This document shows, piece after piece, positions 1 through 64,000 of a stretch of DNA of 64,000 nt. Below the pieces are notes generated by a model. The model searched no databases. It was not told where the DNA came from and was given only the letters and a program-made list of their open reading frames with translations. The stretch spans positions 744,001 through 808,000 of the forward strand of contig NC_019973.1 in the NCBI RefSeq assembly GCF_000230995.2, in the 5' to 3' direction. The stretch is from Mesorhizobium australicum WSM2073 (lineage in GTDB: Bacteria > Pseudomonadota > Alphaproteobacteria > Rhizobiales > Rhizobiaceae). The stretch's first letter is position 1; each line of letters starts with the position of its first letter. Made by a program: the position numbers and the translations under genes.

Positions 1-1933
1 CGACCTCACCGGGGATGGCCTTCACCTCGGCGCAGTTCTCGACCGTGTCGGACCGGTAGCCGGCCGGCATGACCGCCTTGACGAAGATCGGTGTCGAGGC
101 GCCCGCGGGCAGCGAGATGCCGGCATTGTCGCAGCGGAACTGGCCGGGGCCGTTGGGGCCGCATGTCCAGGGCGGGCTCGGGCCGAAGGTGGAGGACGCC
201 GGCGCGCCGCCGGGGTAGTTGTCGATCACCGTCAGCGGCCCATTGTAGGTCGATGTGCCGTTGTTGATGATGTCGATGATGAAGGTGCAGACGCCGTCGG
301 CGGTGCAGACTTCGGTGCGGGCACGCTTCTTGAGAATCAGGTCGACCTTCTTCTCGACCGGCGGCTGGCAATCCGGATTGCGGTCGCCGCGCCGGCAGAT
401 CGGGATCGACGCGCAGCCCCGGTCATTGGCCTGGCTGCCGAACAGCGGCTTGCCGCTGGCGCCGTAATTGTAGGTGGCGCAGTTGCGCAGCGCGCTACCT
501 TGCCAGCCTCCGGCCGGCTTGAAGCCGAGCTTGAGGTCGACAAAGGCTCCCGGAGCGAGCGTGGTCACCGGGTAGGTGCACGTCATCGGGGTGGTTCCCG
601 GCGCGCAGACCCAGGGCGGATTGGGCCCTGAACTCAGCGTCGAGCCGGCCGGCAGCGTCACCTCGTCGAGCACGATCTTACCGTTGTAAGGCGCTGTGCC
701 GACATTGGTGACCCGGATGGTGAAGTCGCAGCCGCCGCCCATCGTGCAGCGTGTGACGTCGGCATGCTTTTCGACCTTGAGGTCCGGTTCCTTATCCCTG
801 GGTGGGCACCTCTGGTCACGCGGGATGACGATGTCGATGGTTTGCGTGCAGCACAGGCCCCAGCCCTCCTTCGGTCCGGCATAGGTCTCGATACCGGTGA
901 CGATGAGGTGGATGACGTCGCCGGGTGACGCGCCGACGATCTTCCAGTTGAGCACGCCGCCGCCCGCCGGCACCTTCTGGGTGTCGGGGATGATGCTGAT
1001 GCCTGGCGAGGTCGTCGACACCTGCACCCATTTGCCGCCCATCTCGGGGCCGACAGGCATGTGGTAGATGAAGGCGCCGCCGCCGGGCACGCAGTCGACC
1101 GTGCCGCGTTCGACCTTGAAACACTCATGGTCGGTTGGAGGCGGAGGTTGCTTGTCGCATTTGGTGAGGTCGATCCGGATCGAGGTCTTTTCCCCGGTCG
1201 CGATGTTGCCGTCGTCCGGCTTGCCCGGATCCTGCGACGGGATGATGGTGCCCGTGCCGATGCCGCCGGTGACCTTGATCGTCCCCTGGTTGTCGACGTT
1301 GACCGGCGCTGGAAACGCGGCGTGGTCGATCTTGGCGGTGATGCGGAAGGTGATGACGCGTTCGTTCAGTGCGCCCGAGCCATCGAGATCGCTGGCGGAA
1401 ATCCGCAAATCGGAAACCGTTGCCGTGTCGTTGGGGCCGGCCGAATTGCTTACGACAGCGCCCGGCAAGGCCCCACCCGATGCATCGGTGCCGTCGCCGG
1501 AGACGGTCACATTGACGATCGAAAGACCGTGCGGAAGCTGGTCCCTGAAGTCGAGCTTGGCTTTCTTCAGCGCCGCCTCGAGGGCAGGATTGGCAAAGCC
1601 TTGCGGATTGCCGCGCAGTCCGAAGGTCAAGGTATAGAAGACATAGTCGCAACTGCGCTGGCCACCGGTCTTGGTGAAGAACGGCACGACACGTCCGGGT
1701 TCCGGGTTGATGATGCGCGGATTGTCGAGCTGCAGCGGCTGCACATCCTGGCTGGTGACAGCCTGGACGGTCTGGGCGGCGGATGCCGGCAGTGCGGGCG
1801 CAAGGGCGACCGCGATCCCGGCCGCCATCAGCCAGCGCGCGCCGCGCCTGGCGAGTGACAGGGGTTTCATGATCGTCTCCATGACGGTTTTTGGGGATTT
1901 GGCCGCGAGCGCGGATGGGGCAAGACTGTTCAT
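1..1933 (-). CDS. Exported DUF11-repeat surface protein, 3' end outside window
   Basis: This reading frame stays open from an ATG at 1933 to the left edge (644 codons, no stop), so it is partial. The ATG has an excellent Shine-Dalgarno AGGAGG about 7 nt upstream and starts 10 nt after the stop of the gene before it, so both are probably one operon. The N terminus has a basic stretch and a hydrophobic segment ending in an Ala-rich cleavage-like site (LPASAAQ). Further in are at least two repeated beta-sandwich-like modules resembling DUF11 / conserved-repeat domains, each with a WxCxP-type block and paired cysteines, in roughly the last 350 visible residues. Such repeats occur in secreted or cell-surface proteins. 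Function is unknown. An internal ATG with the same signal sequence (MKPLSLARR) is an alternative start. Confidence 0.8.
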   Translation of the reverse strand, partial: MNSLAPSALAAKSPKTVMETIMKPLSLARRGARWLMAAGIAVALAPALPASAAQTVQAVTSQDVQPLQLDNPRIINPEPGRVVPFFTKTGGQRSCDYVFYTLTFGLRGNPQGFANPALEAALKKAKLDFRDQLPHGLSIVNVTVSGDGTDASGGALPGAVVSNSAGPNDTATVSDLRISASDLDGSGALNERVITFRITAKIDHAAFPAPVNVDNQGTIKVTGGIGTGTIIPSQDPGKPDDGNIATGEKTSIRIDLTKCDKQPPPPTDHECFKVERGTVDCVPGGGAFIYHMPVGPEMGGKWVQVSTTSPGISIIPDTQKVPAGGGVLNWKIVGASPGDVIHLIVTGIETYAGPKEGWGLCCTQTIDIVIPRDQRCPPRDKEPDLKVEKHADVTRCTMGGGCDFTIRVTNVGTAPYNGKIVLDEVTLPAGSTLSSGPNPPWVCAPGTTPMTCTYPVTTLAPGAFVDLKLGFKPAGGWQGSALRNCATYNYGASGKPLFGSQANDRGCASIPICRRGDRNPDCQPPVEKKVDLILKKRARTEVCTADGVCTFIIDIINNGTSTYNGPLTVIDNYPGGAPASSTFGPSPPWTCGPNGPGQFRCDNAGISLPAGASTPIFVKAVMPAGYRSDTVENCAEVKAIPGEV

Positions 1934-1943
1934 CTTTGCCTCC

Positions 1944-3908
1944 TCAACGTTCGCAGCTGACGGCTGGGGTCCGGAGCGGCAAGGTCATCTTGCAGCAAGG
2001 GTAGTAGCCACCCTTGTCCTTGTCGGACTTCCTGTAGAAGCAAAGCCCAACATCCACTCTGTCGCCCGGATAGTGGCCGGTGATGTCGATCGTGTAAGGC
2101 TTGCCCGGTGCATGCGACATAGGTGAGGTCACCGCGACGCCTGGCGTCCTGGATTGGGCCTTGATCGAATCGCCGCCGAAGCCGGCATGGTCATGGAGAT
2201 AGAGATAGGCCTCGAGACCGCGCGGCGTGCAGTAATACTGCACGTCCTCGACATCGAGACACGGAGGCAGATTGCCCGGCGGTGGAAAATCCGGCGGGTA
2301 GAAGGGGGGCTCATAGCCGCCCGGTATTTCCTCATAATAGCCGGCCCGGCCCTCGCAGGGATGCCAGACGGCAACGTCGCCGACATGACCTTCCACTTCG
2401 GGATCCTCGAAATAGCCGTCGAAATCGACGAACCAGGAGCCGAAGGGCGGCACGTTGGCCGGCTTGACCAGCTCCTTGGACGTGATCTGCACGCCGTGCA
2501 CGGCAAGCGGCCCGCCCGCGGCGAGCCTTTCGGCGAACTCGGGGTTGTCGCGCAATTTGTCGCCTGTGTTGACCAAGGTCTGGGTGCAGACCGAGGTGTC
2601 GAGATTGCCGTCGGCATCGTAGCCATATTGCAGATCGAGGCCGCCGGCCGACTGCCTGTTGCCTTGCGGGAAGCCGACCGCATATTCCTGCGGCGCTTCC
2701 ACCCAGACCGATTCCGTCGAGGAATCGTCGGGATTTTCCCTGAAGTAGCGGATGACCTCGCCCTTGCCGGAATCGGCGAAGCGGCTGTAATCATAGCGGT
2801 TTTCGATCGGGCCGCGCTGGGCGAGATACATGAAGCCGCTGTTGTCGAAAGCGATGTCGGTGACGGCGTAGTCCTTGTCGGCCTTCACAGTCAGTTCCCA
2901 GCGGGGATCGCCGGCGAAGGTGCCGTCGCGGGCAATGCCCACCGACCAGATTTCCGACTTTTCGCCAACCGAATAATAGAGCCGGCCGCCATGATAGGAG
3001 ACGGCCCAGACGCGGCGCTCGTCCTGGGTGTAGCCCCAGCTGTCGGGGTCCTCGGTATCGAAGGCCGCGCCCTCTACGTCCATCACCGCGCCATCGTCGG
3101 CGACCGGGGCCAGCCCATGCGCCGGCCGGCCGGCGACGCCATGGTCGAACGTGTCGACCAGTCTGCCGCCGGCGTCGATGCGATGGATCAGGCCGGTGTC
3201 GAGATCGGAGGCAAAGAACTGCCGGTGGGCGGGATCGAAGGTGATATTGCCGATGCCAGGTCCGCTGTTGGTGTCGATGTCGGCGAATTTGGCGACCTGG
3301 CCGGTGATGCCGTCGATCTTCCAGATGGTGCCCGGCCCGCCGCCGTTTTCGGTGCCGAACTGGCCCTTCATGAAGGTGGCGCCCGCCGTGCCGCGGCGCT
3401 GCCGCTCCGGCCTGCCGTCCTTGTCTGCGTCCGGCGTGACGATCTCAATCCCATGCAGCGAGGTGGCGGCGGCATAGAGGTTGGGAACGCCAGACGGCAT
3501 ACCGTCGCGCACGCCGTCATCATAGGTGAGCCCGAACACCTCGCCGATCTGGCCTGCCGTCACCTCGAAAGGCGGCGGCGTGAAGACGAGCTGGCCCGAA
3601 GCCGGACCACCCAGGCGTGAAACGTCGAAGACGCGCAAGGTGGCGCGCGAGGTGTCGATGAAGGTTTCGTCGACCGGATCGACGCCGGGCGGCAACCCCT
3701 CGTCGACATTGGGGATGATGGTGCCGGGAAAGCCGGTGACCGCCATCGAGCCTGGATAGATGATCTGGGTTTCCTGCGCTTGGGCGGCGGCGCCCAGCCA
3801 CAGGCTGGCGGCAAGCGCCAGAGCCAGCAGGCCGGCGGCCTGCAATGCACCGCGCAAGCGGTTGTCGAACTCAAGAAAAGGCACGAACGCGCCGCGGATG
3901 CGAGACAT
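1944..3908 (-). CDS. Exported protein with propeller-like repeats, unknown function
   Basis: A 654-residue protein starting at the ATG at 3908, which begins MSRIRGAFVP and leads into a hydrophobic signal segment ending AAAQAQE. The open frame extends further upstream, but that extension has no signal-like sequence and looks non-coding. The body (about residues 30-480) has repeated WKIDG / ITFD / HRID-type strands that resemble NHL or YVTN beta-propeller blades. The C-terminal 150 residues are Pro- and Cys-rich (PPFYPPDFPPP, then several CxxC-like pairs). It is probably periplasmic or surface located. It is followed after 10 nt by the DUF11 protein, suggesting a two-gene secreted system. I do not recognise a named family and assign no activity. 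Confidence 0.75.
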   Translation of the reverse strand: MSRIRGAFVPFLEFDNRLRGALQAAGLLALALAASLWLGAAAQAQETQIIYPGSMAVTGFPGTIIPNVDEGLPPGVDPVDETFIDTSRATLRVFDVSRLGGPASGQLVFTPPPFEVTAGQIGEVFGLTYDDGVRDGMPSGVPNLYAAATSLHGIEIVTPDADKDGRPERQRRGTAGATFMKGQFGTENGGGPGTIWKIDGITGQVAKFADIDTNSGPGIGNITFDPAHRQFFASDLDTGLIHRIDAGGRLVDTFDHGVAGRPAHGLAPVADDGAVMDVEGAAFDTEDPDSWGYTQDERRVWAVSYHGGRLYYSVGEKSEIWSVGIARDGTFAGDPRWELTVKADKDYAVTDIAFDNSGFMYLAQRGPIENRYDYSRFADSGKGEVIRYFRENPDDSSTESVWVEAPQEYAVGFPQGNRQSAGGLDLQYGYDADGNLDTSVCTQTLVNTGDKLRDNPEFAERLAAGGPLAVHGVQITSKELVKPANVPPFGSWFVDFDGYFEDPEVEGHVGDVAVWHPCEGRAGYYEEIPGGYEPPFYPPDFPPPGNLPPCLDVEDVQYYCTPRGLEAYLYLHDHAGFGGDSIKAQSRTPGVAVTSPMSHAPGKPYTIDITGHYPGDRVDVGLCFYRKSDKDKGGYYPCCKMTLPLRTPAVSCER

Positions 3909-4250
3909 GACACTACCCCCGTAGTCCAGGGGAGAGACGTCCGGACTTGCCGCGCAAATCAGGGCAAGGCGCGGTGGTCCGGCTCGTTCTTCCCTGATCG
4001 AATTGTCTGCTTTCCTCATAGTGACGATACGCCTGCTCCCGCGCAGGGTCAACGGAATCAGCGGGAAGCCCAGCGCATCGACCCCGTCCCGAAGGCGGTG
4101 GTCGCGCCGAGCTCCTGTTGGTCCCGGAGACCATGGAGTCTCTGGGTTGCTGGTCATGGGGGGGCTTCCTTTCCGGGGCCGCACCATGCGGCACCTGGAC
4201 ATCAGTCGCGGGCCGGCGCGGAAAGGTTCATGGAAGCGTTGCGCAGAATG
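3909..4250. other. Intergenic region between divergent genes
   Basis: About 340 nt upstream of both the exported operon (minus) and dnaK (plus). Open frames crossing it are low-complexity continuations of the neighbouring genes. I see no convincing small gene. The promoter for dnaK lies just to the right. Confidence 0.5.
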
Positions 4251-4282
4251 CTTGCGCGCGATGCCGCCTGTTCTTATATACG
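4251..4282 (+). promoter_or_regulatory. Sigma-32 (RpoH) heat-shock promoter of dnaK
   Basis: CTTG at 4251-4254, an 18-nt spacer, then CTTATATACG at 4273-4282. This matches the alphaproteobacterial heat-shock consensus CTTG-N17/18-CyTATnTnnG (recalled from the literature) at every specified base. It lies about 120 nt before the dnaK start, giving a leader of roughly 110 nt. No CIRCE inverted repeat was seen. Confidence 0.8.
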
Positions 4283-4399
4283 CGCCAAGCCGTGCGGCGC
4301 CGGAGAACCGGTGGGTGGACGGTATTTCTTGTGAACAGGGGCTTTCGTCGGAACGCCTTACCGGGTCCTGAGAGCCTGCTTAGCGGAGAGACTAGAAAA

Positions 4400-6316
<1,917 letters not shown>

Positions 6317-6340
6317 GCGGCCTGACGGCAAGATAATGCG

Positions 6341-6370
6341 AAAAGCCCGGCGCAAGGCCGGGCTTTTTTG
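6341..6370 (+). terminator. Rho-independent terminator after dnaK
   Basis: AGCCCGGC at 6344 pairs with GCCGGGCT around a short GCAAG-type loop and is followed by a run of six T. It lies 25 nt after the dnaK stop and would partly separate dnaK from dnaJ, whose gene begins about 170 nt further on. Confidence 0.85.
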
Positions 6371-6538
6371 CAACCCTCGCTGAAAAAGTGCGAGCACTGC
6401 CGAAAAAATCACTGAAAACCACGGACAAGTTCGCGCCGGCCCTAGCATACGGGCAGCACCGCTCCTAAATCGAAACAACGTGCCGGCAACCGACGCAACA
6501 TTGCATCAAGACGTTGAATATCCGGACTGCGGGAAAAA

Positions 6539-7666
6539 ATGAAAGCTGATTTCTACGAAACGCTGGGCGTGCAGAAGGGCGCCGACGAGAAGGAGCTCAA
6601 GAGCGCTTTTCGCAAGCTGGCCATGCAATTCCATCCCGACCGCAACCCCGGCGATCATTCCTGCGAGCACAAGTTCAAGGAAATCAACGAAGCCTACGAG
6701 ACGCTGAAGGACCCGCAGAAGCGCGCGGCCTATGACCGTTTCGGCCATGCCGCCTTCGAGCAGGGTGGGATGAATGGCGCGCAGGGCTTTGGCGCCGGCG
6801 GCTTCGCCGACATCTTCGAGGACATTTTCGGCGACATGATGGGCGGCCGCCAGCGCCGCTCTTCCGGTGGCCGCGAGCGCGGCGCAGACCTGCGCTACAA
6901 CATGGAAATCTCGCTGGAGGAAGCCTTCGCGGGAAAGACCGCGCAAATCCGCGTGCCGGCTTCGATCTCCTGCACCGAATGCTCCGGCAGCGGCGCCAAG
7001 CCGGGCACCCAGCCGGTCACCTGCTCGATGTGCAACGGCCACGGCAAGGTGCGCGCCACGCAAGGGTTTTTCTCGATCGAGCGGACCTGCCCGCAATGCC
7101 AGGGCCGTGGCCAGACAATCAAGGATCCCTGCCCGAAATGCGCCGGCCAGGGCCGTGTCACCGAGGAGCGTTCGCTGTCGGTCAACATCCCGGCCGGCAT
7201 CGAGGACGGTACCCGCATCCGCTTGGCCAATGAGGGTGAGGCCGGGCTGCGCGGCGGGCCATCGGGCGACCTCTATATCTTTCTGGCGGTCAAGCCGCAC
7301 GAATTCTTCCAGCGCGACGGCGCCGATCTTTATTGCAAGGTGCCGATCTCGATGACCACCGCCGCACTTGGCGGCTCCTTCGAGGTGACGACGCTCGACG
7401 GCACGCAGACCAAGGTGAAGGTGACCGAAGGTACGCAGAACGGACGCCAGTTCAGGCTCAAGGGCAAGGGCATGCCGGTGCTGCGCCAGCCCAATGTCGG
7501 CGACCTCTACATCCAGACCGCGGTCGAGACGCCGCAGAACCTGTCGCGTCGCCAGCGCGAATTGCTGGAAGAGTTCGAACAGCTTTCCTCGCAGGACAAT
7601 TCGCCCCAATCGAGCGGCTTTTTCGCCCGCATGAAGGACTTTTTCGAGTCTTTCGGCGAGCGTTGA
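6539..7666 (+). CDS. dnaJ: Chaperone protein DnaJ (Hsp40)
   Basis: A 375-residue type I Hsp40 co-chaperone that stimulates DnaK ATPase activity. The J domain (about 1-70) carries the HPD motif in [11 protein letters not shown] Gly/Phe-rich linker follows (about 75-110). Four zinc-finger repeats of the CxxCxGxG type lie at about 143-205 ([32 protein letters not shown]). The C-terminal substrate-binding region follows. Length is normal for the family. It sits downstream of dnaK with a terminator between, so it may need its own promoter in 6371-6538 or read-through. Confidence 0.98.
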
Positions 7667-7770
7667 GACGCGACGAAAACTATCTTATCCACGCCATAGG
7701 CAAGGCCGCGCCTTGCCTTGCGTCATCCAGATGTTAAGTAGTTTCAAGGGGCGCGCTGAGGAGAGCTTGC

Positions 7771-8376
7771 ATGGCACGTGGTCACGGACTGCGGAAGGCG
7801 TTTGCCGAGAAGTTCGACGACGAACTCAAATTCTTCAAGGGCTGGATCGACAAGCCGAAGACAGTCGGCTCGATCGTTCCGACCAGTTCGATCACCGCGC
7901 GCAAGATGGCCTCGATCGTCAATCCCAAGTCCGGCCTGCCGGTGCTCGAGGTCGGCCCCGGCACCGGTGTCATCACCCGCGCCATCCTCGCCCAGGGCGT
8001 GCGGCCCGAAAACCTCTACGCGGTCGAATATTCCACCGATTTCGTGCGCCACCTGCGCCAGCTCTACCCCGGCGTCAACGTCATCGAGGGCGATGCCTTC
8101 AACCTCAACGCCACGCTTGGCGAGAGGAGCGGGATGATCTTCGACAGCGTCGTTTCCGGCGTGCCGCTGCTCAATTTCCCGGTCGCCCAGCGCATCGCCT
8201 ATATCGAGAGCCTGCTCGACCGCATTCCGGTAGGCCGACCGATCGTGCAGCTGACCTACGGCCCGATGTCGCCGATCCCGCCCGGCCGCGGCGACTATAC
8301 GGTGAAGCATTTCGACTTCATCTTCCGCAACATCCCCCCGACGCAGCTTTGGATCTACCGGCGCGAAGCGCATTAG
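7771..8376 (+). CDS. pmtA: Phospholipid N-methyltransferase PmtA
   Basis: A 201-residue SAM-dependent methyltransferase of the rhizobial PmtA type, which converts phosphatidylethanolamine to phosphatidylcholine in three methylations at the membrane face. The N-terminal amphipathic region (FAEKFDDELKFFKGWI) precedes the SAM-binding motif I LEVGPGTGVITRAIL (about residues 58-72). Other motifs are VEYSTDFV and the SGVPLLNF block. The ATG at 7771 has a GAGGAG ribosome site. Placement just after dnaK-dnaJ matches rhizobial chromosomes. Phosphatidylcholine is typical of plant-associated alphaproteobacteria. Confidence 0.92.
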   Translation: MARGHGLRKAFAEKFDDELKFFKGWIDKPKTVGSIVPTSSITARKMASIVNPKSGLPVLEVGPGTGVITRAILAQGVRPENLYAVEYSTDFVRHLRQLYPGVNVIEGDAFNLNATLGERSGMIFDSVVSGVPLLNFPVAQRIAYIESLLDRIPVGRPIVQLTYGPMSPIPPGRGDYTVKHFDFIFRNIPPTQLWIYRREAH

Positions 8377-8382
8377 AAGAGA

Positions 8383-8504
8383 AGGCAGTAGGGGAGTAGG
8401 GCAGTAAGGGAGTAGGGGGAAAAGATTGGCTAGGGAACCATTCCTACTGCCCTACTGCCCTACTGCCCTACTGCCCTACTGCCCTACTGCCCTACTGCCT
8501 TTCC
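8383..8504. repeat. 8-bp tandem repeat array with inverted partial copies
   Basis: Seven perfect head-to-tail copies of CCTACTGC occupy 8443-8498. To the left, 8383-8422 holds degenerate inverse-complement copies (GCAGTAGG, GAGTAGGG, GCAGTAAG), so the whole block can fold as a long imperfect hairpin around a 20-nt centre. It lies between pmtA and the reductase gene and could end pmtA transcription. The copy number is likely to vary between strains because the repeat is short and perfect. Confidence 0.85.
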
Positions 8505-8566
8505 CCCCATCCAGCCGTTGATTTGATCGAACCTTGGCTGTACGTGTCCCAGAACAAGGGTGGCCA

Positions 8567-9163
8567 ATGGCAGTGATCCCGAAAATCCTCGTCTTCGCCG
8601 GCTCGGTGCGCAGCGGCGCCTATAGCGGCAGGACCGCCGACGTGGCGCAGAAGGAACTTGCGGTGCAAGGTGCCGAGGTGACCCGTATTTCGCTTGCCGA
8701 TTACCCCTTGCCGATTCTCGACGAGGACCTGGAAAAGGAAAACGGCGTTCCTGAAAACGCCCAGAGGCTGGCGCGGCTGATATCAGCCCATGACGGGCTG
8801 CTGATCGCGACGCCCGAATATAACGGTTCGATCCCGCCGCTGCTCAAGAACACGATCGACTGGGTGAGCCGGGTGCGACGGGATGGCGGCCGGTCGGTCA
8901 GGCCACTTGCCGGCAAGGTCGCCGGCCTCTGCTCGTCCTCCAACGGGCGCTTCGCCGGCATCCGCTGCATCAACCATTTGCGTGCCGTGCTGGTGCGCTG
9001 CCAGATGGAAGTGGTGACACCGGAATGCTCGGTGCCGGAGGGTGGCGACGCCTTCGACGGAGACGGCCATTTCCGTGACGAAAGACTGCACAAATCGATG
9101 GAGCACCTATGCCGCACGCTGATCGAAACCTCGCGCATGCTGTCGACCAGGGTCGAGGCGTGA
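8567..9163 (+). CDS. NADPH-dependent FMN reductase family protein
   Basis: A 198-residue flavodoxin-like oxidoreductase. The start at 8567 gives [19 protein letters not shown], whose [10 protein letters not shown] loop binds FMN phosphate. The second flavin loop is [20 protein letters not shown] (about residues 78-97). The family includes quinone, azo and chromate reductases, and the substrate cannot be told from sequence. It is 11 nt upstream of pyrF and likely cotranscribed with it. Confidence 0.88.
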
Positions 9164-9174
9164 CCGCCGCAACA

Positions 9175-9873
9175 ATGCAGCCTCATTCCATGCAGGAGCG
9201 ATTGATCGTCGGCCTCGACGTGCCGACCGTGAAGGAGGCCGAGCAGGCGGTGCGCGAGCTGGACGGCGTCGTTTCCTTTTACAAGATCGGCTATCAGCTG
9301 GCTTTTGCCGGCGGCCTCGACTTTGCCAGGGAGCTGGCCAGCGGTGGGAAGAAAATCTTCCTCGACATGAAGCTGCTCGACATCGACCACACGGTGGCCA
9401 AGGGCGTCGAGAACATCGTCAGGATGGGCATGACCATGCTGACCATCCACGCCTATCCCAAGGCGATGCAGGCGGCGGTGGCGGCGGCGCGCGGCAGCGA
9501 GCTTTGCCTGCTCGCCGTCAGCGTGCTGACCTCGATGGACGAGCAGGACATGATCGACGTTGGCTATGAATATGACCCGCACACGCTGGTGCTGCGGCGG
9601 TCCGAACAGGCGCTCCATGCCGGCATGGGCGGCATCGTCTGCTCGGCCGCGGAAGCCGAAGCGGTGCGCCGCATCGTCGGCCCTGACATGGCGGTGGTGA
9701 CGCCGGGCATCCGGCCGCCCGGCAGCGACCATGGCGACCAGAAACGCGTGGTGACGCCGGCGCAAGCGGTCCGCAACGGCGCCAGCCATCTTGTGGTGGG
9801 CCGCCCGATCGTCGCGGCAAACGACCGCCGCGCGGCAGCGCAGGCGATCCTCGACGAAATGCGCTCCGCGTAG
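9175..9873 (+). CDS. pyrF: Orotidine 5'-phosphate decarboxylase
   Basis: Catalyses the last step of UMP synthesis, OMP to UMP plus CO2, in the cytoplasm. The (beta/alpha)8 barrel shows [19 protein letters not shown], then the catalytic lysine block [13 protein letters not shown] (DxKxxDI) and the phosphate-binding [11 protein letters not shown] and VVGRPIV. About 232 residues from the ATG at 9175; a second ATG at 9190 ([12 protein letters not shown]) is equally possible and neither has a strong ribosome site. Length fits the short bacterial group. Confidence 0.95.
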
Positions 9874-9889
9874 AACAAGGGAGAGAACA

Positions 9890-10177
9890 ATGCCGAAGGG
9901 ATACTGGATCGCCCGCGTCGATGTGTACGATGCCGAAGGCTACAGGGCGTATATCGCCGCTTCGAAGCTCGCCTTCGACCGTTTTGGCGCGAAATTCCTG
10001 GCGCGCGGCGGAGCCCATGAGCTGGCCGAAGGGCCTGGCCGCGCCCGCAACGTGATCATCGAATTCGAATCGCTTGCGATCGCGCATGACTGCTACCACT
10101 CGCCGGAATATCAGCGCGCGGTGGCCATCCGCCAGAAGGTCGCCGACGGCGAGATCGTGCTGGTCGAAGGGATTTAG
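9890..10177 (+). CDS. DUF1330 family protein
   Basis: A 95-residue protein beginning MPKGYWIARVDV with GGGAGA-like ribosome site 5-10 nt upstream. The ferredoxin-like fold signature of DUF1330 is seen in YRAYIAASKLAFDRFGAKFLARGG and the PEYQRAVAIRQK helix. The function of this family is not established. It follows pyrF by 16 nt. Its last 4 nt overlap the stop of the convergent ATP-grasp gene. Confidence 0.88.
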   Translation: MPKGYWIARVDVYDAEGYRAYIAASKLAFDRFGAKFLARGGAHELAEGPGRARNVIIEFESLAIAHDCYHSPEYQRAVAIRQKVADGEIVLVEGI

Positions 10178-11238
10178 ATCCGCGCGGAAAGCCGAGTGGC
10201 TGCCGTCTCGGCCATGGCGTCGGCAAGGCTCAGCCCCCATTGCCGGCGGCAATAGTCGCGAAAATCGAAGCAAGGCAGGCCAGGACAGACCTCGAACTCG
10301 ATGAGGTGAGCCGTGTCGTCGGCCTCCACCCTGAGATCGATGGAAAACACATCGCGCAGGCCGAGCCCGATGATGAGCCGTTCGGCGATCCCCCTGATCC
10401 TCGCATCGGCCACCGGCTGGCTGTCCGCGACCGCAGTGAGTTCGGGTTCGGCGTATTGCCCGGCAGCCTTCGCCGCCTCGCCGGTCTCGCCATAGAGCGC
10501 CAAACTGTCTTCCATGGTCTGGAAATCGGCGCCCGACTCGACAAAGGCGACGCCGAGCGCTTCGACGCCGGTATCCGGCATCAGCCCAAGGAAGCTGGCG
10601 CGGACGTTGCGCCCGGCGACATAGGGCTGGACGACGACATCGTCGCGATAACAGGCGAAAACACGCCGGCTAAGCTCCAGCGCGTGAGCGAGATCGGTTA
10701 CGCGCGAATCCGGCCAGATGCCGATCTTGGCGCCGAGCCGGTTGGGCTTGACGAACCAGCCGGCGGAGGAGGCCGGCGCCTCGACCAGCCATTTGCCATC
10801 CCGGGCGAGACCGGCCTGCGGCACCGGCAGGCCGAGCGCGCCAAGCACGGCGCCGGAGCGGAACTTGTCCTGGCAGAGCGCGAACAGCGAATCGTCGGCT
10901 CCGATAGTGTTGAAACCGCTCAGTCTTGCCAAAGCGGGTGCCGCGCCGCCACGGAAATAGGCAACGCCGTCGGTCAGCGTCCAGACCAGTGTGGTCCGCG
11001 GATCCTCACCGTTGAGCACCTTGGCCGCATCGTCGAGCACCACCGGCACAAAGGACAGGCCGCGCGCCTCGCAGGCGGCGGCCAGTGCATCGAATTCGAG
11101 AGCGAGATCGGTCGACTGCGCCAGATAGGACGAGATTTCGGCGGCACGCCGCGATGCATGACCGTCGGCGAGCAAGCGGTCGAAACAAGCCTTTTCGGGC
11201 TCGTGGACAAGGATCAGTTTCGGCTTGTGCGTTGGCAT
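10174..11238 (-). CDS. ATP-grasp protein, D-Ala-D-Ala ligase-like
   Basis: A 354-residue protein. The central part has WFVKPNRLGAKIGIWP, a lysine-containing ATP-grasp strand resembling Ddl enzymes, then DVVVQPYVAG and a metal-binding end region with FSIDLRVEADD and LIEFEVCPGLPCFDF (about 305-335), where the Glu residues would bind Mg. The family forms carboxylate-amine bonds using ATP. The substrate is unknown. It is not the essential ddl: it stands alone, away from a mur cluster. Convergent with DUF1330. Confidence 0.7.
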   Translation of the reverse strand: MPTHKPKLILVHEPEKACFDRLLADGHASRRAAEISSYLAQSTDLALEFDALAAACEARGLSFVPVVLDDAAKVLNGEDPRTTLVWTLTDGVAYFRGGAAPALARLSGFNTIGADDSLFALCQDKFRSGAVLGALGLPVPQAGLARDGKWLVEAPASSAGWFVKPNRLGAKIGIWPDSRVTDLAHALELSRRVFACYRDDVVVQPYVAGRNVRASFLGLMPDTGVEALGVAFVESGADFQTMEDSLALYGETGEAAKAAGQYAEPELTAVADSQPVADARIRGIAERLIIGLGLRDVFSIDLRVEADDTAHLIEFEVCPGLPCFDFRDYCRRQWGLSLADAMAETAATRLSARI

Positions 11239-11379
11239 GATGTGGCAGTTTCCCGACGGTGCGATGACCTACCATCGCACGGCTCGCACGATCGGCTTTC
11301 GCGAAATCGACGCGCGCCGGACGCCTGCGTGACAGCGCCAGGATTGAGACCAAGGCCTCGGGGCTCGCGTCCGGCAATG

Positions 11380-12264
11380 TCAGGCGATCAGGACGCGGGG
11401 TTCCAGGCGGCCATTGACAGGAATGTCGAGCATGAAGGTCATGCCGCCCTGCAGGTCGAGCAGACGCTGCTTTTCATTCTTGCCCGACCAGGCCGAGGTC
11501 ACGGCCAGCCGATCGGCATTCCTGCCGACGAAGGCCGGGCAGGATGGCTGCGTCACCGGCATGGCGACCGTGCGGACGAGCTCGCCGTCCGGCCCATAGG
11601 CCTCGATGACGCTGCCACCCCAGACGGCGTTCCACAGGATGCCGTCGCGGTCGAGCACAGAACCGTCGATATAGCCCTTGGCCGAGCGGTGATCGACGAA
11701 GATCTTCGGCTCGCCGACGGGCAGGCCGGTCGCCGGATCGCAGGCAACGCGCATCAGCAATCCGGTCGAGGTGTCGGTGTAGTAAGCAAGCGCGCCGTCT
11801 GATGAAAAGCAGATCGAGTTCGAGACGGTGATATCCGAAAACAGGCGGCGCAGTTCGCCTTTGAAAAACCAGTAGATCGAGCCCGCGCCCTTCTCCTCGC
11901 CCTTGCCCATGGTACCGACCCACAAGGCACCGCAGGGATGGACGCGGGAATCGTTGGATCGGGTGACCGGGTTGTCGGCCTCGATGGCGGTGTGCAGCGT
12001 CATTCCGCCGGTGGCGACGTCGCGGACAAAAAGCCCGGTTTCGGTGGCGATCAGCTGTCGCTTGTCATCGATGATGGCGATCGCGCTTGCCATCTGGCCA
12101 AGCTCGTGGATTTTCAGCGCACCGCCGGCCAAGGGCTTTTCCAGGAGCTGGCTATTGACGATGTCGAACCAGAACAGCGCATCCGTGCCGGGATCGTAAC
12201 TTGGCCCTTCGCCGAGTTGGCAGACATGATCGGAAAAGACGGAAACGATCGGTTCACTCATCAT
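11380..12264 (-). CDS. SMP-30/gluconolactonase family sugar lactonase
   Basis: A 294-residue six-bladed beta-propeller hydrolase. Expected metal ligands of SMP-30 proteins are visible: Glu in QLGEGPSYD near the start, Asn/Asp in SNDSRVHPCGALWVGTMG (about 103-120), SNSICFSSDG and YIDGSVLDRDG. It probably hydrolyses a sugar lactone such as galactono-lactone. It is the last gene of the SDR-dgoK-dgoA-lactonase operon, and its start overlaps the dgoA stop by 4 nt (ATGA), indicating translational coupling. Confidence 0.88.
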   Translation of the reverse strand: MMSEPIVSVFSDHVCQLGEGPSYDPGTDALFWFDIVNSQLLEKPLAGGALKIHELGQMASAIAIIDDKRQLIATETGLFVRDVATGGMTLHTAIEADNPVTRSNDSRVHPCGALWVGTMGKGEEKGAGSIYWFFKGELRRLFSDITVSNSICFSSDGALAYYTDTSTGLLMRVACDPATGLPVGEPKIFVDHRSAKGYIDGSVLDRDGILWNAVWGGSVIEAYGPDGELVRTVAMPVTQPSCPAFVGRNADRLAVTSAWSGKNEKQRLLDLQGGMTFMLDIPVNGRLEPRVLIA

Positions 12265-12899
12265 GCTTCTCCGAATACCGCGTCCCAGGCAGTGACGGCT
12301 GCGTAGGCGCGCGCCGACACATCATCGACGCTCATGCCTGGCTTGAACAGGCTGGAGCCGAGCCCGAAGACCGTGACGCCAACAGCCTTGTAGCCGGCAA
12401 AGTCCTTCTCCGAAACGCCACCGACCGCGCCGACCAGCGTCTGCGCCGGCAGCACCGCCCGGACCGCGGAAATGCCCGATGCGCCGAGCACGCTGGCGGG
12501 GAAGAATTTCAGCGCCGAGGCGCCGAGCCGGATCGCCTGGAAGGCCTCGGTGGGGGTGAACACGCCGGGCATGGTGACCATGCCGTAATGCGCGGCGCGG
12601 CCCATCACCTCGGCATCGATGTTGGGGCTGACCAGCAGTCGTCCGCCGGCCGCGTGAAGACTATCGACGTCGGCCGCGGTCAGCACCGTGCCGGCGCCGA
12701 CCAAAGCTGTCTTCGGCAGCACTTGAACAAGCCTGGCGATCGACGAAAACGGCTGGGGCGAATTGAGCGGCACCTCGATAGCCTCGATGCCGGCATCGAA
12801 CAATGCCTGGCCGATGGCGATCGCCTCGCTTGCCTTGAGGCCGCGCAGGATGGCGACCAGACCGCGCTTGAGTTTTGGAAAGGGTGCGGTCTCGGTCAT
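12261..12899 (-). CDS. dgoA: 2-dehydro-3-deoxy-6-phosphogalactonate aldolase
   Basis: A 212-residue class I aldolase that splits KDPGal into pyruvate and glyceraldehyde-3-phosphate. It shows the family motifs LVAILRG, GIEAIEVPLNSP, VGAGTVLTAADV, SPNIDAEV, MPGVFTPTEAF, and the Schiff-base lysine in ALKFFPAS (about residue 126). DgoA rather than Eda is favoured because the neighbour is a KDGal kinase. Overlaps by 4 nt (ATGA) with dgoK upstream and with the lactonase downstream. Confidence 0.92.
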   Translation of the reverse strand: MTETAPFPKLKRGLVAILRGLKASEAIAIGQALFDAGIEAIEVPLNSPQPFSSIARLVQVLPKTALVGAGTVLTAADVDSLHAAGGRLLVSPNIDAEVMGRAAHYGMVTMPGVFTPTEAFQAIRLGASALKFFPASVLGASGISAVRAVLPAQTLVGAVGGVSEKDFAGYKAVGVTVFGLGSSLFKPGMSVDDVSARAYAAVTAWDAVFGEA

Positions 12900-13855
12900 A
12901 TGGCGGCTCCACTTCTGGCAATCATGCCATTCTCCCGCGCGGCCTCGATGAGACCGGCGCGTACAGCCTCGTCCGCGTCGACTGTCCGCACACCAAGCCC
13001 GGCAAGGCCGAGGGCGGCCTGGTAGAGCCCGGCCAGCGCGCCCGAGGCAACCAGCACGACCGATGTCGCGCCGGCGCCATGCCGGCGCCGGGCCGACGCG
13101 ATCTCGCCGCCGATCAGCAAGCCGGACAGGCAGGCGGCGGCATTATCGGCCTGGAGATCCTGGAGCAGGCCGGCGGCGCGGATGGCAAACAGCCGAGAGG
13201 TGACATCGCCGCCATCGCCTAGCGCTGTTTCGCACCAGCGGCGGAAGAACGGATTGTCTGGAGCAACCGGGCTTGGATGTTCACCCAGCGAATGGCGCAG
13301 GATCGAGTGCGCGGCAAGCACGGAAAACAGCTCGCCCGTCGGCCAGGTACCGAAGCCGGCGACGGCGCCGTCCTCGACCAGCACCCATTTCGAATGCGTG
13401 CCGGGCATGCAGACCAGTTCGCGGCCCTTGGCCGGCAGGCCGGCGCCGGCAAGCTGCGTCTCCTCGCCGCGCATGACATCGGGCGCGTCGGCCAGGCGCT
13501 GGGCAAGGCCGGGAACGATTCGGATGTCGCGCTTCTGCCCGGGCACCCTAGCGGCGCCGCCGAGAATGGCACCGAGCGGCGACGGAACGCCGACATAGGG
13601 CGCCTCCAGCCAGCCCTGGCGGGAGCCGGCCATGCCGCAGATGATGACTGGCAATTCCTCCGGCGCGCCCATCGCTGCCAGATGGCCCTCCAGAACGTTG
13701 GCGAAGCCCTTTTCGCGCGCGGTGATCAGGCCATCGTCGCCGCGCCGCTCGGCAAGCACCTTGCCGCCGCCGTCGATCAGCCAGGCCCGAAGCCGGGTCG
13801 TGCCCCAATCGAGCGCCGCGACTGCCGGCACGCTGCTGGCAAACCCCGGGCTCAC
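12896..13855 (-). CDS. dgoK: 2-dehydro-3-deoxygalactonokinase
   Basis: Phosphorylates 2-keto-3-deoxygalactonate at C6. Visible blocks are ALDWGTTRLRAWL (phosphate-1 site), IICGMAGSRQGW, CMPGTHSKWVLV and FGTWPTGELFSVL. The start is a GTG at 13855 with GGAGG six nt upstream; GTGA overlaps the stop of the SDR gene. This gives 319 residues. A longer open frame to 13969 runs inside the SDR gene and is rejected. Confidence 0.92.
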   Translation of the reverse strand: MSPGFASSVPAVAALDWGTTRLRAWLIDGGGKVLAERRGDDGLITAREKGFANVLEGHLAAMGAPEELPVIICGMAGSRQGWLEAPYVGVPSPLGAILGGAARVPGQKRDIRIVPGLAQRLADAPDVMRGEETQLAGAGLPAKGRELVCMPGTHSKWVLVEDGAVAGFGTWPTGELFSVLAAHSILRHSLGEHPSPVAPDNPFFRRWCETALGDGGDVTSRLFAIRAAGLLQDLQADNAAACLSGLLIGGEIASARRRHGAGATSVVLVASGALAGLYQAALGLAGLGVRTVDADEAVRAGLIEAARENGMIARSGAAI

Positions 13856-14619
13856 AGGAAACCTCCATCGACGATCAGCATCTGCGCGGTCAGCATGCGC
13901 GAGGCATCCGAGGCCAGGAACAGCACCGTGCCGACCATGTCGTCCGGCCGCATGACGTCCCTGATGCACTGCTTGGCGACATGGGCGGCAAGCGCCTGTT
14001 CAGTGACCCAGAGCTGCTTCTGCCGCTCGGTGATCACCCAGCCGGGCGCGATGGCATTGACGCGGATGCGGTCGGGCCCGAGCTTGCCGGCCAACCCCTT
14101 GGTGAGGCCGAGGATGCCGGCCTTGGCGGCGGTGTAGGCCGGCAGGTCGGGATGATTGATCAGATAGGACGTCGAGGTGAAATTGATGATTGAGCCGCCG
14201 CCGGCGCGCTTCATGCCCGGCGCCACCGCCTGCGCGGTGAAGAAATGCGGCCGCAGGTTGATCGCCTGGTTATTGTCCCAGAACTCCACCGTCACGTCTT
14301 CGACGGCGTGACGTTCGTCCCAGGCGGCGTTGTTGACCAGCACGGTGACGTCGCCATGCGCTTCGGCCGCCTTCGCGGCGGACGCCCGCAGTGCTTCGAT
14401 ATCGCGCAGATCGGTCCTGAGATAGAGCGGCCGACGGCCGAGCTCTTCCTCGATACGGTCGGCGAGTGCGATGCTGGGCTTGTCGGCGATGTCGATGAAG
14501 GCGACCTTGGCGCCCTGGCGCATGAACCCTTCGGTCAATGCCGCGCCGATGCCGGAGCCGCCGCCGGTGATCAGCACCGAAGCGCCTTCGAGGTCGGCAA
14601 AACGCGCCGATGGCATCAT
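13852..14619 (-). CDS. SDR dehydrogenase, probable galactose/aldose dehydrogenase
   Basis: A 255-residue classical short-chain dehydrogenase. Cofactor motif TGGGSGIG (about 18-25), NNAA (about 94), catalytic Ser in FTSTSYL, YTAAK (YxxxK, about 161-165) and the APGW segment. An Asp in FIDIAD after beta-2 suggests NAD preference. Operon position ahead of dgoK-dgoA and a lactonase suggests oxidation of galactose (or a similar aldose) to the lactone. First gene of the operon. The exact substrate is inferred. Confidence 0.85.
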   Translation of the reverse strand: MMPSARFADLEGASVLITGGGSGIGAALTEGFMRQGAKVAFIDIADKPSIALADRIEEELGRRPLYLRTDLRDIEALRASAAKAAEAHGDVTVLVNNAAWDERHAVEDVTVEFWDNNQAINLRPHFFTAQAVAPGMKRAGGGSIINFTSTSYLINHPDLPAYTAAKAGILGLTKGLAGKLGPDRIRVNAIAPGWVITERQKQLWVTEQALAAHVAKQCIRDVMRPDDMVGTVLFLASDASRMLTAQMLIVDGGFL

Positions 14620-14787
14620 GATTTTTCGTCTCCCGGGTCAACCGGCGCGCATCCTAGCCAGACACGTCCGGCGGGCAAGGGCGAAAAGACCGATTTCGGG
14701 GCTTATGTCTGACAAAAAGGCGATCGCGCCCCTGCGCGACCCGCCAAGCGGCATCGCCGCATCGCGGGCAGGGCCGAAACCTGCCGC

Positions 14788-16137
14788 TCAGATCGCCTTG
14801 GCGCGCAAGGCGCCACGGAAGGAATCACGGAGGTAGCCCAATGTCGCGTCGGCATCGGCCGGCTTGCCGAACAGATAGCCCTGCCCGCCGGCGCAACCGA
14901 ACTGGACCAGGCGATCGGCCTGCGCCTCCTCTTCGATGCCTTCGGCGACCACGTCCATGCCAAGCCCTTCGCACATGGCGAGGATGGCGCGGATGATGTG
15001 TTCGGACGGCCGGTCGTCGAGAATGGAGGAGACGAAGGCGCGGTCGATCTTGAGCTTGTCGAAATGGAATTCGCGCAGGCGGCCGAGCGAGGACTGGCCG
15101 GTGCCGAAATCGTCGAGCGAGACACGAATGCCGACGCGGCGCAGATCCTCGACGATCTGCGCGGCCGAGGCCGGGTCGTTCATCAGGCCGGTCTCGGTGA
15201 TCTCGATCTCCAGCCGGCGCGGGTCGAAGCCGGTACGGTCGAGGATCGCCAATATGTGCAAGCCGGTGTTCTGGTCGACGAGCTGCGAGGGCGACAGGTT
15301 GAAGGACAGGAACAGGTCTTTCGGCCAGCTCCTGGCGGCCTCCGTGGCCTTGCGCAGCACAAGCTGCGACAACGGGCCGATGATGCCGCGCTCCTCGGCG
15401 ATGGGGATGAAGACGGTCGGCGGCACCGCGCCGAGGTCGCGGTCTGTCCAGCGCGCCAGAGTCTCGAAGCCGATGGTGCGGCGCGTGGTGAGATCGACGA
15501 TCGGCTGGAAATGCGGCTCCACCTCGCCGGCCGAGACGGCGCGGCGCAGCGCCTGCTCGATGCGGGTGACGCGCTTGGCGGCCTCCTCCATCTCGCGGGT
15601 GTAGACGACGACGCGGCCGCGGCCGGAACGCTTGGCATGGTAGAGCGCCGTTTCGGCCTTGTTGATGAGGATCTCGGTGGTCTCGTCGCCGGAATAGAAC
15701 AATGAGCAGCCGACCGAGGCCGAGAGCCTGGCGGTGCGTTCGCCGACATCGTAGGGCGCCGACAGGATCTCGATCAGCATGCGGGATTTTTCCGCCGCCG
15801 CCTCCTCCGAGAACACCAGCGGGTAGAGGAAGGCGAATTCGTCGGCGCCGATGCGGCAGACCGTCGAATGGCCGTCCATCGAGGCGCGCAGCCGCATCGC
15901 CACCTGGATCAGGATGTCGTCGCCGGCCTTGTGGCCGAACAGGTCGTTGATCGGCTTGAAACCATCGAGGTCGAGAATGCCGACGGTGAAGGGTGCGGGA
16001 TCGTCGGAACGGTCGCTGATCAGGCGGTCGACCTTGTCGAAGAAGCGGCGATGATTGCCAAGCCCGGTCAACGGATCGGTGAACGCCAGATCCGTGCTTT
16101 CCCTGTTTGCCTGACCGGTGCCAAACGGAGTTTGCAT
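14788..16137 (-). CDS. GGDEF-EAL domain cyclic-di-GMP protein
   Basis: A 449-residue cytoplasmic protein with no membrane segment. The GGDEF domain (about 17-175) has the active-site loop as GADEF (second Gly replaced by Ala). The EAL domain (about 190-440) reads ETL in place of EAL but keeps FNLSPSQL, the ITETG glutamate, LDDFGTGQSS, KIDRAFV and VAEGIEEE, so phosphodiesterase function remains plausible. The ATG at 16137 (MQTPFGTGQ) is chosen because the open frame beyond it has no conserved sequence. No sensor domain is present. It stands alone and no operon is evident. Confidence 0.88.
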   Translation of the reverse strand: MQTPFGTGQANRESTDLAFTDPLTGLGNHRRFFDKVDRLISDRSDDPAPFTVGILDLDGFKPINDLFGHKAGDDILIQVAMRLRASMDGHSTVCRIGADEFAFLYPLVFSEEAAAEKSRMLIEILSAPYDVGERTARLSASVGCSLFYSGDETTEILINKAETALYHAKRSGRGRVVVYTREMEEAAKRVTRIEQALRRAVSAGEVEPHFQPIVDLTTRRTIGFETLARWTDRDLGAVPPTVFIPIAEERGIIGPLSQLVLRKATEAARSWPKDLFLSFNLSPSQLVDQNTGLHILAILDRTGFDPRRLEIEITETGLMNDPASAAQIVEDLRRVGIRVSLDDFGTGQSSLGRLREFHFDKLKIDRAFVSSILDDRPSEHIIRAILAMCEGLGMDVVAEGIEEEAQADRLVQFGCAGGQGYLFGKPADADATLGYLRDSFRGALRAKAI

Positions 16138-16237
16138 CGGTGTCCCTGTTCGTCCCTGCTTTTGTCGTCGGAATTTATTTTCCAGACTGGCAGCAAACCC
16201 TTTAGGAAACGTATCCCACGGACCGATTTTTGTGGCC

Positions 16238-16270
16238 GGAGCATGATCCCGAAAAGGGGTCCGGCTTTCG
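16238..16270. repeat. Rhizobial palindromic intergenic repeat, degenerate copy
   Basis: Contains GGAGCATGATCCCGAAAAG followed by a GGTCCGGCTTTCG arm. It resembles the copies at 50517 and 62697 and the intergenic palindromes common in rhizobia. It lies upstream of the GGDEF-EAL gene. Confidence 0.55.
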
Positions 16271-16345
16271 CCGCGAGCGGTGCCCAAACCGTAAGCCGGA
16301 TAGCTTCGTGAAGCCGGCTACAAGATCCGTCAAGCGCTTGGATTT

Positions 16346-18574
16346 TCAGCCGTTTGGCTTGACGCGATACAGTTCCAAGGGTCTTCCCTTGGTCTCCGCC
16401 ACCGGCTCCAGCCAGACCGGCACGTCCCCGCTCATCAACCTGGCCAGGAAACCGTCCGGTGCCCTGGCCATGAGCAGGCGGCTTTCCGCATTGCCACGGC
16501 AGAGTGCGACAAGGCCGACATGATGCCTTTCGACAACGGTTCTGGCATCGGCATCCGAGCCCAGCAAGGCATCAAGCGCGACCAGATTTCCGGCGACGTT
16601 GCGGTGGTAGAGTCCGGCCAGCACGCGGTGACCAGTAAAGGCCAGTATCGGCGAGCCAAGATTCGAGAGCGAAAGCACGGTTGTGGCCGGCATCCGGCTG
16701 AGCGCCGCGAACGATGCCTTGCCGAGGCAAGCCGTGTCTGCGGCATTGGCACCGGTGGCAGCCGCGTCGGTTTGGAAAGCACTCGACGCCGCCCCGGCAG
16801 CGCCTGCCCAGATTGCATTTACCGATATCAGCCAGGCCGCGGCCATCCTGAGTGCGGCGCTGTTGGACGGACTGGTTTGCGCACGCTGCCGCCAGCAGGC
16901 GATCCATGCCGCAAGCGGGATCACCGCGAAGGCGATGGAGAAGGTCGAGCCGCGAACTTCCCAGGCGCTGACCAGGAACGCCATAACCAGCAGCGAGCCG
17001 ACAAGGCTGTCCTGCCGACGCCAGCCATGGCCGACGCGGAGCGCCATCAGGATGATGGCCACCAACGGCGTGGCAAACCGTGCCACCGCTCTGGCCGGAT
17101 CATTGGTGACGATCTGGAACAGCGGCTGCGCCTCGTCGATATGGCTGAGCCACATCTCCTTCAGGCGCGGATCGAGGTTGGCATAGGGCGAGGCCAGGCA
17201 TTGCGGGAATAGGAATACAACCACAGCCGCAAGGGCTAGCCCAAGCAGGCCGAGCGAGGCCAGGCGGCCGGCGACGGTGGCACTGGCGGCCTTCCACGAG
17301 GCGATGGCCGCCAGCCCCGCGCCGGCAAGTCCGGCGACGGCGAACTGCACAATCGAAAATGTGTCGCACTGTGCCTGGGTCCATGCGGATGCCGGGACGG
17401 TGGCGACGAAGACGAGAGCCGAAACAGCGGCGGCGCCCAGGCCAAAGTCCCTCGCGGTCAGCCTTTCCCGAGCACCATTGCCAAGGAACAGCAGCGCGAC
17501 AGCGGCGCCAAGGGTTCCGGCGTAGGGAGCGCTTTCCATGCCGATGGCCACGCTCAGCGTGGCGCAGATGCCCGAAAGCAAGGCGGCCGGCCGCAGCAAG
17601 GGAGCCTCGAGCAGCAAGGCAAGGCTCGCCAGGATCAGCGTCAGCTGCACATTGTGATGATCCAGCGAACCTGGGGAGAAAATGCCGAGGTAGTAGAGCG
17701 CGGCGCCACCGACGACGGCGGCGGGCAGGACAGCGTGGCCGCCGGCGAAAGCGCGCGCGGCGCGGATGAGGAAGAAGACCGCCAGCCAGAACAGCAGGGC
17801 AGGCCAGGCCACCTGCACGATCTGTTCAGCCAGGGCGACGTTGCCCGTCAGGGCCGATACGGCAAGGACGCCAAGGGCCAGCGGCGCGTCGAGCAGCCGC
17901 GACCAATGCATGACGAAGCCGCCGTCCAGTCCCATCCTGTACTGGTGCAGGTCGAACCAGCCCTGGCCGGCCAGAAGATCGCGGACCTCGACCAGTTGCA
18001 GCAGGCTGTCATTGTCGCCCGCCGGGTTGGCCAGTTGCGGAAATCCGGTCACGGCATAGACCGTGAGCGGCACCAGGGCCGCGAGCAGCGCCGCCAGCAT
18101 GTCCGCCCGCCAGGAGGGACGGGCGGTGTCCTTGGAAGGCGTCGCGGCATGTCCAGCGGTCATTTTGCCGGGATAGCCGTGGCCGCGCGCCGGAAACACC
18201 CAAAGCCTCGAAACCAGATAACTGATGGTGCTTGTCACGACCGTCAGCGCCGACATCGCGACGGGCGACAGGCCGAAACGCGTCACCGCCACCTGCGAGA
18301 CGAGGCAGGCAAGAGCGGCGCATCCGGCTTGCAGGGCAAGATAGCGCGGGAACGCGACCTTGTGATCGTGTTCCGCACCGAACGTCCAGCCCCGCTGCGC
18401 CCGATAGGCAACGACGAACGCCGTCGCATAAGCGACGGCACTGCCGGCGAACGGCGGAACGCCCAGCGAAACCAGCAGCCACGAGAGCGCGAAAAACGAT
18501 CCCGCCGCACCGATGCCCACCACCATGAAGCGGAACGGGCGCGCCTGGACAAGCGCCGGCAGCACGTCGGTCAT
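16346..18574 (-). CDS. GtrA-domain/membrane glycosyltransferase fusion
   Basis: A 742-residue polytopic inner-membrane protein. Residues about 10-130 form a four-helix GtrA-like domain (FRFMVVGIGAAGSFFALSW, then VVAYRAQRGWTFG and VSRLWVFPARG), the family thought to flip polyprenyl-phosphate sugars. The remaining 600 residues have many hydrophobic helices, and an early periplasmic-type loop with acidic residues (PAGDNDSLLQLVEVRDL) recalls GT-C enzymes. The start overlaps the stop of the GT2 gene by 4 nt. With that gene it looks like a Gtr sugar-decoration system with flippase and acceptor transferase fused. The acceptor (LPS, lipid or protein) is unknown. Confidence 0.72.
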   Translation of the reverse strand: MTDVLPALVQARPFRFMVVGIGAAGSFFALSWLLVSLGVPPFAGSAVAYATAFVVAYRAQRGWTFGAEHDHKVAFPRYLALQAGCAALACLVSQVAVTRFGLSPVAMSALTVVTSTISYLVSRLWVFPARGHGYPGKMTAGHAATPSKDTARPSWRADMLAALLAALVPLTVYAVTGFPQLANPAGDNDSLLQLVEVRDLLAGQGWFDLHQYRMGLDGGFVMHWSRLLDAPLALGVLAVSALTGNVALAEQIVQVAWPALLFWLAVFFLIRAARAFAGGHAVLPAAVVGGAALYYLGIFSPGSLDHHNVQLTLILASLALLLEAPLLRPAALLSGICATLSVAIGMESAPYAGTLGAAVALLFLGNGARERLTARDFGLGAAAVSALVFVATVPASAWTQAQCDTFSIVQFAVAGLAGAGLAAIASWKAASATVAGRLASLGLLGLALAAVVVFLFPQCLASPYANLDPRLKEMWLSHIDEAQPLFQIVTNDPARAVARFATPLVAIILMALRVGHGWRRQDSLVGSLLVMAFLVSAWEVRGSTFSIAFAVIPLAAWIACWRQRAQTSPSNSAALRMAAAWLISVNAIWAGAAGAASSAFQTDAAATGANAADTACLGKASFAALSRMPATTVLSLSNLGSPILAFTGHRVLAGLYHRNVAGNLVALDALLGSDADARTVVERHHVGLVALCRGNAESRLLMARAPDGFLARLMSGDVPVWLEPVAETKGRPLELYRVKPNG

Positions 18575-19806
18575 TGCTGATCGCGTGCCGTCGCTTCCCG
18601 CGACAGCCCGGCCTTCAGCCGCTTGACAGGGATCTCCAGGACACCGAGCAGGAATGCCGAAAAGAAGACCTGGAACGAAATGACGATCAGGCTCAAGCCC
18701 AGCACGACGATGCGCGGAATTTCGGAATCGTTCAGCGGACCGAAGCCGAGATGGGCCCAGCGCGCCACGGCATAGAGGAAGAACAGGAAGCCGGCGGCAA
18801 AGCAGATGCCGGCATTGGCGGCGAGACGGTCGGTGCTGATGGTCCTGGTCAGCCAGTCCGACCCGCGGCTTGGCGGCAGGATGCCGGTGATTTCGGCATA
18901 GTATCGCGAAATGGCACCGAAGGTGATGAGCTGGATGCCGGTGACGATCATGAAACAGGCGGCGACGAAGGTGTTGAGATCGAGCGAAAGATTGTCGACC
19001 ACCCGCAAGGGGCCGAACACCAGCAGCGCCGCGAACAGCGTGCCGAGGCCGGAAAGCACCGCCCCTGGAATGAAGAACATCCAGCGCGGATTGTAGACCA
19101 GCAGGAATTTGAGATGCCGCCAGCCGTCGCGCCAGGTCCTGAGATGCGGCGGCCTGCTGCGGCCGTCGGGCTTGAGCGTGGTCGGCACTTCCTCGATGCG
19201 CAGCCCGGCAAGCGCGCTGCGCACCACCATTTCGCTGGCGAATTCCATCCCGGTGGTCTGCAGATCGAGCTTCCTGATGCTGTCGGCGTTGAAGCCGCGC
19301 AGGCCGCAGTGGAAGTCGCCGGTCTTGATGCGGAAGAACAGGCGGCCGACGAAGCTCAGCACCGGATTGCCGAGATAGCGATGCAGGGGCGGCATGGCGC
19401 CAGCCTCTATGCCGCCGCGGAAGCGGTTGCCCATGACCAGGTCGGCGCCGCCGCGCAGCCGGGTCACGAAAGCATCGAGCGCAGCGAAATCATAGCTGTC
19501 ATCGGCGTCGCCCATGATGATGAAGCGGCCCCTGGCGGCGGCGATGCCGCCCAGAAGGGCCGCGCCATAGCCCTTCTGCGCTACCGGCACGACACGGGCG
19601 CCGCCCTGGGCTGCGATCTCCCGCGAGCCGTCGGTGCTGCCATTGTCTGATATCAGCACCTCGCCCGCTATGCCGGATTGGTCGAGAAAGGCCTTGGCCT
19701 TGCCGATGCAGACGGCGAGCGTCTCGGCCTCGTTGAGGCATGGCATCAGGATGGTGAGTTCGAGCTGCTGGGCCGAGGCTGCGCGGACGGCAGTGAGCGC
19801 GTTCAT
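18571..19806 (-). CDS. GT2 polyprenyl-phosphate glycosyltransferase, GtrB-like
   Basis: A 411-residue glycosyltransferase with GT-A fold: LTILMPCLNEAETL, ISDNGSTDGS, GDADDSYDF (DxD-type) and GMEFASEMVVRSAL. Two to four C-terminal hydrophobic segments (FIPGAVLSGLGTLFAALL, FVAACFMIVTGIQLITF and others) anchor it in the membrane. Such enzymes load a sugar on undecaprenyl-phosphate or dolichyl-phosphate. Start at ATG 19806 (MNALTAVRAA); the open frame goes further but overlaps the upstream region. Coupled to the GtrA-fusion gene by a 4-nt overlap. Confidence 0.85.
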   Translation of the reverse strand: MNALTAVRAASAQQLELTILMPCLNEAETLAVCIGKAKAFLDQSGIAGEVLISDNGSTDGSREIAAQGGARVVPVAQKGYGAALLGGIAAARGRFIIMGDADDSYDFAALDAFVTRLRGGADLVMGNRFRGGIEAGAMPPLHRYLGNPVLSFVGRLFFRIKTGDFHCGLRGFNADSIRKLDLQTTGMEFASEMVVRSALAGLRIEEVPTTLKPDGRSRPPHLRTWRDGWRHLKFLLVYNPRWMFFIPGAVLSGLGTLFAALLVFGPLRVVDNLSLDLNTFVAACFMIVTGIQLITFGAISRYYAEITGILPPSRGSDWLTRTISTDRLAANAGICFAAGFLFFLYAVARWAHLGFGPLNDSEIPRIVVLGLSLIVISFQVFFSAFLLGVLEIPVKRLKAGLSREATARDQQ

Positions 19807-20025
19807 GATCGTCGTTCCATCGGGTGCCCGGCGCTGCGTCAGGTCGGCCGGCTGCATTCGGAGCCTACCGTCGCACGGCAAGGCTTAAGAAAGCGATGAT
19901 GTCAGTCCTCGCCTTGTCTGCAACCGGCAGGCGCGCCTTGCTGATCCCAATGTTCAAAAGGTCGCGATTGGCAGAACGCGCCGCGACGCTTATATCGCTT
20001 GCGTCGACTATGCTGGGGACCTGCC

Positions 20026-20967
20026 ATGAAGTTGAAAATCGCCGTCCAGATGGACCATGTCTCCACCGTGTCGATCGCCGGCGACACCTCGTTCGCCCTG
20101 TCGCTGGAGGCGCAGCGGCGCGGTCACCAGCTGTTCCACTACACGCCCGACCGGCTGTCGATGCGCGACGGCAAGGTGTTTGCCCGCGTCGAGGAGATGA
20201 CGGTGCGCGACGAAAAGGGCAGCCACTATTCGCTGGGCGAAAAGGTGCGCACCGACTTGTCCGAAATGGACGTCGTCCTGCTGCGCCAGGACCCGCCCTT
20301 CGACATGAACTACATCACCACGACCCACATCCTCGAGCGCATCCATCCAAAGACGCTGGTCGTCAACGACCCGGCCTGGGTGCGCAACAGCCCGGAAAAG
20401 ATTTTCGTCACCGAGTTCCCGGACCTGATGCCGGACACGCTGATCACCAAGGATCCGCTCGAAGTCGCCGCCTTCCGCAAGGAATTCGGCGACATCATCG
20501 TCAAGCCGCTCTACGGCAATGGCGGCGCCGGCATCTTCCACATGCTGGAAGCCGACCGCAATCTCGCCTCGCTGCTCGAAATGTTCGGCCAGATGTTTCG
20601 CGAGCCCTATATCGTGCAGCGTTACCTGAAGGATGTACGCAAGGGGGACAAACGCATCATTCTGATCGACGGCGAGCCGGTCGGCGCCATCAACCGGGTG
20701 CCGGCCGAGCACGACTCCCGCTCCAACATGCATGTCGGCGGCCGCGCCGAGAAGACCGAGTTGACGACACGCGAGCGCGAGATCTGTGCCCGCATCGGGC
20801 CGTCGCTGAAAGAGCGCGGCTTCATCCTGGTCGGCATCGACGTCATCGGCGACTACATGACCGAGATCAACGTCACCTCGCCGACCGGCGTGCGCGAGGT
20901 CAAGCGCTTCGGCGGCGCCGACATCGCCAGCCTGTTCTGGGACGCGGTGGAGGGGAAGCGGACATAA
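20026..20967 (+). CDS. gshB: Glutathione synthetase
   Basis: A 313-residue ATP-grasp enzyme that joins gamma-glutamylcysteine and glycine. Start at ATG 20026 ([13 protein letters not shown]). Motifs seen: [39 protein letters not shown] (ATP-binding lysine and Gly-rich loop), [21 protein letters not shown] split over about 203-222, and the metal/substrate end [14 protein letters not shown]. Length is normal. It is divergent from the glycosyltransferase genes. Confidence 0.96.
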
Positions 20968-21325
20968 TTTGTTTTCAGTTTGTGTTAACCATGTTCCGCT
21001 TTTGCAGCCGGGTACAACCGGCGCGCAACCTGTGCGGCTGCCGGTTGCGCCAATGTTCCCGATTTGATCAAGGGTGGCGCCTCAAAGCCGGCGCTGTTCG
21101 CGCTCCCTGAGGTCAGCCGTCTGGGCCAGGACCCAATCCCGGAACAGCTTGATCTTAGGCGTGTTGCGGCGGCTTTCGGAATGCACCGGCCAGTAGCCGC
21201 TCCATGCGCTCACCTCACTTGTTCCTGTAATGTTCTTGCCCTGGGCTGAAATCTGTGGTTGTCTTGCGTTGACGTCGCTCGCGGCCCGTTAAGGGGCAAG
21301 GGCGAGCCGGCAGCGGGGGCAGACA
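20968..21325. other. Intergenic region gshB-comM
   Basis: About 360 nt. Holds an 8-bp inverted repeat (CAACCGGC at 21015 with GCCGGTTG at 21040) without a T-run, and the LysR remnant listed separately at 21082-21208. No intact gene was seen. Confidence 0.5.
21082..21208 (-). pseudogene. Remnant of a LysR-family regulator C terminus
   Basis: The minus frame ending at a TGA (21082-21084) reads AWSGYWPVHSESRRNTPKIK then LFRDWVLAQTADL. This resembles the extreme C terminus of GcvA-like LysR regulators (YWLV-x-R-x3-P-x-I-x-FRDWL). Only about 40 codons remain: no helix-turn-helix, no effector domain and no start. It is a decayed end piece rather than a gene. Confidence 0.6.
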
Positions 21326-21966
21326 ATGGTGGCGCGGGTTCGTACGGTCGCTTTCCAGGGCATCGAGGCAGTGCCGGTCGACGTGCAGGTGATGATCGCG
21401 CCCGGCAAGGTCAACATGCATATCGTCGGCCTGCCAGACAAAGCGGTGGCGGAAAGCCGCGAGCGGGTGCAGGCGGCCTTGCATGCGTCGGGCCTGTCGA
21501 TGCCGTCGAAGAAGGTGACCGTCAACCTGGCGCCCGCCGATCTGCCGAAGGAAGGCAGCCACTACGATCTGCCGATCGCGCTCGGCTTGATGGCAGCCCT
21601 TGGCGCCATTCCGGGCGACATGCTGGCTGGCTATGTCGTGCTGGGCGAGCTGTCGCTCGACGGTACGATCACCGCCGTTGCCGGTGCCTTGCCGGCGGCG
21701 ATCGGCGCCAATGCCGAAGGCAAAGGGCTGATCTGTCCCTTCGCTTGCGGGCCGGAAGCGGCCTGGGCGGGGCGGGAATTCGACATTCTCGCGCCGCGCA
21801 GCCTGATTGCGATCGCCAATCATTTCCGCGGCACACAGGTGCTGTCGCGCCCGGAGGCCGGCATCCGCGCGGCGGCGCGCGACCTGCCCGACCTTGCCGA
21901 CATCAAGGGCCAGGAGACGGCGAAGCGGGCGCTGGAAGTGGCGGCCGCCGGCGGACACAATCTGCT
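21326..21966 (+). pseudogene. comM: comM (yifB) 5' part, interrupted by the element
   Basis: First 213 codons plus two bases of codon 214 of a Mg-chelatase-like AAA+ ATPase. ComM/YifB is a hexameric branch-migration helicase that helps integrate DNA during natural transformation. The fragment has the N-terminal Lon-like domain (VNMHIVGLPDKAVAESRERV, LPKEGSHYDLPIALG) and ends at AAGGHNLL, just before the Walker A loop. Reading continues into the element and stops at 22123, adding about 51 unrelated codons. Joined at CT to 35132, the frame is restored to 510 codons. The fragment alone lacks all ATPase motifs and should be inactive. Confidence 0.95.
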
Positions 21967-21991
21967 CATGCTATGTACGAAAGACCCCCAC
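21940..21991. other. attL: attL, left integration junction
   Basis: Host half-site 21940-21964, crossover dinucleotide CT at 21965-21966, element half-site 21967-21991. The element arm starts CATGCTATG and ends GACCCCCAC; both 9-mers recur as inverse complements in attR. The host arm carries GGCGGAC at 21950-21956, 8 nt from the CT. Confidence 0.9.
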
Positions 21992-22025
21992 TTCAGAAGC
22001 TGGATCAGTTGTTGGAGCGTGGCCT

Positions 22026-22922
22026 TCAGTTGGCATCCTTTCCGCCCTCGGGGCTATCTGGAGAGTTTCGGGCCTCAAGCTGGCGTAATCTATTTCTTAA
22101 GACGCGCCCACGTCCTAAATTGAGTTCTCCCCCAAGGTACTCAGCGACCCTCCTAAGACGATCCGCCACAGGATCAAGTCCTTCAATCTCGGGGTGCTTC
22201 TGCGTCAGAGTTTGTAACTCCACGGCACACTCAAATAAGTCTTCCCACACTCTATGATCTCGATCTGGAAAGTTTCTTTCATTGGCCAATGTCCGCCGTA
22301 GGTAAGAGACTGGCAAAAGCTCTTCTGGTTGCGAAAGCAGCTTTGTTTGGTTTCGATTTAACACAAGAAGTTCTTGAAGAATTGCATCAAAAGCCTCAAT
22401 GCCGCCAGCAGTCCCTTTAGCAGCAGGTACCTTTGTTGTCTCCTCAATACCTGCTTTCAATTCTTGCTCGATGCTGGGCCAGAGACCGTCTATAGATTTC
22501 TCAATGCGATCAACTGGAACAGCCTCATTTCCTACGCGCTCGTTGATGTCTCTGAGTAGCCGCTTGAAATCGCTTATTTCGGCAGTGACCGCGTTGAACT
22601 GCGTAAGCGGTGGCGGAAGTTCGGAGGGTTTGACGCCTACAAGGAAGGGTGCGACTTGGGCATCTCCGACCGATTTAGAAAGCGCTCCAGCCTCGAATAA
22701 GATCCATGGGGCAAGCAGGTTGGACGGAGTTAGGCATAGAATACCAAAACTGTCCTTTGCAAGTTCATCGGTCAAATCGGCTTGCCAACGCCCACCCTTC
22801 TTTAGGTCCTCCGATGAAATGAATGGCCTCACACTCTGCAAGACGACAGGAAGCCATGTGTAGAGTGCTTTGGCGATAAGATGGCTCTTTGGACCTGACC
22901 AACTAATAAAGACGTTTGGCAT
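22026..22922 (-). CDS. Stand-alone TIR-domain protein
   Basis: A 298-residue protein whose N terminus (about 1-130) is a bacterial TIR domain: NVFISWSGPKS, then PFISSEDLKKGGRWQADL, and WILFEAG at 73-79, where Glu77 occupies the catalytic position of NAD-cleaving TIRs. The C-terminal 160 residues are helical and charged with no recognised domain. The ATG at 22922 has GGGGGAAG upstream; the TTG at 22937 is a less likely start. Bacterial TIR proteins often kill infected cells by NAD depletion, and that role is inferred here. Base composition is clearly lower in GC than the flanks. It is 58 nt from attL and reads outward. Confidence 0.82.
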   Translation of the reverse strand: MPNVFISWSGPKSHLIAKALYTWLPVVLQSVRPFISSEDLKKGGRWQADLTDELAKDSFGILCLTPSNLLAPWILFEAGALSKSVGDAQVAPFLVGVKPSELPPPLTQFNAVTAEISDFKRLLRDINERVGNEAVPVDRIEKSIDGLWPSIEQELKAGIEETTKVPAAKGTAGGIEAFDAILQELLVLNRNQTKLLSQPEELLPVSYLRRTLANERNFPDRDHRVWEDLFECAVELQTLTQKHPEIEGLDPVADRLRRVAEYLGGELNLGRGRVLRNRLRQLEARNSPDSPEGGKDAN

Positions 22923-23003
22923 GTTCGCTTCCCCCAAATCTGACGCATTAGCTTATAGGAAGAAACTTGCAAGAGAACCCCTGTGCGAACTTGGCACGCG
23001 AAC

Positions 23004-23540
23004 TATCCAAGGCCATGCGAAACTCCCCGGGGGCGCGATGGACCGAAGTCCTGCCTCATCCATTCTGGGATACGCCGATCGGAGATGATGCCTTGCAGGT
23101 CTCGGGCCATCTTTCGGGCAGATTTGTTTCTTTTGCCCCGGTTCCTGTACCGATGCTCCCCTGCTTGAACGTAGGCCCGAAAGACCTGACGCCGGTCCTC
23201 TCGAGCCAGTCGGATGCCATGCGTCGGTTCGCCTCAGAGGCGATCCAGCGGTATCTTGCAGGGTCCGCCCAGGCGTCACCTTAGCGGTGATCGTGGTGAG
23301 CCCGAGGTCCTGACTGGCTCGGCACGGTGCCATCCGTCAATCAAGATAAAGCCCTTGGTTTCATCCGTTGGGTCCACCCGCGCAATGGTGACCGGAGGAA
23401 CTCGACCCCAGCTTCATTTTTTCCGTGTAGTCCTTGACGTCCCCAGCTTTCGTGTTCGTGCTGATTTGTGTTGCTGGGTCCAGTATGAGGCCATCAAGGC
23501 GAACGCTTGTGATTGCGCGGTTGGTGAGATGATGGCTCAT
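23004..23540 (-). pseudogene. Frameshifted ParB-like N-domain gene
   Basis: No single frame is long, but joining frames gives a coherent ParB/sulfiredoxin-like protein. From ATG 23540: MSHHLTNRAITSVRLDGLIL, DPATQISTNTKAGDVKDYTE, KM, then (shift) AGVEF, (shift) PPVTIARVDPTDETKG, FILIDGWHRAE, (shift) LGLTTITAKVTPGRTLQDT, (shift) YRWIASEANRR, (shift) EDRRQVFRAYVQAGEHRYRN and RKMARDLQGIISDRRIPEWM, ending at a TAG at 23004. The ILIDGWHR block is the conserved ParB-type motif and the tail resembles the EWM/DF end of plasmid ParB-like proteins. At least four single-base indels are needed, so the gene is dead unless the sequence has errors. Its start overlaps the end of the Cys/His gene by 47 nt. Confidence 0.78.
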
Positions 23541-24267
23541 TACGCTTGACGTCCTTCAGTGCTGGTAAGTCGCTTTGCAGTACGTTCGGCAACTCATGCC
23601 TATCAACGATTAATTCGACAGCGCGCTCTATCGCCTCGCCAACGTGCCTCAGGACACGGCCGCGTGACCTCGGGTAGACGTGAAGCTCGGTCGCGCCGGA
23701 ACCGTCTCCCCACCTCTTGTGCGTCCCTGAAGCTATGCGATGAACCAGCTTCGCAGCCTGAACGCGCTTGAACTCCGCCTTTAGGTCCGCTTGGGGGTCG
23801 TCCCGAACAATCATCTCGATCGCGAGCCAAGCCGCCACCACCCTACGAGGGTCCACTGCGGCCTTTCGGAGCCTCGCCCAAGCGGCCTTGGCGCGGTCCT
23901 GAGGAGACAGCCCGCGAAGCCTGAACGCCTCCACATGCGGCCCTGAGGTCTGCATCAAGGTGGCCACGCGGTCGACCGCATTGGCGACGTAGGGGTCTCT
24001 CAGGTTCGCTTCGATCCATGACAGTGCAGCGTCCCGGTAAGGGTTGATCTCTCGAGCTCCGTAGGACGTCTTATAGGGGCTCCCGTGACGCGCGTAGTGA
24101 TCGGCATGGGAGCGGCAGAACCGCGTGTCCAGTCCGTCTCCTGTGCCCGCGCGGGCCGGCCTGCCGCACCCGACCACACGGCATCGGGTGAACATCGCGC
24201 TGGGTTCTGAAGCACGGGATTTGACCTCGGCCCTGCGTTCACGCTTGCGGATCAGCTTCGCAGTCAA
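23494..24267 (-). CDS. Cys/His-rich protein of the element, unknown function
   Basis: Up to 257 residues from a TTG at 24267, or 233 from the ATG at 24195 (MFTRCRVVGCG). A probable zinc site is formed by CRVVGCG ... RFCRSHADHYARHG near residues 29-55 of the long form. The rest is helical and Arg-rich (AAWARLRKAAVDPRRVVAAW), with a basic tail. A DNA-binding or replication role is possible but not shown. It precedes the decayed ParB-like gene in what looks like a five-gene minus-strand block running from the recombinase at 27057. Confidence 0.6.
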   Translation of the reverse strand: MTAKLIRKRERRAEVKSRASEPSAMFTRCRVVGCGRPARAGTGDGLDTRFCRSHADHYARHGSPYKTSYGAREINPYRDAALSWIEANLRDPYVANAVDRVATLMQTSGPHVEAFRLRGLSPQDRAKAAWARLRKAAVDPRRVVAAWLAIEMIVRDDPQADLKAEFKRVQAAKLVHRIASGTHKRWGDGSGATELHVYPRSRGRVLRHVGEAIERAVELIVDRHELPNVLQSDLPALKDVKRNEPSSHQPRNHKRSP

Positions 24268-24429
24268 TCTCGGGTCCCCCTGAGGGGAGCCCCGGGTGAA
24301 TACCTATGGGACAGTGAGGGTTCACATGATGGAGAATGGAGGGAGATCATGGACAGGATAGATACCTAAATGGACATGGGTGTAAGGGACTGAATGTAGC
24401 GATAGCCCTCAGGATGTAGGGGCGATTGG

Positions 24430-25746
24430 TCATAGGGCCTCGCCCCCTGACTGGGTGACAATCCCTTCGACACCTGTCATCCGCCGGAACACGGAGAGCA
24501 TCACCTCCCTCGCCGTCGCAGCGGCGGACGCAGGGACCATCACGGCGTCATGGATCGGTAACGCTGTGATCCCTCTGGCCTTCATGATCCGCAACACCTC
24601 CACCATGATCTGGCTTTCGATGAACTGGACGTCGTGACCAAGTCCGCGATGAAAGCGATCCCTGATCAGTTCGTGCTTCTGCTCGATGGCCGCGACCACC
24701 TCGGCGATCTTGTCACCCCGGCGAAACAGCTTGCGTGTGTCCTGGGGGAACCTTTCAAGAGGCTTCTCGGCGAAGATCATCGCACTCATGACACGCTTGA
24801 TCCCGTCGCGCTGCTGAACGTAGCCCCACAGGTGGTAGAGGTCGTCCGAGGTCGGCTTGTGCCCTGCCATACCGTAGAGGATGCGAGCGCCAGCCTGACC
24901 GTAGTCCAACTCGACGGCCTTCTCGCCGCTGATGCGCAGGCCGGTCTGTCTCTCATCTTTGCGAAGTTGTTGCCAGAACCCGCCGAACAGCCTGCCGCCC
25001 CTGTCAAAGCGACCTTGTGTGAACACCCGCCGCAGTCTTCGGTCCCGCAGGGCGATGGGCGTGTGAGGCCATGCGATGCCAATCCAGTCGAACTTGAGGT
25101 CGGCTTCATGGAGCCACTGGTTGATCTCGGCCATCTGCGTCCGGTAGCCGTCGGTCGCACCATCGTCCGGGTAGTCGAGACGCTCGCCGTCGTCCCAGAA
25201 ATCGGCGCGGTCCTTCAACCTCTTCAGAATGATGGTCTCGCCGGTCTGGTGCGTATCCAGATCGTCAAGGTCGACCTCGTGTTCGGCGATGCGGTCGAGG
25301 AGCCGCTGTCCCGGCCGGATGACAGTGGACCGGGATGCGCCCTGAACGTCGGCGGCGATGTCTTGCTCGACGTATGCCATCTCCGGCTTCGACAAGAGGT
25401 CGAGGATGGCCGGAAACGCTTTGCTGTAGACGGCAGGCCGATAGCGGCTCTTCGCCCCGAGAACACGGTTGGAGCGGGTGACGAAGATGCCTGATCCGCC
25501 GACCAGTTGCCCATGGATGAGGTCCGACAGTATGGCCTCGACCGTTTGCTCGAACGTCTCTTGGTCTCTGGGGCGCCTCTTGTTGCGCCTGAGGCCGAAA
25601 CGATCCTCGTAGGTAGAGAGGAGCCCTATGGCTTCCCTGACGATGCCCTTGGAGTTCTCCGAGGCGGCAAAACGGTGGGGATTGAATGGGCGGTCGCGTC
25701 CAACGTCCTCGTCTTCCGATCCGCCGACTGTAATACGCTGATCCAT
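24430..25746 (-). CDS. Putative family-A DNA polymerase-like protein
   Basis: A 438-residue protein with motifs matching the palm and fingers of family-A polymerases. Motif A is VELDYGQAGARILYG with Asp281 (compare DYSQIELR in Pol I). Motif B is RDGIKRVMS with Arg313, Lys317 and Ser321 in the R-x3-K-x3 spacing of the Pol I O-helix. Motif C is LPIHDAVMV with His399-Asp400 (compare VHDE). A GRLFGGFWQQL block lies at 251-261. No 3'-5' or 5'-3' exonuclease motifs are visible, and the 280-residue N-terminal half is unlike a Pol I thumb. It may copy element DNA or fill gaps. The assignment is from motifs only and needs a profile search. Confidence 0.6.
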   Translation of the reverse strand: MDQRITVGGSEDEDVGRDRPFNPHRFAASENSKGIVREAIGLLSTYEDRFGLRRNKRRPRDQETFEQTVEAILSDLIHGQLVGGSGIFVTRSNRVLGAKSRYRPAVYSKAFPAILDLLSKPEMAYVEQDIAADVQGASRSTVIRPGQRLLDRIAEHEVDLDDLDTHQTGETIILKRLKDRADFWDDGERLDYPDDGATDGYRTQMAEINQWLHEADLKFDWIGIAWPHTPIALRDRRLRRVFTQGRFDRGGRLFGGFWQQLRKDERQTGLRISGEKAVELDYGQAGARILYGMAGHKPTSDDLYHLWGYVQQRDGIKRVMSAMIFAEKPLERFPQDTRKLFRRGDKIAEVVAAIEQKHELIRDRFHRGLGHDVQFIESQIMVEVLRIMKARGITALPIHDAVMVPASAAATAREVMLSVFRRMTGVEGIVTQSGGEAL

Positions 25747-25822
25747 TCACTTCCAAACACGGTCAAACTGGCCACCCCGCACTGACGGGGAGGCGGGCAT
25801 CTATCAGGGAACGACGCGAGCC

Positions 25823-26419
25823 TCAAACAACAAATGATGGTCCATCAGCGTCGGGGCCAATCCAGTCATTCTGTTTGCGTGTCGAAGCGCGGCTGCGGAT
25901 GATAGCGGCGAGGTCGTCAGCCTCTCTCATCAGCTTGAACACCTCGGAGCGGATTTCAAGAAATCGACTTAGCTCGGCGTGCGTGTGGTGCCTCATGTCG
26001 TCAGAGGTAATTGGCGCGGGGTCTGCCATGCTGAGGAACCTCTCGAAGTTGGCCACCCGCTCATGCTCGTCAGGCGGCGCCAGCAATCGCAGCCAGTCGC
26101 GCCATGGCTTCTGTCCCTTCCTCTCGTTGCAGGTGCGGCAACATGGGACGAGGTTCCTTATCCGGTGCCCGTGCCCTGAGAACTCTCCAGCGATCACACG
26201 GTTGAACACATGATCCCATGTTTGGGCCGTGTGCCCACAGTACGCGCAGACCAAGTCGCCATCAGGGTCCTGACCGAGGTCGCGAAGGGCGGCTGCAACC
26301 TCTTCTCGCGAGAACTCGTCATACGGCGCCAGGGCGGAAGCGAAGGCATTGGAGAACGTACTCTTCCGCTGCATGATGCTCTGGTGTCGGAGGTACTTCT
26401 TGACGCTGTCGAGCCTCAT
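25823..26419 (-). CDS. HNH endonuclease family protein
   Basis: A 198-residue protein. The HNH core is CAYCGHTAQTWDHVFNR (about 58-74) followed by LVPCCRTCNERKGQKPW (about 90-106): two CxxC zinc pairs, catalytic DH and the closing N-x3-K of HNH enzymes. The C-terminal part is helical. The start overlaps the recombinase stop by 4 nt (ATGA), so translation is coupled. The role could be element mobility, replication or host-DNA attack; sequence does not decide. Confidence 0.85.
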   Translation of the reverse strand: MRLDSVKKYLRHQSIMQRKSTFSNAFASALAPYDEFSREEVAAALRDLGQDPDGDLVCAYCGHTAQTWDHVFNRVIAGEFSGHGHRIRNLVPCCRTCNERKGQKPWRDWLRLLAPPDEHERVANFERFLSMADPAPITSDDMRHHTHAELSRFLEIRSEVFKLMREADDLAAIIRSRASTRKQNDWIGPDADGPSFVV

Positions 26420-27057
26420 GACGCACGGCCCTCGGGCTCGTCGAGAGGGACGAGGCGCTTAGCCAGCTTTGCAAGCGTCGACCGGGAACAGTTGGTCGCC
26501 CTCACTATGGTGTTCCAGCTCTGCCCTTTCCGCAGCATTTCCAAGATGGCCTGGTTGCGCTCTGCGTCCTCGGGGCGACCCTTCATGCGCCCCTCGGCCT
26601 TCGCCTTGGCGATCCCTTGAGCCTGCCTGCGGCGTCGGTCGTCATAGTCCTTCCGGGCGATGGCGGCGAGCATGTCGAGCAGCATCCCGTTGATCGCGTC
26701 GAACATGCGCCCGGTGAATGCGTCCTCGCTCTTCATCATCATGTGCGAGGTCGGCAAGTCCAGCGCCACGACCTTCACCTCTCGGTCCTTGATCTCTCGC
26801 TTGAGTTGGTCCCAGTCCTTGTCAGACAGGCGGCTCAGCCGGTCGACCTGTTCGGTGAGCAGAATGTCGCCGGGCTTGCTGTCCCTCAGCAACCGAAACA
26901 GCTCCGGCCTGTGCAATGATGCGCCGCTCTCGTTCTCCTCGTAGGTGGCCGCGAGGGTCAGCCCTCGCTCCTTGCAGAACGCCTCCAGGTCTCCTCGGGC
27001 GCGCCCCGCGTCCTGTTCCTTAGTCGAGGCCCTGAGGTAGGCTCGAATGAATGTCAT
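26416..27057 (-). CDS. Small serine recombinase (resolvase/invertase family)
   Basis: A 213-residue recombinase. Nucleophile Ser11 sits in AYLRASTKEQ; later motifs are EENESGASLHRPELFRLL, ILLTEQVDRLSRL and VALDLPTSHMM, and a C-terminal helix-turn-helix (WNTIVRATNCSRSTLAKL) binds DNA. The ATG at 27057 has GGAGG five nt upstream. It is of resolvase size and distinct from the large integrase at the right end. Repeated GGTTCG half-sites lie directly upstream, suggesting a res site or self-regulation. Confidence 0.93.
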   Translation of the reverse strand: MTFIRAYLRASTKEQDAGRARGDLEAFCKERGLTLAATYEENESGASLHRPELFRLLRDSKPGDILLTEQVDRLSRLSDKDWDQLKREIKDREVKVVALDLPTSHMMMKSEDAFTGRMFDAINGMLLDMLAAIARKDYDDRRRRQAQGIAKAKAEGRMKGRPEDAERNQAILEMLRKGQSWNTIVRATNCSRSTLAKLAKRLVPLDEPEGRAS

Positions 27058-27067
27058 GGTGCCCTCC

Positions 27068-27178
27068 AGTTCGGTTTGACTGGTTCGCTAATAGATGGTT
27101 CGGTATGACTGGTCAAGGGGCATTTATCGAACCAGCCTCGATCCGGTTCGGAAAGGGCACACCTGAGAGAACCAGTCG
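27068..27178. promoter_or_regulatory. Cluster of GGTTCG half-sites, candidate res site/operator
   Basis: Within 110 nt upstream of the small recombinase are six related words in both orientations: GACTGGTTCG (27079), TGGTTCGG (27096), GACTGGTC (27107), TCGAACCAG (27127), CCGGTTCGG (27143) and GAACCAGTC (27169). This arrangement is typical of subsites bound by resolvase dimers, which also repress their own gene. Confidence 0.6.
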
Positions 27179-27186
27179 TGAGGGCG

Positions 27187-28290
27187 TCAGTTGAAAAGTC
27201 GCCGCTTCAGTTCTGTACAGGCCCCTTCAAGACCCGGGAACATCGACGCGGCAGTAATACCCATGAGGCGAAGCTCCCGCTCGACGGTTTCGCGTTCAGA
27301 CCTCAGCAGATCAAACACCCGCAGGAAACGATAGCCAGTGTCCGCCTCTCTGGCTCGGATGTACGTCTCGATGTCGTCGACGTTCGTCACAGTCGAGAGC
27401 GACTGTTGGGGTATGGCCCGCTCGTTCTCGATCGCCAGCGCCTCAAGAAGGGAAAAATGCGGTCTACACAGCGTCAGGTACTGAAGTTGCGGATAGCGGG
27501 CTGCCCACTCTCTGCGGTCGAACATCAGGATGCGAACCTTGCGGCTGTCTGCGCTGGGACGCGGATCGCCCGTGAAGGCAAAATACGCGGCAACAAATGG
27601 CGAATGGGACCAGTCCAAGAGAGGTGTTGGAAATCCGTGGTGCTGGGCAAGGTTGAGAAACGCCCCCATCTGGCGCGGGTCGTTGAGATCGAACAAGTGC
27701 CGCGTCTGAGCGGTCAGAACACGGTGAAGCATCGGGACGTCCTTGAAGAGGTAAAGCAAAAGGTCCTTGCGCCGAGTTCTGTGAAACGCCGTCCTGAGCC
27801 TATGCCCCATGCTCTGACCACGAAAAATGAACCGATCGGGCTCAAGGTTGGTCGCGAACTTCTTGAACTGCGCCCAGGTCCTGATGCCTCGTTCGCCCTT
27901 ATAGGTCGAGGGCTTGGCGGCCTTGCTGGGCCATAGGGTGGCTGTTCCTTGCGTTCCCGCACTGGAGGTCCAGGTGATGTTCAAGGTGCGCTGCCCAGCC
28001 TGCAGGGTCATTTGCACAGTCGCGGGGAAGGTGACCCCGGGGAAACGCGCGGTTGCCTCTGCCAAGGGCATCAAGCGCGCCTCGGTGGGATGGAGTAGCT
28101 CGACCGGAAGGGTAGCCGTTTGCCGAGCGACGTTGCCGGGAAGGTCGAACCTCACCAGAACTCCCGGTAGGCCGGAAGCGTCGTAGGCATAGGCCGAACC
28201 CACGACGCGCTGGCCTTGCCTATCGGCATCGAACACCACCTCGCCGCTGTTTGTGCCTTGGAAACTCCCCTGCCACTGTCCGTACAGCAT
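27187..28290 (-). CDS. FRG-domain protein with N-terminal beta domain
   Basis: A 367-residue protein from the ATG at 28290, preceded by a G-rich ribosome site; the open frame reaches 28383 but the extra part is low complexity. Residues about 1-125 look like a beta-sandwich (GQWQGSFQGTNSGEVVF, VVGSAYAYD). The FRG domain follows: FIFRGQ at about 154-159 and LAQHHGFPTPLLDWSHSPF at about 214-232, the name-giving and best conserved blocks. FRG proteins are frequent in defence islands, but their activity is not well established. Transcribed divergently from the plus-strand cargo operon. Confidence 0.8.
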   Translation of the reverse strand: MLYGQWQGSFQGTNSGEVVFDADRQGQRVVGSAYAYDASGLPGVLVRFDLPGNVARQTATLPVELLHPTEARLMPLAEATARFPGVTFPATVQMTLQAGQRTLNITWTSSAGTQGTATLWPSKAAKPSTYKGERGIRTWAQFKKFATNLEPDRFIFRGQSMGHRLRTAFHRTRRKDLLLYLFKDVPMLHRVLTAQTRHLFDLNDPRQMGAFLNLAQHHGFPTPLLDWSHSPFVAAYFAFTGDPRPSADSRKVRILMFDRREWAARYPQLQYLTLCRPHFSLLEALAIENERAIPQQSLSTVTNVDDIETYIRAREADTGYRFLRVFDLLRSERETVERELRLMGITAASMFPGLEGACTELKRRLFN

Positions 28291-28705
28291 TCCCACCCCC
28301 GCATCTCCCGGGACCATTGTGTCCCATAGTCGGCAACTCCGACAAGCCCTCGACCCAGGTGGGCAGGGGTACGGGGGGATCATTCCGCGTGCCGTTCATT
28401 CGATCCCCCGCTCGAAAGTTTGCGCCAAACATTTCGACCTCCCAAATCGAGCCCGATGGCAAACAAAAGGCGGGTGGAGGGTCTGGGACCTTAACTCCGA
28501 CCGGCCGGATGAACATGGAGGTCACCCTGCGGCTGACCTGACGCAGCTCTACGCGGCCGACCTTATCTCGATGTTGACCACTCCCAAAACGAAACGCAGG
28601 ATCACCAGAGGGCACATCGCCTAAGAGTTGCCCCAGACTGTTCATTGTGCAGTTGATCCGTCGTACAAACTTGCTACTACTGTTGCGCTTTGGCGGGGCC
28701 GAACA
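28291..28705. other. Divergent intergenic region inside the element
   Basis: About 415 nt between the FRG gene (minus) and the first exported-protein gene (plus). Short open frames on both strands overlap one another and none has a convincing start or recognisable sequence. It must hold the promoters of both operons; I could not pick a clear -35/-10 pair. Confidence 0.45.
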
Positions 28706-29338
28706 ATGACCAAGAAACTGATACTGCTTTGGGCTATTGCGCTGCTGCTTTTTTCTGATCCGGTTCGCGCGGAGAATAACTGTTCCTGCCCAACCGTTAC
28801 GGCCGACGGCAGGGGAGACAGCAGTTGTTCGGCGGCTGAAGCCTCGGGTCAGTGTACGATCGACTTTAACATCTTTCCGCCTGAGGCCGAGCAGCGTGCG
28901 TTCGATCTCCTGAAATCAGCCAGCAAAACTCCTTTGTCTTTGCCGCCTGCCGGCGAGAACAGCGTCGATGCCATGTATACGGCCAGTTCAAAAGGTCAAA
29001 CCGTCGAGGTGCTGCTCGTGTATCTCGCGGTTGCTGCTGCTGCCCAAGCTCAGTCCCATCCTGGGACCATCGATACACAGGCTCTCGGAGAGGTGGCAAC
29101 GCTGGTCAGCGACGTGGGCAAAGATGCCCTCAAACAGGCCTTCAGCGGCGAGACGGCCAAAGAGTTCTCTGCAGTGAAGGCACTGCCCCCGGGGGACATT
29201 AAGAGCCTCGTCATACTTAGTGACCAAGGCCTCACTGTTTCGCCGGGCTGCGTCGAAGTGAATAAGAACGGACTTTGGGTGATGTTCAAGGCCAACTGGA
29301 GCCCTGCGGCTCTGGCGCCGGGCTGCGGGGCTAAGTGA
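28706..29338 (+). CDS. Exported protein of unknown function, cargo gene 1
   Basis: A 210-residue protein. The ATG at 28706 gives MTKKLILLWAIALLLFSDPV then RAEN, a clean Sec signal peptide (basic n-region, Leu-rich h-region, cleavage after ALL..VRA). The mature part starts with three cysteines (NCSCP, SSCSA, QCTID) and has a helical Ala-rich centre (VYLAVAAAAQAQ). No family recognised. Stop and next start overlap in TGATG, so it is coupled with the following gene. First gene of a six-gene plus-strand run. Confidence 0.7.
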   Translation: MTKKLILLWAIALLLFSDPVRAENNCSCPTVTADGRGDSSCSAAEASGQCTIDFNIFPPEAEQRAFDLLKSASKTPLSLPPAGENSVDAMYTASSKGQTVEVLLVYLAVAAAAQAQSHPGTIDTQALGEVATLVSDVGKDALKQAFSGETAKEFSAVKALPPGDIKSLVILSDQGLTVSPGCVEVNKNGLWVMFKANWSPAALAPGCGAK

Positions 29339-30012
29339 TGTCTGGCCTCCAGCAGTTGGTGGGTTTGATCGTGTTGGCCTTGATTGCAGCAGGGGTGATC
29401 ATTGCGGTGGACTACCGCACCGTTCAACCCAAAGCACCCGTCGATGACCGGGTCCTGGCCTGTTACGCCCTAATTCCAGCAGATCGGCAGGCAGGCCTCC
29501 ACTTCAAATACGAGCCCGACACCAAAACCGCCACAGTGGATGTAGACGCCGAGGAGACGACCAAAAGGCCGACCAATGAGCAGTTGGATACTTTCATCCA
29601 GTGCCTTCATGTGTTCATCAAAGATGTGCGGTTGGCCACCGCGAGCCAACCAGCGGCCCCGCTTGGCGAGGTTGCAGATCACTGGTCTGCTTCGGGGCAA
29701 GTTGGCCTAAAGCTGACACTGATGCCGGGCAGCAATAACGAGGTTCTGAATAACCTTCGTTTTGGCCCGGCCAGCGGCAACAAGTCCGACATCGTCGCGG
29801 CGTGGTGCAAGGGAGCTGCAGCCTGCGTCAAATGCGACCCACAAGAGCCTACCCCCCAAACACTCGAGGTCCTCGTCAGCTTGCTGCCGGGCAGCCACAC
29901 GAACAAGGTTCAGATGCCAGGGTCTTGGGAGACGCCAAACCAGGCAAAGCCGTGGCAGCTTGTGGACCGGAAGGGTCGGAGGTTCTTCTACGAGTGCGGG
30001 CAAGCGAGTTAA
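29338..30012 (+). CDS. Membrane-anchored protein of unknown function, cargo gene 2
   Basis: A 224-residue protein from the ATG at 29338 (a GTG at 29335 is also in frame). One N-terminal transmembrane helix (LVGLIVLALIAAGVIIAV, about 7-24) is followed by a soluble domain of about 200 residues outside the membrane. This contains four to six cysteines, including CKGAAACVKC. No family recognised. Coupled to the exported protein before it; probably the two act together in the periplasm. An 85-nt gap separates it from the 98-aa gene. Confidence 0.7.
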   Translation: MSGLQQLVGLIVLALIAAGVIIAVDYRTVQPKAPVDDRVLACYALIPADRQAGLHFKYEPDTKTATVDVDAEETTKRPTNEQLDTFIQCLHVFIKDVRLATASQPAAPLGEVADHWSASGQVGLKLTLMPGSNNEVLNNLRFGPASGNKSDIVAAWCKGAAACVKCDPQEPTPQTLEVLVSLLPGSHTNKVQMPGSWETPNQAKPWQLVDRKGRRFFYECGQAS

Positions 30013-30097
30013 CGAGCTGTCGCGCCTGACAGTTCAGCGGGTCTCTGCTTCTGTCTTGAGCGTTGGTATGCGACATTGCTAATTCGGAGGGGGTACG

Positions 30098-30394
30098 ATG
30101 ATCAAAATAACAGGGCTCGACAAGCTGACCAAGACCCTTGAGCAAGCTCAAAGGGCTCTCAAGGAAGTCGACGGCGAACTGGGGACCGTGAGCTTCGATC
30201 CGCAAGACCCGGCGAGTATTGAAGCCGCGATACAGGCCGTCGAGACAATGATTGACCAGCGACTTGGTCGCTATGAGACGAACCCCGTGATTGCACCTCT
30301 GATCGAAGGAATGAAGGAGCAATACAGGCAGGGGATCTTGGACCGTGCCGCTGAAGCAAGACTTGGGACCGGCGGAGAAGTCGATGGCGACTGA
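30098..30394 (+). CDS. Small helical protein, partner of the TIR-like effector
   Basis: A 98-residue acidic helical protein (KLTKTLEQAQRALKEV, IEAAIQAVETMIDQRLGRYE) with a strong ribosome site GGAGGGGG just before ATG 30098. Its last 11 nt overlap the start of the TIR-like gene, a tight coupling typical of partner proteins such as antitoxin-effector or sensor-effector pairs. It has no transmembrane segment and no recognised domain. A regulatory role is inferred from the arrangement only. Confidence 0.7.
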   Translation: MIKITGLDKLTKTLEQAQRALKEVDGELGTVSFDPQDPASIEAAIQAVETMIDQRLGRYETNPVIAPLIEGMKEQYRQGILDRAAEARLGTGGEVDGD

Positions 30395-31319
30395 CCTCTT
30401 CAAGGAGATGAAAAACGCGCTGCTTGATCTCCAGTCATCACAGTTTCAAACATACCAACGGCCCCTCAAGACACTGGCCCGCCTGTTGCAAAATCCCGAC
30501 CTTGCCGAGGTCAACGCCAAACTGACCGAAGGCCTCGATCTCGACAAGTTCCTTGGGGCCCAAACGACGCGCGGGGGCCTCGTCGGCTCCGATACCTTCG
30601 ATTGGCCAGACGACCCCCGAGAGGCGCTTGGTCTGACGCTACTGATGATCTTGAGGTTCGCCGAGAAGCCCGAGTTGATGCTCACCTTCGGCCATAGCTA
30701 CTATCACTCTGGCAACAAACTCAGCGACGCTGTCCACTCAGTAGTGCGGCAACTGCTGATCCCGTTCTTGCGTGACTACAAGTCCTACGTGGAAGGCGGG
30801 GACGACGGCAGCGTCCGGTTGGTGTTGCCGGCAGCTCATAACGGCCGGGAGGCGCGATTGACTGGGGCGGGCTCAAACAAGGTCTTCATCGTTCACGGTC
30901 ACGATGATGACGCTCTTCATGGCCTCGCAAGGTTTCTTGAGAGGCTCAAACTGGAGCCGATTGTCCTGCGAGAGCAGCCCAACCAAGGGCGAACGATCAT
31001 CGAGAAGTACGAAGACATCGCCGGTGAGGTAGGGTTTGCATTGGTGCTGCTTACGCCCGACGACGTCGGTGCAGCGAAGGCCGCGACTGAACAGAACCAG
31101 CGGGCCCGTCAGAACGTGATCTTTGAGCTTGGTTATTTTGCCGGACACCTCGGCCGTGGACGGGTATGCCTGCTCCGCAAAGGCAGCGTTGAAATACCGT
31201 CTGACCTCTATGGCGTTCTGTACATTGACCTGGACCCCTCGGAGGGGTGGAAGTCAAAACTCGTTCAGGAAATGAAGGCAGCGAAACTGGACTTTGACGC
31301 CAACCGCATGTTCGGCTGA
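30384..31319 (+). CDS. TIR-like (PF10137-type) nucleotide-binding effector
   Basis: A 311-residue protein from ATG 30384. Residues about 1-160 are helical with an unrecognised domain (FGHSYYHSGNKLSDAVHSVV). Residues about 165-305 form the TIR-like nucleotide-binding domain seen in CBASS/Pycsar TIR effectors (PF10137): KVFIVHGHDDDALHGLARFL, TIIEKYED, LLTPDDVG, and ARQNVIFELGYFAGHLGRGR, in which Glu248 is the likely NAD-cleaving residue. No cyclase gene (CD-NTase or Pycsar) is nearby, so the trigger is not the usual cyclic nucleotide unless it comes from elsewhere. Paired with the 98-aa gene. Confidence 0.82.
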   Translation: MATDLFKEMKNALLDLQSSQFQTYQRPLKTLARLLQNPDLAEVNAKLTEGLDLDKFLGAQTTRGGLVGSDTFDWPDDPREALGLTLLMILRFAEKPELMLTFGHSYYHSGNKLSDAVHSVVRQLLIPFLRDYKSYVEGGDDGSVRLVLPAAHNGREARLTGAGSNKVFIVHGHDDDALHGLARFLERLKLEPIVLREQPNQGRTIIEKYEDIAGEVGFALVLLTPDDVGAAKAATEQNQRARQNVIFELGYFAGHLGRGRVCLLRKGSVEIPSDLYGVLYIDLDPSEGWKSKLVQEMKAAKLDFDANRMFG

Positions 31320-31380
31320 GCATCTTGTTCACACATAGCCGGCTACCCAGTATTGTGGCGGCAGGGGGTGGGCAAACGAA

Positions 31381-32193
31381 ATGGAGCCCGAGGACGACCT
31401 GAAGTCCCGTATCGAGGCTGCACTGGTTCGCGGCCGAGTGAGCCAATGGCAACGGCAATTCCTCCTCGACATGCACGCGCGGCTGGCGAAGTACGGTCCA
31501 CGCACCCGGCTGAGCGCAAAGCAGTGGGCAAAGCTCTATGAGATCATAGGCCCCGCACCGCCAAGCACTAACGAGCCGAGGCATGCGCGCCCGAATAGGC
31601 CCTCGTCGTCGCCGCACTGGCGACCTCGACGGTCGCGAAGCCCACTCGCTCGCGAGGCTCGGTACTTTGCGGCGAGGTTCACCAGAGCCTTCGGCTTTGC
31701 CCTGGCGCTGGTCGTCGGGTCACTGATCTATTCATACGTCGAGAAGGGCGGACACATCTCTTGGCCCACGATGCCGTCCTTCGCGAGATCAGGCACAGGA
31801 GACAGGGTGCCGCTTGCCAGAACGGAGTTCACCATTACGGACGGCGACACCATCCGCCTCGACGGCTCCGCGAAAGGAACCCGGCTGGTAGGCTTCAATG
31901 CGCCGGAGAGCATCGAGCCGAGGTGCGCTGTTGAGGCAGACCTTGGCCAGAGAGCGAAGGCGCGCCTCACAGAGCTGGTGGCGTCCGCCAAGCTCGAACT
32001 GCAGATGATCCCGTGTTCCTGCGCAACTGGCACTGAGGGCACCGACCGCTGTAACTATGGGCGAAGTTGCGGCTCGCTGTTCTCCAACGGGCAGGACGTG
32101 GGTGACGTGCTGATGTCGGAGGGGTTGGCTGTACCGTTCATCTGTGGCGCTACAAGCTGCCCGCCAACGCCTCGGCCGTGGTGTGCATCCTGA
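31381..32193 (+). CDS. Membrane-anchored staphylococcal-nuclease-like protein
   Basis: A 270-residue protein. N-terminal 100 residues are basic and helical and probably cytoplasmic. One transmembrane helix lies at about 103-120 (FGFALALVVGSLIYSYV). The SNase-like domain (about 148-262) has the Asp pair in ITDGDTIRLDG, Arg168 in TRLVGFNAPE, Glu176, and Arg228 in NYGRSCG, matching the Arg-Glu-Arg catalytic set in order. The C terminus has CGATSCPPTPRPWC, near the usual end of small exported SNases. It would cut nucleic acid outside the membrane, for example incoming phage DNA; this is inferred. Confidence 0.8.
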   Translation: MEPEDDLKSRIEAALVRGRVSQWQRQFLLDMHARLAKYGPRTRLSAKQWAKLYEIIGPAPPSTNEPRHARPNRPSSSPHWRPRRSRSPLAREARYFAARFTRAFGFALALVVGSLIYSYVEKGGHISWPTMPSFARSGTGDRVPLARTEFTITDGDTIRLDGSAKGTRLVGFNAPESIEPRCAVEADLGQRAKARLTELVASAKLELQMIPCSCATGTEGTDRCNYGRSCGSLFSNGQDVGDVLMSEGLAVPFICGATSCPPTPRPWCAS

Positions 32194-32207
32194 GAGCAAC
32201 ACAAATC

Positions 32208-33518
32208 ATGGGCAAAATCGCACAACCATCCTTCAAGCCGAAACGACGAGCTGACCGGACGGTCCTGAGGAAGAGGCGTTATCGCGGTAAGCTTGCGGCC
32301 AATGGGCAGGCGGTCGATGTCCGGTTCTCCCTCTCCGCAAGAGCGGATTGCAGGCTCCGGTTCAAGTTCGACGCTTTGAATGGGCGAAGCTTCCTAATTC
32401 TCGCGCAGACCATGGGTAAAGCAGGACAGCCAAGCGAGCGCCTGAGCCTCGATGCATACACCAAGTCGGGGGACCGCATTACCTCCGACACTTTGTCCCT
32501 GACGGGATACCGGGTGAACGATGATGGCCATTTCATAGAAGTGAACTACCTGACTGCGACGGTCTCGCAAGTCATGAAGGATGCGGCACCTAAGCCCATG
32601 CTGAGGCTCTGGTTTCGTGGGTTCTCATCCTTCAGGAACTCCCCTACCAAAACGCCTCTGGGGACGTTGGCTGTCTGGGGTTCCTCTGACGGCTCACGCG
32701 CCGACGAGATGTCGGGGTGTGTGACGCTCATGGCACCCATCGAGGCGCCTGGGTCAAATTGGGTTGCCGAAGCAGATCAGTTCCTTCGTCACATGCATCA
32801 GGGTCTCGCGTTTGCTCACGGCGCGCGCCTCCAGACGCCCAGACTGGACTACGTCGAAGGCAAGACCTTCAATACCACGTTCTTCAGCGGTGTCGGCTAT
32901 CAACAGGAGTTCTCGGTACAACACTTCTTGAACCATGACCCCTTCATTGCGGCATTGGTCCGGCGCTACTTCGAGGAAGGTCCAGTTCCTGAAGTTATTT
33001 GGATAGGTCTACGATGGATGCAGACCGGCACGACCGTCAACGAGGTTCGGTTCCTGACCGCAATGACCGCGCTGGAAACGATCATCGAAACCGTCCTGCC
33101 TGCAAAGAAAGGAAGCACAGTCCCCAAATCCGAGTTCAACGCTCTCCGCGATAAGCTTGTGGAAGTGGTCGATAAGGAGGACGGTCTTACCGGCGACCAA
33201 AAGGAAATCTTCACTGAGCGTATCAAGGGCATCAACCAGAAGCCGTTGTCGGCCAAAATCGATGCCTTGTTCGATCACTACGGGATGTCACGGCAAGACT
33301 TCGGTATGGATGAGATTGTGTCGCTGGTGAAGCTACGGAACACGCTCGTCCATACGGGTGTGTTGCCTGACGAGATTGACATCTGGGACCGGATCATTCT
33401 GGTGCGCGAACTCGTCACGCGGATTTTGTTGAGCGAGATCGGCTTCAAGGGTCGCTATTGCTGCTACATCGGGGGACAGCACGACAGGGATTTCCCGGAG
33501 ACGCCCCAGCTTCCCTAA
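32208..33518 (+). CDS. ApeA-like HEPN-domain protein
   Basis: A 436-residue protein from ATG 32208, 14 nt after the SNase stop. The N-terminal half (about 1-210) is beta-rich and resembles the N domain of ApeA-type proteins. The C-terminal half (about 215-410) is helical, and RNTLVH at 377-382 is a match to the R-x4-6-H catalytic motif of HEPN ribonucleases; YQQEFSVQHF and TALETIIETVLP are further typical segments. ApeA cleaves tRNA upon phage infection in known systems; the same role here is an inference. It converges with the integrase, 1 nt between their stops. Confidence 0.75.
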   Translation: MGKIAQPSFKPKRRADRTVLRKRRYRGKLAANGQAVDVRFSLSARADCRLRFKFDALNGRSFLILAQTMGKAGQPSERLSLDAYTKSGDRITSDTLSLTGYRVNDDGHFIEVNYLTATVSQVMKDAAPKPMLRLWFRGFSSFRNSPTKTPLGTLAVWGSSDGSRADEMSGCVTLMAPIEAPGSNWVAEADQFLRHMHQGLAFAHGARLQTPRLDYVEGKTFNTTFFSGVGYQQEFSVQHFLNHDPFIAALVRRYFEEGPVPEVIWIGLRWMQTGTTVNEVRFLTAMTALETIIETVLPAKKGSTVPKSEFNALRDKLVEVVDKEDGLTGDQKEIFTERIKGINQKPLSAKIDALFDHYGMSRQDFGMDEIVSLVKLRNTLVHTGVLPDEIDIWDRIILVRELVTRILLSEIGFKGRYCCYIGGQHDRDFPETPQLP

Positions 33519-33519
33519 C

Positions 33520-35088
33520 TCAAGCGTCCTCTTTGGCCCACGCATACGTGATCCCGGTCGTTTCCCCCGGGGCATGCTTCCAATGGAACCGGAGACGTCC
33601 GCTCAGCCAGTCCACCTCAACATTGGTGAAGAGCTGCCTCAGAGTGGCGTTGATCAGCGCGATGTCTCGTTGCTCGGCTTCAGCCGCGTCGACAAACTGC
33701 GCTGCAGTCACCTGGACGCGGTTTGTAAGGGTGTCAGCTATGCGCCGCTCAAGGTCCGCGATGGTGCGCTGGATACCCTCCCTCGCCGCTTCGTTTTGGC
33801 GGAGCTTGTCAAGCAGCGCCCGTGATGACTGCTCCCCCAACTTCGTGATGGCTCCAACGAGCAGTTCAATCTCATCGCCCACTGCCATGTCGGCGGCGGT
33901 CGCCCTCTCCCATTCGCTCTGCAACGCCTCGTCGGTCGCCGGCAGCGACGCATTTAGCCATCCAGCGTTCCCGATGATTGCCGCCTCGATACCGTCGATC
34001 CGAACCTTGTGGCGATAGTCACATCCGCCCTTGGCCTTCGCCGTGGTGCAAACCAAGTAGGGCCTGCCGCCCTTCTTGCCGCCCTTGTTCACACGGGTCA
34101 TGGTGGAGCCACAGCCAGGGCACTTAGCGAGCCCCGCGAGGATGTTTGCTGGCCCCCCGCTGTTGCTCTCTCGGACGGCTCGCCCGCTGGAAAGGGCATT
34201 GACCCTCTCGAACACCTCACGGTCCACCACCGCCGGGAAATACCCCTCCACGGTCTCGGTCGGAATACGCTGTCTCTTCGCACCGACCGTCTCGACGCGG
34301 TGAGGGGTGAACGCTCCGATGGTCGAGGCGTCGGAGAGCATCTTCTTGATGTATGTCCGGTGCCAGTGGCTACCCCGACCAAACACCGGGACGCCTTCCT
34401 TGTTGAAGGTCTCGGCAATCGTATGCTGGCCCTTGCCCGCCAGCGTCATGTCAAACACCCTGCGCACGACATCGGCCCGCTCCGGTATCAGGTCAAAGCC
34501 TGTTCGGTCGTCCCTCAGGCGCATCCATCCGGGGCACAGCGCTGACAACGGCTTGATGGCCGCATTCTTCCGTTTGTTTCCCCATGCATCGCGCAGTCGC
34601 CGTGCCTTGGTCGCGCTCTCTTCGTTCGCCCTTGCAAAGTACATGATCGACGCGAACAGCATCATAGTGTCTTGGTTGAGCGTTTCCTGGGTGTACGTTC
34701 TGCCGTCGCTAAGCGTGACGACATTCACCCCCGCATCGACGATGTCTTCCAACGTTCGAAGCGCCTTGCGCGGTGCCTCTCTGGATACCCGGTCCAAGTT
34801 CTCCACCAGAAGGTATGATCCTTGGGGCACGTCCCCGGATTTCACATACGAGAGGAACTCGCCCAGCATACCGTCTGCCACATTGCCACCCCGGTAGGCG
34901 GACTTCCCCAAGTCGTGGAAGGTGAACTTGGTGTCCATCTCAAAGCCATGCAGCGCAGCATACTTCTCTGCCGCCTCGGTTTGTCGTCGGAAGCTATCCC
35001 CCTTGGCTTGCTCCGGGGTTGAGAAGCGGACGTAGGAGTAAGCTTTGGGGCGGTTGGCAAGGTTGGCGCGAGGGGTGTGCTTGATCAT
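33520..35088 (-). CDS. int: Large serine integrase of the element
   Basis: A 522-residue large serine recombinase. The catalytic domain begins AYSYVRFSTPEQAKG with nucleophile Ser23, followed by LLVENLDRVSREAP. The recombinase domain (about 165-300) contains the GKGQHTIAETFNKEGVP block. A zinc ribbon (CPGCGSTMTRV then CTTAKAKGGCDYRH, about 328-365) and a C-terminal coiled-coil-like part complete it. Start at ATG 35088 with AAGG upstream, only 43 nt from the CT core; the longer frame to 35268 would read into comM and is rejected. It should catalyse attP x attB insertion; a directionality factor for excision was not identified. Confidence 0.96.
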   Translation of the reverse strand: MIKHTPRANLANRPKAYSYVRFSTPEQAKGDSFRRQTEAAEKYAALHGFEMDTKFTFHDLGKSAYRGGNVADGMLGEFLSYVKSGDVPQGSYLLVENLDRVSREAPRKALRTLEDIVDAGVNVVTLSDGRTYTQETLNQDTMMLFASIMYFARANEESATKARRLRDAWGNKRKNAAIKPLSALCPGWMRLRDDRTGFDLIPERADVVRRVFDMTLAGKGQHTIAETFNKEGVPVFGRGSHWHRTYIKKMLSDASTIGAFTPHRVETVGAKRQRIPTETVEGYFPAVVDREVFERVNALSSGRAVRESNSGGPANILAGLAKCPGCGSTMTRVNKGGKKGGRPYLVCTTAKAKGGCDYRHKVRIDGIEAAIIGNAGWLNASLPATDEALQSEWERATAADMAVGDEIELLVGAITKLGEQSSRALLDKLRQNEAAREGIQRTIADLERRIADTLTNRVQVTAAQFVDAAEAEQRDIALINATLRQLFTNVEVDWLSGRLRFHWKHAPGETTGITYAWAKEDA

Positions 35089-35106
35089 GTCGAGGGCCTT
35101 ATATAG

Positions 35107-35158
35107 GTGGGGGTCCTCTGTCCATAGCATGCTGATGATCGGTCCGCCAGGCTCAGGC
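35107..35158. other. attR: attR, right integration junction
   Basis: Element half-site 35107-35131 (begins GTGGGGGTC, ends CATAGCATG), crossover CT at 35132-35133, host half-site from 35134. The only bases common with attL around the core are TGCT (35130-35133 and 21963-21966). The host arm has GTCCGCC at 35142-35148, 8 nt from the CT, mirroring GGCGGAC in attL. Confidence 0.9.
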
Positions 35159-36025
35159 AAATCGATGCTAGCGCAGCGCCTGCCGTCGATCCTGCCGCCA
35201 CTGGCGCCGAAGGAACTGCTCGAAGTCTCGATGATCGCCTCGGTGGCTGGCGAGCTCGGCGAAGGCAAGCTGACCGACCGGCGGCCGTTCCGCGCCCCGC
35301 ACCATTCGGCCTCGATGGCGGCGATGGTGGGCGGCGGCCTGCGCGCGCGGCCGGGCGAGGTGTCGCTCGCTCATCACGGCGTGCTGTTCCTCGACGAGTT
35401 CCCCGAATTCACGCCGCAGACGCTCGATGCGCTGCGCCAGCCGCTTGAAACCGGCGACTGCATGATCGCACGGGCCAACCATCGCGTCACCTATCCGGCC
35501 CGCATCCAGCTGGTGGCGGCGATGAACCCGTGCCGCTGCGGCATGGCCGGCGAACCGGGTTATCGCTGCCTGCGCGGCGATCGTTGCCGCACCGATTACC
35601 AGGCGCGCATTTCAGGTCCGCTGCTCGACCGCATCGATCTCAGGATCGAAGTGCCGGCGGTCTCGGCCAGCGACCTGATCCGGCCGGATCGAGCGGAAAA
35701 GAGCGCCGACGTGGCGTCGCGCGTGGCGCGTGCCCGCACCATCCAGCGCGAGCGTTTCGAGCGGCTCGGCGTCAACAGCGCCACCACCAACGCGCATTGT
35801 TCTCCTGCCGTCATCGAGACGATCGCCATGCCGGACGCCGCAGGCCTGTCGCTGCTCAAGGATGCCAGCGAAAAACTCGCCTTTTCGGCGCGGGCCTACC
35901 ACCGGGTGCTCAAAGTGGCGCGCACGCTCGCCGACCTCGACGCCAGCGAATGTGTCGGCCGCATCCATCTGGCCGAAGCGATTTCCTATCGCATGAGTTC
36001 GGAGCGCATGGCGCAGGCGGCGTAG
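35132..36025 (+). pseudogene. comM: comM (yifB) 3' part, interrupted by the element
   Basis: The last 297 codons of ComM. It begins LMIGPPGSGKSMLAQRLPSI, the Walker A loop, then has LFLDEFPEF (Walker B), AMNPCRCG (sensor-like), a Cys-containing insert (CRCGMAGEPGYRCLRGDRC) and the C-terminal helical part ending RMAQAA. An ATG at 35128 region or 35045 on the element side lets some of it be read as an open frame, but without the N-terminal domain a working helicase is unlikely. Joined to 21966 it makes a full 510-residue ComM, the normal family length. Confidence 0.95.
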
Positions 36026-36050
36026 CCGCGTTCCGCCCAGCTCCGGTTAC

Positions 36051-36671
36051 CTATCGCAAGGTCGCGATGAAATGCAGGCGACGGTCGAAAAACACGCTGG
36101 CCGGGAACGGATAGAGCGACAGCTTCTCACGCCAGGTGAGGGGTGTGATGCCCGCGGCGGCAAAAATGGCGTCCCACTCGGCCTTCGAGAGATAGTTGTA
36201 AGGCAGGCGCACATTGTGCCCCTTGTTGCCCACCCAATCCATGAAACGAAGCGTCTGGTAGGCCTCGAAGCCTTCGCGCAGGTGATCCTTGATGACAACG
36301 CCCTTGCGCGCCACGCGGGCCGCCTCGCGCACGAGATGACCCGGGTCGTCGGCATGATGCAGCACATCGACAATCGTCACCCAGTCATAGGAGCCATTCG
36401 CGGCGGGAATGGTGCTGCCATCGAACAGTTCTACCGAGATATGGGTTTGCGGCCTGATCAGCACGTCGATGCCGCGAAACGTCAGCCCCGGCTTTTTTTC
36501 CATGATCGCCTTGGCGATGGAGCCGTCGCCGCAGCCAAGATCGAGAACGGTGCCGGCCGGGCCCAGCTCGTCGGCCAGCCGGTCGGACAGGATGCGCACG
36601 CGGCGCTGGAAAACCGCCCGGTCATGGACGGTATTCAACAGTTTCTTTTCGATCGCCATCGTGTTGGCCAT
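36051..36671 (-). CDS. Class I SAM-dependent methyltransferase
   Basis: A 206-residue cytoplasmic methyltransferase. Start at ATG 36671 (MANTMAIEKK). Motif I is TVLDLGCGDGSIAKAI (about 41-56), followed by FRGIDVLIR and DWVTIVDVLHHADDP (post-I and motif IV region). The substrate is not clear; small-molecule or ubiquinone-type methylations are possible. Convergent with comM, 25 nt between the stops. The frame further upstream (to 36827) looks like non-coding extension. Confidence 0.8.
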   Translation of the reverse strand: MANTMAIEKKLLNTVHDRAVFQRRVRILSDRLADELGPAGTVLDLGCGDGSIAKAIMEKKPGLTFRGIDVLIRPQTHISVELFDGSTIPAANGSYDWVTIVDVLHHADDPGHLVREAARVARKGVVIKDHLREGFEAYQTLRFMDWVGNKGHNVRLPYNYLSKAEWDAIFAAAGITPLTWREKLSLYPFPASVFFDRRLHFIATLR

Positions 36672-36849
36672 GCCAATGCTCCCGAGCCTTCCAGCCAGAA
36701 CTAACTGAAAAAAGCAAAGGAACCGTATCCAGCCGTAAGAGCCTGCCGCCTTCGGCACGACATTGCCGCTGGGCTGACGCCGCCGTTTTCGCCGACGCGG
36801 ACCGGCGACATCCAGTCGGCGCTCCAAACCCTTTCAGCGCGGCATCGCC

Positions 36850-39018
36850 CTATCCTTGATGAGCCTTCAGCTCCAGCCTGCGCTTGTGCAGCACAGGCTC
36901 GGTGTAGCCGTTGGGCTGGCTTGTTCCCTTGAACACCAGGTCGCAGGCGGCCTGGAAGGCGATCGACTTTTCGAAGTCGGCGGCCATCGGCCGGTAGAGC
37001 GGGTCGCCGACATTCTGCAGATCGACAATTGCCGCCATGCGCCGCAAGGAATCCATCACCTGGATTTCCGAGCAGACCTTGTGGCGCAGCCAGTTGGCGA
37101 TGTGCTGCGAGGAGATGCGCAGCGTGGCGCGGTCTTCCATCAGGCCGACATCGTTGATGTCGGGAACCTTGGAGCAGCCGACGCCCTGGTCGATCCAGCG
37201 CACGACATAGCCCAGAATGCCTTGGGCATTGTTGTCGAGTTCGCGCTGGATCTCGTCGGGCGTCCAGTTCGGCCGCACGGCCACCGGCACCGACAATATG
37301 TCGTCGAGCTTGGCCTTGGGCCGGCTCTTCAGCGCCGCCTGGACCGCATGGACATCGACCTTGTGATAGTGCGTGGCGTGCAGCGTCGCCGCCGTTGGCG
37401 ATGGCACCCAGGCGGTGTTGGCGCCGGCCTTGGGGTGGGCGATCTTCTCGGCCAGCATCGCGGCCATCAAGTCGGGCATCGCCCACATGCCCTTGCCGAT
37501 CTGGGCATGGCCGGCGAGCCCGCATTCCAAGCCCGTGTCGACGTTCCAGGCCTCATAGGCGGAAATCCAGGCGGCCTGCTTCATGTCACCCTTGCGGATC
37601 ATCGGGCCGGCTTCCATCGAGGTGTGGATCTCGTCGCCGGTGCGGTCGAGGAAGCCGGTGTTGATGAACACCACGCGCTCCCTCGCGGCGCGGATCGCTT
37701 CCTTGAGGTTGATTGTGGTGCGCCGCTCCTCGTCCATGATGCCCATCTTGATGGTGTTCCGGGCCATGCCGAGCAGGACTTCGACACGATCGAACATCTC
37801 GACGGCGAAGGCGACTTCCTCCGGGCCATGCATCTTGGGTTTCACGACATACATCGAGCCGGCGCGAGAGTTCATCCGCCGTCCCTTCGGCCCGACATCG
37901 TGCAGCGCGATCAGGGCCGTCATCGCCGCGTCCATGATGCCTTCCGGCACCTCGTTGCCGTCGCGGTCCAGGATTGCCGGATTGGTCATCAGGTGGCCGA
38001 CATTGCGCACCAGCATCAACGAGCGGCCAGGCACGGTCACCGTGCCGCCGGCAGGGGCGATGTAGGCGCGGTCGGGGTTGAGCTTGCGGACGAAACTCTT
38101 GCCGCCCTTGCTGATTTCTTCGGTGAGGTCGCCCTTCATCAGGCCGAGCCAATTGCGGTAGACGACGACCTTGTCCTCGGCATCCACGGCCGCGACCGAA
38201 TCCTCGCAGTCCTGGATGGTGGTCAGCGCCGATTCCAGGATGACGTCGGCAATGCCAGCCGGATCGGTGCGGCCGATCTGATTGTCGCGGTCGATGACGA
38301 TCTCGACATGCAGCCCGTTTTTCACCAGGAGCACGGCTTGCGGATTGGCGGCGTCGCCGCGATAGCCGACGAATTGCCTGGGATCGGCCAGCGTCGTCGA
38401 GCCGGCGCCGGCGCTGAGCTTCAGGGCGGCGTTGGCGACCGACAGGCCGTTGACCCCCGCCCATTTGCCAGAGGTGAGCGGCACCGACTGGTCGAGAAAA
38501 TCCTTGGCCCAGGCGATGACCTTGGCGCCGCGCGCCGGGTTGAAGCCCTTGCCCTTCTCAGCGCCATCCGTTTCGGGGATGGCGTCGGTGCCATAGAGCG
38601 CGTCATAGAGCGAGCCCCAGCGTGCATTGGCGGCGTTGAGCGCGTAGCGCGCGTTCATCACCGGCACCACCAGCTGCGGTCCGGCCACGACCGCGATTTC
38701 CGGGTCGACATTGTCGGTCGAGACGCTGAAGGCCGGCCCTTCCGGCACGAGATAACCGATCTCCTTCAGGAACGCCTTGTAAGCGTCCATGTCGATGGGC
38801 GCGCCATTGTCGCGATACCAGCCATCGAGCTTTTCCTGCATGGCATCGCGTTTTGCCAGCAGCGCCCGGTTCCTGGGCGCCAGATCATGGACGATGACCG
38901 CGAACCCGTCCCAGAAACGCGCCGCTTCGATGCCGAGGCCGGGCAAAGCTTGGTCGACGACGAAGTCATGCAGCTCGCGGGCAATGCGCAATCCGGCGAT
39001 CTCGATGCGATCGGTCAT
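36850..39018 (-). CDS. glcB: Malate synthase G
   Basis: A 722-residue enzyme condensing glyoxylate and acetyl-CoA to malate in the glyoxylate pathway. Length equals that of known malate synthase G. Seen are [13 protein letters not shown], the [14 protein letters not shown] region, [13 protein letters not shown], the [20 protein letters not shown] block, [13 protein letters not shown] (Asp/Glu for Mg) and [15 protein letters not shown], with the C-terminal plug [20 protein letters not shown]. It is a single gene with no aceA in the window. Confidence 0.97.
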
Positions 39019-39107
39019 CAGGCTACTCCAGATGAAAGGCTTTGCGGGCGTTTGGCATGTCAGGGGTGCAGGGTCAATTCAGCTTAGGGTGTAGGTGGGG
39101 CATTTTG

Positions 39108-39150
39108 GGCGGTTGGCCAATCTCCCCGAGGAGGGCGGAGATGGCTCTTC
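39108..39150. repeat. Inverted-repeat intergenic element
   Basis: ATCTCC and GGAGAT arms around CCGAGGAGGGC, between glcB and the hydantoinase gene. It resembles the perfect hairpin at 41286 and probably belongs to the same family. It could serve as a terminator for the hydantoinase-A gene. Confidence 0.5.
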
Positions 39151-39154
39151 TTCC

Positions 39155-41197
39155 TCAAACCGCGATCGTCGGCCTGCCCGAGGCCACCGCCACGATATGC
39201 GCTTCGATGAACATGCGCTGCGCTTCGACAGTCGAGACCCGAAACTCCGTCGCCACGTCGATCTCGGCGCTGTCGGTCCCGGCATCAAGAGCCCGCTGGG
39301 CGACAATGGCGCGCACATCGGCCTCGGCGGCCGCAATCGCCGCAGCCTCGTCGAGGAAATCGCGCACCGTCTCACCCGAGGCAAGCCGGAACAGGCCTTC
39401 CTTGGGCTGGCTGACGCGGGCCTCCGCCGAAACCCTGACTTGGCCGACGACGGCGCCGAGCGCGTTGGCGACGTCGGTATCCCGGGGCACGACGCAGTCA
39501 TTGCCCACCAAGGGCGCCAGGCCGGCATAGTGCAACGGCGCCGAAGCGCCGAGCCCGATGACCGGCCGGTCGAGCGCGACGCTGAGGCGGGCGATGCCGG
39601 GGTGAGCGTCGACGGCGCGCTGCACCAGCGCGTGCGCCACCGTCGCCGCGCCGTCGAGCCCGTCCTCGGCAAAAGCGGTTTCCAGGATGTATTCGGCCGA
39701 CCAGCGCGTCAGGGTCAAGAGCACCCGTTCAGAGATCACTTCCGGCGAGGCCGCGATCGCCTGGCCACGGCCGTCGCGCTTGCGGGCGAACAGTTCGGCG
39801 CCAAGGCGGGCGGCGGCGGCATCCCAGTTCGCCTGTTTGCCAAGCACGTGCGCGGCGTCCGACGGGGTGAAGCCCGAGATATGCACCAGCCCGCGCGAGA
39901 CCAGGCGGTTCAGCGTGGCATTCTGGGCATTCGAGGTCAGCAGCCTGTCGAGGGCAAGCGGCGTCGCGCCGATCGCTTCGTAGAGCTTTGCCTCGGGGGC
40001 GGTCAGCCCCGCGGCAAGCCTGTCGGGCACGCCGGTGCGGACCGCGAAGCGGCCATCCATGCGGCCTGTGTTGGGCGCGCGCAACTGGCGTTCGAGTTCC
40101 GCCGTCACCGCCTCGCCATGCGCCATGCCGGACAGCGCCAGCGGCACCAGGCGGCGCGGCCCGAGCAGGATTTTCGGATTGAGCGCGCCATCCTCCAGCA
40201 TCACTTCGGAATCGCCGCCGAGGCCGAAAGTGCGCATCGCGACCGCCTCGACCATGGTGCGGAAACCGCCGACGGTGGCGCCTTCCGGATCGAGCCGCGG
40301 CCGGCCGCCGTCGAGCACGGCAACGTCGGTGGTGGTGCCGCCAATGTCGGAGACCACCGCGTTGTCGAGCCCGGTCATGTGGCGGGCGCCGACCAGGCTG
40401 GCGGCGGGGCCGGAGAGGATCGTCTCGATCGGCCGCTGGCGGGCAAACGCCGCCGAAACCAGCGCGCCATCGCCGCGCACCACCATCAACGGAGCGGCGA
40501 TGTTGCGGGCCTGAAGGAACCCCTCGGTCGCCGCCACCAGCCGGTCGATCATCGAGATCAGCCTTGCATTGAGCAGCGTGGTGAGCGCCCGGCGCGGACC
40601 GCCGAGCTTGGCCGACAGCTCATGGCTCGCCGTAACCGGGAGGCCGGTCCTGTCGCGGATCAGCTCGCGGGCGGCGATCTCGTGCGCCGGATTGCGGGTG
40701 GCAAAATAGGCACAGACGGCAAAGCCGGACACCGACACGCCGAGTTCCGGCAGCATCGCCTCCAGCCCGGACAGGTCGAGCTTGGCGGCATTGCCATGCA
40801 CATCATGGCCGCCCGCGCAAAACACCACCGGGTCGGTGCCGAGTGCCGTCTTCAAACCATCGCGAGCAAGATCGGCCTCGGAAAAGCCGATCATGACCAG
40901 CGCCACGCGGCCGCCCTGGCCCTCGACCAGCGCATTGGTGGCGAGCGTCGTCGACATCGAGACCAGTTTGATATCGGCCGGATTGGTGCCCGCCTTTTCC
41001 AGCACAGCATCGACGGCGCCCGAAATGCCGACGGCCAGATCATGCCGCGTGGTCAGCGCCTTGGCCTTGGCCAGCACCTTGCCCTTGTTCGGCCCCTCCC
41101 GCGGACCCTCGGTCTCGGACCACAACACGGCATCGGTGTAGGTGCCGCCGGTGTCGATGCCGAGGAAGAGAGGGGCAGACTTGGTCTTGGCGGTCAT
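39155..41197 (-). CDS. Hydantoinase A/oxoprolinase family protein
   Basis: A 680-residue protein of the HyuA/OplA superfamily (ATP-dependent cleavage of cyclic amides such as hydantoins or 5-oxoproline). ASKHA-type nucleotide motifs: LGIDTGGTYTDAVLW near the start and VVSDIGGTTTDVAVLDGG (about 290-307). Further blocks are LSGPAASLVGARHM and RTFGLGGDSE. Start at ATG 41197. A HyuB partner, normally needed for hydantoinase, is not adjacent, so the substrate and even activity are open. Confidence 0.85.
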   Translation of the reverse strand: MTAKTKSAPLFLGIDTGGTYTDAVLWSETEGPREGPNKGKVLAKAKALTTRHDLAVGISGAVDAVLEKAGTNPADIKLVSMSTTLATNALVEGQGGRVALVMIGFSEADLARDGLKTALGTDPVVFCAGGHDVHGNAAKLDLSGLEAMLPELGVSVSGFAVCAYFATRNPAHEIAARELIRDRTGLPVTASHELSAKLGGPRRALTTLLNARLISMIDRLVAATEGFLQARNIAAPLMVVRGDGALVSAAFARQRPIETILSGPAASLVGARHMTGLDNAVVSDIGGTTTDVAVLDGGRPRLDPEGATVGGFRTMVEAVAMRTFGLGGDSEVMLEDGALNPKILLGPRRLVPLALSGMAHGEAVTAELERQLRAPNTGRMDGRFAVRTGVPDRLAAGLTAPEAKLYEAIGATPLALDRLLTSNAQNATLNRLVSRGLVHISGFTPSDAAHVLGKQANWDAAAARLGAELFARKRDGRGQAIAASPEVISERVLLTLTRWSAEYILETAFAEDGLDGAATVAHALVQRAVDAHPGIARLSVALDRPVIGLGASAPLHYAGLAPLVGNDCVVPRDTDVANALGAVVGQVRVSAEARVSQPKEGLFRLASGETVRDFLDEAAAIAAAEADVRAIVAQRALDAGTDSAEIDVATEFRVSTVEAQRMFIEAHIVAVASGRPTIAV

Positions 41198-41285
41198 TTT
41201 GGGCGAAAGTCCGGGCAGATTGTTTGGTTGCCTGCCCTTAGCCGATACCGGCTTGCGGATAAAGCCGGGAGAGATAGGCCACAAG

Positions 41286-41312
41286 CGATCTCCCCCCTCG
41301 TGGGGGAGATCG
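41286..41312. terminator. Perfect 11-bp hairpin between CDGSH and hydantoinase genes
   Basis: CGATCTCCCCC (41286-41296) and GGGGGAGATCG (41302-41312) with a 5-nt loop. It lies 10 nt past the stop of the CDGSH gene. There is no T-run, so it may act as an RNA stabiliser or be a repeat-family member rather than a strict terminator. Confidence 0.6.
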
Positions 41313-41321
41313 GCTACCCAT

Positions 41322-41948
41322 CTATCCCACAAACCCAACCTTCTTGTGGCTGCCATCGCAGAACGGCTTGTTGGCCGAGTGGCCGCAGCGGCACAGGAAG
41401 ACCTTTGTGGTGCGGTCGATCGTGTGGCCGGTGCCGGTGACGATCTCGACATTGCCTTCGAGCTTGAGCGGGCCGTTCGTGGTCGGCGTCGCCTGCAGCG
41501 GTCCGTCGCGGACCTCCAGCGCCGGCGTGTCCTTCAGCGCCGGTTCTCCGGTGGCGGCAAAGCCCGCCTTGATATGGCTGTTGTCGCAGAACGGCTTGTT
41601 CTGGGAGGCGCCGCAGCGGCAAAGCGTGGCGCGGAAAAACGTCTCGGCGCCAAGCACGATCTCGGCATGCACCGCCAGCGGGCCGTTTTCGCGCAGCCGC
41701 ACGGTGTTGACCACGGGCGGCTTTTCCGGCGGGCCGCCATCCTTGCGCGCATAGGTGATCGCGCCCGAGGGGCAGTTCTCGGCCAGTGCGACGATCTTCT
41801 CGACGCTGGCCGCCTCGGGATGGATCCACTGGCCCGGCGCGTTGGGCACGAAGACATGCGGGTCGCCGAGCACGCAATTGCGCGAATGGATGCAGCGCTT
41901 GCCGGAAAACCCGACGTCGATTTTTTCGCCCTCGACCGTGCCGGCCAT
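41322..41948 (-). CDS. Iron-sulfur protein: ferredoxin-like domain plus two CDGSH domains
   Basis: A 208-residue protein from ATG 41948. The N-terminal 75 residues resemble the divergent 4Fe-4S mono-cluster domain (FSGKRCIHSRNCVLG, ALAENCPSGAITY). Two CDGSH-type zinc fingers follow: LCRCGASQNKPFCDNSH (about 117-133, with CDNSH) and LCRCGHSANKPFCDGSH (about 186-202). CDGSH domains bind 2Fe-2S through three Cys and one His. A role in electron transfer or iron/redox handling is likely but not proven. Confidence 0.88.
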   Translation of the reverse strand: MAGTVEGEKIDVGFSGKRCIHSRNCVLGDPHVFVPNAPGQWIHPEAASVEKIVALAENCPSGAITYARKDGGPPEKPPVVNTVRLRENGPLAVHAEIVLGAETFFRATLCRCGASQNKPFCDNSHIKAGFAATGEPALKDTPALEVRDGPLQATPTTNGPLKLEGNVEIVTGTGHTIDRTTKVFLCRCGHSANKPFCDGSHKKVGFVG

Positions 41949-42121
41949 CGCGGTGCTCCTGTTGCCTGGAGTACGCCGCTCCTGAATGCACAGGCGCGGC
42001 GTGCCCTTGGTATGGTCTTGTTTCGACGCATGTCGTCGCGCCAAAACCGGAAGCCGGTTTTGGGCGGCATGCATGGCCAAGCTATGGCTCGAACAGGAAA
42101 ACCGTCAAGCTGGCAAACCGG

Positions 42122-42493
42122 TCAGGGGACCAGGTCGATCTCCTCGGTCTCGCCGCCGCTGCAGGTGTAGCAGCAATCCTCGCATTTTTCCTTGTTGCCG
42201 GGGCCGACGCCCCAATATGTACCCTCGTCGCCATCGACCCAGGCCCCGTAGCAGATCGATTCGCCTTCGTTGCAGGAAATCGGCAGCTGCTTGGTCTCGC
42301 CGTCGTCGAGATAGAAATCCTTGCCACTGCCGGGCCAGACATAGTCGCGGTCCTGGCTATAGAGTTCCAGACGCATGGCATTGGGATGGCTGTTCTTGAC
42401 AGCGAAGGTGACGTCGCCGGCCTGGGCGGCTGGTACAAACAGGACAGCAAGCGAAAACGCGGCGGCGAGCCGGCGCACGGATGTGAACGACAT
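42122..42493 (-). CDS. Small Cys-rich exported protein, paralogue A
   Basis: A 123-residue protein from ATG 42493. A signal peptide (RRLAAAFSLAVLFVPAAQA) leads a mature part of about 100 residues with DRDYVWPGSGKDFYLDDG, ISCNEGESICYGAWVDG and a Cys cluster CEDCCYTC before the end EIDLVP. The paralogue at 44635-44991 has the same block order and ending. No named family is recognised. Likely a disulfide-bonded periplasmic or secreted protein. Confidence 0.8.
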   Translation of the reverse strand: MSFTSVRRLAAAFSLAVLFVPAAQAGDVTFAVKNSHPNAMRLELYSQDRDYVWPGSGKDFYLDDGETKQLPISCNEGESICYGAWVDGDEGTYWGVGPGNKEKCEDCCYTCSGGETEEIDLVP

Positions 42494-42609
42494 GGAAACC
42501 CCCGATGTAGAATCGGCCCCCACGGCCGATAGGGGATCATGGCACGACACGGCCCGCCGCTAAAGGGATGATGCCGGCGATTGTTTCCAGATTGTCGCGG
42601 CATTTCGCC

Positions 42610-42846
42610 TTAGCGCTGCCAGAATGGCAGCTTGGCGATCTCAGCCTTGGCCTGCAATTGCGTCAGGCCAATATCGTCGATCAGATGCGGACTGACCTCG
42701 GACATTCGCTTGAGGTCCCAGCGAAAGCGTGTCCGCTCGCGCCAGCTTGCCACCATGCTTCGCAGGGAGCGCGGATGCGACGATCGTTGGACGGGCACAC
42801 CCGGCCGCACTGCCCGATGCTGGACCGATGCGATTGTATTGTTCAT
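42610..42846 (-). CDS. DUF1127 family small protein
   Basis: A 78-residue protein. The ATG at 42846 (MNNTIASVQ) has GGAGG about 6 nt upstream, favouring it over 42858. The C-terminal DUF1127 signature is WRERTRFRWDLKRMSEVSPH then LIDDIGLTQLQAKAEIAKLPFW. Small rhizobial DUF1127 proteins affect growth, phosphate or RNA regulation, but this one is not assigned. Confidence 0.85.
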   Translation of the reverse strand: MNNTIASVQHRAVRPGVPVQRSSHPRSLRSMVASWRERTRFRWDLKRMSEVSPHLIDDIGLTQLQAKAEIAKLPFWQR

Positions 42847-43081
42847 GGCAACCTCCATTGGGTTTGGCGGCCCACACCGTTGGGAACCGTGGACCTCACC
42901 CGGAAAGAGATTGAATTCTGCAGGATACGAGCGGCGCCGTAATTAAGCCCTCCCAAATAGTTCTCAAAAGTTCCAAACTTGCGCTAACTCTTTGTTTTGA
43001 CGCCACTCTCGGGAGGGCTAGCCACGCGTTTCCCGGCAAAACCGCTTCGCACTTTTCCCGGAATTGTCTATAGATGCGCCA

Positions 43082-44602
43082 ATGCAGGGAGAGCGCTTCG
43101 CCTTTGGTCCGTTCGTGCTTGATCCGGGTGCGGGAACGCTGCTTCGGAACGACGATCCCGTTGCCGTTGGCTATCGCGGGCTGAAGCTGCTTGCGGCGCT
43201 CGTGGCAAAACCCGGCGAAATCTTGGGAAAGGCCGAACTGATGGACGCGGCGTGGCCGGGCACGGCCGTCGAGGAAGGCAACCTCACCGTCCAGATCGCG
43301 CAGCTGCGCAAGCTGCTCGGCCCGCCTGGCATTATGGGTGAAGGGGGCGGGGAATGGATCACGACCGTTCCGCGCGTCGGCTATCGTTTCACGGGGGCCG
43401 TGAAACAGCTCGCCGGCGCCAAGCCAAAACCCTTGCCGCTGCCGGACAAGCCTTCGATAGCGGTGCTGCCCTTCGTCAATTTCGGCAACGATGCCGGGCA
43501 GGACTCTTTCTGCGACGGCTTGACCGAAGACCTGATCACCGACCTGTCCAGGATCTCCGGCCTGTTCGTCATCGCGCGCAATTCGACTTTTGCCTACAAG
43601 GGAAAGGCAATGGACGTGCGCGAGATCGCCAGGGAACTCGGCGTTCGTTATCTGCTGGAGGGCAGCGCGCGGCGCGATGCGGGGCGGGTGCGCATCAACG
43701 CGCAGCTGGTCGACGCGGCCAGCGGCGACCATCTATGGGCGGAACGCTTCGACCGCGGCCTGGACGATATCTTTGCCGTCCAGGACGAAGTGACCGCCAA
43801 GATCGTGGAGGCATTGCTCGGCCGGCTGCGCGCACCGCCGCCACGCAACCGGCCCACCAATCTCGACGCCTACGACCTGTGCGTGCGGGCGCGCAAGCTG
43901 ATCGATGATTCGCCGCAGACCGCACGGGAAGCGCATCTGATGCTGACGCGCGCGGTTGCGCTCGATCCCCACTACGCCGAGGCCTATCGCTGGCTTGCCA
44001 TGAACCACTGGATGGGATGGGTGCATTGGGGCGAGCCGATCGACCCTAACCGCCGCATTGCCCTGGAGCTGGCGCGCAAGGCGGTCGCGATCGATCCCAA
44101 CGATGCCGGGTGCCACTGGGTGCTCGGCAATTTGCTTGCCTATGAGCATGAGTTCGCCGAGTCGGAGGCCGAATTCGCCAGGGCGTTCGAACTCGACCCG
44201 AACGAGGCCGATGCCTGGGCGACATTGTCCGACATAACGACCCTGGCTGGGCGGGTCGAGGAGGCCCTGGAGCAAATCCGCAAGGCGTTCCGGCTGAACC
44301 CGTTTCCACCGAGCTGGTACTATCTGACGCTCGGCCAGGCGCAATATGCGGCGCGCGACTACGCAGGCGCCGTCGAGACGCTGCGCCGGGACGAGACCTA
44401 CCGCACCAGTTCACGCCGCTTCCTGGCGGCAAGCCTTGCGCAACTTGGCCGGCTCGAGGAGGCACGCACGGAGGTGGAACTGTTCCTCGTCGGCAACCCG
44501 CATTTCACGACCCGCCATTGGGTCTGGACGGAGCCCTTCCGCGACGACGCGACGCGCGAGCACTTCCTCGATGGCTTTGGCAAGGCCGGCCTTCCCGACT
44601 GA
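43082..44602 (+). CDS. Winged-helix regulator with TolB-like and TPR domains
   Basis: About 506 residues from ATG 43082 (a TTG at 43064 is an alternative). The OmpR/CadC-type winged helix lies at about 1-100 (FGPFVLDPGAGTLLRN, ILGKAELMDAAWPGTAVEE, ITTVPRVGYRF). A TolB-N-like domain follows (PSIAVLPFVNFGNDAGQDSF, VIARNSTFAYKGKA, YLLEGSARRDAGRVRINAQL). TPR-like helices fill about 260-500. No membrane segment is obvious. Likely a transcription regulator whose TPR part senses or binds a partner. It lies between the two paralogous Cys-rich genes, suggesting it controls them. Confidence 0.82.
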   Translation: MQGERFAFGPFVLDPGAGTLLRNDDPVAVGYRGLKLLAALVAKPGEILGKAELMDAAWPGTAVEEGNLTVQIAQLRKLLGPPGIMGEGGGEWITTVPRVGYRFTGAVKQLAGAKPKPLPLPDKPSIAVLPFVNFGNDAGQDSFCDGLTEDLITDLSRISGLFVIARNSTFAYKGKAMDVREIARELGVRYLLEGSARRDAGRVRINAQLVDAASGDHLWAERFDRGLDDIFAVQDEVTAKIVEALLGRLRAPPPRNRPTNLDAYDLCVRARKLIDDSPQTAREAHLMLTRAVALDPHYAEAYRWLAMNHWMGWVHWGEPIDPNRRIALELARKAVAIDPNDAGCHWVLGNLLAYEHEFAESEAEFARAFELDPNEADAWATLSDITTLAGRVEEALEQIRKAFRLNPFPPSWYYLTLGQAQYAARDYAGAVETLRRDETYRTSSRRFLAASLAQLGRLEEARTEVELFLVGNPHFTTRHWVWTEPFRDDATREHFLDGFGKAGLPD

Positions 44603-44634
44603 CGCGCCGGGGTGGCTCCTGCACCGAAGCGCCG

Positions 44635-44991
44635 CTACGGCACTAGGTCGATGGTTTCGGTTGTGTGCTCCACGCAGATGAAGCAGCAGGTATCGCAAGG
44701 CTGGTCGTTGTCTGGACCGACTCCGGCGGAAATCTTGTCGTTGCCATCGACCCAGGCGCCATAGCAGATGCGTTCGCCCTGATTGCAGGAGATCGGCACT
44801 GATTTCTGCGAGCCCGGATCGACAAGGAACACCTTGTCGTTGCCCGGCCAGACGGTCTCGCGATCGCGGCTGAACAGCTCGACCGCGACCCCCTCCTTGC
44901 GCAGGTTCTTGACGAAAAAGGCCATGTCGGCGGCCTCGGCCGAATTGGCCAGGACCAGTGCCGCCAGCGCAAGCATGCGAAACAGCGTCAC
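44635..44991 (-). CDS. Small Cys-rich exported protein, paralogue B
   Basis: A 118-residue protein. The GTG at 44991 has GGGAGG 6 nt upstream and gives a signal peptide (LFRMLALAALVLANSAEA). The mature part repeats the plan of paralogue A: DRETVWPGNDKVFLVDPG, ISCNQGERICYGAWVDG, CDTCCFIC, and TIDLVP at the end. Convergent with the winged-helix gene, 32 nt between the stops. Function unknown. Confidence 0.78.
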   Translation of the reverse strand: MTLFRMLALAALVLANSAEAADMAFFVKNLRKEGVAVELFSRDRETVWPGNDKVFLVDPGSQKSVPISCNQGERICYGAWVDGNDKISAGVGPDNDQPCDTCCFICVEHTTETIDLVP

Positions 44992-45040
44992 CACCGACCT
45001 CCCCGAATCACCGCGGGCAGGTTCGCACGGCGGCCGGGAA

Positions 45041-46528
45041 CTAGGAAGACACGTGGCCCTGCGCGGTGATCTCACGTCCCAGCCTCACCACTTCACGCAC
45101 CAGCAGATCGAGATCGTCGCGTCGGGTGCGATGGTTGGTGATCGCCACACGCAACCAGTGCCCGCCATGCACGGTGGTGTCGGAGAGTGCAGCGATGCCT
45201 TGCTCCTGCAGCCGCAACATGATCTCGGTGTTGAGCGCCTTCAGCGCTTCGCCCGCCAAACCGGGCTGATAGCGGAAGCAGACGATGTTGATGGTCGGCG
45301 CCGCCGCAAGCTCCAGCGAAGGCTCGGCCTCGATCAGCCCGGCCAGATAGGAGACCTGCGCGATGTTCTGGTCGATCAGGCGGCCGAATTTTTCGACGCC
45401 ATGTTCCTTCAGTGCCATCCACACTTTCAAGGCACGAAAGCCGCGCGACGTCTGCAGACCATAATCGTGCAACCATTCGCCGGAAGCGAGGCCGCGCGGC
45501 GTCGATTCCAGATATTCCGGCGTCACCGCGAAGGTCCGGCGGTGCGCGGCGGCGTCCCTGACCAGGGCACAGCCGACCTCGAAGGGCGAATGCAGCCATT
45601 TGTGGGGATCGAGCGCGACCGAATCGGCCCATTCGATGCCGGCGACGCGGTGGGCGTTTTGCGGGGCGATGGCGATCAGCGCGCCGATGCAGCCATCGAC
45701 ATGGAACCAGAGGCCTTCCTCGTGAGCGAGTTTGGCAAGCGCCCGCAGGTCGTCGATCGCGCCGGTGTTGACCGTACCGGCGGTGCCGATGACGCAAGCC
45801 GGCTTGAACCCGGCTGCCCGGTCCTCGGAGATCGCGGCGCGCAAGGCGTCGATGTCGATCCGCAGTCCGGCATCCGTCGGGATGCGGCGCAGCGCCCGAT
45901 TGCCAAGGCCAAGTGCCTCCATGGCCTTGCGGTGGCAGGCGTGGATCTGATCCGAGCCATAGAAGCGCAGCGGCTTCTCGATGGCTGAAACGCCGTGCTC
46001 GCGCACATCGACGCCCGCCTTGACGTTGCGCGCCACCGTCAGCCCGATGATGTTGGCCATCGAGCCGCCGCTGACCAGCGTGCCGGAGGCCGAGGCCGGA
46101 AAGCCCAGCATCTCCTTGCACCAGTTCACCACCTGGCTGTCCATCAGCCCGGCGGCATGGTTGCCGCCGCCGAGGTTGGAGCCCTGGATCGCCGCCAGGA
46201 AATCGCCGAGCGCGCCGGTGAAGTTGCTGGACCCCATATACCACGACCAGAACCGTGGATGGATGTTGCCCATCGGATAGGACATCACGGTGCGGGAGAC
46301 CTCGCCATAAACGGCGGCAAGTGGCGTCGGCGAGCGCGGCAAGGGCGCGCGGAACATGCCTCTCACATCCGCCGGCATTTCCCGCCAGACCGGACGGTCT
46401 CGCACGTCGCGCAGATAGTTGACGGCTTCATCGACGGCCCGGCGCGACAGGGCCTGCACTTCGGCCCAGTCAGGCGGATCAAGCGTTTCCTCGGCCACCA
46501 TGCCAGCAGATTCCCGCGCGACGTCCAT
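45041..46528 (-). CDS. PLP-dependent amino acid decarboxylase, group II
   Basis: A 495-residue enzyme starting at ATG 46528 (MDVARESAGM) with GGGAGA upstream. Typical features are the N-terminal FWSWYMGSSN, SGTLVSGGSMANIIGL, WFHVDGCIGAL, and ALDPHKWLHSPFEVG where Lys binds PLP. The family includes aromatic-L-amino-acid and glutamate decarboxylases. The substrate is not decided by sequence alone; the resemblance is closer to aromatic decarboxylases. Adjacent to cysK, 13 nt apart. Confidence 0.88.
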   Translation of the reverse strand: MDVARESAGMVAEETLDPPDWAEVQALSRRAVDEAVNYLRDVRDRPVWREMPADVRGMFRAPLPRSPTPLAAVYGEVSRTVMSYPMGNIHPRFWSWYMGSSNFTGALGDFLAAIQGSNLGGGNHAAGLMDSQVVNWCKEMLGFPASASGTLVSGGSMANIIGLTVARNVKAGVDVREHGVSAIEKPLRFYGSDQIHACHRKAMEALGLGNRALRRIPTDAGLRIDIDALRAAISEDRAAGFKPACVIGTAGTVNTGAIDDLRALAKLAHEEGLWFHVDGCIGALIAIAPQNAHRVAGIEWADSVALDPHKWLHSPFEVGCALVRDAAAHRRTFAVTPEYLESTPRGLASGEWLHDYGLQTSRGFRALKVWMALKEHGVEKFGRLIDQNIAQVSYLAGLIEAEPSLELAAAPTINIVCFRYQPGLAGEALKALNTEIMLRLQEQGIAALSDTTVHGGHWLRVAITNHRTRRDDLDLLVREVVRLGREITAQGHVSS

Positions 46529-46541
46529 GGCGATCTCCCTA

Positions 46542-47627
46542 TCAAGCCGGGAACTGGCAGCCGGGCGTCGAGCGCGAGAGCGCCAGCTCATCGGCATCCA
46601 TTTCAGCCTCGACGCCGTCGAATAGCGGCGTCGACATGTAGCGCTCGCCCGTGTCGGGCAGCATGCACAGGATCACCGATCCGGCCGCCGCCTTCTCGGC
46701 GACCTGGCGCGCGACGGCGAAGGTGGCGCCGCCGGAAATGCCGGTGAAGATGCCTTCCTTCCGCGCCAGCGCCCGCGCCCATTTGATGCCCTCCGGACCG
46801 GCGATCGGCATCACCTCGTCATAGAGGCTGGCGTCGATCGCCTCCTGCAGCACGTTGGGGATGAAGTCCGGCGTCCAGCCCTGGACGGGATGCGGCTCGA
46901 AGGCCGGGTGGCTGGCGGCTGGCGCGCCATCGGCACCGCGCTGCTGCGCCTTGCCGCTGCCGATCAGTTGCGCGTTGGCCGGTTCCGAGAGCACGATGCG
47001 GGTGTCGGGCCGTTCGCGGCGCAAGACCCGCGCCACGCCGACGACCGTGCCGCCGGTGCCATAGCCGGTGACGAAGCAGTCGAGCCGCGAGCCGGCGAAA
47101 TCATTGATGATTTCGCGCGCGGTCGTCGACTCGTGGATAGCGGCGTTGGCGGCGGTCTCGAACTGGCGGGCGAGGAACCAGCCATTGGCCTCGGCCAGTT
47201 CGACCGCCTTCTTGTACATGCCAAAACCTTTTTCGGCGCGTGGCGTCAGCACCACCTTGGCGCCCAGCATGCGCATCAGCTTGCGGCGCTCGACGGAAAA
47301 GCTGTCGGCCATGGTGACGACCAGCGGATAGCCTTTCTGCGCGCAGACCATGGCAAGCCCGATGCCGGTGTTGCCGCTGGTCGCCTCGACCACGGTCTGG
47401 CCGGGCTTCAGCGCGCCGCTGCGTTCGCCCTCTTCGATGATGTTGAGCGCCAGCCGATCCTTCACCGAGGCGCCCGGGTTGAAGAACTCGGCCTTGACGT
47501 AGATGGTCGCATGGGCCGGACCCAGATTGTTGACGCGTACCACCGGCGTGTCGCCGACGGTGTCCAGGATGCTGTCGAACAATCGGCCGCGCCCCGCGGT
47601 GGTTCTGATTTGTTGTTTGTTCAACAT
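46542..47627 (-). CDS. cysK: Cysteine synthase
   Basis: A 361-residue PLP enzyme making cysteine from O-acetylserine and sulfide. PLP lysine in FFNPGASVKDRLALNII (about 50-66), substrate loop VEATSGNTGIGLAMV, phosphate-binding GYGTGGTVVGVARVL, and GIFTGISGGATFAVA. A C-terminal tail of about 30 residues (TPLFDGVEAEMDADELALS) lies beyond the catalytic core. Start at ATG 47627 (MLNKQQIRTT), preceded by GAGGAG. Confidence 0.94.
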   Translation of the reverse strand: MLNKQQIRTTAGRGRLFDSILDTVGDTPVVRVNNLGPAHATIYVKAEFFNPGASVKDRLALNIIEEGERSGALKPGQTVVEATSGNTGIGLAMVCAQKGYPLVVTMADSFSVERRKLMRMLGAKVVLTPRAEKGFGMYKKAVELAEANGWFLARQFETAANAAIHESTTAREIINDFAGSRLDCFVTGYGTGGTVVGVARVLRRERPDTRIVLSEPANAQLIGSGKAQQRGADGAPAASHPAFEPHPVQGWTPDFIPNVLQEAIDASLYDEVMPIAGPEGIKWARALARKEGIFTGISGGATFAVARQVAEKAAAGSVILCMLPDTGERYMSTPLFDGVEAEMDADELALSRSTPGCQFPA

Positions 47628-47796
47628 CGTCGATCTCCTCGATCGTGTTCTCACGGGCCGGTTACAAACCGGCGGCCTGGGCGGCGAGGTTTCGAGACCT
47701 TGCCGCGCTAAGACTGACGTTCCGGCGATGCGGCAATGACCGCCACTGGATGCGCCTTGTCGCTTTTGGTGATACACAAGGGGCCGACAGGCCAGC

Positions 47797-49863
47797 GTGG
47801 GAGCAGGCGTGGAAACGGACGTGGAATCCGCAGCATCGAGGCAGGACAGCGGCCTGCCCTGCCTGTCGGTGCGGCTGCTCGGGCCGCTGGCGATCACGCG
47901 TAACGGCGTGCCGACGGCATTGCCGGCCTCGCGCAAGCTGCGAGCGCTGCTTGCCTATCTCGTGCTGGCGCCACATCCGGTCGGGCGCGGCCGCCTGTGC
48001 GAACTTCTGTGGGACGTGCCCAACGATCCGCGAGGCGAGTTGCGCTGGTGCCTGAGCAAGCTGCGCGGCGCCCTCGACACGCCGGACCGGCGCCGTGTCC
48101 GCACGCAGGACGATACGGTCGCGCTCGATCTCGGCGCCTGCCTTGTCGATGCGTTGGAGATCAGCCATGCCGCCACGCACCGGGCCGGCACGCTGGATGC
48201 GCAGCAGTTGCGCGCGCTGGCCAAACTCTTCGCCGGCGATTTTCTCGACGGGTTGGAGCTCGAACGCAATCCGCACTTCAACAGCTGGCTAATCGGCCAG
48301 CGTCGCCGCTTCCGGTCGATCCACGCGGCGGTGCTGGAACAGCTCGTCGCCAGTCTCCCCACTGATTGCGGCGAGGGCATAGCGCATCTCGACAGATGGG
48401 TGGAACTCGCGCCTTTCGACGGTCGCGCGCATACGGCGCTGCTGGCGAGCCTCGCGCGGCGCGGCGAGATCGCCGCGGCCGAGAAGCATCTGGTGGTGGC
48501 GGCACAGTTGTTCCAGTCGGAAGACCTGGATTTCGCCCCGCTGCAATCTGCCTGGCGGGCGATCCGCGACCAGCAGTCGGCTGCCTCGCCGCGGACGCTG
48601 CCGGCCTGCCGGTCCACAGCATCGCAATCGGGGTTCCCGCTAGACCCGCCCAACCCTGGTCCGCCGGCTCCTGATCCTGTCGAGCCGAGCCACGCGTCGC
48701 TGGCGGTGATGCCGTTTGTCGAGGAAGCCGGTCCGCGCGGCGGGCTCGCCGACGGCCTCACCCACGACATCATCACCCGTCTCGCCAAGCTGCGGGATTT
48801 CTTCGTGATCGCGCGCGGATCGGTGTTCGCGCTGGCCGACAAAGGTATTGCGCCCGAGGAGGCGGGCCGCCGGCTGAAGGTCGACTATGTCGCCACGGGA
48901 ACGGTGCGCAGCATGGCCGGCCGCCTGATCGTCAGCGTCGAACTCGTCGAGGTGCGCACGGCCAGGATCGTCTGGGCCGAGACCTTCGAGCGCCGTCCGG
49001 ACGACATCTTCGCCGTGCTCGACGACATTGGCGACAGCATCGTGTCGTCGATCTCGGCCGAGATCGAGACGGTCGAACGCAACCGCGCCCTGCTCAAGGC
49101 TCCCAACTCGCTCAATGCCTGGGAGGCCTACCACCGTGGCCTCTGGCACATGTACCGTTTCACGCAGGCCGAGAACGAAACGGCACGGCACTTCTTTGCC
49201 AGCGCCCTGCGGCTTGATCCGACCTTCGCCCGCGCCTATGCCGGCCTGTCCTTCACCCATTGGCAGAACGCCTTCCAGCGCTGGGGCGACCGCGATCGCG
49301 AAAGCGCGCTGGCCTTCGAGAGTGCCGGGCAGAGCTTGCTGGTCGATGACCACAATCCGGCCGCGCACTGGGCGATGGGGCGGGCGCTGTGGCTGCGCGG
49401 CGAACAGGACGGCGCGCTCGGCGAACTGGAACAGGCGGTCAAACTCAGCCCCAATTTCGCGCTCGGCCATTATGCGCTGTCCTTCGTCCATTCGCAGTCG
49501 GGCGACCCGCGGGCGGCGATCGGCTCCTCCGACCATTCGCGCCATCTCAGCCCTTTCGATCCGCTGCTGTTCGGCATGCTGGGGGCGCGGGCCATGGCGC
49601 ACGTCCGGCTCGGCCAGTTCGAGGAGGCGGCCGGATGGGCGCTGAAGGCAGCCGCCCGGCCGAACGCGCACGCCATCATCCTGGCGATCGCGGCACATTG
49701 CCTGGCACTGGCGGGGCGGCTCGAAGAGGCGCGCGGCTTTGCCGCCGCCATCCGCAAGACGTTGCCGGACTACCGCGCCGACGATTTCATCGCCACTTTC
49801 CGCTTCGAGCCCGATGCCGAGGCGTTGTTTCGGCAAGGCGCCAGGCGGATCGGGCTCGGCTGA
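47797..49863 (+). CDS. BTAD-type regulator with TolB-like and TPR domains
   Basis: About 688 residues from a GTG at 47797; the exact start is unsure. The N-terminal winged-helix part (LPCLSVRLLGPLAITRNGV, GRGRLCELLWDVPNDPR) is followed by a bacterial transcriptional activation domain (about 115-265), a TolB-like domain (LAVMPFVEEAGPRGGLADG, IARGSVFALAD) and C-terminal TPR-like repeats (about 430-680). This architecture resembles SARP/BTAD regulators. It shares the TolB-like plus TPR half with the regulator at 43082. Targets unknown; cysK is divergent and could be one. Confidence 0.8.
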   Translation: MGAGVETDVESAASRQDSGLPCLSVRLLGPLAITRNGVPTALPASRKLRALLAYLVLAPHPVGRGRLCELLWDVPNDPRGELRWCLSKLRGALDTPDRRRVRTQDDTVALDLGACLVDALEISHAATHRAGTLDAQQLRALAKLFAGDFLDGLELERNPHFNSWLIGQRRRFRSIHAAVLEQLVASLPTDCGEGIAHLDRWVELAPFDGRAHTALLASLARRGEIAAAEKHLVVAAQLFQSEDLDFAPLQSAWRAIRDQQSAASPRTLPACRSTASQSGFPLDPPNPGPPAPDPVEPSHASLAVMPFVEEAGPRGGLADGLTHDIITRLAKLRDFFVIARGSVFALADKGIAPEEAGRRLKVDYVATGTVRSMAGRLIVSVELVEVRTARIVWAETFERRPDDIFAVLDDIGDSIVSSISAEIETVERNRALLKAPNSLNAWEAYHRGLWHMYRFTQAENETARHFFASALRLDPTFARAYAGLSFTHWQNAFQRWGDRDRESALAFESAGQSLLVDDHNPAAHWAMGRALWLRGEQDGALGELEQAVKLSPNFALGHYALSFVHSQSGDPRAAIGSSDHSRHLSPFDPLLFGMLGARAMAHVRLGQFEEAAGWALKAAARPNAHAIILAIAAHCLALAGRLEEARGFAAAIRKTLPDYRADDFIATFRFEPDAEALFRQGARRIGLG

Positions 49864-49958
49864 ATTTCGTGCTTGAACACCTGCGTTAACGAAGTCGGAA
49901 GGAGTTGCTTAACCGTTGGCGGCTATGTGACCTACGGGGGGTCGATTGCAAAGTGAGT

Positions 49959-50138
49959 ATGATGAGCGACAGCCCTGAGAAGCGCAGCGAATGGCGCGCC
50001 ATTTTTTATGTACAAGCCCGCGTCGCCATCCTGTTCGTGCCGGTGGTTGCCAGCCTGCTGCTCATCGCCGCCCTTGCCGGCAACGATCGCAAATCCGTTC
50101 CCGACGTTGACCGCACGGTCACCGGATCGGTGCGATAA
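49959..50138 (+). CDS. Small membrane protein
   Basis: A 59-residue protein beginning MMSDSPEKRSEWRAIF with one transmembrane helix (ILFVPVVASLLLIAALAG) and a short C-terminal tail. No family recognised. A second ATG three nt later is equally possible. The reading frame is clean but short, so confidence is moderate. Confidence 0.55.
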   Translation: MMSDSPEKRSEWRAIFYVQARVAILFVPVVASLLLIAALAGNDRKSVPDVDRTVTGSVR

Positions 50139-50177
50139 ATCAGGCCGAACCCGCTTTCCCCCTGCTCTTCGCAGCAT

Positions 50178-50489
50178 TCAATAGAAGCGCGGGATCGGGC
50201 CGTTCTGCGGGGTGGTGCGGTCGCCGAGGTCCAGAAAAACCTCGTCGACGTAGCACCAGCCCCAGCCTTCCGGCGGGTCGTAACCCTCTATGACGGGATG
50301 GCTGGTGGCGTGAAAATGCTTGGTGGCGTGGCGGTTGGGGGAGTCGTCGCAGCAGCCGACATGGCCGCAGGTGCGGCAGAGCCGCAGATGCACCCACCAC
50401 GAGCCGCTCTTCAGGCACTCCTCGCAGCCGAGCGCGCTCGGCGTCACGTCCTTGATCCCAGCGGCGTGCTTGCATTCATCCGCCATCAC
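50178..50489 (-). CDS. UBP-type zinc finger protein
   Basis: A 103-residue protein made of a single ZnF-UBP domain: CEECLKSG, LCRTCGHVGCCDDSPNRHATK, HFHATSHPVIEG and the WCYVDEVFLD end. The set of Cys and His ligands is complete. ZnF-UBP domains bind the ubiquitin C terminus in eukaryotes, and the bacterial role is unclear. It is 67 nt downstream of the cNMP/reductase gene, an arrangement I recall from other rhizobia and which suggests a joint role. Confidence 0.85.
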   Translation of the reverse strand: MMADECKHAAGIKDVTPSALGCEECLKSGSWWVHLRLCRTCGHVGCCDDSPNRHATKHFHATSHPVIEGYDPPEGWGWCYVDEVFLDLGDRTTPQNGPIPRFY

Positions 50490-50516
50490 ACTCTCCCGAC
50501 CTATCTCTCATTCGAA

Positions 50517-50562
50517 GCATGATCTTTTCCGAAAACCGGTTTCCCACTTTTCGGGATCATAC
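50517..50562. repeat. Rhizobial palindromic intergenic repeat
   Basis: GCATGATC-TTTTCCGAAAACCGG... ending TTTTCGGGATCAT: a palindrome of the same family as 16238 and 62697. Lies between the zinc-finger and reductase genes. Confidence 0.7.
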
Positions 50563-52236
50563 TTGAGGCGCGCCGGCCTGGCTGCCGTCCCGCGCAAGAA
50601 ATGCATGCAGCGCCGCCACCACCTGGGCGCCCTCGCCGACAGCCGCCGCGACGCGTTTGACCGAGCCGGAGCGCACGTCGCCGATGGCGAACACGCCGCT
50701 GCGGCTGGTCTCCATCACGCCATGGGCCGATGCTATGTCCGATCCGGTGCGGATGAAACCCCTGGCATCCAGCGCCACGTCGGATTGGGCGAGCCAATCG
50801 GTGTTCGGGTCGGCGCCGATGAACAGGAAGAGATGGCGGATCGGCCGCGTCGTCGAGGCGCCGCTCGAGCGGTCGCGCCAGCGTACCGTGGCGAGATTGC
50901 CTGCCTCGCCGTCCAGCGCCTCGATTTCGGCGCCGGTCAGCACCTCGATGTTCGGCTGCGCCCTGATGCGCTCGACGAGGTAACGCGACATCGAGGCCTC
51001 GAGGCTGCCGCCACGCGCCAGCAGCGCTACTTTCCTGACCTGGCTGGCCAGGTAGACGGCCGCCTGGCCGGCCGAATTGCCGGCGCCGACCAGCGCCACT
51101 TCCTGGCCGCCGCAAAGCCGTGCTTCGATGGGCGAGGCCCAATAATGCACTGATGTGCCCTCGAACTCGGCGAGATTGGCGACATCGAGGCGGCGATAGC
51201 GCGCGCCGCTGGCGATGACCACCGAGCGCGTGCGCACCGTCTCGCCGTCGCCGACCGCGAGCTGGTAGCGCGCACCGTCGGTGGCGGCACCGAGCAGCTT
51301 CACCTCGTCGGGGATGACCATCTCGACGCCGAATTTCTGCGCCTGGTTGTAGGCGCGCGCCATCAGCGCCATGCCGGTAATGCCGGTGGGGAAGCCGAGA
51401 TAGTTCTCGATGCGAGCGGAGGCGCCGGCCTGGCCGCCGAAGGCACGGCAATCGAGCACAATCGTCGACAGCCCTTCCGAGGCCGCGTAGACCGACGCCG
51501 CCAGACCGGCCGGTCCGGCGCCGACGATGGCGACGTCATAGACCTTGCTGGCGTCGACCGGCCGCAGCAGGCCGATGCAGCGGGCGAGGTCCTTCTCCGC
51601 CGGATTGAGCAGCAGCCTGCCATTCGGGCACAGCACGACCGGCAGGTGGTGGGGATCGACCTGGAAGTGCTCGAACAGCGTCTTCGCGCAAGGATCGGTT
51701 TTGGAATCGAGCACGCGGTGCGGCTGGCCGCTGCGGGCGAGAAAGCCTTGCAGGCGAAGGACGTCGCCATTGTCGGCAGGTCCGACGATGATGGGACCGA
51801 TCGTGCCGCTCTCGAGCAGCCCGACGCGGCGCAGGATCAGCGCCCGCATGATGCGCTCGCCGAGATTGGCCTCCTGCACCATCAGGTCGCGCAGCCGCTG
51901 CGACGGGATGACGAACGCCTCGACCGGCTCGGCCGCCTGCGCATTGACCAGCGAGGGACGGGCCGAAAGCTGCGCCAGCTCGCCGGCGAAGCTGCCCGGG
52001 CCATGCGTGACGATCGTCTCGCGCCGGCCAAATTTGCCGTCCTGGGTGATATCGACCTTGCCCGCCAGCACCACGATCAGTCCCGGGGACACATCGCCGG
52101 CCTCGAAAATGTGCTCGCCGGCGGCATAGGCACTGGCCTCGCCGAACCGGCGCATGCGCTCGATGTCCGCCTCGGCGAGGACGGGAAAAGCCTGGTCGCG
52201 GCGGGCGCCGAAGATCGCGGTGCTGGATTGAGACAT
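50557..52236 (-). CDS. cNMP-binding / thioredoxin-reductase-like FAD protein
   Basis: A 559-residue three-part protein. About 10-140: cyclic-nucleotide-binding domain (PGSFAGELAQLSARP). About 150-225: a thioredoxin-like segment without a CxxC. About 230-550: FAD/NAD(P) domains like TrxB (IVGAGPAGLAASVYA, GGQAGASARIENYLG, VALVGAGNSAGQAAVYLA, GVFAIGDVRSGSVKRVAAA). The redox CxxC of TrxB, expected near the SxxxYCATC position, is absent (YWASPIEARLC). It may reduce another partner or act as a sensor. Stop lies 67 nt before the zinc-finger gene. Confidence 0.87.
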   Translation of the reverse strand: MSQSSTAIFGARRDQAFPVLAEADIERMRRFGEASAYAAGEHIFEAGDVSPGLIVVLAGKVDITQDGKFGRRETIVTHGPGSFAGELAQLSARPSLVNAQAAEPVEAFVIPSQRLRDLMVQEANLGERIMRALILRRVGLLESGTIGPIIVGPADNGDVLRLQGFLARSGQPHRVLDSKTDPCAKTLFEHFQVDPHHLPVVLCPNGRLLLNPAEKDLARCIGLLRPVDASKVYDVAIVGAGPAGLAASVYAASEGLSTIVLDCRAFGGQAGASARIENYLGFPTGITGMALMARAYNQAQKFGVEMVIPDEVKLLGAATDGARYQLAVGDGETVRTRSVVIASGARYRRLDVANLAEFEGTSVHYWASPIEARLCGGQEVALVGAGNSAGQAAVYLASQVRKVALLARGGSLEASMSRYLVERIRAQPNIEVLTGAEIEALDGEAGNLATVRWRDRSSGASTTRPIRHLFLFIGADPNTDWLAQSDVALDARGFIRTGSDIASAHGVMETSRSGVFAIGDVRSGSVKRVAAAVGEGAQVVAALHAFLARDGSQAGAPQV

Positions 52237-52316
52237 GGTCGCGAGCGTAGCGAAGGGGGCGCGCGGTTTGAAGCGGTTTGTTCGGGGACTGGCCAGGAGG
52301 GCAGGTCATCGGGCAA

Positions 52317-52348
52317 GAAAAAAGCCCGGACGAACCGGGCTTTTTCTC
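52317..52348 (-). terminator. Terminator after tRNA-Leu
   Basis: AAAAAAGCCCGGACGAACCGGGCTTTTTC: arms GCCCGG (52324) and CCGGGC (52335) with flanking A and T runs, so it can end transcription in either direction. It is 40 nt past the tRNA-Leu 3' end. Confidence 0.85.
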
Positions 52349-52387
52349 AGGGTTTCTGAACCGATCGAATGGTTCAAAACGGGAATT

Positions 52388-52472
52388 TGGTGCCCAGAAG
52401 AGGACTCGAACCTCCACTCCTTGCGGAACACGGACCTGAACCGTGCGCGTCTACCAATTCCGCCATCTGGGC
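52388..52472 (-). tRNA. tRNA-Leu (anticodon CAG)
   Basis: The minus strand reads GCCCAGATGGCGGAATTGG at the 5' end and the matching CTGGGC-ACCA at the 3' end. The anticodon loop TTCAGGT gives CAG. There is a long variable arm (GTTCCGCAAGGAGT region), as expected for a class II leucine tRNA, and a GGTTCGAGTCC T-loop. CCA is encoded. 85 nt. No integrated element is attached to this gene. Confidence 0.95.
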
Positions 52473-52545
52473 TGGTGCGGGCTCAATAAGCGGGCAAGCG
52501 ATTGCTGTCAACGCGCTTTTTTAAACCCGCTGCTCGCTTGCCGGC

Positions 52546-53166
52546 TTAGCCTTCCAGCACTTCCTTCGAAGCCACGGTCGAATCGGCGTTGAGCTGGTAG
52601 ATCACCGGCACGCCGGTGCCGAGTTCCAGCTTGACGATCTCCTCGCCCGACTTGCCGTCCAGCGCCATGATCAGCGCGCGCAGCGAATTGCCGTGGGCGG
52701 CGACCAGCACCGTGCCGCCGCGCAGCACATGCGGTTGCAGATCGTGCAGGTAATAGGGCCAGACGCGGGCGCCGGTGTCCTTCAGGCTTTCGCCGGCGGG
52801 CGGCGGCACATCATAGGAGCGGCGCCAGACATGCACCTGCTCCTCGCCCCATTTCTGGCGCGCGTCGTCCTTGTTGAGGCCGGAGAGGTCGCCATAGTCG
52901 CGCTCGTTCAGCGCTTGGTCGCGAACGGTCTGCAAGTCGCTCTGGCCGACCGCGTCGAGAATGTGCTGGCAGGTTTTTTGCGCCCGGGTCAGCGCCGAGG
53001 TGAAGGCGATATCGAACTTCAGGCCGCGCGCCTTGAGTTTTTGGCCGGCGGCCTTGGCCTCGGCATGGCCCTGCTCCGTCAGGTCGACGTCGCGCCAGCC
53101 GGTGAACAGGTTCTTCAGGTTCCATTCGCTCTGGCCGTGGCGCACGAGCACGAGGGTTCTCGACAT
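52546..53166 (-). CDS. gpmA: 2,3-bisphosphoglycerate-dependent phosphoglycerate mutase
   Basis: A 206-residue histidine phosphatase-fold enzyme interconverting 3- and 2-phosphoglycerate. Catalytic [12 protein letters not shown] (His about 9), [34 protein letters not shown] and [12 protein letters not shown]. It is shorter than the 250-residue E. coli form, as usual for alphaproteobacteria. It is 87 nt after dapB in the same direction. Confidence 0.95.
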
Positions 53167-53253
53167 TTTTGCTCCTCTGGGGTCTGAGCATTCCAGGAAA
53201 AGTGTGTAGCGGTTTTCCGTCCTGCGTAAGAACGAAGATGGTTCAGGGTCGTT

Positions 53254-54093
53254 TCAGGCAAGCCCAAGCACGTCCCGCATCGAATACAGTCCCGGCTTCT
53301 GGCCATGCGCCCAAAGTGCGGCCTTGACGGCACCGCGGGCGAAGATGGCGCGGTCCTCGGCATGGTGCGACAGCGTGATGCGCTCGCCGGTGCCGGCCAG
53401 GATCACGCTGTGGTCGCCAACCACCGAGCCACCGCGCAGCGTGGCAAAACCGATCGAGCCGGTTTGTCGCACACCCGTATGGCCGTCGCGCGAACGCACA
53501 TCATTGCCGGCCAGCGCGATGCCGCGCCCGGCGGCGGCCGCTTCGCCGAGCAGAAGCGCCGTGCCCGAAGGCGCGTCGACCTTGTGCCTGTGGTGCATTT
53601 CGAGGATCTCGATGTCGAAATCGTCGGCGTCGAGCGCGCGTGCCGCCTGTTCGACCAGCACCGCCAGCAGATTGACGCCGAGGCTCATATTACCCGACTT
53701 GACGATGGTCGCGTGGCGGGCGGCGGCAGCGATTTTCGCGTTGTCGTCGGCCGAACAGCCTGTCGTGCCGATGACATGGACGATGCGCGCCTGCGCCGCG
53801 TAACCGGCGAACTCGACCGTCGAGGCCGGGGTGGTGAAATCGAGCACGCCGTCGGCCCTGGCGAAGACCGGCAACGGATCGCTGCCGATCGCCACGTCGA
53901 TGCGGCCGACGCCGGCGAGTTCCCCCGCATCCTTGCCCAGGTGAGGCGAATCCGGGCGCTCGACCGCGCCGATGACGCGGGCGCCCGGAATGGCGTGGAT
54001 GGCGCGGATCAGCGTCTGGCCCATGCGGCCGGCCGCGCCGACCACCACAAGGCCCATATCGCCGGCCGGCTCGCCTGATGTGGTCTCGCTCAT
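53254..54093 (-). CDS. dapB: 4-hydroxy-tetrahydrodipicolinate reductase
   Basis: A 279-residue NAD(P)H enzyme of the lysine/diaminopimelate pathway. Cofactor loop [14 protein letters not shown] (about 15-28), [17 protein letters not shown], and the catalytic [16 protein letters not shown] block (His-His-Lys). The start overlaps the ABC-transporter stop by 4 nt, so translation is coupled. Confidence 0.96.
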
Positions 54094-55949
54094 GGCGTGC
54101 TCCCGGCGATGTCCTGGGTCTCTAGTTCCTGAACCGAAGTTTCGGCCGGGGCGCTGTCGTCGACAAGCCCCAGGCCCTTGACGCCCTGTATCCGGTGGAA
54201 ACGGGCATAGACGCTGTGCGGGTCGGCCATCAGCGAGGCATGCGTGCCCTCTTCGACCAGATGGCCCTGTTCCAGCACGATGATGTGGTCGGCATTGACC
54301 ACGGTGGACAGGCGGTGCGCTATGACGATGGTGGTGCGCCCTTCCATGACCTTGGTGAGCGCCTGCTGGACGCGCGCTTCGGCCTCGTTGTCGAGCGCCG
54401 ATGTCGCCTCGTCGAGCAGCAGGATCGGCGCCTGACGCACGATGGCGCGGGCGATCGACACGCGCTGGCGCTGGCCGCCGGAAAGCGTGGCGCCATTCTC
54501 GCCGACCGGCGTGTCATACCCTTGCGGCTGCTGGCGGATGAACTCGTCGGCCGCCGCCAGCCGCGCGGCCTGCTCGATCTCGGCATCGGTGGCCGAGGGG
54601 CGGCCATAGCGAATGTTGTCGCGGATGGTGCCCTCGAACAGATAGGGCGCCTGCGAGACATAGGCTATCGAGCCGCGCAGCGACTGTTTGGTGACCTTGG
54701 AAATGTCCTGGCCATCGATCTCGATCGTACCGCTCTCGACGTCGTAGAAGCGCTGCAGCAGCGCCACCAGTGTGGTCTTGCCGGCACCGGAGGCGCCGAT
54801 GACGGCGGTCATCTTGCCGGCGGCGGCGACAAAGCTGAGGTCCTGAAGGACAGGCGTCTCCTCGACATAGCGGAAGGACACGTTGTTGAAGCGCACTTCG
54901 CCCGTGGTGAAGTTTGCCTTGGTGGCGCCAGGCGCGTCGCCCTGCTTCGGCTCGAGGTCGAGCAGCTCGTAGATCATGCGTGCATTGACCAGAGCCCGTT
55001 CCATGCCGACCTGCATGCGTGCCAGGCGGCGCGCCGGATCATAGGCCAGGATCAGCGCCGTGATGAAGGAGAAGACCGCGCCAGGCGGCTGCCCGAGAAC
55101 CAGAGCCCGGTAACCGGAATAGGCGATGACGGAGGTGACGGCGAAGCCGGCCAGCATGTCGGAAATCGGCGACAGCCGTTCGGAGACGCGGGCAATCTTG
55201 TTCGAGCGCTGTTCGGCGTCGCTGGCGAGCTTGCCGATGCGGCTGGACAGTTCGTCCTCCATGGTGAAGGCCTTGACGATGGCGATGCCTTGCGTGGCTT
55301 CCTGCACGGCGCCGATCAGGCGCGAATTGATCAGCACGGATTCGCGGGTAATGCGCCGCACGCGACGGGTGAGGTAGACGACGGCCCAGATCAGCGGCGG
55401 TCCGATCAGCAGCGAACTGAGCGACAGGACCGGATCCTGGTAGACCATGACGCCGAGCAGGCCGAGCAGCGTCACCGCGTCGCGGGTGATCGAGGTCAGC
55501 GTCAAGGACAGGAGGTCGCGGATGCCGCCGACGTTTTCGTTGACCTGCGCCGCCAGCCGGCCGGAGCGTGTATCATTGAAGAAGCCGACGCCGAGCTTCA
55601 TCAGGTGATCGAAAATGCGCTTCTGGTAGCGCGCCACCAGATTGTTGCCGATCTTGGCCAGCGCCACCGCCTGGCCATAGCCGGCAAAGCCGCGCAGCAG
55701 GAAGGCCGCCATGAAGCCTGCGCAGATCCACACGATCGCGTCGCCACGCCGTTCGTAGAAGATCTGGTTGACCATCGGGGCCATGATCCAGGCCGTGAAG
55801 GCGGTCGTGCCCGAAACGATCAGCGAGCAGGTGATGACCATCACATAAGTCCAGCGATAGTCGTGGCTGTTCTCAGCGAGAATGCGGCGCAGCACCGCTG
55901 TGACCTCGCCGGGCCGGGCTTTCAGCTTGTTTGGAGTTTGAAGTGTCAA
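54090..55949 (-). CDS. ABC exporter, MsbA-like, fused permease and ATPase
   Basis: A 619-residue half-transporter. About 30-330: six transmembrane helices ([34 protein letters not shown] and so on). About 355-590: ATPase domain with Walker [13 protein letters not shown]-loop [11 protein letters not shown], signature [15 protein letters not shown] and Walker [13 protein letters not shown]. It probably exports a lipid, possibly lipid A core or another glycolipid. In the order glk-ABC-dapB-gpmA it sits in a conserved rhizobial neighbourhood; the substrate is inferred. Confidence 0.9.
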
Positions 55950-56026
55950 ATCAGAGGGCTTTGTCGGTTTCGCTTCCCGTGGCCGGGCAATTCGGCACCC
56001 CTATTACCGCCAAGCAGCCGGCTTGC

Positions 56027-57073
56027 CTATGCCTTGGGGTGACTAACTTCGTCGCGCCAGCGCCGGCCCGATGTCTGGACGCCGAACAGCGAGGGGTTCC
56101 TGGCATAGGCGGCAAGGCCGAGAAGGGCAGCCAGCGGATGGGTGATGACATAGACCGGCATGGTGCGCATCAGCGCGCTGTGCGGCGCCTTGTCCTCGAA
56201 GGCGGCGCGGAAATTGCCCTCCTTCAGCGCCGGCACGATCTTTTGCGCGATGCCGCCGGTGAGGAACACGCCGCCCCGGCTCATGAACACCAGCGCCAGG
56301 TCGCCGGCGGTGCGGCCGAGGCAGGTGACGAAGGTCTCGAGCGCTTCCTGCGCCACCGGATCGGTCTTGGCCAGTGCCGCACCGGTGACTTCGGCCGGCG
56401 TGGTGAAGGGCGACGGCTTGCCATCCGCCCTGGCCACGGCCCGGTAGACGTTGACGAGACCGCGTCCGCACAGGATCTGTTCGCCCGAAATGCGGCCCTC
56501 GAGCTTCTCGATATGCGGGAAGACCTCGAAATCGCGCGGCGTGCGCGGTCCGATGTCCATATGGCCGCCTTCGCCGGGCACCGGGATCCAGTGATGCAGC
56601 GCGTGGACCAGCCCGGCGACACCGAGCCCGGTCCCGGGGCCAAGCACGACGCGGCCGGCATTGGGCTCCGGCGTGCCGCCGCCGATCTTTTCCATATGCT
56701 CTTCGCCAAGCGCCACGACGGCCAGCGCCTGCGCCTCGAAATCGTTGAGCACGACGATGTCGCTCAGCCCAAGATTGGCGAACATCTGCCTCGGCTTGAC
56801 CACCCAGGGACAGTTGGTGAGCTCGATCTCGTCGCCGTCGACCGGGCCGGCCACGGCCAGCACCGCCGAATTGGGGCGAACCGAGGACCGATCGAGCACC
56901 GCCGCCTGGATCGCCTCGTCGATGGTGTTGTAATTGGCGGTCTGGACGATGATCGGCTCGCCGGCCCCGGAATTGGCGTCGAGCACGATCGAAAACCGCG
57001 CATTGGTGCCGCCGATATCGCCGATCAGGATCGGAAACCGCAGCAAAGTCTCGTCATCGCCCGTGCTTGGCAT
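56027..57073 (-). CDS. glk: Glucokinase
   Basis: A 348-residue ATP-dependent hexokinase of the bacterial Glk family. [17 protein letters not shown] (phosphate-1), [43 protein letters not shown], and [11 protein letters not shown] (substrate contact). Start at ATG 57073 ([11 protein letters not shown]). It feeds glucose into the Entner-Doudoroff route. 77 nt upstream of the ABC exporter gene. Confidence 0.94.
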
Positions 57074-57256
57074 GCTCTCGTCCGTCCCCGGCGCCCGCGA
57101 CGGCGTTTCGCCGTTCCTGCGTTGACTAGCGCATGAGTTTGAAAAGGGAAACGGTTTTCGGGCCTGGTGGCGCGCAGGGAGAGGTTCTGCGGCCAAACGG
57201 CCACTGTTCCATGAAAACGGGGGCTAAACCGATTGAGCCTGCGGGTGGCGCGCCAA

Positions 57257-58342
57257 TCACTTCGCTGGCGGCCGTGGCCGCGGCACCGGTACGCCGACCT
57301 CGGGCGTCGCGGTGAAGGCGTTCACCGGGCTTGGCAGGCCGGCGGTGCCGCTTGCCGTGACGGCGGGCAGCGACGGCGCTTCCGGCTCAGGCACCGCCAC
57401 CGCGACCGGCACGGCGTCGCCGTGATAGGTCGCGGCCTCGGCCGAGGCAGGTCCCGGCGCGTCGAGCACCGCGCGGCATTCCTTAGGCAGGTTGGCCATC
57501 GTCATCAGGTCACGTGCCTTGGGCGCATCCGGGTTCTTGTTCGGCCGCCACGGCTCCTGCGTGAACCACCAGGCCAGCGGCTTGCCGCAGCCATCATCCT
57601 CCGGCGTTGCTTCCTGCGCCTTGCAATTGGGCGAGCCCGGCTGGCAGCCGATGCGCATGTGGAAATGGTAGTCGTGGCCCCAGAACGGCCTGATCTTGCG
57701 TAGCCACGAGCGGTCACCCTTGACCGTGTCGCAGAGCTTTTTCTTGATGCCGGGATTGACCAGGATGCGCTCGACCTCCGGATAGCTCGCCGCGCGCTTC
57801 AAAAGCCGCGTGTGCGCCGGCGTCCACAGCGCGTCCTTCACAAGATGCGTCTTGTCGTCGACCATCAAGGTGGCGCTCATGGTCTCGCGCTGCGCCCTGG
57901 TCATGGTGCGGTCGGGCATCGGCGTCAGCCAGATGTCGGCGTCGAGCCCGATCTGGTGCGAGGCATGACCTGATAGCATCGGGCCGCCGCGTGGCTGCGC
58001 GATGTCGCCGATCAACAGGCCCGGCCAACCGTCGGCGACGGCGTCGCGCGACAATCTCTCGATCAGCGCGATCATCGCCGGATGGCCCCAGCGGCGGTTG
58101 CGCGATGGCCGCATCACCTGCCAGGTCGGACCATCCATGGGAATGGCGACGCCGCCGGCAAAACAGCCCTTGGAATAGAAGCCGAAGGATTGCGGGGCGG
58201 TGGCCGTCGGCAGCTTCTCGGCGCCGAACAGGTCTTTCGCCCGCTCCTCGGCCGCTGCCGGCTGCGCGGCCAGGCCTGCCAGAGCCAGCGCTGCCGCCAA
58301 TACCGCATTTCTGGGGCAAAGCGACCGCATCGATGATTTCAT
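57257..58342 (-). CDS. mepA: Penicillin-insensitive murein endopeptidase
   Basis: A 361-residue periplasmic zinc peptidase cutting D-Ala-meso-DAP cross-links. From ATG 58342 a signal peptide (SSMRSLCPRNAVLAAALALA, AQPAAAEE) precedes the MepA domain (about 30-290). Metal-binding motifs are SGHASHQIGLDADIWL and WGHDYHFHMRIGC, with Cys pairs (GCQPGSPNC). A Pro/Ala-rich tail follows. It acts in cell-wall remodelling. Confidence 0.93.
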   Translation of the reverse strand: MKSSMRSLCPRNAVLAAALALAGLAAQPAAAEERAKDLFGAEKLPTATAPQSFGFYSKGCFAGGVAIPMDGPTWQVMRPSRNRRWGHPAMIALIERLSRDAVADGWPGLLIGDIAQPRGGPMLSGHASHQIGLDADIWLTPMPDRTMTRAQRETMSATLMVDDKTHLVKDALWTPAHTRLLKRAASYPEVERILVNPGIKKKLCDTVKGDRSWLRKIRPFWGHDYHFHMRIGCQPGSPNCKAQEATPEDDGCGKPLAWWFTQEPWRPNKNPDAPKARDLMTMANLPKECRAVLDAPGPASAEAATYHGDAVPVAVAVPEPEAPSLPAVTASGTAGLPSPVNAFTATPEVGVPVPRPRPPAK

Positions 58343-58406
58343 GAACCGCACCCCCGTGCCTGCAATCGCCGCATCATACCACGCCAAGCGCCACGCTTCG
58401 ATCATC

Positions 58407-59315
58407 CTATCCCTTCACGCCCCTCATCGGGCTGCGCGGCGCACCGTCACGCCAGTCGCCGCTTGCCCACATATGGTCGAAAGCGGCGCGATAATCGGGA
58501 AAGCGAAACCGATAGCCCGCCGCCTTGATCGCCGCATTGGCGACCCGCTTATTCTCGCCATAGAAGGACCGCGCCATGGGCGAAAGTTGGGCGGTGTCGA
58601 AGGGAATTTCGGGCGGCGGCTCAACGCTCATCAGATGTGCGGCGTAGGCGACGACATCCTGCGGCGGCGCCGGCTCATCGTCGGTGACGTTGAAGATGCC
58701 GCCTCTATTGCCGCTGATCAGATGCCACAGCGCGCCTGATATGTCGTCGCAATGGATGCGGTTGAACACCTGGTCCGGCTTGACCAGCCGCCTGGCAGTG
58801 CCGTTCTCCAGATTGACCAGCGCGTTGCGGCCGGGACCGTAAATACCGGACAGCCGCAGGATCGCCACTGGGCGCCCGATGTCCTCGCCAAGCCTCAACC
58901 ACGCCCGCTCGGCCTCGACCCGCATCACCGAACGCTTCGACACCGGCCGGCAGGCGGCCGTCTCGTCGACCCAGGCGCCGCCATGATCGCCATAGACGCC
59001 GACGGTCGAGAGATAGCCTATCCATTCCAGCGCCGGCATCCCTGCGATTGCCTGGCGAGCGGCATTCAACACCGGATCGCCGGCTTCTTCAGGGCCGACC
59101 GAAACCACCAGATGCGTGGTTTTCTCCAGCGCAGCGCCGATTTCGTTCGTCAACTTGCCGTCGAACAGCAGTGGGACGATGCCGGCCTGGCGCAGCGCTT
59201 CGAATTTTTCCTCGGAGCGTGTCGTGCCGAAGATGCTGGCGGTTCCCCCATTGGCGCCGGCAAAGGCCTTTCCGGAATAACCGGCACCGAAAATGAAGAC
59301 CTGTTTTCCGCTCAT
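58407..59315 (-). CDS. NAD(P)-dependent epimerase/dehydratase-like protein
   Basis: A 302-residue extended SDR resembling YeeZ/WcaG-type proteins. Rossmann loop [12 protein letters not shown] (GxxGxxG), [12 protein letters not shown], and [12 protein letters not shown]. The YxxxK is replaced near [11 protein letters not shown], so catalytic activity is uncertain. Start overlaps the queG stop by 4 nt. Substrate unknown. Confidence 0.8.
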
Positions 59316-60466
59316 GCATGCGCCCTGCTTGGCCGCGCCAGGCGCCATTCCTCGCGCACCGCCGCGTCGTCCTCACTGTTCAAGCCGTTCGCGGCCCGTT
59401 CGGCATATTCGGTTTCCGGCACCAGCCGCGCCAGCGCCCATATTGCCGCGCCCCGCACCAGCGGCGAGGCATCGCCGAGCAGGTCCCGGACGACGCCGAC
59501 GAGCGCGCCGTCGCAGGAATTGCCGGCGGCGATCAGCACGTTGCGGACGAAACGGTCGCGGCCGATGCGTTTGATCGGCGAACCGGAGAAGAAGGCGCGG
59601 AAGCCGGCATCGTCGAGGGCCAAGAGATCGGCGAGCGGCGGCTCGCGCAGATCGTCGCGCGCGGCGAGCTTGGCCTCGGACGCGGCGCGGGCGAATTTGT
59701 TCCAAGGACAGGCGGCGAGGCAGTCGTCGCAGCCATAGATGCGGTTGCCGATCTTTTCCCGAAATTCATGCGGGATCGGCCCCTTGTTCTCGATGGTGAG
59801 ATAGGAGATGCAGCGCCGCGCATCGAGCCTGTAGGGCGCGGGGAACGCGTCGGTCGGGCAGGCGTCGAGGCAGGCGCGGCAGGAGCCGCAATGGTCGATC
59901 TCGGGCTTGTCCGGTTCCAGTTCGGCCGTGGTGAAGATGGTGCCGAGGAACAGCCAGGAGCCGTGCTCGCGGCTGACCAGGTTGGTGTGCTTGCCTTGCC
60001 AGCCCAGCCCCGCTGCTTCCGCCAACGGCTTTTCCATCACGGGCGCCGTGTCGACGAAGACCTTCACGTCGCCGCCGGCGCGCGCGACGATCTTGCCGGC
60101 GATCTCCTTCAGCCGGCCCTTCATGACCTCGTGATAGTCGCGGTTTTTCGCGTAGACCGAGATCGCGCCGCGATCGCGCCTGGCCAGCACGTCGCGCGGA
60201 TCATGGTCCGGCCCGTAATTCATCGCCAGCACGATGATCGAGCGCACGTCGGGCCACAGCGTGGATGGCTCGCCGCGGCGCGCAATCGTCTCGGCGATCC
60301 AGTCCATCGAGCCGTGAAAGCCGTCGGCGACGAATTCGGCCAGGCGCGCCGGAGCCAGCGGGATGGCATTGGGGGTGGTGACGGCGACCGCGTCGAAGCC
60401 GGCGCGCCGCGCCTCCGCGTCGATCAGCGCGCGCAGTTTCGACGCGTCAGAAGTCGAGATCCGCAT
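59312..60466 (-). CDS. queG: Epoxyqueuosine reductase
   Basis: A 384-residue cobalamin/Fe-S enzyme doing the last step of queuosine synthesis on tRNA. The vitamin-B12-binding first half includes [13 protein letters not shown] and [19 protein letters not shown]. The two 4Fe-4S clusters are [16 protein letters not shown] (about 195-210) and [17 protein letters not shown]-like repeats end the protein. Length is normal. Confidence 0.94.
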
Positions 60467-61139
60467 AGTGCGATACCGGTGACAGGCCGCGCACGCGGTC
60501 GGTCAGGAGCGGCCGGAAGGAGGGCCGCGACTTCACCCGCGTGTACCATTCGCGCGCGGCGGGGTGTTCGCGCCAGTCAATCTCGCCGAGATAGTCGAGC
60601 ACCGACAGCGTCGCGGCGGCCGCCAGATCGGCATAGGTGACCCTGCCGCCGGCCAGCCAATGACGGGTGCCCGCCAGCCAGTTGGTGTATTTCATGTGCT
60701 GGCGGATGTTGGCGCGCGCGGCGCGGATGGCGCCTGAATCGGGCGAGCCGCCGCCCGCCGTTTCCGGCATCACCGGCTTCAGCACGCGTTCGCGCACCAG
60801 ATGGCGCGTCACTTCGCTTTCGGCCTTGTTGAGATACCAGTCGATCAGCCGGCGGATTTCGGCGCGCTGCATCGGGTCCTCGGCGAACAGCCGCTTGTCG
60901 CGCTTGAGCACGCCGCGCGTCTCGTCGAGATATTCGGAAATCACTGTCGCGCCGATGATCGGCACGTCACCTTCGGCCAGCAGGATCGGCAGTGTGCCGG
61001 CCGGGTTCAGCGCCAAGAACTCCTTGCGCCGCGTCCACGGCTTTTCCTCGATCAGCGCCAGCTCCTCGCCATACTCGCCAAAGGCGAGGCGGACGAAGCG
61101 GCAGGTAGCGAACATGGGATGGTGGAAAAGCGTCAGCAT
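60447..61139 (-). CDS. Glutathione S-transferase family protein
   Basis: A 230-residue protein. N-terminal thioredoxin fold ([40 protein letters not shown]) and the helical C-terminal domain ([28 protein letters not shown]). The catalytic Ser/Cys near residue 12 is in MFATCRF. Its end overlaps queG by 20 nt. The substrate is unknown. Confidence 0.88.
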
Positions 61140-61371
61140 GGTTCCGCGATGATAAAGCGCACTGGTGTCGTTCAGAATTCGGAATTCGCGCGTCGCGCTC
61201 GTTCCAGGTATGGCGAATTCCGGATTGCCACACTGGCGAATCGCAGGGCGCACCGGTAAGTCTTGGCCGCCCGGCTAGCGGGCCGTCAGGGGTGTTGCGA
61301 CCTATAGGGGGACTTCGGCGCCATGACAAGCAAGCCATTCTGTTAGCCGTCACGCCAATGCCGAGGTAGAA

Positions 61372-62178
61372 ATGGAAAGCCAGACCATCGTCGAAGCCCT
61401 GCTGCTTGGCCTGCTGGAGGGGTTGACCGAATTCATCCCGGTGTCCTCGACCGGCCACATCCTGCTCGCCGGCCATTTCCTCGGGTTCCAGTCGACCGGC
61501 AAGGCCTTCGAGATCCTGATCCAGCTCGGCGCCATCCTGGCGATCCTCAGCGTCTATTTCCGGCGCCTGTGGCAGATGCTGCTCGACCTGCCGCATGACC
61601 GGCTGACGCGGCATTTCGTCATCGGCATCCTCATCGCCTTCCTGCCGGCGGCGATCATCGGCGCGCTGGCGCATGATTTTATCAAGACTGTGCTGTTCGA
61701 ATCACCCCGACTGATCTGCATCATGCTGATCATCGGCGGCGTCGTGCTGCTGGTCGTCGACCGAATGAACCTCAAGCCGGTCTATCGCGACGTCGAGCGG
61801 TTCCCGACCAGACTCTACCTGCAGATCGGCCTGTTCCAGTGCCTGTCGCTGATCCCCGGCACGTCGCGTTCGGGTTCGACCATCGTCGGCGCGCTGCTTC
61901 TGGGTGTAGACAAGCGGGCGGCGGCGGAATTTTCCTTCTTCCTCGCCATCCCGACCATGGTCGGCGCCTTCGCCTTCGACCTGTTCAAGAACCGCAACGT
62001 GCTGACCTCGGCCGATCTGCCGATCATCGCCATCGGCTTCGTCGCCGCTTTCGTCACGGCCTTGGTCGTGGTGCGCTACCTGCTCGACTACGTCTCGCGC
62101 AACGGCTACTCGCTGTTCGGCTGGTGGCGCCTGGTGGTGGGGATCGTCGGGCTGGTGGCGTTGATGATCTGGGGCTGA
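61372..62178 (+). CDS. uppP: Undecaprenyl-diphosphatase
   Basis: A 268-residue polytopic membrane phosphatase recycling the C55 lipid carrier for peptidoglycan synthesis (also called bacA). Motif 1: [20 protein letters not shown] (about 12-31). Motif 2: [20 protein letters not shown] (about 157-176). At least seven hydrophobic helices. Length is normal. Single gene. Confidence 0.97.
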
Positions 62179-62296
62179 ACGTGCGTTGTTGCAGGCCCCT
62201 CACCGGGATTGCCAACCGAATTGACAGGGGCAATTCGGGGCAACCCGACCTCTCCCCTAGCGGCCGGATGAGGGGGCTGCCTCGCACGGATTTCTG

Positions 62297-62674
62297 TCAA
62301 CTCCTTCCGTAAAACGCATTCGGGACATGCACCGGCCAACGCCAGGGCAGCACGGCGACCATATCGAAGCGCATAGACAGCCTGCCATAGTCGGGCTGCC
62401 GCGACAGCCAGATATCGGCAGCACCCTCGATGCGGCGCTCCGATTCGTGACCGATCGCCTCCATGGCCTCGATCAGCGTGCGGCGCGCCTTGACCTCGAC
62501 GAACAGGACGAGGTCGCCGCGCCGCGCAATCAGGTCGATCTCGCCGAAGCGGGTGCGGTGGCGGCGCGCGAGAATCCGGTAGCCCTTCAACATCAGCGCG
62601 GCCGCCGCCAGCCATTCGCCGCGATGGCCGCGCCGGTAGGCCTTTTGGCGGCTGGCGCTCGGGCGCTCAGCCAC
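62297..62674 (-). CDS. UPF0102/YraN family protein
   Basis: A 125-residue protein with a nuclease-like fold. GTG start at 62674. [41 protein letters not shown] (the E-x-D-x(n)-E-V-K pattern of restriction-endonuclease-like folds) and RFDMVAV. It is 3' of rsmI as in many rhizobia. Confidence 0.9.
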
Positions 62675-62696
62675 CGCTGGTTTCTCGTTGCTCGGC

Positions 62697-62760
62697 CATG
62701 ACTTTTGGACAAACGGAACCGTTTGTCCGAGAAAACCGGTTTCCGCATTTCGGGATCATG
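62697..62760. repeat. Rhizobial palindromic intergenic repeat with inner hairpin
   Basis: CATGACTTTTGGACAAACGG and CCGTTTGTCC form an inner hairpin, followed by GAAAACCGG and the TTTCGGGATCATG end shared with 50517. The last 5 nt include the rsmI stop (62756-62758). Confidence 0.65.
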
Positions 62761-63652
62761 GTCTGTCCTTGAGCTCGAGCAGCCGCCGATACAGCGCCTG
62801 CTTCTGGCCGCCGGTCATTTTCGCCGCTTCCGCCGCCGCCTTGGAGGCGGGCATTTCAGCGGCGAGCGACAAGAGCAGGCGATCGATGTCTTCAGGTTCG
62901 TCGGCCTTGGCCTCGGCGGCGCCGACGCAGACGACGATCTCGCCCCTGGGCGTATCGGCCCCCGCGTAGTGGTCGGCGAGCGCCCGCAGCGTGCCGGTGC
63001 GCATCTCCTCGAACGTCTTGGTCAATTCGCGGCCGATGGCGGCCTTGCGCTCGCCGCCGAGCGCCTCGACCATGGCGCCGAGCGACTCGGCCAGCCGGCG
63101 CGGCGATTCGAAGAAGATCAGCGTCGCCGGCACGGCTCTCAGGGCCTCCAGCCGGGCCAGGCGTTGTCCCGATTTAACCGGCAGGAAGCCGGCGAACAGG
63201 AAAGCGTCCGACGGCAGGCCCGACGCCGTCAGCGCGGCAAGCGGCGCCGAGGGGCCGGGGATCGGCACGACGCGGATGCCGTGGTCGAGCGCCTCGCCGA
63301 CCAGCCGGTAGCCGGGATCGGAGACCAGCGGCGTGCCGGCATCCGAGATCAGCGCCACGCTCTGGCCGGCTTCGAGCGCCGCGATCAGCTTCGGCCCGGC
63401 CTCGCCCGCATTGTGTTCATGATAGGCCGTGGTGCGCCGGCGGATGCCGTAGCGGTCGAGCAGCACGCGCGACACGCGCGTGTCCTCGCAGGCGACGATG
63501 TCGGCGGCGGCCAGCGTCTCCAGCGCGCGCAGCGTGATGTCGGCGAGGTTGCCGATCGGCGTCGCCACCAGATAGAGCGCCGGATCGAGCGGACGGGCCG
63601 CGATCTCGGTCTGCCCGACCACATAGCTGCGCTTGCCCGTTTCGCCAGTCAC
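62756..63652 (-). CDS. rsmI: 16S rRNA (cytidine(1402)-2'-O)-methyltransferase
   Basis: A 298-residue SAM-dependent enzyme methylating C1402 of 16S rRNA. ALYLVATPIGNLADITLRAL, CEDTRVSRVLLDRYGI, LISDAGTPLVSDPGYRLV and VVPIPGPSAPLAALTASG are all present. Its YraN neighbour is usual in alphaproteobacteria. The stop lies in the palindromic repeat. Confidence 0.96.
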   Translation of the reverse strand: MTGETGKRSYVVGQTEIAARPLDPALYLVATPIGNLADITLRALETLAAADIVACEDTRVSRVLLDRYGIRRRTTAYHEHNAGEAGPKLIAALEAGQSVALISDAGTPLVSDPGYRLVGEALDHGIRVVPIPGPSAPLAALTASGLPSDAFLFAGFLPVKSGQRLARLEALRAVPATLIFFESPRRLAESLGAMVEALGGERKAAIGRELTKTFEEMRTGTLRALADHYAGADTPRGEIVVCVGAAEAKADEPEDIDRLLLSLAAEMPASKAAAEAAKMTGGQKQALYRRLLELKDRP

Positions 63653-63817
63653 CGATGCCGTCTCCGTTCAGCCTGTTGGCTTGCCAAACCCATTTGGCAT
63701 GGCTGGCGCCGGCTTGCAAAACTCACACCGATGTAAGGCAGTCGCCATTCCTTCGCCACAGTAGGGAACGAAACCGGTTTTGGCAGATTTAGCCCCTGAT
63801 TCCCAAGGGAGGACAGG

Positions 63818-64000
63818 ATGGACAGCCTGACGATACAGGACGCTTTCGAGCCCTACTATGCCGGCCGCGGCCGAATTGCCGCACGCCAGGACAAGCGGCT
63901 GCCGGCCCGGGACGACACCAGCCTGACCAAGCAGGCCGCGATTGCCTTGCCGACGGATGTCAGGCTTTCCGACAACAAACCCGACAGCACGACGGAGCAC
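63818..64000 (+). CDS. 5' end of an unknown gene, cut by the window
   Basis: ATG at 63818 with GGGAGG about 6 nt upstream opens a frame with no stop to the right edge (61 codons): MDSLTIQDAFEPYYAGRGRI then a basic and charged stretch. No signal peptide or recognised domain is in the visible part. It is divergent from rsmI. Confidence 0.6.
   Translation, partial: MDSLTIQDAFEPYYAGRGRIAARQDKRLPARDDTSLTKQAAIALPTDVRLSDNKPDSTTEH

Follow-up and report, generated by a model that had tools for sequence, protein, structure and literature searches.

The window, a stretch of 64,000 nucleotides from Mesorhizobium australicum WSM2073, contains an island of approximately 13.2 kb (window 21965-35137) that interrupts comM (YifB). 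The features recognised in and around it are the following:

21326..21970, plus strand: 5' part of the host gene comM (YifB/Mg-chelatase-like), with a ChlI domain; located by tblastn with the intact comM of L107
21965..21970: left junction with comM, CTCATG; inverted-repeat-like end at 21967-21991
22026..22937, minus strand: TIR-domain protein, cargo (PADLOC TIR-TM, E=1.3e-73)
23494..24267, minus strand: zinc-finger-like partner protein, 257 aa, with a C-x4-C-x16-C-x2-H-x5-RHG motif and a helical domain
24430..25746, minus strand: very probable family-A polymerase, TV-Pol/divPolA2-like, 438 aa, ATG start
25823..26419, minus strand: HNH endonuclease-like protein, 198 aa (HNH_5, E=1.2e-5, just under the Pfam cut-off)
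26416..27057, minus strand: small serine recombinase of the resolvase/invertase type, 213 aa (Pfam Resolvase, E=3.5e-22; HTH_7, E=7.2e-8)
27187..28383, minus strand: FRG-domain protein of the candidate defence family PDC-S15, cargo (domain and PADLOC match)
30345..31319, plus strand: CAP12/Pycsar-type TIR protein, cargo (Pfam, E=3e-39; PDC-S35, E=3.9e-71)
31381..32193, plus strand: cargo protein weakly matching the PADLOC model SNc+LTD (E=2.7e-4); no Pfam match at E<=0.1
32178..33518, plus strand: Apea-like HEPN protein, cargo (E=5.4e-5, just under the cut-off)
33520..35046, minus strand: large serine recombinase, probable integrase (Resolvase, Recombinase and Zn_ribbon_recom over Pfam cut-offs); the open frame reaches 35268 and the start was inferred by alignment to relatives
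35132..35137: right junction with comM, CTGATG; inverted-repeat-like end at 35107-35131
35132..36022, plus strand: 3' part of comM (tblastn and blastn)

The intact comM of the relative L107 aligned by tblastn in two pieces (21311-21973 and 35093-36022), the comM joints were placed by blastn at 21970 and 35132, and the left and right inverted-repeat-like sequences have the same base at 21 of 25 positions. The large serine recombinase most likely inserted the island into comM. Four comM islands were observed, two of which (that of the window and that of Ahrensia marina, L038) carry the polymerase, whereas those of L202 and L203 do not, and insertion into comM therefore does not need it. Both comM parts are present in L202 and L038, and the 5' part only in L203; truncated comM matches in several other genomes of the genus suggest that comM is a hot spot for islands.

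The gene at 24430-25746 is read from the minus strand, since translation of the plus strand meets internal stops. The sequence-only reading had suggested that its product may be a minimal family-A DNA polymerase, devoid of an exonuclease and carried by an integrative element with recombinase genes, and our analysis agrees with that description. D281 within ELDYGQAGARIL (motif A type), R313-x3-K317 within RDGIKRVMS (fingers) and HD 399-400 within LPIHDAV (motif C type) lie where that reading had put them, and in the order of the Pol I motifs; the Pol I spacing that it also claimed did not hold, as D281 and D400 are 119 residues apart in this compact 438-aa protein and the matching interval in Klenow spans approximately 177. 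Structure prediction had been recommended as a check, a model devoid of a palm fold being the adverse outcome; the model obtained has its polymerase core at approximately residues 165-438, including a palm with the catalytic Asp residues of motifs A and C, as in the family-A superfamily, and an N-terminal region (approximately 1-165) to which no role is assigned. The RxxxK residues sit in a predicted helix (310-325), as expected for family-A fingers.

An alignment of 114 sequences, selected from the listed homologous proteins and the translated loci, has a mean column identity of 30%, and yet R252, G255, G256, F257, W258, D281, Y304, R313, K317, E377, S378, L396, H399 and D400 are invariant in 114/114, a conservation of the motifs that goes beyond chance. 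Homologues lacking D281 or D400, which had been named as a reason to abandon the assignment, are thus absent from this set. RRM-only relatives without catalytic residues are described from similar Bacillota islands (PMC10061031), and a palm that has lost catalysis and is retained for binding DNA could be imagined here as well, but the invariance of the metal-binding Asp pair and of R313/K317 makes it highly improbable.

Profile similarity to Pol I is confined to a short segment. The motif A core DYGQxxxR aligns ungapped to DYSQIELR of Pol I, but against 28 alphaproteobacterial Pol I domains the polymerase profile aligned over only 34 columns, around motif A, with a probability of 2.3, and it had no significant match to T7-like RNA polymerases or N4 gp16; both results count against the explanation that we favour below. 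No Pfam family matched the window polymerase at E<=1, DNA_pol_A (PF00476) included, or two of its homologues (L040 and L102) at E<=0.1, and neither NCBIfam over cut-off nor the PDB sequence search returned anything for it.

The opinion that no described system has such a set of genes has to be revised, because two comparable polymerases are already in the literature. TV-Pol is portrayed by Iyer, Abhiman and Aravind (2008, PMC2579912) as a minimal family-A core with an arginine-bearing hairpin, two Asp residues, an RxxxK motif and no nuclease, a subset of which sits in elements where gamma-delta resolvase, lambda-type integrase and restriction-modification genes are close by. The window polymerase agrees with TV-Pol in these core features and in its kind of neighbours. 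The invariant R252 falls in a predicted hairpin (strands 238-242 and 250-255), D302 (present in 113/114) precedes the invariant R313/K317 and, judging from this order, is probably the conserved fingers Asp meant for TV-Pol. For the TV-Pol thumb, which consists of two antiparallel helices, the predicted helices 30-50 and 59-81 are candidates. The divPolA2 of Rheinheimera phages (barbaviruses) and other phages (PMC11348598, 2024) is reported to have a palm, no exonuclease, an N-terminal domain of unknown fold and structural matches to both DNA and RNA polymerases; these traits are shared with the window polymerase, although divPolA2 is found in phage genomes and the window protein in an integrative island. 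The family phrog_4756, which matches the window polymerase (E=3.9e-25), also includes phage members, one of which, from Vibrio phage 1.121.O, matches 177 phage records (114 of them Rheinheimera), and a Barba31A protein was fifth in the BFVD search with the window polymerase (E 2.2e-19). Homology to barbavirus divPolA2 is thus indicated indirectly, through phrog_4756 members and structure rather than the paper's own sequences. A single search of Microcystis phage LMM01, run with no positive control, gave no match and is uninformative on homology to TV-Pol. Altogether, we are highly confident that the 438-aa protein, which looks intact and has no exonuclease, belongs to the family-A polymerases of the TV-Pol/divPolA2 kind. 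The class itself is already known, and its biology is nearly untested; to the knowledge of the authors of the CcPol paper (eLife 2020, PMC7581432), no other TV-Pol had been characterised biochemically.

A single-protein search of approximately 5.8 billion proteins gave 430 polymerase relatives among 8000 scored candidates, and a profile search gave 502, the best 120 being listed in each case; the UniRef name of some is 'DNA-directed DNA polymerase family A palm domain' protein. Matches occurred in 23/385 genomes drawn from the class (single protein) and in 19/146 genomes of the genus (profile), with the window genome included in both counts. The scan of genome contigs yielded 72 polymerase loci, partly redundant (L001 and L116 are the window, and named and unnamed copies of one genome are possible), which by their titles belong mainly to Alphaproteobacteria and also to Beta- and Gammaproteobacteria, Desulfovibrio relatives, Nitrospira and a Planctomycetota bin. 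With the window polymerase, tblastn found no phage record and one plasmid, and with another homologue three plasmids; viral contigs gave no match in the first scan and two polymerase loci in the profile scan. The 26-kb virus contig that is the source of L103 encodes a palm-only homologue and a separate 824-aa frame with a DNA_pol_A match.

The neighbourhoods, up to 10 kb around the polymerase, were clustered for 75 loci (74 fetched and the window) with mechanically chosen ORFs, some small 'genes' being false. Serine recombinases, in a cluster that mixes small and large enzymes, were present in 50 of the 75 loci and two tyrosine integrase clusters in 38 and 17, in keeping with the resolvase- or integrase-bearing elements of TV-Pol; type I restriction genes were found in 10-12 and RNase H in 5. 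Immediately upstream of the window polymerase are the genes for the HNH-like protein and the small serine recombinase, so the linkage noticed in the sequence-only reading is real in this island. As a general companion, HNH did not stand: BLASTP matched three sequences, namely the window, its copy L001 and L031, and we rejected it as a core partner of the polymerase. The L031 polymerase is 88% identical to that of the window, and its neighbours (HNH, small serine recombinase, partner and CAP12-TIR protein) match those of the window too; L031 carries a tyrosine integrase, and the large serine recombinase of the window was not found in its locus. The polymerase module therefore occurs in islands with different integrases.

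RNase H genes adjoin or overlap the polymerase gene in L059 (11411-11890), L087 (9363-9878) and L103 (1-552), with Pfam confirmation for L059 and L103, an arrangement that would fit, indirectly, RNA-primed synthesis. The same genes also favour a gap-filling or repair polymerase that would act on island ends or recombination intermediates; however, a separate host Pol I is encoded elsewhere in the window genome and serine integrases are not known to require DNA synthesis. Repair, one option proposed by the divPolA2 authors (PMC11348598), is for these reasons rather improbable.

In Pol I, the residue five positions after the motif A Asp is a Glu, E710, which acts as the sugar steric gate. At the equivalent position of our alignment (286), the 114 sequences have G (39), N (30), A (15), F (11), T (8), S (3), C, M and L (2 each), Q and Y (1 each), and never Glu. 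The F762-equivalent (position 321) is N in 79, S in 29, A in 3, G in 2 and R in 1, the Y766-equivalent, named after the Klenow residue numbers and roles, is F in 101, N in 5, S and H in 3 each and M in 2, and the residue after the HD of motif C is A in 76, G in 20, S in 16 and C in 2. The absence of the steric-gate Glu predicts a better use of ribonucleotides than in Pol I, which would fit a primase-like start, and these residues suggest that the polymerase may have relaxed sugar choice. CcPol is reported to keep the E710 and F762 equivalents (PMC7581432), whereas the window family has neither. Besides 114 alignable relatives and a partner encoded alongside, the set offers an active site whose sugar gate is unlike that of either Pol I or CcPol.

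This zinc-finger partner is the part most worth pursuing. Its zinc-finger-like motif is N-terminal, and its model (pLDDT 87.6) is made of helices and one two-stranded beta hairpin. By motif, a zinc-finger neighbour was present at 34/62 polymerase loci with context on both sides and at 36/72 overall, against 0/5099 other ORFs of a mechanically chosen background. The downstream and upstream partner groups are homologous (hhalign probability 98.2), and a single profile found the partner beside the polymerase in 36 of the 74 fetched loci (20 downstream, 16 upstream); the 38 loci without a recognisable one, in some cases through a contig end, speak against the joint priming role proposed below. Although all 50 partner-profile matches in the searched loci adjoin a polymerase, this figure is biased, as the loci were fetched by polymerase and mostly with short flanks. 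In the reverse test the partner was found in 22/146 genomes of the genus and, in 7 of ten selected regions, without the polymerase; it is consequently not tied to the polymerase and may serve several enzymes as a factor that recognises DNA. The genes downstream of it in polymerase-free regions are at 7659-8507 in L202, 7606-8460 in L204, 7639-8574 in L199, 7927-8802 in L200, 7266-8381 in L203 and 8686-9783 in L201. Three of these proteins were scanned and matched ParB_N (E=0.0074), HTH_38 (E=4.1e-5) and HTH_20 (E=0.061), all under the Pfam cut-offs, and by eye the other three resemble the ParB_N- or the HTH_20-matching one; ParB-like genes after the partner would fit, indirectly, plasmid-like upkeep.

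No ORF matched both the polymerase and the partner profiles, and no zinc finger fused to the polymerase was present in 30 polymerase frames from genome loci and in proteins P0001-P0139. The zinc-finger motif is also absent from the one downstream neighbour examined in a divPolA2-like phage. The literature searched, with few subscription journals and queries not worded on zinc fingers, yielded no description of the polymerase/zinc-finger pairing. TV-PolN and C3RHD domain alignments are named by Iyer et al. (PMC2579912), and our guess is that the C3RHD domain is the zinc finger of the partner.

The core fold predicted for the window polymerase is common to T7-like RNA polymerases, and T7 RNA polymerase has an N-terminal promoter-binding domain. 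The gp15/gp16 pair of N4, which we take to be N4 RNAP II, has a two-gene layout like that of the window pair, although by eye its GR motif is in gp15 and that of the window in the polymerase. Such features raise the alternative of a split single-subunit RNA polymerase, in which the catalytic 438-aa protein and a detached promoter-binding zinc-finger N-terminal domain would serve for transcription of the island or for RNA priming at the island origin. In a VIA structure search with the partner the four top entries were T7 RNAP, within residues approximately 37-275, and the matches were weak; Foldseek gave no support for a match to the T7 N-terminal domain, the partner profile was negative against that domain and N4 gp15, and against PDB and Pfam it returned weak cysteine-motif matches, none convincing. 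The likeness of the modelled partner to the T7 domain is thus a lead, and we see a split RNA polymerase as possible but unlikely. In a more specific form, for which our confidence is low, the pair would be a split T7 RNAP relative without the sugar steric gate, serving the island as its own RNA polymerase or RNA primase, with the zinc-finger protein as the free-standing counterpart of the T7 promoter domain. Nuclear receptors, globins, cyclins and phycobiliproteins in the same Foldseek and VIA lists were taken as chance.

The best overall explanation, to which we give about even odds, is that the island polymerase and its zinc-finger partner prime and extend island DNA. In a plasmid-like stage they would start and elongate new strands on island DNA that is single-stranded or excised, while the small serine recombinase would resolve multimers and the large one would integrate and excise the island. 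Pipolins are mobile elements that, like the window island, have their own polymerase, although theirs, piPolB, is of family B and that of the window of family A. The making of primers is attributed to piPolB, and the PolA-SSB primases show that DNA priming is possible for a family-A polymerase that has a small partner (PMC10061031). CcPol-MP and PolA-SSB likewise combine a family-A polymerase with a second small protein, in recombinase-bearing islands with conflict genes (PMC7581432, PMC10061031). However, the PolA-SSB partner is an OB fold and the window partner is modelled as zinc-finger/helical, for which reason an OB fold was rejected. Furthermore, proven PolA-SSB primases adjoin a D5- or DUF927-type helicase (PMC10061031), and many TV-Pols are associated with D5 (PMC2579912). 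The family listing for our loci covers 91 of 255 candidate neighbour proteins and 25 of the 140 families matched; neither helicase appears in it, and Helicase_C is present in 2 of the 91. Sister comM islands lack the polymerase, which is thus not needed for integration. We hold a priming or replication role for it to be roughly a coin toss. Should the partner enable de novo initiation or the recognition of promoters, it would be relevant to how primases and single-subunit RNA polymerases evolved from family-A enzymes.

The defence-like neighbours in this and other islands, and the optional presence of the polymerase in sister islands, would also suit a polymerase-partner pair carried as defensive cargo, and Rice raises defence for PolA-SSB pairs (PMC10061031). 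We consider it quite unlikely, because the polymerase has no PADLOC match at E<=0.01, recurs with recombinases across islands of different cargo and has phage homologues. Two adjacent cargo ORFs of the window island (28628-30012; 236 and 225 aa) matched neither Pfam nor PADLOC, and an ORF pair resembling them is present in L198 (10959-12262).
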